Origin: Chloroflexota bacterium
GTDB taxonomy: Bacteria > Chloroflexota > Dehalococcoidia > Lucifugimonadales > JACPCL1
Length of the DNA: 32,826 nt
NCBI GenBank assembly: GCA_016202485.1
Contig: JACQOP010000053.1
Location: 1 to 32,826 of the forward strand
Reading direction: 5' to 3'
The notes under the pieces are model-generated. The model saw only the letters and a list, made by a program, of their open reading frames with translations. It was not told the origin of the DNA and made no database searches. This document shows positions 1 through 32,826 of this stretch, in pieces (the stretch's first letter is position 1; each line of letters begins with the position of its first letter). The position numbers and the translations under genes are program-made.

Positions 1-631
1 GGAGGTCTACAAGTCCGCCATAGCGGGCTGCCGGTTCGGTGCGGGTAAGGGCACGGGTGAGGTCCTGGACGTAGGTCGCTGGGGAAGTCTCGCTGGTACT
101 GGGCGACGGTTCATCACTTTCGTTTGTGGCGATACTCGCCAAGACCAGGGCGCCGGCCATGAGTAAGATCCCTGCCGCTATTACTCCCGCCCTGGTCCAG
201 AACCGTCTCCCCAGGCTGGGAAGGCGGAGGACCATACCTGAAAGGGTAGCTACGAGGCCAAGCTCCAAGCCGTTGGAGAGCAAGCCCAGAGCATCCAGGC
301 CCTCCACGTGGCCTGCGTGGGGGCCAAAAGCGGGGATGCCCAAGCTGCGGGTCACTCCATACAGGACCATTACGAGGAAGGTACCGAGGATCCCGGCAAG
401 CAGGTACCAGGGGGAAAGGGAAAGGCGTGCTTTGGGCTGCAACAGGCCCAGGCCATAGATGGCTTGCAGGGACGCCAGGGCTGCAAAAAAGGCGCCGTAG
501 CCCCACCACTCGCGAAAATGCTCGGGCATCACGATGATGTGAACGGCGGCGGATCCCAATGACAAGAGACCTGCGAGGTTTGCTAAAGACAGCCGCTGCC
601 AGATTGCGCCAAGTGCGTGTGTGCGTTCCAT
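1..631 (-). CDS. multi-pass membrane protein of unknown function, C-terminus truncated by window edge
   Basis: Open minus-strand frame from ATG at 631 (MERTHALGAIWQRLSLANLAGLLSLGSAAVHIIVMPEHFREWWGYGAFFAALASLQAIYGLGLLQPKARLSLSPWYLLAGILGTFLVMVLYGVTRSLGIPAFGPHAGHVEG...) running off the window start without a stop, so absent from the ORF track. Several hydrophobic helices. Confidence 0.8.
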   Translation of the reverse strand, partial: MERTHALGAIWQRLSLANLAGLLSLGSAAVHIIVMPEHFREWWGYGAFFAALASLQAIYGLGLLQPKARLSLSPWYLLAGILGTFLVMVLYGVTRSLGIPAFGPHAGHVEGLDALGLLSNGLELGLVATLSGMVLRLPSLGRRFWTRAGVIAAGILLMAGALVLASIATNESDEPSPSTSETSPATYVQDLTRALTRTEPAARYGGLVDL

Positions 632-698
632 TGTGATGCCTCCTGTTGCCGGTCTCTGGAGTATTGATGCAAGTCCCACTACTTCAATTGCTGTACGG

Positions 699-1202
699 TC
701 AACTTACGATGACACTACCAACTTGGCCTTCCCCCTCGTGGACTGTGCATACGAGTTTAAAGGTGCCAGGCTTGGTGAAGGTGACTTCCTGGGTTACGGC
801 TTTGCCGGGCTCAATATAGATATCAATGCCCAGGTCGGCCACCGTGAAGGTGTGGAAATCCATGGTGATGTTGAACTGGAGGGTGTAGGTCTTTCCAGAC
901 TGGAAGGAGTAGGTGTCGGGCACGAAGCTATAAGGAGCTTCACTTACTCTTACCTGGACGACGTTGCTGCTGCTCTCTTTTGTGGGCGTGGGGGTAGACC
1001 CGCCGGTGGCGGGAGGGGCGGGAAGGGTGGCTGTAGGTGTGGCAACTGGCCCACTACCAGTGGATGTAGCCGTTGGGGTAGGGGCTACGGAGGTTGGAGA
1101 AGCAGGCGGCGTGGTAGGCGTGGGTGCGGTTGACGTGCCGCCACATGCGATGAGGCCGGCTCCTACGAGGCCAGTTACCAGGAACAGTTTGAGATTCACC
1201 AT
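699..1202 (-). CDS. cupredoxin-like lipoprotein with Thr/Pro-rich linker
   Basis: ORF 699..1295 trimmed to MVNLKLFLVTGLVGAGLIACGG (lipobox LIAC). PT-rich linker, then cupredoxin-like C-terminus with FHTFTV and CTVHEGEGQ. Confidence 0.82.
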   Translation of the reverse strand: MVNLKLFLVTGLVGAGLIACGGTSTAPTPTTPPASPTSVAPTPTATSTGSGPVATPTATLPAPPATGGSTPTPTKESSSNVVQVRVSEAPYSFVPDTYSFQSGKTYTLQFNITMDFHTFTVADLGIDIYIEPGKAVTQEVTFTKPGTFKLVCTVHEGEGQVGSVIVS

Positions 1203-1249
1203 ACCCTCCAGGTTGTATTTGTATTTGATAGAGACGATGTGCAACGTCC

Positions 1250-1858
1250 CTAGAAGATTATGAGCTTGGCCGTCATCTCTGGGTGAAGGGGGCACTGGAC
1301 CAAGAATGTCCCCGTGGTATGGGCGGTAAAGAGGACCACATCCATGCCGCCTGCACTGCCAGGGGCATAGGCATGGACTTCGTTACCGGTGGGTTTTACG
1401 CCCGCAGGCGAGGTAGCCCGCCACGGCACGAACTCGCCGCTGTGGTGCATTTCGTGGTCTTCATCGGTGACGCCCTGTTCTTGCTCGCCTTCCGGCTCCG
1501 CAAGCCACAGCAAGTCTGCCGCCTCCAAACCCAGGACACGATAGTGATGTTCCGCTGTAGCCCGGTTCCGCAACACCAGTTTTACCCTCTGTCCAGCAGG
1601 GACAAAGACAGTGGACGGCTGTATGCCAGCGTCGGTGATGTCCACATTGATGGTGAAGTAGATACCAGCGTCCTCATCGGAAGTCCCGGTATGATGGACG
1701 TGGTCCTGCACTTCAACGGTGGGCCACTCTCGTGGGGCAGCGGTCTCCGGCGGCTCGGCCACGCCCTGGGCGCTGGTGCAGGCAACGAGCGCCAGCGAAA
1801 GGGGCATGAGACCGACCAAGAGACGATAAAATTTTTGCGTTGTTACCGGACCCATCAA
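1250..1858 (-). CDS. cupredoxin-domain lipoprotein
   Basis: Signal peptide with LVACTS lipobox; C-terminal TTGTFLVQCPLHPEMTAKLIIF with type-1 copper-like CPLHPEM motif. Confidence 0.82.
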   Translation of the reverse strand: MMGPVTTQKFYRLLVGLMPLSLALVACTSAQGVAEPPETAAPREWPTVEVQDHVHHTGTSDEDAGIYFTINVDITDAGIQPSTVFVPAGQRVKLVLRNRATAEHHYRVLGLEAADLLWLAEPEGEQEQGVTDEDHEMHHSGEFVPWRATSPAGVKPTGNEVHAYAPGSAGGMDVVLFTAHTTGTFLVQCPLHPEMTAKLIIF

Positions 1859-1881
1859 TTCATCCTTCCTCTGACGATTGC

Positions 1882-2376
1882 CTAGGGTTGAGTTTCCAGG
1901 AATTGCAGATAGGCAGCGACCGCCGTGTATTCCTCTTCGGTGAGCTTGATGAAGCCCATCATGGGGACGCCGCCTGCAATGGCGGCACGGACGTCGCCCT
2001 CATTTTTGCCCCGGATGTAAGGCGCGCCCACCAGGGCGGGACCGTTGCCCTTAGCATCCAGCCCGTGGCAGAAGGCGCAGCCCACATTGCCCGCGGTCTT
2101 ATCAAAGATCAGCTTCCCCAGCACCAGGGGGTCACTGCTTCCGACGTCCGGGAGAGTAGGCGTCGGCGTAGAAACATCTGTGGCTGGTGTGGCTGTAGGG
2201 GTGGGAGCCAGCACAGTGGTAGCAGGCGTGGGTGTGGCCACGGTGGTGGTAGGCGTGGGTGTTGGGAGAGGCGAAGTCTCACCCGTTGTCTCTCCGCAGG
2301 CAGGCAGAGTGGCCAGCATGACCGCCCCCAGCAAGAGCGTCCCGCCTACCAGCTTGATCAGGTCCCGATTCAACAT
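1882..2376 (-). CDS. c-type cytochrome lipoprotein
   Basis: ORF 1882..2484 trimmed to MLNRDLIKLVGGTLLLGAVMLATLPACGE. PT-rich linker and single CAFCH heme motif followed by ...PALVGAPYIRG...GGVPMMGF...YLQFLE. Confidence 0.88.
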   Translation of the reverse strand: MLNRDLIKLVGGTLLLGAVMLATLPACGETTGETSPLPTPTPTTTVATPTPATTVLAPTPTATPATDVSTPTPTLPDVGSSDPLVLGKLIFDKTAGNVGCAFCHGLDAKGNGPALVGAPYIRGKNEGDVRAAIAGGVPMMGFIKLTEEEYTAVAAYLQFLETQP

Positions 2377-2414
2377 GGTCTCACCTTTTAGTTGCGGATT
2401 TTCATTCCGTCGCT

Positions 2415-2540
2415 TGGTGCACTCGCACCTGCAGGGCGGCATTTGGTACCTTGATGTGTGAACATCTATTATTAGATTACTCACCCCAACTCAAACAGGG
2501 CCTGAACAGAGCGGGAGGAAACCTGAACAAGGCCTGAACA
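2415..2540 (-). promoter_or_regulatory. promoter/operator plus leader hairpin, copy 1 (cytochrome/cupredoxin operon)
   Basis: On the minus strand, TGTTCAG at 2540-2534, 2529-2523 and 2508-2502 plus TGTTTGA at 2497-2491; TAATCT at 2479-2474; leader hairpin GGTGC-GAGT-GCACC at 2429-2416. Near-duplicate of 5240-5364. Confidence 0.7.
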
Positions 2541-2651
2541 TCCGTTGGCTTGGTTATTTTGCTGAGGTCAGCCTGGCCTCGCACGAAAGGGCCTGGAATC
2601 TGTTGTCTTTATGACCCAAACGCTCAACTGAAGGTTACTGTGATACGTCCT

Positions 2652-3587
2652 CTAGGCTCCGCATGTCCCTTTGGTTTGCTCTGAATTTGCTGCTTTGTCC
2701 GGCCCGTTGGCCCGCCAGAAGTCAAAAAACAAGGTCTCATCATAGTCTACGTTGAGGGAGTGCCCCTGGCGAGAAAACTCCACATACATAGAATTGATTC
2801 CCATGCTCAGCAAGCCCTCGTGGGTGGCCCGCACGTCCCCTTTCCATTCATCGTCCACGGAGCCGACACCGTTGAAGACCGCGTGGCCGCACAGGGCCTT
2901 TGCCCATTGTTCCGGGGTTGAGAGCCGTGGAAACAACCCTGGGGCTCCCAGCAGGGTAGCGAAACGCTCCGGGTGCTCCAGCATCAGATCAAAGGCCACC
3001 ATGCCGCCGTTGGAGAAGCCTGCGATGTGGACCTGGGTGGGGTCGCCACCGTAGCAGGCCAGGACCTCATCCACCACTTTAAAGGTGCGCCGCGCCTCGT
3101 AGTAATCGGTGTATTCCACGTCTACTGCATAAGGAAGCACGACACGGAAGTCGTCCACACCCGCGCCGCCGGAGAGGTAGTTGGCCCATACCCTCTGGGC
3201 GCTCCGACGGCTGCCTGTGCCCCCACCCAGGAACACGACGGTGGGGGCGTTGGGATTGTCCACCATTGGATGACGGACAAAGTAGGGGCCAGCCGGTGTG
3301 CCAAGGATTTCCTGGGGCTCTCCCCTCTCCGGCGCCACGCAGTACTCCGGCGCACCGGAGGGCGTCCAGGGCAAGGGAGTGGGCGTTGGTGTTGGCGTAA
3401 ACTCCACCGTTGGAGTTGGCGTAGGGAGAGGTGTGAGCGTTGGCGTTTGCGTAGGCGACGGCGCGGGCGTGATGGACGCCAAGGGTGTGACTGCAGCGGG
3501 CGCCGGGCTTGCGCAGGAGATGGACACAAGGGCCAGAATACCTGCCAGCCAGACCAGGCCGCTCGTCATGCTCGTCTCTCCTTCCAT
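2652..3587 (-). CDS. alpha/beta-hydrolase lipoprotein (PHB depolymerase / feruloyl-esterase-like) with Thr/Pro-rich linker
   Basis: Lipobox SISCAS, PTPTP-rich linker, nucleophile elbow GFSNGG, C-terminal GHS. Start may be the internal Met at 3569. Confidence 0.78.
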   Translation of the reverse strand: MEGETSMTSGLVWLAGILALVSISCASPAPAAVTPLASITPAPSPTQTPTLTPLPTPTPTVEFTPTPTPTPLPWTPSGAPEYCVAPERGEPQEILGTPAGPYFVRHPMVDNPNAPTVVFLGGGTGSRRSAQRVWANYLSGGAGVDDFRVVLPYAVDVEYTDYYEARRTFKVVDEVLACYGGDPTQVHIAGFSNGGMVAFDLMLEHPERFATLLGAPGLFPRLSTPEQWAKALCGHAVFNGVGSVDDEWKGDVRATHEGLLSMGINSMYVEFSRQGHSLNVDYDETLFFDFWRANGPDKAANSEQTKGTCGA

Positions 3588-3603
3588 GTAGGTGTTGTCC
3601 TTT

Positions 3604-3640
3604 GGTATGCCCTCAGCCCTGGCGGGGCTGAGGGCATACC
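3604..3640 (-). terminator. strong hairpin downstream of the beta-propeller gene
   Basis: GGTATGCCCTCAGCCC-TGGCG-GGGCTGAGGGCATACC inverted repeat between 3649 and 3587; no clear T-tract. Confidence 0.65.
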
Positions 3641-3648
3641 AGCACGAT

Positions 3649-5208
3649 TTACTTTGGCAGGGCCGCGATTACGGCCAGCCTGGCCACATACAGCTCCTTG
3701 GAGGGGCCGCCGTGGTCGGCCAGCACCTTGCCAGTCCAGTCCGGGTTGTACTGGACGAAGGCGCCCGAGTGGGTGTTCTCGCCGTTGGGCGTAGGGATGT
3801 AAGCCTCTACGGTCCTGGTGGCGAGGTCCAGGACAATGGTCTCAAACCCGGCCATGTTGCTCACCCAGATTTCATTGACGGCAGGGTCCGGGTGCAGGAA
3901 GCAATGGTCAATGCTCCTGGCGGAGCCGCCAAGGTAGATGGGGTTGATGATGCCACGCTTCGGGCGGAAGCTGGTCAGGTCAATGACCCCCAGGACGCTG
4001 CCGGTGTTGTGGCTTCCCTCGCCCTTGCCGACGGTATAGAGCTCGGTCTCGTCCCAGTTCATGCAGGCGCCGTAGGGTCCCGCCACACCGGCGCTGGTCT
4101 TGCCGACGACTTCATTGGTGGCATTGTCTAGCTTGAAGACCATGCTGGCATGGCCATCTACTACGTAGGTGAACTTGCCGTCGGCCGTGTGAGAGATGCC
4201 GATGGGGTGGTTTCCAACGCCTGCGATCACCGTCACCGCACGGGTCTCCAGGTTAATTTTTGCAATGCCGCCAATCTCCTCGGCCTCCTCGCCCCAGGCA
4301 ACAACTTTGAGGGAGACGTAGAGGTATTTGCCCGTGGGGTCTACCGTGAGGAAGGGGTGGCCCATCCAGTAGCCGGTGTCTTCCACGGTGATGGCCATGA
4401 CCACGCGGTTGTTATCCTTGGGGTCCAGGAGGAAGTGTGGGCCGCCATTAGAACCGAACCCATACTCCAGGACCAGGCGGTCGTTCCCTTTGGAGTCAAC
4501 GAAACCCGTGACGTGATGGAGCCTCTGGACGCGCATGGACCCCTGGAAACGGCTTTCCTGCTTGAGAATCTTGTCAATCTTCAGGGTCCGGGCGTTGATG
4601 ATGAGGGTGATATCCTCGGTCTTGTCTCCTACGGCCCGGGAGCTCTGGAGGTAGACCCACTTGCCGTCGGGCGAGACGCCAGTAGTATGGGGGGAGGTCT
4701 TTGTCCCCAGGTCATAGTGCGCGGATGTGACGACCTCCTTGGTGTAGGCGTCTACGATGTAGAACCCGGCGAACTGGTCGGCTCCACCCAAACTGGAGAA
4801 GTACACCGTGGGGTGGGCCTTGTTGTCCCAGGCATCGGGCCCGCTGGAATCAAAGGTGGCTATCAGCTTCAAACCGCCCCGGATGGATTCCGCCGTGTCC
4901 CAGCCGGTGGGCTGGGCGCCTGCTACGGCCGGCTGGAGCTGGCCCCCCTGGACCACCTGGCTGGGAGCGAGTCCCGCCAGTTGCTGCTGGAGGGCGGTCA
5001 TGTCCTGCTCCAGGGAGGTCACCTGCTGTTCCTGGCTCTTAAGCTGCCCAGAGGCTACCTGGAGCTCCTGCTCCTTAGCTGCTAACTGGGCCTTGGCAGC
5101 ATCCAGATCCTCTTGGGAGACGCCGCTGCCGCTACAAGCAGCCACGGCCAGCACCGCGACCCCGATAAGGGCCGGCGCTACTATTCTCCACCTACTTCCG
5201 ATTGCCAT
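3649..5208 (-). CDS. exported YVTN-like beta-propeller lipoprotein with N-terminal coiled coil
   Basis: ORF trimmed to MAIGSRWRIVAPALIGVAVLAVAACSGSG (lipobox). Coiled coil DAAKAQLAAKEQELQVASGQLKSQEQQ, then propeller blades (VSPDGKWVYLQSS, VDPTGKYLYVS, HTADGKFTYVVDG). Confidence 0.8.
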   Translation of the reverse strand: MAIGSRWRIVAPALIGVAVLAVAACSGSGVSQEDLDAAKAQLAAKEQELQVASGQLKSQEQQVTSLEQDMTALQQQLAGLAPSQVVQGGQLQPAVAGAQPTGWDTAESIRGGLKLIATFDSSGPDAWDNKAHPTVYFSSLGGADQFAGFYIVDAYTKEVVTSAHYDLGTKTSPHTTGVSPDGKWVYLQSSRAVGDKTEDITLIINARTLKIDKILKQESRFQGSMRVQRLHHVTGFVDSKGNDRLVLEYGFGSNGGPHFLLDPKDNNRVVMAITVEDTGYWMGHPFLTVDPTGKYLYVSLKVVAWGEEAEEIGGIAKINLETRAVTVIAGVGNHPIGISHTADGKFTYVVDGHASMVFKLDNATNEVVGKTSAGVAGPYGACMNWDETELYTVGKGEGSHNTGSVLGVIDLTSFRPKRGIINPIYLGGSARSIDHCFLHPDPAVNEIWVSNMAGFETIVLDLATRTVEAYIPTPNGENTHSGAFVQYNPDWTGKVLADHGGPSKELYVARLAVIAALPK

Positions 5209-5239
5209 GTTGTGCTCCTTTCGCATTCTTGCCGCCGCC

Positions 5240-5364
5240 TGGTGCACTCGCACCTGCCGGGCGGCATTAGGTACCTTGGTGTGTGCGCATCTATTACTAG
5301 ATTACCCACTTCAACCAAACAGGGCCTGAACAGAGCGGGGGAAACCCTGAATATGGCCTGAACA
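5240..5364 (-). promoter_or_regulatory. promoter/operator plus leader hairpin, copy 2 (beta-propeller gene)
   Basis: TGTTCAG 5364-5358, TATTCAG 5353-5347, TGTTCAG 5332-5326, TGTTTGG 5321-5315; TAATCT 5304-5299; hairpin GGTGCACTCGCACC 5241-5254. Confidence 0.7.
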
Positions 5365-5370
5365 GCCATG

Positions 5371-5742
5371 TTATGCCTTGGGCCTCTTGCTACGTTTGCC
5401 CACCCCCTTTCCCCCATGAATGGCCTCCAACAGGCCGGCAAGGTCTGTTTGAAGGACCCGCTGCATGTGGTATACCTCTATGTCATTGCGGTTAACCCCG
5501 AGGACCACCACCCGTGCCAGAGGATGCCGTTCCAGCATTTGAGTGATGACTGCTTCATCCAGGAGGCCCTGAGCATCCAGAACGATTGCTCGGGGGTCCA
5601 GGGCCTGGATCCGGTCCTGCAGGTCAGGGACGTCGTGAGGCACCAGTGCGAGTTCAAGGGTGTCCACGTCCTCCAAGAGGCGCTGAATACCAGCGACAAG
5701 GATGGAGCGATTGGTGACCAGGACTACTCGTTTGGTTGGCAT
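5371..5742 (-). CDS. stand-alone receiver-like (degenerate CheY-type) protein
   Basis: MPTKRVVLVTNRSILVAGIQRLLEDVDTLELALV...RAIVLDAQGLLDEAVITQML: response-regulator-like fold pattern, no output domain. Upstream Met at 5760 also possible. Confidence 0.6.
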   Translation of the reverse strand: MPTKRVVLVTNRSILVAGIQRLLEDVDTLELALVPHDVPDLQDRIQALDPRAIVLDAQGLLDEAVITQMLERHPLARVVVLGVNRNDIEVYHMQRVLQTDLAGLLEAIHGGKGVGKRSKRPKA

Positions 5743-5854
5743 GTGGACCGCCGATTGCACTTGAAGGTTCTCCCCACGCTCTCACTTCATACTATGGGAC
5801 ACGCCTGGAGGATGGGGCACGCCTTGTTCAAGTAGTCATGGCCCACTAAAAACA

Positions 5855-5879
5855 GTAGGCCCCTGGGTAAGGGGCCTAC
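5855..5879 (-). terminator. rho-independent terminator of the UspA-HK-RR operon
   Basis: Perfect GTAGGCCCCT-TACCC-AGGGGCCTAC stem followed on the minus strand by TGTTTTTAG. Confidence 0.8.
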
Positions 5880-5912
5880 CAAGTTGGGTAGGGAGATGAA
5901 TCAAATCGTCGT

Positions 5913-6569
5913 TCAGGGGTCTCTGGGAGGCCTGTGGGCGAATCCGCGCTCCAACGCCCAGGCCACCACCTGGGCACGGTTCTTGAGGTGGAGCTTGCTG
6001 AGGATATTCTTCATGTGATAGTTCACGGTGTTTTCCGAAATTACGAGGGCTGCAGCGATCTCTTTGTTGGCCGCGCCCTGAGCGACCTGCTCTAACACGT
6101 CATACTCCCGTTCGGTGAGCTCAGTTGCTGTTTCCGGCTGTTCTCTGCCCACTGAGAGGTGGGCAAACTCCTGGAGGAGGCGCCTGGCCAGGCCGGGGGA
6201 CATTGCTGGCTCGTCCTTCTCCATGCGTTTGACCAGTTCAGCGAACTCCTCTTCTCGGAGGTTCTTTAACAGATAGCCCTCGGCTCCGCTTTTGATGGCC
6301 TCAAAGAGGTCTTGCTCATCGTCGGATACGGTTAACATGATGACCCGTATGGCGGGGGACTGGGCTTTGATGGCACGGGTAGCCTCCAGGCCGTTAAGGC
6401 TGGGCATATTGATGTCCATGAACACCAGGTCAGGGGAAAGCTCGGCCGCTTTCTTTACTGCTTCCCACCCGTCCCCCGCCTCCCCGACGACCTGGAGGCC
6501 CCAGGCGCGCAAGAGGCTGGCCAGGCCAGCGCGGAATAGGGCGTGATCGTCCACGAGCATCACCCGCAT
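5913..6569 (-). CDS. NarL/LuxR-family two-component response regulator
   Basis: Receiver MRVMLVDDHALFRAGL...DLVFMDINMPSLNG...; LuxR HTH LTEREYDVLEQVAQGAANKEIAAALVISENTVNYHMKNILSKLHLKNRAQ. Confidence 0.95.
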   Translation of the reverse strand: MRVMLVDDHALFRAGLASLLRAWGLQVVGEAGDGWEAVKKAAELSPDLVFMDINMPSLNGLEATRAIKAQSPAIRVIMLTVSDDEQDLFEAIKSGAEGYLLKNLREEEFAELVKRMEKDEPAMSPGLARRLLQEFAHLSVGREQPETATELTEREYDVLEQVAQGAANKEIAAALVISENTVNYHMKNILSKLHLKNRAQVVAWALERGFAHRPPRDP

Positions 6570-6575
6570 AAGGCA

Positions 6576-8495
6576 TTACCCTCGCTGTCCCGACACTGGG
6601 ACTGAGACGGTCACCGTGGTACCCTGACCGGGGTAAGAGGTAATGGCCAGGGCGCCGCCGACGGCTTCAGCCCGCTCCCGCATGGTCTGAAGGCCAAAGC
6701 GGGGCCACCCCTTGGAGGGAAGCCGCTCCAGGTCAAAACCGGTCCCATTATCAGCAATGGCGATGTTCAGTGCAGTCTGGTTGAGATGCATTGTTACTAC
6801 CACTTCGCTGGCCCGTGCGTGCTTGCGGACATTGGTGAGAGCTTCTTGCAGAATACGCATGAGCTGGATCTCTGTGGAGGGAAGCAAGGGAGGGAACTGG
6901 CTGTCATTGACTACGGAGACCTTAATACCGGCGAGTTCCATGTAGCGCTGAATGTACTCCTGAATGGCAAAGAGCAACCCCTCTTGCCGGAGAGTAGCGG
7001 TCCGCAGGCCCAGGATGCCTTCCCGGACGTCTGCGTACAGGTCGCGGGTGATGTCCCCCATCCTCGTGAGCTCTTCGCGGGCGTCAGCCAGCCGGTTGTC
7101 AGCGAGGAGCTTATTCACGGCGATGGTCTGGGTGTTGATGTAGCCCAGAAGCTGCGCCATACCGTCGTGCATCTCCCGGGCCAGGCGTTCGCGTTCCTGA
7201 AGCACCGCGGTGTCCTGCACCTGCTGGTACAGGCGGCTGTTTTCAATAGCGATGGCCAGCCATTCGCCAACGCCTTCCAGGATGCGAGTTTCGCCCGAAT
7301 TCTTCAGAACATCAGGGGAAACGGCAGCCACTGCCAGCACGCCTACCAGTCTGCCCCGATAGAGCAGGGGCAAGGCACAGAAGGTGTGGAAGCCTGCTCT
7401 CAGCACCTCTTGTCGGAGGAAGTCGGGATGAGCAGGGAGGTCATGGGTAAGGAAGAGGGCGCCGCTTTGGGCCACCTTGCCGGGGACGCCTTCGCCGACA
7501 GCAAAGCTCGTCCGCTCCATAAAGGCCTCACGGTGCAAGCCCCGGTGGCAGCACAGGGTTAAGGTCTGTCCTCCTTCCATGAGCCACACCTCTGCTGCAT
7601 CGGCAGAAGCGACCTGGAGCACCGTGTCCAGGGATGTGTCCAACAGCTCATCCAAGTCAAAGGAGGACGTGACCACTTTACCGACAGAAAGGAGGGCACT
7701 GAGCTCGCGATTCTGTGACTGGGACTGCTCGTAGAGGACGGCTTTGCGTATTGCCATTCCCAACTGGCCGCCGACGTTACCCAGGAATGTGCGGTCATCC
7801 AGGGAATAGCGGCGCTTGTTGTGGTTGGCGATGGCCAGGATACCATTGACTTCGCCTTCGGATTTCAGGGGCGCACTAATGAAGGCAGCAATACCCTCCT
7901 GGCGCGCCCTTTCATGGACGCCAGGGTCTTTAAACACGTCTTCATTGATGACCGGGCGGCCGGTCTGGTAGACCTCATATGCCACCCTGTCATCTCTGAG
8001 CTTGGCGCGTTGGAGCCGACGCGCCATTTCCTGGGAGAAACCGCTGTAACAGGCTACGGAGTGCTCTTCGGCTTCTGCATCTATGAGGCAGATCAGGCCG
8101 GCGTCGGCGCGAATGGTAGGGAGGATATGTCCGAGGCTAGCCTGGAGGAGGTCCAGGAAGGGCAGGTTAGCAGTAGACGCAGCGGCAATACCGTTGAGGG
8201 CCGCGAGCTGCTGGTTTTGGGCAAGGATTCGTTGTTGCAGTCTTTCTAATAAGCGAAAGATGGTCAAGGAGAACATGATTACCGCCACAGCCACTACTGC
8301 ATAGAAGGCGAGGACCCCGGGCAAGGCTTCAAACTGGCGCGCCAGGAGGGTGTGGCGCAGGACATCCAGGAGTACCAAGAAGGCGATGGGCAGCACCACC
8401 GAGGCACAGCGGAGCAGCCGGAGGTTTACACCCCAGCCTTCCTGGGGGTAATCCTCCCTGGCGGCCATTTCCCACAACCTTCTGATGAGTTCCAA
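6576..8495 (-). CDS. sensor histidine kinase: two N-terminal TM helices, two GAF domains, HisKA_3 and HATPase
   Basis: ERERLAREMHDGMAQLLGYI (HisKA_3), LQEALTNVRKHARAS and NGTGFD..GLQTMRERAEAVGG (ATPase), two GAF-like segments. Seven bp from the RR start. Confidence 0.95.
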   Translation of the reverse strand: MELIRRLWEMAAREDYPQEGWGVNLRLLRCASVVLPIAFLVLLDVLRHTLLARQFEALPGVLAFYAVVAVAVIMFSLTIFRLLERLQQRILAQNQQLAALNGIAAASTANLPFLDLLQASLGHILPTIRADAGLICLIDAEAEEHSVACYSGFSQEMARRLQRAKLRDDRVAYEVYQTGRPVINEDVFKDPGVHERARQEGIAAFISAPLKSEGEVNGILAIANHNKRRYSLDDRTFLGNVGGQLGMAIRKAVLYEQSQSQNRELSALLSVGKVVTSSFDLDELLDTSLDTVLQVASADAAEVWLMEGGQTLTLCCHRGLHREAFMERTSFAVGEGVPGKVAQSGALFLTHDLPAHPDFLRQEVLRAGFHTFCALPLLYRGRLVGVLAVAAVSPDVLKNSGETRILEGVGEWLAIAIENSRLYQQVQDTAVLQERERLAREMHDGMAQLLGYINTQTIAVNKLLADNRLADAREELTRMGDITRDLYADVREGILGLRTATLRQEGLLFAIQEYIQRYMELAGIKVSVVNDSQFPPLLPSTEIQLMRILQEALTNVRKHARASEVVVTMHLNQTALNIAIADNGTGFDLERLPSKGWPRFGLQTMRERAEAVGGALAITSYPGQGTTVTVSVPVSGQRG

Positions 8496-8506
8496 GAGAA
8501 GACCGT

Positions 8507-9406
8507 CTACTGCTTGGCAACGTCCTTATCCGGTTGGATCAAGAGCACAGGGCGGGTCTGGCGCTCCAGAACGGCGGCAGCCACGCTGCCCATGGGCAGT
8601 TTGCCATTGTCCCCCATGCCGTGGGTAGACATGGCGATAAGGTCTGCGGGGGCCTCGTCTGCATAGCGGAGAATGTCATCCACTGGCGAGCCGCTGGTAA
8701 CGCGCCAGCCTACCTTGAGGGTTTGGCTGGACAGGGTTTGGGTCATTTGCTGGAGGTAGTCGCTGATAGCCTCGGTGGCCTGAACCTGGGATGGGGTGGG
8801 AGGACGCTGAGCGTGGCCCTCGGCGGGGACTACGTGCAGGAGGACGATTTCCATGCCCATAGCCTCGGCCATGGCAGCAACCACGGGCAGGACTGATTCG
8901 GCAAGTTTTGAGCCGTCCAAAGGGACGAGTATGCGGTAATAGGTGGGCTTCCACTTTTGAAATATCATGGATGACCTCATGGTGAGCTCTGTCTTGAGTG
9001 TAGAGGTGGATAAAGGGATTGGAGCCTTATGGGCGCCCAGCTCTGCCAGACTGTTGGCCAGGCGCGAGAAGTTTGCCATGGGGAAAGGTTTTGCCAGGGT
9101 TACTACTGAGCCGAAAGCCTGGATAATGCGTATGTCCCAACTATCGTCCAGGAGGAGCAGGGATGGCTGCGGCTGTCCCTGACACCATTTTGCCAGGGCG
9201 TGGTAGGTTTCTGCCTGCCCTTCACTATACCAGCTTAGGTCCAGAACCCATAGTTCTGTATCCCAGGTGGTCTTGGAGGCCAGGAAGCTCAGGGGCAGCT
9301 TTGGGTTCACCAGGTGGATATCCGCCCGGTGGCCCTGGGCTGCCAGGTTCCGGGCAAGCAGGACGCTAAACACCCGGTCTTCGCTTAGGATTGTGATGTG
9401 TGCCAT
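8507..9406 (-). CDS. pseudo-receiver-UspA fusion protein
   Basis: Start set at MAHITILSEDRVF (Met19 of ORF 8507..9460). C-terminal UspA domain YYRILVPLDGSKLAESVLP...STHGMGDNGKLPMGSVAAAVL; N-terminal ~130 aa receiver-like ending VVTLAKPF. Confidence 0.85.
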   Translation of the reverse strand: MAHITILSEDRVFSVLLARNLAAQGHRADIHLVNPKLPLSFLASKTTWDTELWVLDLSWYSEGQAETYHALAKWCQGQPQPSLLLLDDSWDIRIIQAFGSVVTLAKPFPMANFSRLANSLAELGAHKAPIPLSTSTLKTELTMRSSMIFQKWKPTYYRILVPLDGSKLAESVLPVVAAMAEAMGMEIVLLHVVPAEGHAQRPPTPSQVQATEAISDYLQQMTQTLSSQTLKVGWRVTSGSPVDDILRYADEAPADLIAMSTHGMGDNGKLPMGSVAAAVLERQTRPVLLIQPDKDVAKQ

Positions 9407-9437
9407 GACCTTCCAAGTGCCGAGGGGTACAGTTACA

Positions 9438-9504
9438 AGAATAGACTGAGAAAGACTCATAATGCCTGAACACGCAGAGAATGTCCCTGAATAAGCCCTG
9501 AAAA
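9438..9504 (-). promoter_or_regulatory. promoter/operator, copy 3 (UspA-HK-RR operon)
   Basis: TTTTCAG 9504-9498, TATTCAG 9493-9487, TGTTCAG 9472-9466; TATTCT at 9443-9438. Same 11/21 bp spacing as copies 1 and 2. Confidence 0.6.
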
Positions 9505-9587
9505 TTTCGGCGGCCTGCTGGGGGTGGAGACTATCCGTTCCTCCGCTTGCCCATGTTTCTCCTACCTAGGGCCAGTTCAGGAGCAAA

Positions 9588-9634
9588 TAAAGGGGGGGTG
9601 TCCCCGGTATAGTCGGGGCCATCCCCCCCTTTAA
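9588..9634. terminator. GC-rich hairpin terminator
   Basis: TAAAGGGGGGGTGTCCCCGG...CGGGGCCATCCCCCCCTTTAA inverted repeat downstream of the minus-strand gene 9727..10413. Confidence 0.75.
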
Positions 9635-9726
9635 GGTGAATCTGGTCTGAAGGCTGTTACCTTAGCCCATTCGGCTCCAACTCATCCAAGAAGGAGGATG
9701 GACGGGGGAAGACAAAGGAAGGAGCA

Positions 9727-10413
9727 TTAGCGTATCGTGAAGGGGTTGAGGGGGAGCTTGGCGTCGTATACATCCAGGCCCTCCTTGCGTTTCACGTAGG
9801 CCACCACCAGATAGGTTAGAGGAGTGGCCAGGGTCTCGTAGGCCACCTTTACCAGCCACTGGGTAATGAGCAGCTCTAGCAACTGGCCTCCGGTGAAAAC
9901 GCTGATGAAGGCAATGGTAATGAACACGCTGGAGTCCACGCCCTGCCCAACCAGGGTGGAACCGATGGTGCGTACCCATAGCCAGCGTCCCCTGGTGGCC
10001 ACCTTCAACCGGGAGAGGACCAGGGCGTTGGTCAGCTCCCCCACCAGATAGCCGCCAAAGGACGCCACTAGCAGGCGTGGAGTAAAGCCCAAGATGGCTT
10101 CGTAGGAGTCCTGGCCTTGCCAGAAGGGGGCAGAGGGCAGAAGCCCGCCCAACCAGAACCCTAGCACGGCCACTGCATTGCCTAGGAAGCCCAGCCAGAT
10201 GACCCGGCGCGCCATGCGGAAACCGTAGACTTCGGTAAGCACATCACCGAGGATGTAGGTGATGGGGAACAGGATAATAGCGGCGGGCAGGACGCGGCCA
10301 CCCACCTCAATGATTTTCACGGCAATGATATTGGATGTGATCAGTAGCGCCACAAAAAGCACTGCAAAGCTCAGATAGATTCCGGTGATGCGAGGGGGAG
10401 TGGTCGGGTTCAT
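9727..10413 (-). CDS. queuosine precursor transporter (YhhQ/VUT family)
   Basis: ITSNIIAVKIIEVGG...FPITYILGDVLTEVYGFRMARRVIWLGF...GELTNALVLSRLK..WLWVRTIGSTLVGQGVDSSVFITIAF. Confidence 0.92.
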   Translation of the reverse strand: MNPTTPPRITGIYLSFAVLFVALLITSNIIAVKIIEVGGRVLPAAIILFPITYILGDVLTEVYGFRMARRVIWLGFLGNAVAVLGFWLGGLLPSAPFWQGQDSYEAILGFTPRLLVASFGGYLVGELTNALVLSRLKVATRGRWLWVRTIGSTLVGQGVDSSVFITIAFISVFTGGQLLELLITQWLVKVAYETLATPLTYLVVAYVKRKEGLDVYDAKLPLNPFTIR

Positions 10414-10467
10414 GGCTTTCCCGTTTGCTGCAAGTGTATGCCAAACAGCGGCTTTCCGAGATGGTGG

Positions 10468-11136
10468 TTACGTTCCTGCGCCTTGCTCTCCCTTCAAACC
10501 CGTGACGCGTATCATCGTGCGTGCCTTGTGGATGCGGTTGATATTGAGCAGCAGGGCCGTTAGTTCCTCCACGTAGCGGGCATTGGCCAGCCCGCCGCCA
10601 TCCACAGCACCGAGGTCTCTGATGCTGCGGGCCATTGCCATGATCCGGGCTTTGGCCGCGCCGTGGTCCGAGCACACCACTACATCGCCGTCCAGTGCCC
10701 TGTTGGGCGACCAGAGGTCTACGGCGCTGACGTTCTGGAAGGCGGCGACCACCTGGGATTGGGGGAGCAGGCCCTGGGCCTGCATTGCCGCTGACCCTTC
10801 AGGCACCATTATGGCCGCAATAGTCCCCTCCAGGAAGGTCACGGGCGCCACTGTTGACACCACCAGTTTTCCCACCAGGGCGCCAGCCAGGGGCGATAGC
10901 AGTCCGGTCTGGGCCTCATAGGGCACGGTCACAAAGACCACGTCACATACCTGGGCTACGTGGGCGTTGGTACTGGGCAGCACCTCCTCCACCGGGGCGC
11001 GGGCTTTGATGCGCTCCACGGCTTCCCCTGCCTTTACCAGATCCCGGGAGCCAATCATCACCCGTTGTCCTGCGATTGCCAGGCGCAGGGCTAGCCCGCG
11101 CCCCTCTGGACCGGTGCCTCCGAGGAACCCAATCAT
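10468..11136 (-). CDS. npdG: NADPH-dependent F420 reductase
   Basis: MIGFLGGTGPEGRGLALRLAIAGQRVMIGSRD...; start at 11136 supported by AAGGAG 5 nt upstream. Confidence 0.88.
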   Translation of the reverse strand: MIGFLGGTGPEGRGLALRLAIAGQRVMIGSRDLVKAGEAVERIKARAPVEEVLPSTNAHVAQVCDVVFVTVPYEAQTGLLSPLAGALVGKLVVSTVAPVTFLEGTIAAIMVPEGSAAMQAQGLLPQSQVVAAFQNVSAVDLWSPNRALDGDVVVCSDHGAAKARIMAMARSIRDLGAVDGGGLANARYVEELTALLLNINRIHKARTMIRVTGLKGEQGAGT

Positions 11137-11270
11137 CGGTACTCCTTGCTTCAAGCTGGCAAAAGTATAGCATCGGGCAGGGGGGACGAGACTACATTAT
11201 CAGCCCCTGGGAACACCCCGTTCTACGGGGTATACTTAGAGCACTGAACCTCGTCCCGAAAGGAACCTTC

Positions 11271-12557
11271 ATGGCCGAAGTCCGACCCTTCCGTGGTCTA
11301 CGGTATGCCGCCAGGGCCGGCGCATCCCTCACCGACCTCATTTGCCCTCCTTACGACGTTATTGCGCCTGCCCAGCAGCAGGCCCTGGAATCTCTTCACC
11401 CGCACAACGCCGTCCACATTGAACTACCGCGAGGGGAGGGTGACGCCCAGTACCAGAATGCCGCCTCCCTTTTTTCCCGCTGGCAGGAGGAGGGTATCCT
11501 CGTTCGGGACAACATCCCCAGCTACTATTTCATGCGTCACACCTTTGTCCACAACAGCAAGACCCTAGCCCGGTGGGGCCTGATGGCTGCCGTACGATTG
11601 GAGGACTACGATCGCCGGGTTGTGCTGCCCCACGAAGAGACCCGCCCCCAGGCCAAGGAGGACCGCTACCGTTTGATGACTGCTTGCCGGGCTAACTTCA
11701 GCCCTATCATGTGTCTTTACCGGGACCCGAAGCACCGGATACGCCAGGCAGTGGAAAGCACGGGGTGGAAGACGCCAATGGCCAGGGCCTCCTACAACGA
11801 CGAAGAGCTTTCGCTATGGGCGGTCCCGAGTTCCGTGCTGGACGAGGCTGTCCAGGCAACGATGAAGGATGCACCCCTGTTCATTGCCGACGGCCATCAC
11901 CGATACGAGACTGCCCTGCGGTACCGCAATGAAGCTGGCGCCAAGGCAGGTTACGTACCTCAGAACGCTGCCTTCAACTACGTCATGATGACGCTCATAG
12001 ACTTCCAGGACCCGGGGCTTGTGGTCATGCCCTATCACCGGGCCATTGGAGGCGTCAATGCGCAGGGCGTCACGGCCCTGCGTAACAAGCTCATGGAGGT
12101 ATTCCAACTGGAGGCCATTCCCTCGCATCCCAGGACACCGCAAGCCCTGGAGGAAGCGGTGCGACAGCGGCCAGGGGTGTGCCTAGGCCTGCTGGGGCCC
12201 GACGGGGAGGGTCCTTATCTGTGTACCCTGCGACTGGAAGCACGGGAAGGCCTGCGCACCCTGCCTGGGGGCATGGCCCTCCGTGATTCCGAGGGCTGGG
12301 TGCTCCACCAGGCGGTCTTCGCCCCAGTCCTGGGGACTGGGGACTCACCGCTCATTACATACTTCCATGACCCCCAAGAGGGCTGGGACAAGGTGCTGGA
12401 AGGGGAGCTCCAGATGGCCTTCTTCCTGAAGCCATTTCCCCTGGACCTGTTCCAAGGGGTGGTCTCTGCCGGCCAGAAGCTGCCACCCAAGTCCACCTAT
12501 TTCCACCCCAAACTGCCCACCGGCCTGGTCTTCAATCTGCTGGAGGGAGAGATGTGA
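11271..12557 (+). CDS. DUF1015 family protein
   Basis: MAEVRPFRGLRY...LICPPYDVI...HNAVHIELPRGE...FIADGHHRYETALRYR...STYFHPKLPTGLVFNLLEGEM. Confidence 0.92.
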   Translation: MAEVRPFRGLRYAARAGASLTDLICPPYDVIAPAQQQALESLHPHNAVHIELPRGEGDAQYQNAASLFSRWQEEGILVRDNIPSYYFMRHTFVHNSKTLARWGLMAAVRLEDYDRRVVLPHEETRPQAKEDRYRLMTACRANFSPIMCLYRDPKHRIRQAVESTGWKTPMARASYNDEELSLWAVPSSVLDEAVQATMKDAPLFIADGHHRYETALRYRNEAGAKAGYVPQNAAFNYVMMTLIDFQDPGLVVMPYHRAIGGVNAQGVTALRNKLMEVFQLEAIPSHPRTPQALEEAVRQRPGVCLGLLGPDGEGPYLCTLRLEAREGLRTLPGGMALRDSEGWVLHQAVFAPVLGTGDSPLITYFHDPQEGWDKVLEGELQMAFFLKPFPLDLFQGVVSAGQKLPPKSTYFHPKLPTGLVFNLLEGEM

Positions 12558-12570
12558 CCGGGACAGCAGA

Positions 12571-12668
12571 TGGCGGGAGCGCGTGGGAGTCGAACGCACC
12601 CTCCGCCGCGCAGGCGGCGGAGCAACGGGTTTGAAGCCCGCGGGAGCCACCGGGCCCCTTCCGCTCCC
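12571..12668 (-). tRNA. selC: tRNA-Sec (anticodon TCA), CCA encoded
   Basis: Minus strand GGGAGCGG-AA-GGGGCC-CGGT-GGCTCC-C-GCGGG-CTTCAAA-CCCGT-TG-CTCCGCCGC-CTGC-GCGGCGGAG-G-GTGCG-TTCGACT-CCCAC-GCGCTCCC-G-CCA. It has a 6-bp D-stem with 4-nt loop, TCA anticodon and a 9-bp variable arm; one acceptor and one T-stem mismatch. Confidence 0.92.
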
Positions 12669-12855
12669 ACTGCTACTATAGCAGACTTGCCACCTTCGTC
12701 CAGTCCCCACGCCTCTGTCCTTGACCCTGCCCCTACAGGCGGGAGGAGGAAAATTCCTGGCACGCACGGACCAGGGGGGCGTCACGTTCCACGCCTTGAA
12801 CCCGACCACCCCTTCCTCTACAATCGGAAGGTAGGAATATACGCTGAGGAACTTT

Positions 12856-13617
12856 ATGAGCAAACTGCTGGACCGGCTGGACCGCATCACCCGGGGGTCG
12901 GGCCGTACCCTTGGCTTTGCCCCGGCTGCGGCAAGAGAAACACTGCCCACCATGGTGCTGGTGGCCCAGGTGGAAGCCACTGAGGGCGCTGGTGCTGTGA
13001 AGGCTGGGGCTGACGCCGTGCTGCTACCCCTGGCAACTTCACCGGAGGGGCTGCCAGCACCGAAAGGCACGGTGTGGGGTGCTGAGGTAGCTTTTCTGGA
13101 CAAGGCCCAGGCCGATACCCTGCGAGCCGCTGGCTGTGACTTCCTGGTCTTCGGCATTGACGGAACCCTGGTGGAGGCCTTGGAGGAGGGGGAGTGCACC
13201 CGCATCCTTCGCGTTTCCCCTGCCCTGGAGGAAAACCAGCTCCGGTGCCTGGAAGACCTACCCGTGGACGTGGTCATTGTGACCAAACCTGCCCTGGATG
13301 GCCCCCTTAGCCTAGCCCACCTGCTGTCCATCGCCAATGTGCGCGCTGCCACCAGCCGCTACCTTCTGCTGGAGTGGAACGCACCCCTCAGTGGAAAGGA
13401 ACTGGAACACCTACGGGATATGGGCGTGGACGGCATCCTCTTGAAAGGGGCTAGCGACGTAGCGACGTGCAGGGAGCGTATCAACGCATTGCCTCCCCGA
13501 CGCCCCCGGAACGAAAAGGATGGCCGTGCGCCGGTGCTGCCGCGCCTGGAGACTGGCTTCGGCCCCTCCCGGCAACGCCAGCCTGAGCCAGATGAAGAAG
13601 AGGATGACGACTATTAG
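12856..13617 (+). CDS. conserved hypothetical protein, TIM-barrel-like, acidic C-terminal tail
   Basis: MSKLLDRLDRITRGSGRTLGFAPAA...GADAVLLPLATSPEG...MGVDGILLKGASDVATCRERINALPPRRPRNEKDG...DEEEDDDY. Confidence 0.75.
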   Translation: MSKLLDRLDRITRGSGRTLGFAPAAARETLPTMVLVAQVEATEGAGAVKAGADAVLLPLATSPEGLPAPKGTVWGAEVAFLDKAQADTLRAAGCDFLVFGIDGTLVEALEEGECTRILRVSPALEENQLRCLEDLPVDVVIVTKPALDGPLSLAHLLSIANVRAATSRYLLLEWNAPLSGKELEHLRDMGVDGILLKGASDVATCRERINALPPRRPRNEKDGRAPVLPRLETGFGPSRQRQPEPDEEEDDDY

Positions 13618-13658
13618 CCCTTTATCCGTGGCAGAGCAGGGCGGCTGGAACGACTGCC

Positions 13659-15179
13659 CTACCTTTTTCCCGGCGGGGCACTCATTCTCAGCCGTTCATA
13701 CACACCACGCCACAATCCATTGAGGACACCTTTTTGTTCCGGAAGGGGGGCGACCTGCCCGTAGCGCACTGCCACATAGGCGCGGGTGATCTCCTCCAGG
13801 GCGTCAGCCTCCTCAGGAAATTTTCCCTCAAGGATATGGAGGTACTCGTTGGGCGTCTCCTGGGCCTTGCGCGGGAAGCCGGCATAGGAAGCGCCGACAA
13901 GGAGATGGGTGTACATCTCCCGGACTTCCAGTTCGCCTTGTGGTACCTGCCATCCGCTGTTGCGACCAACGATAGGTATATGCCCAAGGGCAGACCGCCT
14001 ATCCCGGAACCACCACAGCAGGTGCACCAGGCCCAGTATGACGTCACGCAGGAACTCCCTTAGGCCGCCTAATGACTGGTGCGTCTCCTCCAGGGCATCC
14101 CGTGGCCGAGGCAGCCCTCGCCGGGCCATGACCATCCGGGTAAAGATGTACGTCACCACCATGACAATGGCGATGAGGATGGCCCACTTCATGAGGACCA
14201 CCCATGTTGGGACATCACTTGTTCGCTCTGTCTCCAAAATAGCTCTGCGCAGGTTGGAAAAGTCGGGTATGGTCAGGTTAAAGTTTTCCGGTGGGCCACC
14301 GGCCAGCTTCCTGACCGCCCACATGATAGCAAAGAAGATGCCCATGAATGCCAGGACAAAGGGATACGCCAGGTAGTACAAAAGGAGGGAGAGGAAATTA
14401 GAGATGAGGCCGATGAGGGCGACGATGGGTGAGAGCACACTCTCTGAGAAGAGGGAAGCGGCGATCAATCCCATTACGACCATGGCTGTTACAAAGGCCA
14501 GAAGTTGGAATATCCAGGGCTGGCTGAAGAAGGCTCCTGCCCCTTCCTGCCGCATCATCTCACGGCGCACTCGCATGAGGTGGCTCATTGCAAGAGCGGT
14601 GAGGGAGGCGAAGAAGAAAGCGGCCACAACCAGAATGGCAAACCCGCGGCCGACACCCTCAAGAGTGCCGGCCCGATAGGCAATTTCCCACAGGACCAGG
14701 CTAACAACTGTGCCTATGAGTCCAACAATGAAACTACGGAATACTTGCTCCTGGGTCATGCCGTCCTTGGCAAGTCTGTAACCGCGCCACCACAAGTACA
14801 TGCTCCCCAAGATGGTGATCTGCATGGGGGTAAATAAGGCCTCAACGAGGTTATAGCTGGCGAACCGGAGCCAGCCTATGTCCCACAGTGCATAGCCCCC
14901 GCTGTTCTCCAAGCGCACGAGGACCACGAGGAGCGCCAGGAGGCTGAGGCCGGCCCACAGCCCTGCCCTGGCTGTGCGCTCCCTTATTTGGGCTACAATT
15001 TGCACCCAGTAGTAACTGGTCCACATTACGGCCACGATGGATAAGGGAGTAAGCGGGGTCTCCGCCCATTCAAGGAAGCCGGCGTTGCCCAACAAGGCAA
15101 GCCACAGATATACCCACAAACCTTCCATGAGGAATGTGGAGAAGAGCAACACCCTGGTGGGAGTGATCCACCGGCTCAT
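13659..15179 (-). CDS. multi-pass membrane protein with C-terminal DUF4129-like domain
   Basis: Many TM segments; C-term EVREMYTHLLVGASYAGFPRKAQETPNEYLHILEGKFPEEADALEEITRAYVAVRYGQ. Confidence 0.8.
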   Translation of the reverse strand: MSRWITPTRVLLFSTFLMEGLWVYLWLALLGNAGFLEWAETPLTPLSIVAVMWTSYYWVQIVAQIRERTARAGLWAGLSLLALLVVLVRLENSGGYALWDIGWLRFASYNLVEALFTPMQITILGSMYLWWRGYRLAKDGMTQEQVFRSFIVGLIGTVVSLVLWEIAYRAGTLEGVGRGFAILVVAAFFFASLTALAMSHLMRVRREMMRQEGAGAFFSQPWIFQLLAFVTAMVVMGLIAASLFSESVLSPIVALIGLISNFLSLLLYYLAYPFVLAFMGIFFAIMWAVRKLAGGPPENFNLTIPDFSNLRRAILETERTSDVPTWVVLMKWAILIAIVMVVTYIFTRMVMARRGLPRPRDALEETHQSLGGLREFLRDVILGLVHLLWWFRDRRSALGHIPIVGRNSGWQVPQGELEVREMYTHLLVGASYAGFPRKAQETPNEYLHILEGKFPEEADALEEITRAYVAVRYGQVAPLPEQKGVLNGLWRGVYERLRMSAPPGKR

Positions 15180-15188
15180 AGGACCTCC

Positions 15189-16406
15189 TCAGGTCAGGAC
15201 AACCTCTTCCATGCGCTCCCAGTTATTGGCTTCGGACACGGTATAGGTGGGTATGCGCCGAGCGGCGGCTATGCCGTCGTCGCTGCCGATCTTCACCAGG
15301 GCAATGGAGCGGCCGGCCTGGCGCAGGCGGATGATAGTGGTTAGGGACCCTTCGTCCAGGACTGCGGCGACTACCAGGATAGTGACGCCCCAGGGCAGGG
15401 TCTTGGTCCGTTCTGCCAGTAAATTGGCAAGAGAAATGGACTCTTCTGGATGCACCTGAGCCATGATTTCCAAGATTTTGATAATCTGTTCTGGATTGGA
15501 GGATGGAGGGACTTGCAGCAGACGAGAGGTGAGCCGTGAGGTCTGGTTGACGTAGACCCCCACAGGGTGGTCGTTCTCCAAGGCGTGGTTCGCCAGTGCA
15601 GTGGTTGCCAGGACTCCCAGTTCCAGGAGGTGGGGGCGGGACCCCTGGAGAGGGGGTTCCACGGTGCGCACGTCATAAAAAACCACGTAATTAGGCGCGG
15701 TGGAGGCATCAAAGACCCGGGTCTGTAGGCGGCCGGTGCGCGCTGTAGATTTCCAGTGGATATGCCGGATGCTGTCGCCGGCAACATACTCGCGGCTGCC
15801 CATGGGACGAGTCAGGTCGTCAATGAGGCTACGCCGGAGCCGGACGTTACCGTAGGGCTCACGGGAGGGCATGCGTCCCAAGACGAGGGGGAGTACTCTG
15901 GGAAAGACAGACAAGAGGTGGTCCCGTTCCAGTTGTATCTCCCGGCTGAACATGCCAAAAGGGTCTCCGGAGCGAATGTATACCGGCCCCAGGTAGTAGT
16001 GGCCCCGGCGCTGGCATAGGATGGAATAGCGGCGGGTGAGCTTGTGATACCAGCTCATGGATACCAAAGTGGATAGGATAAGGCGGTCGTGCACTGGGGC
16101 AACGATCAGCCGCCCCTGGAGGGGGGCGGCATAGCGGGGTACTTCATCACGCACCTGGACCCAGGGCATTGGAAGGAGCTTATTGTTGGTCAGCTCCGTT
16201 GTGAAAGACAACTCTTCGCCAGTAAAAGCGCGGTAGGCGCTGAGGGCATGGCGGTACTCCACACGGGCCAGGCAGTATTTGACCCACAGCCTGGTAACGG
16301 CGGTGAGGATGAGGATGAGGATAGCCACCAGAAGGAGAGCTATGGACGCCAGGAGGGCGCTCAAAACGGCCAGCCCGATGGCAACATAGACCCATGCGTT
16401 TCCCAT
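15189..16406 (-). CDS. DUF58 domain protein
   Basis: N-terminal TM helices (MGNAWVYVAIGLAVLSALLASIALLL) and core DDLTRPMGSREYVAGDSIRHIHWKSTARTGRLQTRVFDAS. Alternative upstream Met at 16520. Confidence 0.88.
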   Translation of the reverse strand: MGNAWVYVAIGLAVLSALLASIALLLVAILILILTAVTRLWVKYCLARVEYRHALSAYRAFTGEELSFTTELTNNKLLPMPWVQVRDEVPRYAAPLQGRLIVAPVHDRLILSTLVSMSWYHKLTRRYSILCQRRGHYYLGPVYIRSGDPFGMFSREIQLERDHLLSVFPRVLPLVLGRMPSREPYGNVRLRRSLIDDLTRPMGSREYVAGDSIRHIHWKSTARTGRLQTRVFDASTAPNYVVFYDVRTVEPPLQGSRPHLLELGVLATTALANHALENDHPVGVYVNQTSRLTSRLLQVPPSSNPEQIIKILEIMAQVHPEESISLANLLAERTKTLPWGVTILVVAAVLDEGSLTTIIRLRQAGRSIALVKIGSDDGIAAARRIPTYTVSEANNWERMEEVVLT

Positions 16407-16661
16407 GACAGCCCTTCGTTTTGGTATCCTGCCCAGAAATCTTTGCCAGGATTCAACCAGCCAGGCGATTGTGCCCCTCACCCTCCCGCAATGGCTGGGG
16501 GATGCCTCCAGCAGCCCCACACAGGAGGGTAAAACCCCTTTTGAATCCCCTGAGATATTGGGAGAGGCTGAGCCTCAGGATAAGAGGAGAGTGCACTGAT
16601 TATAGCCTATCTCAAACCACAGGGTCACTGAGGTGTAAGACTGGGCAGTGCTGGCAGAAAA

Positions 16662-16694
16662 CAGAAGAGGGAGGTTGACAACCTCCCTCTTCTG
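16662..16694 (-). terminator. terminator of the MaoC-like operon
   Basis: CAGAAGAGGGAGGTTG...CAACCTCCCTCTTCTG inverted repeat followed on the minus strand by TTTTC. Confidence 0.75.
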
Positions 16695-16710
16695 GGGTTT
16701 AGCAGGCTGA

Positions 16711-17268
16711 TTAGCGTCTGAAGCTGGACCCCCGGTTAATGTAGCAGAGCTCTCCGCGCTGGTTCCAGTGATAGGTCTCGGTGGTGATGATGAGCATGTG
16801 CGAGCCATCGCGGCCAACGCGCTCAATGATGTTGGCGTACTTGCTTTGGGAGTACATGCGGTCCCCCATGATGGGGTGCTTGTACATCTCAATCTCATTG
16901 CCGGCATTGAGGAGGCGCACCAAGTCCGTGGGGACTGGGGGTAGGCCGCCGCGCCGCCGTCCAACGGGAGCGTCCCTGACGCCATCGGCCACGGGGTTTT
17001 CCTTAAAGGTCCAGCTTACCGGGTCGTCGGTCATCCACGGCGCTCTACCGCTGCCGCCGCCCGCGAGGTGAGGAACAATGACCTCCCTGTAGCGGGTGGT
17101 CTTAGCGAAGTCCTCATCCCAATAACGTGGATCTGGGTCCATAATGGCCTGGGTAAAGCGGCGGTTTCTTTCTTTGTTGGCCACGCCCCAGCCAGCTTCA
17201 GAAAACTCGCTGGTCTTGCCAATCACTGCTTTTACTTCAGAGGTTAATTTGGTACCGGACGTTGTCAC
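16711..17268 (-). CDS. FAS1-like/MaoC N-terminal dehydratase domain protein (paralog B)
   Basis: ERNRRFTQAIMDPDPRYWDEDFAKTTRYREVIVPHL...RLLNAGNEIEMYKHPIMGDRMYSQSKYANIIERVGRDGSHMLIITTET; similar to 18189..18749. Confidence 0.85.
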   Translation of the reverse strand: MTTSGTKLTSEVKAVIGKTSEFSEAGWGVANKERNRRFTQAIMDPDPRYWDEDFAKTTRYREVIVPHLAGGGSGRAPWMTDDPVSWTFKENPVADGVRDAPVGRRRGGLPPVPTDLVRLLNAGNEIEMYKHPIMGDRMYSQSKYANIIERVGRDGSHMLIITTETYHWNQRGELCYINRGSSFRR

Positions 17269-17286
17269 GAAGCTATCCTCCCTGGG

Positions 17287-17565
17287 TTACGGGTTCTGTC
17301 CGTCCCAGATGCTGCCTACGTTTGCCACTAATTTGATGGGTGTGATGCTCTCCACTTGCCAGCCCTTCATTTTGAGCCATTGCTCAAAGGCTTCCTGGTT
17401 GACGGCGTGGCACTCGGCAACAGAGCGCCCATCACCCAGGACGAGGACGGTGGTGACAGTGGTGCGGGCATCGGCGCGCCAGTTCTTGGTGGCCTTCATT
17501 TCCTGAGTGAGCTTGGCCTGGTCATCCCAACCTGGTGCTTTACCTATAGCTATCCAGCGTGGCAT
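17287..17565 (-). CDS. small hypothetical protein (92 aa)
   Basis: MPRWIAIGKAPGWDDQAKLTQEMKATKNWRADARTTVTTVLVLGDGRSVAECHAVNQEAFEQWLKMKGWQVESITPIKLVANVG; RBS-like AAGGAGGATCC just upstream. Confidence 0.75.
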   Translation of the reverse strand: MPRWIAIGKAPGWDDQAKLTQEMKATKNWRADARTTVTTVLVLGDGRSVAECHAVNQEAFEQWLKMKGWQVESITPIKLVANVGSIWDGQNP

Positions 17566-17582
17566 GGATCCTCCTTCAAGGA

Positions 17583-17605
17583 GGCCCGGGGTTGGCCCCC
17601 GGGCC
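17583..17605. terminator. GC-rich hairpin between 17639..18145 and 17287..17565
   Basis: GGCCCGGGG-TTGGC-CCCCGGGCC; no T-tract, so it may be an attenuator or RNA-stability element. Confidence 0.4.
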
Positions 17606-17638
17606 ATAGTTGTTTCAGTGCACAGCCTCTCGGTGAGC

Positions 17639-18145
17639 TTAGCCCTGGGGAGGGACAAAGGGGTAGGGGATGCTACGACCGCCCTTGAGGGGGAGAACGA
17701 TAACCCCCTGCCCGGGACAGGTCTCAATGTCGTCCTGGGTCTTCATCCCGGTTTCCAACTCTACGAAGCCCATCCCATCCTTGACGTATTTGTTGGTCAC
17801 CTTGGCCCAACAGGTAATGGTATCCCCAGGGACAATCATGGCGCGGTGCTGAAAGGATACCTTCCACATCCAGCCATCGGGGAGACACAGGTCCTTCAGG
17901 TAACCGGGCATGATGCTCTGCTTCCAGGAGCCATTGACCAGGATGTTCGGCAGGCCCTCGTGGTAGATGGAGAAATCCTGGTCGTAATGGATCCGGTGCC
18001 AGTTCTCAATCGCAGCGCTCCACCGAAACACGTGGGTGGGCGTCATCGGGCCGAGGACGTAGGTAGGAAGCATTTGCCCCTCACTTACGTCATCATAGTA
18101 CATCTGCTGCTTATTCCTAAGCTCGTCAGCGGTTCTTGTGGTCAT
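17639..18145 (-). CDS. MaoC-like dehydratase (hot-dog fold)
   Basis: DDVSEGQMLPTYVLGPMTPTHVFRWSAAIENWHRIHYDQDFSIYHEGLPNILVNGSWKQSIMPGYLKDL...HRAMIVPGDTITCWAKVTNKY. Confidence 0.88.
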   Translation of the reverse strand: MTTRTADELRNKQQMYYDDVSEGQMLPTYVLGPMTPTHVFRWSAAIENWHRIHYDQDFSIYHEGLPNILVNGSWKQSIMPGYLKDLCLPDGWMWKVSFQHRAMIVPGDTITCWAKVTNKYVKDGMGFVELETGMKTQDDIETCPGQGVIVLPLKGGRSIPYPFVPPQG

Positions 18146-18188
18146 AGTTCCCTCCCTCTTTATATTTTACAATTCAGTTAATGGTGTA

Positions 18189-18749
18189 TTACCGGCGAAT
18201 GCCCGAACTCCGGGTGATGCACAACAACTCGCCCTTCTGGTTGGTGTACCTGGTCTCGTTGGTGACGATGAGCATGTGGCTGCCATCCCGTCCAACGCGC
18301 TCCTGGATATCGGCGTACTTCTGCTGGGAGAAGATGCGGTCTCCCAGGCTGGGGAACTTGAACACCTCAATATCGTTACCAGCATTGAGGTTACGCACCA
18401 GGGGAGTACGTAGGGGGGGCAAGGCGCCTGGACGTCGCTCTCCGCTGCCAGCGCCAGCGCCGCCGTCGTTTACGGGGTTCCGTTGAAAGGCCACGCTTAT
18501 GGGGTCGGTTGTGCCGGGACGGGTCTTATTGAGGTAGGTGCAGTAGATAGGCGGGGTGATAATCTCGCCGTACTTGGAAGCACGGGCATAATCCTCATCC
18601 CAGTACAATGGGTCTGGGTCCATGATGGCATGAACAAACCTGCGGAGGTTTTCCTTCTCCATACCCCAGATAGTGACCTCTACCTTTTCTGCCTCCTGGC
18701 CTATTAACGCCTTGAGCTCATCGGTCAAATACGATTGCTGCTGGGTCAT
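18189..18749 (-). CDS. FAS1-like/MaoC N-terminal dehydratase domain protein (paralog A)
   Basis: MTQQQSYLTDELKALIGQEAEKVEVTIWGMEKENLRRFVHAIMDPDPLYWDEDYARASKYGEIITPPIYCTYL...; similar to 16711..17268. Confidence 0.88.
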   Translation of the reverse strand: MTQQQSYLTDELKALIGQEAEKVEVTIWGMEKENLRRFVHAIMDPDPLYWDEDYARASKYGEIITPPIYCTYLNKTRPGTTDPISVAFQRNPVNDGGAGAGSGERRPGALPPLRTPLVRNLNAGNDIEVFKFPSLGDRIFSQQKYADIQERVGRDGSHMLIVTNETRYTNQKGELLCITRSSGIRR

Positions 18750-19287
18750 ACGTTCCTCCCTCCACATGGCGTGGGTCGCTTGATCCCATATGCAAGTGCT
18801 AGGGGTTCCCTGATGTGTTTAGCCTGTCCGGCTACCTAGGGACGCCTTAGCCAAAGCAAGCCCATAGCCCACCATGCTCTAGCCTTTGGGAGGAGAAGCC
18901 CAGGATAACCGAAAGGTACGGCATGGGGCTAATGGTTGTCTCGGCGGGATACTACAATAAGCGCATTGCACCGTCAAGAGTATTGGGCCAGAAGCAGCGT
19001 TACCTGACTTGCTGGCACCACATAGGTACAGCCGACCACTTTCTCCCAAAGTGAGGGTTACCGATTCGTGCCCACTGATGATAGAATGCCTCCGTCCGTA
19101 GACGGCCGAGAATAGAGGGCTCTTGGGACAACGTTCAGTGCGTGTATTAGTGAGCAGAAGTCCTGGTCTTGGGTGCGGGAAACACCACGAAAGGGCCCAC
19201 GGAAAAGGGAAGCGGCGAGGTGGAAGGGGGAGGCAACGCTCTGAAAGAAGCATCCCAAAGCCTGTACATGGCAAAAGAAAGGCTACC

Positions 19288-21891
19288 ATGACGACGCCGA
19301 AGTTTTATCAGCTCCCAGATACTATCCGTCCCTTGAAGTACCGCCTGGTCTTAACGCCCGACCTTGAGAAGTTCACCTTCGCTGGAGAAGAAGAGGTGGA
19401 GGTGGAGGTCCTGAGGGCAACGGAACAGGTGGTGATGAACGCCTTGGAACTCCAGGTGAGTACAGCCTGGGCCACTCAAGCTGGCGGAAGAAGGATAGAG
19501 GCAGCCAGGATTGACCATGATGAGCAGAGCCAGACGGTCACCCTTACTTTCGGCTCGCGCCTTGTCCCGGGCAAGGCTACCGTGGGACTGCACTACACCG
19601 GCATCCTCAACGACCGCCTGCATGGATTCTATCGCAGCACGTACCAGGGGAAAGACGACAGACCCCATGTGATGGCCTGCACCCAGTTTGAGCCCACGGA
19701 CGCCCGTCGCTGTCTCCCTTGCTGGGACGAGCCATCCATCAAGGCGGTGTTTGACTGCACCCTTGTTGTGCCTGCGCAACTGACCGCCGTTTCCAATACA
19801 CCTGTTGCCTCGGAGACGTTGCGCCCAGATGGTCTGAAGGTGGTGCATTTTGAGGACACACCTTTGATGTCCACCTACCTCCTTGCCTTCATTGTGAGTG
19901 AACTGGAGTCCGTTGAGGCGCATGCAAGCAACGGCACCCTCATCCGTATTTTCGCCACACCCGGCAAGAAAGAACTTGGGCAATTTGCCCTGGATGTGGC
20001 TGTCAAGGTGCTGGCCTATTACAACGACTATTTTGGCGTTTCATATCCCTTGAAGAAGCTGGACCATCTGGCAATCCCGGACTTTGCGGCAGGGGCTATG
20101 GAGAACTGGGGGGCCATTACGTACCGGGAGGTTGCCCTACTCTATGACCCTGCCAACTCGGCGCCAGTGGCCAAGGAGCGCATTGCCAATGTGGTAGCCC
20201 ACGAGATGGCGCACATGTGGTTCGGCGATCTGGTGACCATGGCATGGTGGAACGACCTGTGGCTGAACGAGAGCTTTGCTTCTTGGATGGCGACAAAGGC
20301 GGTAGACCACCTTTTCCCGGAATGGCATATGTGGACCCAGTTTATTGTTTCGGACGTGACCACTGGCATGGGGCTGGACGGGTTGGAGAACTCCCATCCC
20401 ATTGAGCAGGAAGTGAAGGACCCTTCAGAGATTAACCAACTCTTTGACGCCATCAGCTATGACAAGGGGGCCTCAATCCTGCGGATGCTGGAGCAGTTCA
20501 TCGGCCCTGATGACTTCCGTGCGGGCCTCCGGCAGTACATTGCGGCCCATACCTATGACAACGCTCAGGGGCAGGACCTCTGGCAGGCCATGGAGGATGC
20601 ATCGGCCCAGCCGATCGTTTCCATGATGGGGAGCTGGATAGAGCAGGCCGGCTATCCGGTGGTGCAGGCCAAGGTCCGGCGAACTTCTGGCAAGTGGCAG
20701 GTGAGCCTGCGGCAGGACCGATTCCTTTACTCCGGGATCAAGGACGACCCTACCCTATGGCAGGTACCTGTCTCAGTGATCAGCCAGGGGGGTGCGGGAC
20801 AGGACCAGATGGTGATGAGCAGTCGCGAAGCTACCCTCCGCATGGAAAAGGGGACCCCGAGAGTACGGCGCAACGCATGGGTCAAGCTCAACCCTGCATA
20901 TACCGCCTTCTACCGCACGCAATATGAAGAAAAGGAATGGGCAAGACTCATTCCAGGGGTTGAGACAAGGGAACTGTCGCCCGCAGACCGGCTGGGCCTT
21001 CACGCCGATACCTACGCTCTTTCCAGGGCACGGATGATCCCTGCCACCCAGTACCTGCGGCTGGTGGAGGCCTACAAAGGAGAGGACGATTATGTGGTTT
21101 GGTCGGATGTGGTGGGCGACTTGCGTGCCTTTGACGGGCTGCTTACCCAGGAGTCATACAGCGCCAAGTACCAGACCCTGGCCCGGAGCGTGCTGCGGCG
21201 GATCGTCCGGAAGATGGGATGGGAAGCCAAACCAAACGAGGGTCACCTGGACACCTTGCTACGGAGCACGGTGCTGGGGGCTATTGGAACCTTTGGTGAC
21301 CGCGCCACGCAACAGGAAGCCACCAGGCGCTTTATGCGCTATCTGGAAGACCCCAAGTCCCTTTCCCCTGATCTGAAGGGGGTTGTGTACGGGCTGGCCG
21401 CCCAAGCCGGCGATACCAGGACTTATGAAGCGATGCACAATCTGGCAAAGGAAGAGCAGTTCCAGGAGGAGCGGCTGCGGCTGTATGGCGCTCTGGCCCG
21501 CTTCTCCACAAAGCCATTGCTGGAGAAGACCCTGGAGCTATCTCTGTCCAGCGAGGTCCGCTCGCAGGATACGGTGTCGCTGCTGACGCAGGTGGCAATG
21601 AACCGCAGGAACGGTTTGCGGCTGACCTGGGACTTCATGAAGGAGAACTGGCAGGAGCTGGAGAGGCGCTATGGCGCGGGCGGCTTCGGGATGATGCGGC
21701 TGGTGTCCATCCCCGGCGGTTTTGCTTCTCCAGAGGAACGGCAGGAAGTGGCGGATTTCTATTTGGCCCATCGGGTGCCTTCGGCTACCCGAACCATCCA
21801 GCAGACGCTGGAACGCATAGACCTGAACACCCAGTGGCTCCAGCATAACCGCCTGGGGGTGAAAAGGTGGTTTGAGCAGAGGAGCAGGTAG
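19288..21891 (+). CDS. M1 family aminopeptidase (aminopeptidase N-like)
   Basis: GAMENWGAITYRE; HEMAHMWFGDLVTMAWWNDLWLNESFASW (HExxH-18x-E). Start at MTTPKFYQLPDTIRPLKYRLVL. Confidence 0.96.
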   Translation: MTTPKFYQLPDTIRPLKYRLVLTPDLEKFTFAGEEEVEVEVLRATEQVVMNALELQVSTAWATQAGGRRIEAARIDHDEQSQTVTLTFGSRLVPGKATVGLHYTGILNDRLHGFYRSTYQGKDDRPHVMACTQFEPTDARRCLPCWDEPSIKAVFDCTLVVPAQLTAVSNTPVASETLRPDGLKVVHFEDTPLMSTYLLAFIVSELESVEAHASNGTLIRIFATPGKKELGQFALDVAVKVLAYYNDYFGVSYPLKKLDHLAIPDFAAGAMENWGAITYREVALLYDPANSAPVAKERIANVVAHEMAHMWFGDLVTMAWWNDLWLNESFASWMATKAVDHLFPEWHMWTQFIVSDVTTGMGLDGLENSHPIEQEVKDPSEINQLFDAISYDKGASILRMLEQFIGPDDFRAGLRQYIAAHTYDNAQGQDLWQAMEDASAQPIVSMMGSWIEQAGYPVVQAKVRRTSGKWQVSLRQDRFLYSGIKDDPTLWQVPVSVISQGGAGQDQMVMSSREATLRMEKGTPRVRRNAWVKLNPAYTAFYRTQYEEKEWARLIPGVETRELSPADRLGLHADTYALSRARMIPATQYLRLVEAYKGEDDYVVWSDVVGDLRAFDGLLTQESYSAKYQTLARSVLRRIVRKMGWEAKPNEGHLDTLLRSTVLGAIGTFGDRATQQEATRRFMRYLEDPKSLSPDLKGVVYGLAAQAGDTRTYEAMHNLAKEEQFQEERLRLYGALARFSTKPLLEKTLELSLSSEVRSQDTVSLLTQVAMNRRNGLRLTWDFMKENWQELERRYGAGGFGMMRLVSIPGGFASPEERQEVADFYLAHRVPSATRTIQQTLERIDLNTQWLQHNRLGVKRWFEQRSR

Positions 21892-21912
21892 TCCAGAACA
21901 GGGAAGGATAAG

Positions 21913-21955
21913 GATAAAGAGGGTCTGGTATGTTGCACGCCAGGCCCTCTTTATC
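21913..21955. terminator. bidirectional terminator between convergent genes
   Basis: GATAAAGAGGGTCTGG...CCAGGCCCTCTTTATC between 21891 (+) and 21974 (-). Confidence 0.8.
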
Positions 21956-21973
21956 GTGTTTGCTGTTCCGGAC

Positions 21974-22831
21974 TTACGCCCCTATTTTGGCCACCACGTA
22001 TTGCCGGGTCCCCCTGGGGGTTGGTACATCAACCCTATCGCCCACGCCGTGGTCCAGGATTGCGCGCCCAAGGGGTGAGGCGTCGGAGATTTTGCCAGCG
22101 GCCGGGTCGGTTTCCCGCGAGTCCACCAGCATGTAGGAGAACTCCTGACCTGTCAGGGTGTCTTTGAGCTGGACCTGAGAGCCAACGGTAATGCGCATGA
22201 GGCTGTGATAGACCTGGGGTGTACCATCCAGGATGGTGGCGGTCTTCAGGAGATTCTCCAACTCGCGGATGCGGGCCTCGGTCTGGCCCTGGAGTTCACG
22301 AGCAGCGTCCAGTGGAGAGTTTTCAGTGATGTCCTTTGTAGCGGCAGCCTTGCGAATCTCCTCTGCGAGGAGAGGGCGCTGGGCCTTGAGGGCGGCGAGT
22401 TCCTCTTGCAGGTGCTGATAGCCCTCGGGAGTGAGCTGATTGACGGGGTTCAGTCTGGCAGGCCGGCCATTGGCTGCGGCATTGCGCCTGGGCAGACGGC
22501 GAAGTTTGGCGTGGCTTGCCAAGTTGGCGCCGGTGAGGCCTTCGTGATGTAAATAGGCCAGGAATTTTTTTGTGGTAGTAAGCCGCTGTGCTTTATCGTC
22601 ACCCACTCCTTCCAGGGTGGCGCAATAGTTTTCCACCATGAGGGGAGTGAGGGAGTCTACGGGAAGGTCTCTTCCGCACCAGCGTGCGAATCGCAAGAGC
22701 TCTTGTTGAGCAAAGGAAGGGTCTTTCTCACTATGGTCTTGAAGGAAGGAAGCGCAGGCCTCCGAAAGGGCAGTCTGGGCAAGGGGTCTCAAGGGTACCT
22801 CCTTATTTCTCCTATTGATTTTAGGCGTCAC
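21974..22831 (-). CDS. GreA/GreB-type transcript cleavage factor with N-terminal tyrosine-recombinase SAM-like (core-binding) domain
   Basis: C-term: LTPEGYQHLQEELAALKAQRPLLAEEIRKAAATKDITENSPLDAARELQGQTEARIRELENLL...GSQVQLKDTLTGQEFSYMLVDSRETDPAAGKISDASPLGRAILDHGVGDRVDV. N-term: ASFLQDHSEKDPSFAQQELLRFARWCGRDLPVDSLTPLMVENYCATLEG...TTTKKFLAYLHHEGL. Confidence 0.85.
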   Translation of the reverse strand: MTPKINRRNKEVPLRPLAQTALSEACASFLQDHSEKDPSFAQQELLRFARWCGRDLPVDSLTPLMVENYCATLEGVGDDKAQRLTTTKKFLAYLHHEGLTGANLASHAKLRRLPRRNAAANGRPARLNPVNQLTPEGYQHLQEELAALKAQRPLLAEEIRKAAATKDITENSPLDAARELQGQTEARIRELENLLKTATILDGTPQVYHSLMRITVGSQVQLKDTLTGQEFSYMLVDSRETDPAAGKISDASPLGRAILDHGVGDRVDVPTPRGTRQYVVAKIGA

Positions 22832-22917
22832 TGCCGAGTGCTGTCAAATCAAGCTACCCTTGCGTCCGAAGGAGTGAATATCGCATAATCAAAGCTGTTT
22901 GTTCATAGATTGCGCCT

Positions 22918-22992
22918 GCCACCGTAGCTCAGCGGTAGAGCAGCTGTTTCGTAAACAGCAGGTCCTCGGTTCAAATCCGAGCGGTGGCTCCA
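22918..22992 (+). tRNA. tRNA-Thr (anticodon CGT), CCA encoded
   Basis: GCCACCG-TA-GCTC-AGCGGTA-GAGC-A-GCTGTT-TCGTA-AACAGC-AGGTC-CTCGG-TTCAAAT-CCGAG-CGGTGGC-T-CCA; anticodon loop TTCGTAA. Confidence 0.95.
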
Positions 22993-23044
22993 GACCCTAC
23001 ACTCCTCCCCACCTTAGGCTGGAAAGAGACGGTCACGAGAGCCT

Positions 23045-23224
23045 ATGAAACGCGCCAACTGGTATGCCGACCATCCTGCCGCCTGCACCTGTGCGGAGTG
23101 TACGGCCCGTGGGGCCGACATGCGCCGTTTCAACGAGGCGACTGCTGGGAGGGGGAAGATTGGCCGCAACGAGGTATGCCCCTGTGGGAGCGGGAAGAAA
23201 TACAAGAAGTGCCACGGGGTTTGA
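23045..23224 (+). CDS. small SEC-C motif (zinc-binding) protein, 59 aa
   Basis: ATG at 23045: [60 protein letters not shown]-terminal [14 protein letters not shown] is the SEC-C signature. Below the ORF-track length cutoff. Confidence 0.85.
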
Positions 23225-23375
23225 CAGCGCCAAGGGCCGGCAGCCAGACCTATACCCTAAGACTGCCCACCTAACCGGGTGCTAAAGAACTTCCGTCTGG
23301 TGTCCTGGCCCACCCCCAAAGGGAACAAGTCGACTCCCTGGGACGCCCCAGCCCTCGCTTCCTTGCTCCGCTCAA

Positions 23376-23428
23376 AGCAGGCTCAGGAGGGTTTGCCCCT
23401 TAGTACTCCTCCCTTTTAGAAGCCTGCT
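23376..23428 (-). terminator. hairpin downstream of the LLM oxidoreductase
   Basis: AGCAGGCT...AGCCTGCT outer stem with inner GGGAGGAG/CCCTCCT complementarity. Confidence 0.5.
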
Positions 23429-23437
23429 AGCCTTTTG

Positions 23438-24406
23438 TCAAGCCACCCCTGCCCGCTCACGGAGCTCCTCAGGAGTGAAAGGGGTTTGGACGGGGGCGAT
23501 GACCTCCCGGGCCAGGCGCTCAACCTGGGAGACCCACAGCTCCGGCGGGCAGGCAGGACGCAGGACGAACTTGGTGACGCCCACGGCGCCGTACTGGTTG
23601 ACTCGTGCGATGATGTCCTCCGCCGTGCCCACTGCGGTGTAGGCAGAAGGGGGAACATCCTGTCTCCGAGCGCCCGCCGCCTGGGGGAGCAGGCGCTCGG
23701 CTTCCTGGCGGGTGTCGCTGATGGCGCAGGTGAGGTAGACGCCGTAGTGGTCCTCGGGGACTTCACGGCCTGCTTCGGCGGCATAGCGGCGTATGGCCTC
23801 CACGCCAGCCCCTGCTTCCCCCGCCGTAACGGCGGAGGGCAACCAGCCATCGCCCAGGCGGCCGGTGCGGCGCAGGGCGGCGTCGCTGCGACCGCCGATC
23901 CAGATGGGCGGCCCCGGCTGCTGCACCGGCCTGGGCGCTATGGCCACATCCTGGAACCGGTAGTAGCGGCCCTGGAAGCTGGCCCGCTCCTGGGACCACA
24001 GGAGGCGCATGGCCTGGATAGCCTCCTCGGTGCGGCCGGCACGCTGGGCTTTGGAGACGCCCACGGCGTCGTACTCGGCGGGGTCCTCCTGGCCCAGGCC
24101 AGCCACCAGGAGGGTACGCCCGTTAGAGAGAAAGTCCAGGGTGGCAAGCTCCTTGGCCAGGACTACCGGGTGGCGCAGGGCCAAGGTGATGGCGCTGACG
24201 CCGAACTTCATGCGCTTGCTAACGGCGGCCAGGGCGGCCATGGCGACGACGGGCTCCAGGACGCCCTGGGGGCCGACGACGCGGTCGCTGAACCACAGGG
24301 AGTCCACGCCGATGTCCTCGCAGCGGGCGATGAAGTCGTGGAAGGCGGAGGCGCGGCGCTCCGGGAAGGGCCACGTCCCCATACCAATGCCAATGCGGAG
24401 TTTCAT
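23438..24406 (-). CDS. LLM class F420-dependent oxidoreductase
   Basis: MKLRIGIGMGTWPFP...DSLWFSDRVVG...ALRHPVVLAKELATLDFLSNGRTLLVAGLGQ...PPIWIGGRSDAALRRTGRLGDGWLPS. Confidence 0.93.
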   Translation of the reverse strand: MKLRIGIGMGTWPFPERRASAFHDFIARCEDIGVDSLWFSDRVVGPQGVLEPVVAMAALAAVSKRMKFGVSAITLALRHPVVLAKELATLDFLSNGRTLLVAGLGQEDPAEYDAVGVSKAQRAGRTEEAIQAMRLLWSQERASFQGRYYRFQDVAIAPRPVQQPGPPIWIGGRSDAALRRTGRLGDGWLPSAVTAGEAGAGVEAIRRYAAEAGREVPEDHYGVYLTCAISDTRQEAERLLPQAAGARRQDVPPSAYTAVGTAEDIIARVNQYGAVGVTKFVLRPACPPELWVSQVERLAREVIAPVQTPFTPEELRERAGVA

Positions 24407-24442
24407 GCTGCCTCCTATGCTTTTCAGCCGCGCTATTTCTGT

Positions 24443-25225
24443 TCACTGGCGAGGGAGTTTATAGCGTATGGTGAGGTTTGCGCCTCTCCCTTTTGGTGGT
24501 TCTTCCACAATTAAGTCGCCATCCCGCATTTCCTGTCGCATTACGTTGCAACACGTTGGCATTTGATGATGAGGGCCAGGGTAGCCACCAAGCTCACGAT
24601 GAAGTGCTCCTGAGTTAACATCTAGGAAGGGCGTGCCCTTCTCTGATGCCTCGCTCAGCTTCGTGCGTAGTGCTTTTCTGAAGTCCTCGGCGCGGAGTCT
24701 AGGCCGCTCCTCCCTTGCTTTCAACCAGCGTTTCAAAGATTCATGACTTTCCATGGATGGCCGCCCAGCCAGCAAACCTTCAACGCTGATATCCTCGTCC
24801 AGGTCTTCCCAATGGATACCCTCTCCTCTGGCAATAAACCTCCAGTTGGCACGCTCCTTTGGCGTACGCTGGACGAGCCTTGGGTACCAAATCAAAGGCA
24901 CGGTTATTGTGCGCCCATCCCGTAGCGCCACAGTGAGGCGGTCTTCGGTCACCTCAACGTTTTGTGCGTCAGGCACTTCAATTTGAACGATGGAAGTAGC
25001 CATTCCATGCCTCCAATAAAATAAAACCGACCGATGCTCTTCCACGATTCTTCGGATGTGCCAAAGCTCTACATCGGTGAATCCGTTGTTATTCGCCAAA
25101 CTTACAGGGTTTAGCCAAAACTTTGCTCGCTTGCTTTCCCGTTCAACGTGTACATGTGCGGGTTCAGGGCCATCGCTGGCAAAAAAGTAAAATCGGTAGC
25201 CTTGAACCCGCAACGCGGTGGGCAC
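24443..25225 (-). CDS. DUF4160-DUF2442 fusion with an additional uncharacterised C-terminal domain
   Basis: N-term MPTALRVQGYRFYFFASDGPEPAHVHVERESKRAKFWL (DUF4160-like); middle VEVTEDRLTVALRDGRTITVPLIWYPRL..WEDLDEDISVEGLLAGRPS (DUF2442-like); C-term FLDVNSGALHRELGGYPGPHHQMPTCCNVMRQEM...GRGANLTIRYKLPR. Confidence 0.85.
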   Translation of the reverse strand: MPTALRVQGYRFYFFASDGPEPAHVHVERESKRAKFWLNPVSLANNNGFTDVELWHIRRIVEEHRSVLFYWRHGMATSIVQIEVPDAQNVEVTEDRLTVALRDGRTITVPLIWYPRLVQRTPKERANWRFIARGEGIHWEDLDEDISVEGLLAGRPSMESHESLKRWLKAREERPRLRAEDFRKALRTKLSEASEKGTPFLDVNSGALHRELGGYPGPHHQMPTCCNVMRQEMRDGDLIVEEPPKGRGANLTIRYKLPRQ

Positions 25226-25249
25226 GGCATTCCCTCTTCTTAAGCATGT

Positions 25250-26479
25250 CTACCACCTCTCACCCTCAGGAGTGATGCCAGGGCGGGCGCTGGGGGTCAG
25301 GGCCTGCTTTGGGCCAACTTCCCGCAGGGCCTTCAGGTAGCCCTCGTAGTTGCGGCGGGTCTCCTTCAGATGGTCACCGCCGAACTTTTCAATGAAGCAT
25401 TTGGCCAGGATGGTGGCCATGACGGCCTCGCCGATGACGCAGGCGGGGGGCACCTGGCAGATATCGCTGCGCTCGTAGTGGGCTTGGACGATCTCGCCCG
25501 TTTCCAGGTCTACGGAGGGCAAAGGCTTGCTGAGGGTGGAGATGGGCTTGAGGGCCATACGAGCGACAATGGGCTCGCCGCTGCTCATGCCGCCCTCAAT
25601 GCCACCGGCGCGGTTGGTGATGTGGTGGAAGGGGCGGGCATCGCCGTCCCAGGGTTGAATGATATCGTGAACCATGGAGCCAGGGAGCTCGGTGTTAGCG
25701 AAGCCGGAGCCGATCTCCACGCCCTTGACGGCCTGGATGCTCATCATGCCCTGGGCGATGAGGCCGTCCAGCTTCTGGTCCCACTGGATGAAGCTGCCCA
25801 AGCCGATGGGCGCGCCATAGGCGATGACCTCAAAGACGCCACCGGCGGTATTGCCGATGTCCCGGCAGTAGTCAATGTGGGCCATCATGGCCTTGGCCGC
25901 TTCGGGGTCTGAGGTGCGGACGGGGGACTGCTCCACGGCGTCCCAGTCAATGGTGTCCGGCATCCTGGCCTTGATGGTGCCGATGGTGAGGACGTGGCTG
26001 TGGATTGCTATGCCGAACTCCTCCAGGAAGCGGCGGGCGACGGCGCCGGCGGCCACGCGGGCGGCGGTCTCCCGGGCGCTGGAGCGCTCCAGTATGGGGC
26101 GGACGTCGCTGACGCTGTACTTGAAGACGCCGGGGAAGTCGGCATGTCCGGGGCGGAGGCGGGTGACGCGGCGGACCTTGGCGTCGTCATCCACGGGAGT
26201 GACGGACATGGCCTCGGTCCAGTTGGCGAAGTCGCGGTTCTCCACCCACATGGCGATGGGGCCGCCCATGGTGAAGCCGTGGCGGACGCCGGAGAGGATT
26301 TCGGCGCGGTCCACCTCAAGTTGCTGGCGGGGGCCGCGTCCGTAGCCCTGCTGGCGGCGTCGCATGTGCTTTTCTATGTAGTCCTCGCTGATGGGAACGC
26401 CGGCGGGGATGCCCTCTATGATGGCGACGCCTCCTTTGCCGTGGGACTCGCCTGCGGTAAAGTACCGGAAGACTGGCAT
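25250..26479 (-). CDS. aroC: chorismate synthase
   Basis: MPVFRYFTAGESHGKGGVAIIEGIPAGVPIS...RRQQGYGRGPRQQLEVDRAEILSGVRHGFTMGGPIAMWVENRD...RPGHADFPG..; start trimmed from ORF 25250..26551. Confidence 0.97.
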   Translation of the reverse strand: MPVFRYFTAGESHGKGGVAIIEGIPAGVPISEDYIEKHMRRRQQGYGRGPRQQLEVDRAEILSGVRHGFTMGGPIAMWVENRDFANWTEAMSVTPVDDDAKVRRVTRLRPGHADFPGVFKYSVSDVRPILERSSARETAARVAAGAVARRFLEEFGIAIHSHVLTIGTIKARMPDTIDWDAVEQSPVRTSDPEAAKAMMAHIDYCRDIGNTAGGVFEVIAYGAPIGLGSFIQWDQKLDGLIAQGMMSIQAVKGVEIGSGFANTELPGSMVHDIIQPWDGDARPFHHITNRAGGIEGGMSSGEPIVARMALKPISTLSKPLPSVDLETGEIVQAHYERSDICQVPPACVIGEAVMATILAKCFIEKFGGDHLKETRRNYEGYLKALREVGPKQALTPSARPGITPEGERW

Positions 26480-26639
26480 GGGTCTGCTCCTGCGGTGGAT
26501 GGGCCAGGGGACGCTGGCCTTGCAGGGTCTAGCATAGCAGAGGAAGGGCAAAGGGGGGAGGGGGCGGCTGTCTGATTGTTTTTCTTGGGTAAGAGAAGGT
26601 GGGCTGGTGGGGCTGGTCCTGCTGGGTAGGGGAGAGGGG

Positions 26640-26668
26640 ATTCGTTTTTATTTTTAGTGGAAACGAAT
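26640..26668. other. hairpin with T/A-rich loop, copy 1
   Basis: ATTCGTTT-TTATTTTTAGTGG-AAACGAAT. Confidence 0.55.
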
Positions 26669-26703
26669 GGGAGGTCCTGCACCACCGCTTCTGTTTCCAG
26701 GGG

Positions 26704-26730
26704 GTTGTTTTATTTTTCTGTGGAAACAAC
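26704..26730. other. hairpin with T/A-rich loop, copy 2
   Basis: GTTGTTT-TATTTTTCTGTGG-AAACAAC; loop resembles copy 1. Confidence 0.55.
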
Positions 26731-26754
26731 ATCCCCTGGCCGTGCCAGGGGATG
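26730..26754. other. 11-bp perfect stem-loop adjoining copy 2
   Basis: CATCCCCTGGC-CGT-GCCAGGGGATG. Confidence 0.65.
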
Positions 26755-26909
26755 TGGGAGTGGCCTGCTCATGGGATGAGGATAGCAGGAAAGGCAGAGG
26801 TAGTAGAGGAAGAGGCAAATGGCAGGGGGAAGTGCCCTTGACCCGTGGGCCTAGGGAGCCTAGGATTGGGCACATCGTGCGGGATCTTGCTATGAAAGGA
26901 GAGAGGGCG

Positions 26910-27740
26910 ATGGAAGAGGTTGCCCCCGGCATTCATAAGATTTGCTATGACCCGGAGCTACGGCCGGGCGTCTTCAATACCAACTCCTACATGGTCATCG
27001 GGCGGGAGGCCACGGCGCTTATAGACACGGGCTGGAACCGGCCGGAGGAGGTGCAGGCCAGGCTGGAGTATATCCAGCGGACGCCCCACACGCCCATAGG
27101 GTACATCATCATCACCCACCGGCACGGGGCCAACGTGGGAGGGGCGGCGGCTATCCAGAAGGCCCACGGGGGCGTGATTATGAGCCATCCGGTGGAGAAG
27201 GAGCACATTGACGCAGCCCTGGAGGGGCCGAAGGTGGAACGGACGGTGGCGGACGGTGAGACGATACGCCTGGGGGACCTGACCCTGGAGTTCATCCACG
27301 CCTCTGGCCACACCTTCGGCAGCCTTGGGGTGTTTCTGCGTGAGCGGCGGGCGCTGTTCACAGGGGATAACGTGATGGGAGAGGGAACATCGGTGGTGAA
27401 CCCGGGACAAGGGGACATTGGGGAGTTCATGGAGACGATGGAGAAGCTCCTGCGGTACAACGCGCAGGTCATCTATCCCGGGCAGGGGCCTGTCGTGAGG
27501 GATCCCAAGGGGAAGCTGGAGGAGCTGATTGCCCACCGGCGGGAGCGGGAGAACCAGGTGCTGTCCCAATTGGCCAGCGGCCCGAAGACGGTGGAGGAGA
27601 TGTTCCGGGCTATCTACACGGACCTGGATGAGCGGCGGCACAACATGGCGCGGAACCAGGTGCGGAGCCACCTGGGGAAGTTGCAGCGGGAAGGCAGGGT
27701 GACGATGCCGGATGAGGGGGCGACGTACCGGCTGGCGTGA
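26910..27740 (+). CDS. MBL-fold (metallo-beta-lactamase superfamily) protein with C-terminal winged-helix-like tail
   Basis: NTNSYMVIGREATALIDTGW...IIITHRHGANVGG...HASGHTFGSLGVFL...ALFTGDNVMGEG...IYPGQGP. Start at MEEVAPGIHK chosen by AAAGGAGA upstream. Confidence 0.88.
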   Translation: MEEVAPGIHKICYDPELRPGVFNTNSYMVIGREATALIDTGWNRPEEVQARLEYIQRTPHTPIGYIIITHRHGANVGGAAAIQKAHGGVIMSHPVEKEHIDAALEGPKVERTVADGETIRLGDLTLEFIHASGHTFGSLGVFLRERRALFTGDNVMGEGTSVVNPGQGDIGEFMETMEKLLRYNAQVIYPGQGPVVRDPKGKLEELIAHRRERENQVLSQLASGPKTVEEMFRAIYTDLDERRHNMARNQVRSHLGKLQREGRVTMPDEGATYRLA

Positions 27741-27765
27741 GGCCCTATCGGGCCAGGGAGGCGTA

Positions 27766-28464
27766 ATGCGCAGACTCTCCATGTCCGTCCTGCTGGCACT
27801 CCTGGCAGTGCTGGCGGCTTCGTGCGGGGTGCTTTCTCCTGCAACACCGACGGCCACAGCCCGATCGGTGCTGGAGAAGGCGTCGCTGCGCATGAGCGCC
27901 TTGCAGACCGCGGCTTTTCTCCTGGAACATGAGCAAGGGACCACGCCGCTCATGCCTGGGGTGGGGATGAGGTCGGTGGAGGGGCGGGTTGTGCTGCCCA
28001 GCAGCTTTGAGCTGGAGGTAAGCGCGCTAGCCGCTTTTATGAGCGCAGCCATCAAGGTCAAAGTGGTAGCTCAGGGAGACGAAGCCTTCATGACAGACCC
28101 CATCTCTGGCGCGTGGCAGCGTGTGGACCCGGAGGCGCTGCCCTTTGATTTCCGGGACCTGGGCAGGACGCTGGGGGATATTGTTATGGGGATACAGGAG
28201 CCGGCCTTTGGCGGAGAGGAGCGGATAGGAGGAGTGCAAATGCGAATCATCACAGGGTGGGTTGCCACGGAGAGCCTCAGGCGGCTGGTACCAGGGGCGC
28301 TGGAGGGGGAGAAGGTGGAGCTGCAGGTGTGGCTGGAGGAAGAGGGGCTGCTGAGGAAGGCGCGTATCCAGGGGAAGGCCGTGGCGGGAGATACTGGGGA
28401 GTCTGTGAGGGTACTGACTCTGCACTCTTTTGACCAGCCGGTGCAGATCACGTTGCCGGGGTAG
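27766..28464 (+). CDS. LppX/LprAFG-like lipoprotein
   Basis: MRRLSMSVLLALLAVLAASCGVLSP lipobox; then VLEKASLRMSALQTAAFLLEHEQGT...VEGRVVLPSSFELEVSAL...VKVVAQGDEAFMTDPISGAWQRVDPE, typical of the family. Confidence 0.82.
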   Translation: MRRLSMSVLLALLAVLAASCGVLSPATPTATARSVLEKASLRMSALQTAAFLLEHEQGTTPLMPGVGMRSVEGRVVLPSSFELEVSALAAFMSAAIKVKVVAQGDEAFMTDPISGAWQRVDPEALPFDFRDLGRTLGDIVMGIQEPAFGGEERIGGVQMRIITGWVATESLRRLVPGALEGEKVELQVWLEEEGLLRKARIQGKAVAGDTGESVRVLTLHSFDQPVQITLPG

Positions 28465-28483
28465 GCAAGGCTAGCAGACGGAG

Positions 28484-29944
28484 ATGCACACCGTGACCCG
28501 CTGGCCCTGGGCAACCGTGCTGTTCATAGACCTGGCTGTGCTGTTTGCCGCCCTGGACCAGACGGTAGTGGTGACGGTGCTGCCGGAGGTGATGCTGGAC
28601 CTGGATGTGCCGCCGACGGAGCTGGACCGGGCGTCGTGGATTGTGACGGGGTATCTGCTGGGGTATACGGTGGCCATCCCCTTTGCGGCGCGCCTGTCGG
28701 ATGTGCACGGGCACGGGAGGATATTCAAGGCGTCTCTGGGGCTTTTTGCCCTGGGATCCTTTCTGGTGGCGGTGGCGCCGAGCTTGCCCTGGCTGGTGGC
28801 AGCGCGGGTGGCGCAGGCTGTTGGAGGGGGCGCGACTATCCCCATCGGCATGGCCCTGGCCACCCAGTCCCTGTCCCCTGGGAAGCGGGTCCTGGCGATA
28901 GGGACGGTGGGCGGGGCAGCGGAGGCCGGCGTGGTGCTGGGGCCGTTGTACGGGGGGTTGATTACGGCGGCGCTGGGATGGCGCTGGCTTTTCTGGCTCA
29001 ACCTGCCCCTGGCGGCAATCCTCCTGGCGGCCATCGCAGGCATCTCCTCCGGCCGCAACGCGGGTGCACGGATGGATTACAGGGGAGGGCTGCTGCTGGC
29101 GGCAGCGCTGGGCTTGCTGGTGGTCGCCGTGTCCCGGCGGGAGCTTTTTGCAGGGTCATCTCCCCTGCCCTACGGGGTGGGCGCCGCAGGGCTCGCTGTG
29201 GCTGGCGGCCTGCTGTGGACGGAGATGCGAGTGCCCCAGCCGTTGCTGGCGGGGGTCTTCTTCCGTTCTCTGCCCGTAGTTTCTGCCCTGGGCCTGAAGC
29301 TCCTGGCAGGAGCGGCGTTGATCATGGCGATGGTGACCGTGCCCCTGATGGCGAACACCGTACTGGAGCGCAGCCCGCTGGAGGGGGGACTGCTGCTCAT
29401 GCGGCTTACGGGCAGCCTGGCCGCGGGCGCGCTGGCCGGAGGCTTTCTGGCGTACCGCCTGGGGCAGCGAGCGACAGGGGCAGCCGGTATGGGTATTGCC
29501 GCTGTGGGGCTTTTCCTTATGAGCGGGTGGGATACGCAGACGAGTGAACTGGGGTTTACAGGGCCGCTGGTTGTAGCCGGGCTGGGGTTTGGGCTGGTGA
29601 TTGCGCCTGCTGTGATGACGGCCATGGAAGCCGTGGGCTCGGACTACCAGGCGACGGCAGCATCGCTGGTGACTGTGGCGCGAATGATTGGAATGGCCCT
29701 GGGGATAGCGGCGCTGTCGGCCTGGGGGATGGAGCATTTCCAGGGGCTGACCTTCGGGCTAGAGTTTCCTCTCCAGGGTGTTGGAGAGACTGCCGAGGAC
29801 TATGCCACGCGGGTGGATGCATACCTGGGTGGGTTGACCGATGCGGGTGTTGCGCTGTTCCAGGACTTTTTCCGGGTGGCGGCGGTGATAGCTGCGCTGG
29901 CGGTGCTGCCTGCGCTGGGCCTGGGGAGTAGAGCCCGGGGTTGA
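28484..29944 (+). CDS. MFS transporter, DHA2-type (14-TM) drug/lipid exporter family
   Basis: MHTVTRWPWATVLFIDLAVLFAALDQTVVVTVLPEVMLDL...ASWIVTGYLLGYTVAIPFAARLSDVHGHGRIF; many TM helices; 19 bp after the LppX-like gene. Confidence 0.93.
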   Translation: MHTVTRWPWATVLFIDLAVLFAALDQTVVVTVLPEVMLDLDVPPTELDRASWIVTGYLLGYTVAIPFAARLSDVHGHGRIFKASLGLFALGSFLVAVAPSLPWLVAARVAQAVGGGATIPIGMALATQSLSPGKRVLAIGTVGGAAEAGVVLGPLYGGLITAALGWRWLFWLNLPLAAILLAAIAGISSGRNAGARMDYRGGLLLAAALGLLVVAVSRRELFAGSSPLPYGVGAAGLAVAGGLLWTEMRVPQPLLAGVFFRSLPVVSALGLKLLAGAALIMAMVTVPLMANTVLERSPLEGGLLLMRLTGSLAAGALAGGFLAYRLGQRATGAAGMGIAAVGLFLMSGWDTQTSELGFTGPLVVAGLGFGLVIAPAVMTAMEAVGSDYQATAASLVTVARMIGMALGIAALSAWGMEHFQGLTFGLEFPLQGVGETAEDYATRVDAYLGGLTDAGVALFQDFFRVAAVIAALAVLPALGLGSRARG

Positions 29945-30217
29945 GGAGGAGGTGAGCGGTACGACGGGGCGCTGGCGACAGGGCGAGGGGCACAGTGCAC
30001 AGGCTGTCATGGTTAAGCCTTGGGGAGGGTACAGAGGTCTTTCCGGGCAGGGGGACCAGGTTCCTCGCTCGGCTATGGCGGGAGAAGGCAGAGGTCGGTT
30101 GACCGCCGCGCTCGGAAGGACAGGGGGCGGCGTGCATGTTTGCAGCAATAGCCTGTGGTATGGGGCCTATCATGCTACAATCAACATAATGGCGGTTGGA
30201 TATGCGAGGGATGTGTT

Positions 30218-31633
30218 ATGGCGTTGAGAGGTATATCAGCCCTGGTGTGGGCGGCCAGGAAGGGGGTGCTGGCCAGGCTGTTGCTCTTTTTGGGGCTGGT
30301 GAGCCTCCTGCTGCCCAATGGGACAGCCCACGGGCAGGATGGGGCTGTGTACCTGGTACGTATTGAAGGGGAGATAGAGCGGGGCCTGGCAGCATATGTG
30401 AAGCGAGTGGTGGCCACGGCCAACAAGGAGAACAGCATGGCGATTGTGTTCCGTGTGAATACACCTGGTGGAGAGCTGGGTGCGGCGCTGGACATCAAGG
30501 ACTACATCCTGAACAGCCGTGTGCCGACGATTGCGCTGGTAGACAGGCAGGCGTTTTCCGCCGGGGCGCTCATCACTATTGCCGCGGAAGAAATCTATTT
30601 TGTGGCGGGGGGAGTGGTGGGTGCTGCTACACCGATAACCGGGACAGGGGAGAAGGCAAGCGAGAAGGTGGTGTCTGCGGTACGGAAGGATTTCGCCGCC
30701 ACCGCCGAGGCCAGGGGGAGGGACCCCCGCATTGCGGAGGCCATGGTGGACGAGGACGTGGCCATAGCGGACCTGGTGGAAGCCGGGAAACTGCTGACCC
30801 TGACGGCTGAAGAAGCAGTGAGGTGGGGCTATGGCATCGGCTTTGCAGACAGCTTGCAGCACCTCCTTGAAATAAAGGGGCTGGAAAGGGCTGAGCTGAT
30901 AGATACAAGCCCCGGCCTGGCCGAACGGTTGGTACGGTTCCTTACGAATCCCATAGTGTCGTCGCTGCTCATCACCCTTGGATTTCTGGGGCTGCTGTTT
31001 GAACTTCAGACGGCGGGCTGGGGGGTGGGAGGGACGATTGGACTGATTGCCCTGGGGATTTTCTTCTGGGGGCACTTTCTGGCGGGGCTGGCCGGATGGG
31101 AAGGGGTGGCGCTGGTTGCGCTGGGCATTGCATTGCTTGTGGTGGAGATGGTGTTCCTTCCGGGATTCGGGATAGCAGGGGCGCTAGGTATTGCGGCGTT
31201 CCTAGCCGGGCTGTATGTTTCCCTGGTGGGGGATTTCTCTTCGGGGGACGAGTTGCTGCGGGCAGGCTATATTCTGGCGGCGTCCTTTGTGCTGATGGTG
31301 CTGGGGGCGTGGGCGTCCCTCACGTATTTGCCGAGGACGCGCTCCTTTGGGGGTCTGGTGCTGGTGGCTTCCGTGCAGCCGAGGTTGGCTGGCTCCAGGC
31401 TGGCCGCCGCGGCAGAGGGGGAAGAGACAACCCAAGACCTCACTGGTAAGATAGGGCAGGCCTTGACGCACCTCCGTCCCTCCGGGGCGGCAATGATAGA
31501 GGGGAAGCGGGTGGATGTGGTGACGGAGGGAGAGTACATTCTGGCCGGCACCAGCATTGAAGTGGTCCAGGATGAGGGGTATCGCCGGGTGGTGAAGGCG
31601 CATACGCAGAATACGCCGGGCGAGCTGATCTAG
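30218..31633 (+). CDS. NfeD family membrane-bound ClpP-class serine protease
   Basis: [23 protein letters not shown]...[20 protein letters not shown]...[30 protein letters not shown]-terminal TM helices and NfeD OB-like domain. Confidence 0.93.
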
Positions 31634-31685
31634 TCCCTGCCGGCAAGTACGCTGCCGACGCCAGCGTTTGACGGAAAGGAGCGCA

Positions 31686-32687
31686 ATGGAACCGGTAGCA
31701 ATCATTGCCATTATTGTGGTAGTTCTCACCATCGCATTGCTGTGGGTATTCTTCTACATTGTGCCTGTGGGGTTGTGGATCACCGCGTTATTCTCCGGGG
31801 TCCACGTATCCATCGGGACACTGATAGGGATGCGCCTGCGGAAGGTGAGCCCGCCGGAAATAGTGCGTCCGCTGATCAGTGCGACGAAGGCAGGGTTGGA
31901 GTTGGATGTGAGCCAGATGGAGGCGCACGTACTGGCAGGGGGCAACGTATCTCGCGTAGTTACGGCCCTGATCTCCGCAGACCGGGCCAACATAGCCTTG
32001 CCCTGGCGGCAGGCGGCGGCCATAGACCTGGCGGGGCGGAATGTGCTTGACGCGGTGCAGGTGAGCGTGAACCCGCGGGTGATAGAGACGCCCCGGGTGT
32101 CTGCGGTGGCAAAGGACGGCATTCAGCTGGTGGCCATAGCCAAGGTGACGGTGCGGGCCAACATTGCGCGGCTGGTTGGCGGTGCTGGAGAGGAGACCAT
32201 CCTGGCCAGGGTTGGCGAGGGCACGGTCTCTGCCATTGGCTCTGCAACGAACCACAAGCAGGTGCTGGAGAACCCTGATCAGATATCCAAACTGGTGCTG
32301 TCCCGAGGACTGGACGCCGGAACTGCATTTGAGATTCTATCCATTGACATTGCAGACGTGGACGTAGGACGGAACATTGGGGCGGAGCTGCAGAGCGACC
32401 AGGCAGAAGCGGACAAGCGGATTGCCCAGGCGAAGGCGGAGGAACGGCGGGCTATGGCAGTGGCAGAGGAGCAGGAGATGCGGGCGCGGACGCAGGAGAT
32501 GCGGGCGAAGGTGGTGGAAGCGGAGGCCCAGATCCCGCTGGCGATGGCGGAGGCCTTTCGGAGTGGGAACATGGGGATTATGGACTATTACCGGATGCGC
32601 AACGTGCAAGCAGACACGCAAATGCGAGAGTCTTTCTCCCAAGGCGATGAGCCGCGGCAGGAAACGGGGCAGCCACCGGCAAGCTAA
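31686..32687 (+). CDS. floA: flotillin-like SPFH protein FloA (UPF0365)
   Basis: [71 protein letters not shown]...[33 protein letters not shown]. Confidence 0.96.
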
Positions 32688-32826
32688 GTGGACAGACCTT
32701 TTCATTGGTGTGCAGGCATGTGGGAACCGGGGAGTGCACCCTCACCCTACCCTCTCCCATCAAGGGGGCTTTGCCCGACAATTCGGGAGTTTGCCGCTTC
32801 TCACCTGACAACGGTCGGTTTTTCCC

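Follow-up and report, generated by a model that had tools for sequence, protein, structure and literature searches.

A repeated operator-promoter in front of stress and respiration genes of Chloroflexota, with a KdpE-like regulator as the most likely binder

Operators, promoters and genes in the window

The window, i.e., the whole stretch of 32,826 nucleotides that was analysed, contains three operators made of direct repeats on the minus strand, each with a -10 element starting 59 nt past the first T of the operator (Table 1). The heptamer coordinates and spacing given for the three loci in a preliminary description, as well as the positioned -10 boxes, were borne out. Exact TTCAGG triplets occurred three times in the window, compared with a mean of 0.03 in shuffled sequences. 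The two cupredoxin-like genes (699..1858) are presumably co-transcribed with the cytochrome c gene behind operator 1. Two mechanical open reading frame starts lie above a promoter, one at 2484 (cytochrome c, above promoter 1) and one at 9460 (universal stress protein (Usp), above the -10 box of promoter 3). The cytochrome c gene likely starts at 2376 (MLNRDLIKL), and the Usp gene probably at ATG 9406 (MAHITILSEDR), in agreement with homologues in three other genomes (G001, G002 and G003).

Table 1 Operators, promoter elements and genes of the three loci
Feature	Position	Strand	Details
Operator 1	2490..2538	minus	TTCAGG 2538-2533, TTCAGG 2527-2522, TTCAGG 2506-2501, fourth box TTTGAG 2495-2490
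Promoter 1, -10 element TAATCT	2474..2479	minus	transcription start predicted at ~2467
Cytochrome c family protein	1882..2376	minus	first gene 3' of operator 1
Two cupredoxin-like genes	1250..1858 and 699..1295	minus	same direction, after the cytochrome c gene
Operator 2	5314..5362	minus	TTCAGG 5362-5357, ATTCAGG-type second box 5351-5346, TTCAGG 5330-5325, fourth box TTTGGT 5319-5314
Promoter 2, -10 element TAATCT	5298..5303	minus	transcription start predicted at ~5291
Lipoprotein-like protein	3649..5208	minus	first gene 3' of operator 2; likely start MAIGSRWR at 5208; without Pfam match
Weak carboxylesterase match	2652..3587	minus	next gene after the lipoprotein-like gene
Operator 3	9454..9502	minus	TTCAGG 9502-9497, TTCAGG 9491-9486, TTCAGG 9470-9465, poor fourth box TGAGTC 9459-9454
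Promoter 3, -10 element TATTCT	9438..9443	minus	transcription start predicted at ~9431
Universal stress protein (Usp)	8507..9406	minus	operon of operator 3
GAF-GAF-HisKA_3 histidine kinase	6576..8495	minus	operon of operator 3 (target)
NarL-type response regulator	5913..6569	minus	last gene of the operator 3 operon; putative target

All three sites are present, but sites 1 and 2 are not independent of each other. Operators 1 and 2 are identical at 134 of 158 positions across operator and leader and represent one duplicated promoter with its leader, while site 3 has only the boxes in common with them. The window therefore holds two independent instances.

Architecture of the operator

The operator unit consists of four hexamers, TTCAGG-N5-TTCAGG-N15-TTCAGG-N5-TTCAGG, starting at positions 0, 11, 32 and 43, followed by a TAnnnT that starts at 58-59. 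All boxes run head-to-tail in one orientation, and inverted heptamer pairs of the NarL/FixJ type were absent. The fourth box ends at position 48, so that a repeat box stands about 10 bp above the -10 element. What had been described as a weaker fourth heptamer is indeed a fourth half-site at position 43: distant genomes found with a three-box pattern have a TTCAGG-like sequence there, outside the search pattern.

The window's own genome (G000; 1.87 Mb, 172 contigs, 77% complete) was searched by pattern. The triplet with up to three mismatches gave 20 sites genome-wide, compared with one for a reversed-pattern control, and the four-box pattern gave 15 matches versus none in the control. The spacing was examined in four congeneric genomes around every exact TTCAGG-N5-TTCAGG pair, with offsets from -70 to +100 scored. 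There were 47 such pairs (none in the control), and extra boxes around them concentrated at +32 (20), +43 (10), -21 (8) and -32 (6), with a register one base shorter at -31, +31 and +42 (4 each) and -20 (3); any remaining offset had at most two boxes. The pairs were mostly intergenic, with 7 of 48 within open reading frames of at least 250 amino acids versus 48% of random positions. A TAnnnT beginning at 58-59 was present in 31 of the 39 sites from the genus, in 19 of 24 sites from further named Chloroflexota and in 24 of the 34 TTCACG sites, but was clear in only 3 of 12 sites of two genomes of the class (G125 and G147). Within the genus and in distant families, independent sequences retain the boxes and the -10 element at equal distances. 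The earlier proposal of a putative activator site, in which direct repeats follow the helical phase and the -10 box has a set position, is supported. At one locus of G000 (L044, contig C84, 15266-15417), two operators face away from each other within a single intergenic stretch, forming a divergent promoter pair.

Distribution and half-site variants

Named genomes with exact triplets included the groundwater Chloroflexi metagenome-assembled genomes (MAGs) JACQUI, JACQUH, JACPCL, JACQUM and JACQUQ, together with CADDYW 'isolate 7', JADGGD HOG57, JAJPKB Centralia_MAG_593 and Anaerolineae/Anaerolineales MAGs. Distant Chloroflexota retain the TTCAGG half-site. In other genera of the window's class (a sample of 294 genomes), the same 0/11/32/43 layout occurs with TTCACG or TTCATG. 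The constant spacing together with the altered half-site argues for one regulator type with a shifted specificity. Single matches in Glycomyces, Bacteroidota and similar genomes were taken as chance or coding matches, and the lone triplet of Ktedonobacter, with AATCGT at the fourth box, was likewise taken as chance.

A KdpE-like regulator and its sensor kinase

An orthologous KdpE-type (OmpR/PhoB-family) response regulator with the recognition helix YLWAYxRRLR was found in 10 of the 11 tested Chloroflexota genomes with the TTCAGG triplet. The ortholog scored 370-479 bits in these ten genomes versus 173-289 bits in four control genomes, which include Ktedonobacter, itself a member of the Chloroflexota, whose single triplet has no fourth box. 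Among the 294 genomes of the class, only G125, G147 and G168 exceeded 370 bits, and G168 has the regulator yet no four-box match. The stand-alone regulator adjoins a GAF kinase in TTCAGG genomes, and in Centralia_MAG_593 a site stands in front of a gene neighbouring it. In the window's genome, the kinase lies at 196-1848 of contig C46 (77% identity) and the next gene encodes the first 79 residues of the regulator before the contig ends; the DNA-binding domain is absent from the assembly.

The closest solved structure to the regulator is KdpE (4KNY, E 1e-55, over the whole length). However, all ten orthologs have W at position 193, where R193 is conserved among KdpE orthologs, and we therefore name the regulator KdpE-like rather than KdpE. 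Its neighbours in G001, G002 and G003 are acyl-CoA dehydrogenase-like, MFS and TypA-like genes, with no kdpFABC or KdpD gene among them. Literature searches on two-component operators of Chloroflexota returned nothing matching.

The GAF domain of the kinase in the window's genome matches DosT (2.6e-43) and DevS (3e-40). In the alignment, the histidine of its GFPPNHPIM stretch falls on position 92 of the chain in the DevS GAF structure, which is His149 because the DevS construct begins with GAMDP-Asp63. His149 is the proximal heme ligand (PMC4082495). This stretch is also found in the kinases of G001, G125 and G147, with the His149 column conserved, and the kinase core is of the HisKA type. The GAF domain probably holds heme and may sense O2, NO or the redox state.

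Fused regulators and a proposed shift in specificity

All Trans_reg_C proteins were listed in 27 genomes. Prominent in the TTCACG genomes is a protein of ~800-1100 amino acids in which PAS/GAF, HisKA, HATPase, receiver and winged helix-turn-helix (wHTH) domains are fused. A site lies just past the stop codon of the fusion gene in five genomes (G187, G141, G004, G096 and G136), and in G187 and G141 this 3' site precedes a receiver-only gene. Across the 294 genomes, 8 of 13 genomes with the fusion (at least 690 bits) had two or more sites versus 4 of 281 others (Fisher 5e-10, a value that ignores shared ancestry). Exceptions include G062, G056, G041 and G297, which have the fusion without a four-box match, G126, with one match, and G048, with two sites and no fusion. 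The fusion gene of G033 reads through a TAG. As a regulator everywhere, the fusion protein was rejected because most TTCAGG genomes lack it, and attention turned to the stand-alone regulator; G002 has both.

Regulators of the TTCAGG lineage have YLWAYxRRLR as recognition helix, and the fusions have LVRSFIRNLR (with small variants). In KdpE numbering assigned by alignment, TTCAGG goes with W193/R198 and TTCACG with R193/N198, and half-site and helix change together. R193 is reported to be required for DNA binding by KdpE and may read bases, while position 198 corresponds to the base-reading R201 of PhoB (PMC3264566). This paired change of half-site and helix offers a natural experiment on wHTH specificity. 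In G002, a TTCACA-N5-TGCACG pair lies behind the fused gene (L243, contig C52), and both specificities may coexist in one cell.

A family of lower-scoring fused kinases (~480-630 bits; several per genome in f19, f38, f56 and f69) showed no corresponding sites at the search threshold and was set aside. In G157, G102, G273, G175, G312 and others, another family of kinase-receiver-wHTH fusions has expanded, with up to four or more members per genome. Receiver-only proteins recur behind the operator (L169, L173, L205 and L206), three times beside a fused or KdpE-like regulator, and are possibly phosphate sinks or connectors. In G004, the operator 3' of the fused regulator precedes a gene for a sigma-70 family factor (L174), which would relay the signal to a further tier.

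Target genes

In the window's genome, sites precede genes for Usp (window, C10 and C165), cytochrome c and cupredoxins (window), Fe-S and NrfD proteins (C103), a molybdopterin dehydrogenase (C149) and PutA (C165), with an NQR2-like oxidoreductase further downstream of another site (C146). Operons of a kinase and a NarL-type regulator also have a site in the window and on C123; the operons at window site 3, L049, L066 and L078 are distinct targets of this kind. The targets in other genomes include multicopper oxidases, molybdopterin oxidoreductases, an NDH2-like protein, GNAT and a sigma-70 factor; a NosZ-type protein is encoded by the second gene at L081 and a cytochrome cd1 protein at L157. 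By gene content, the targets point to redox or anaerobic adaptation.

Alternative explanations

The preliminary description had proposed that the NarL-type regulator of the window (5913..6569) binds the heptamers and autoregulates its own operon, with an OmpR/PhoB-type regulator encoded elsewhere as the alternative. Operator 3 does stand before that operon, and the kinase and NarL-type operons L049, L066 and L078 carry sites as well. However, a KdpE-type regulator tracks the motif across genomes (or, with TTCACG/TTCATG sites, the kinase-receiver-wHTH fusion does), and the sites are head-to-tail repeats with an 11-bp period, whereas NarL-family sites are typically inverted pairs. Since several different NarL-type operons are targets, a lower tier fits better than a single autoregulator. 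Binding by the window's NarL-type regulator is thus unsupported and in our view quite unlikely, and this protein is probably a downstream tier or target of the circuit; the alternative is supported by the co-occurrence of the receiver-wHTH regulator with the motif. Another OmpR-type regulator encoded in this genome might bind the operator instead, for example the one encoded on C165 behind Usp and PutA, where a site stands at the operon head, the regulator gene lies near the operon end and its product has R at position 198. Yet position 193 of this protein is K, not W, and a wHTH search found no close ortholog in the site-bearing congeners (37% to the query); we consider such a binder unlikely.

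An ordinary PHO box bound by PhoB, heading a phosphate-starvation regulon, would account for some of the features. The TTCACG/TTCATG half-site resembles GTTCACC, the repeat of actinobacterial PHO boxes. The 11-bp direct repeats beside the -10 element, in place of a -35 element, also have the pho-box layout (PMC4971064). On the other hand, no phosphate-uptake or phosphatase family appeared among the target proteins scanned, which cover the targets incompletely, the closest solved regulator is KdpE rather than PhoB, and a PhoB-like regulator on C123 lacks a four-box site immediately upstream, all of which makes a PHO box very unlikely. It should be noted that operators 1 and 2 with their leader agree at 134 of 158 positions, as expected of a duplicated or mobile repeat without a regulatory role. 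Such a repeat would be virtually inconceivable as the general explanation: apart from the boxes and the -10 element, the remaining sites diverge in sequence yet keep the spacing, both within the genus and in distant families, and these independent sequences refute it for the site family as a whole.

Proposed mechanism and comparison with known systems

The three sites are most likely copies of a widespread switch that fronts dozens of Chloroflexota genes for stress and respiration and is bound by a KdpE-like protein. We consider it likely that they serve as activator operator-promoters of the KdpE-type regulator with the YLWAYxRRLR helix, acting under a DosT/DevS-like kinase. The four TTCAGG half-sites would act as two pairs, with an 11-bp step within each pair and 32 bp, about three helical turns, between the starts of the pairs. 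On the simplest reading, each pair may hold one head-to-tail dimer of the regulator, both dimers would occupy a single DNA face, and the proximal dimer would contact RNA polymerase. Because the proximal pair lies around -35 and ends 10 bp above TAnnnT, it is predicted to take the place of a -35 element in the manner of a pho box. In the window's genome, the binder would be encoded by the gene after the kinase on C46. The putative heme-GAF domain of this kinase would sense O2, NO or the redox state, and the phosphorylated regulator would then activate Usp, electron-transfer, denitrification-type and secondary two-component genes. Taken as a whole, the sites are best read as a regulon activated by redox state or anaerobiosis, which would operate in the way of DosSR with KdpE-like components.

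We advance more tentatively, at a little less than even confidence, a Chloroflexota-wide anaerobiosis or dormancy circuit parallel to DosSR, in which a DosT-like sensor and a KdpE-like regulator would act through the 0/11/32/43 operator, with the two proteins fused in sister lineages, where the half-site would have moved from TTCAGG to TTCACG along with the helix.

At E. coli kdpFABC, KdpE binds TTTATA-N5-TTTACA, a direct repeat of 6-bp units with 5 bp between them (PMC3264566). This hexamer-N5-hexamer arrangement is the geometry of one pair here, and the common variant TTCACA is one base from TTTACA. In contrast to the single pair of KdpE, the four half-sites here form two pairs at a distance of 32 bp, the regulator has W and R where KdpE has R193 and H198, the kinase is of a DosT-like GAF type rather than of KdpD architecture, and the neighbouring genes are not kdp genes. 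Consecutive pho boxes run in 22-bp steps, whereas the pair-to-pair distance here is 32 (or 31) bp. The pho box nevertheless shares the head-to-tail 11-bp repeats near -10 and the replacement of -35, since it usually stands beside the -10 element in place of -35 and consists of 11-bp direct repeats (PMC4971064).

The DosS/DosT-DosR system of Mycobacterium tuberculosis is alike in its sensor GAF domain with a proximal histidine. Its regulon contains Usp, and Usp and respiration genes belong to both regulons. Unlike DosSR, the system described here has a HisKA-type kinase core, a receiver-wHTH regulator of the KdpE type instead of the NarL/FixJ type, and a direct rather than an inverted repeat. 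The fusions of the sister lineages resemble hybrid two-component systems, such as those of Bacteroides, in joining kinase, receiver and DNA-binding domain in one protein. The C-terminal domain is of the AraC type in the Bacteroides hybrids, whereas here it is an OmpR-type wHTH, and the sensor domains are PAS/GAF.

The operators, regulators and signals of uncultured Chloroflexota are almost undescribed. For groundwater and soil members of this phylum, the sequence by itself provides an operator, its probable regulator and sensor, the layout of the promoter and a list of targets that includes NosZ- and cytochrome cd1-like genes.

Other features of the window

The leaders at 2415-2480 and 5240-5305 (minus strand) are near-identical, and each contains a perfect small hairpin, GGTGC-GAGT-GCACC, which is probably part of the duplication. 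An Rfam scan of the operator 2 leader gave at most a chance match, and hence we do not claim a riboswitch. Farther along the window, a selenocysteine tRNA gene is located at 12575-12668 on the minus strand (Rfam RF01852, 63 bits), suggesting that this lineage uses selenocysteine.
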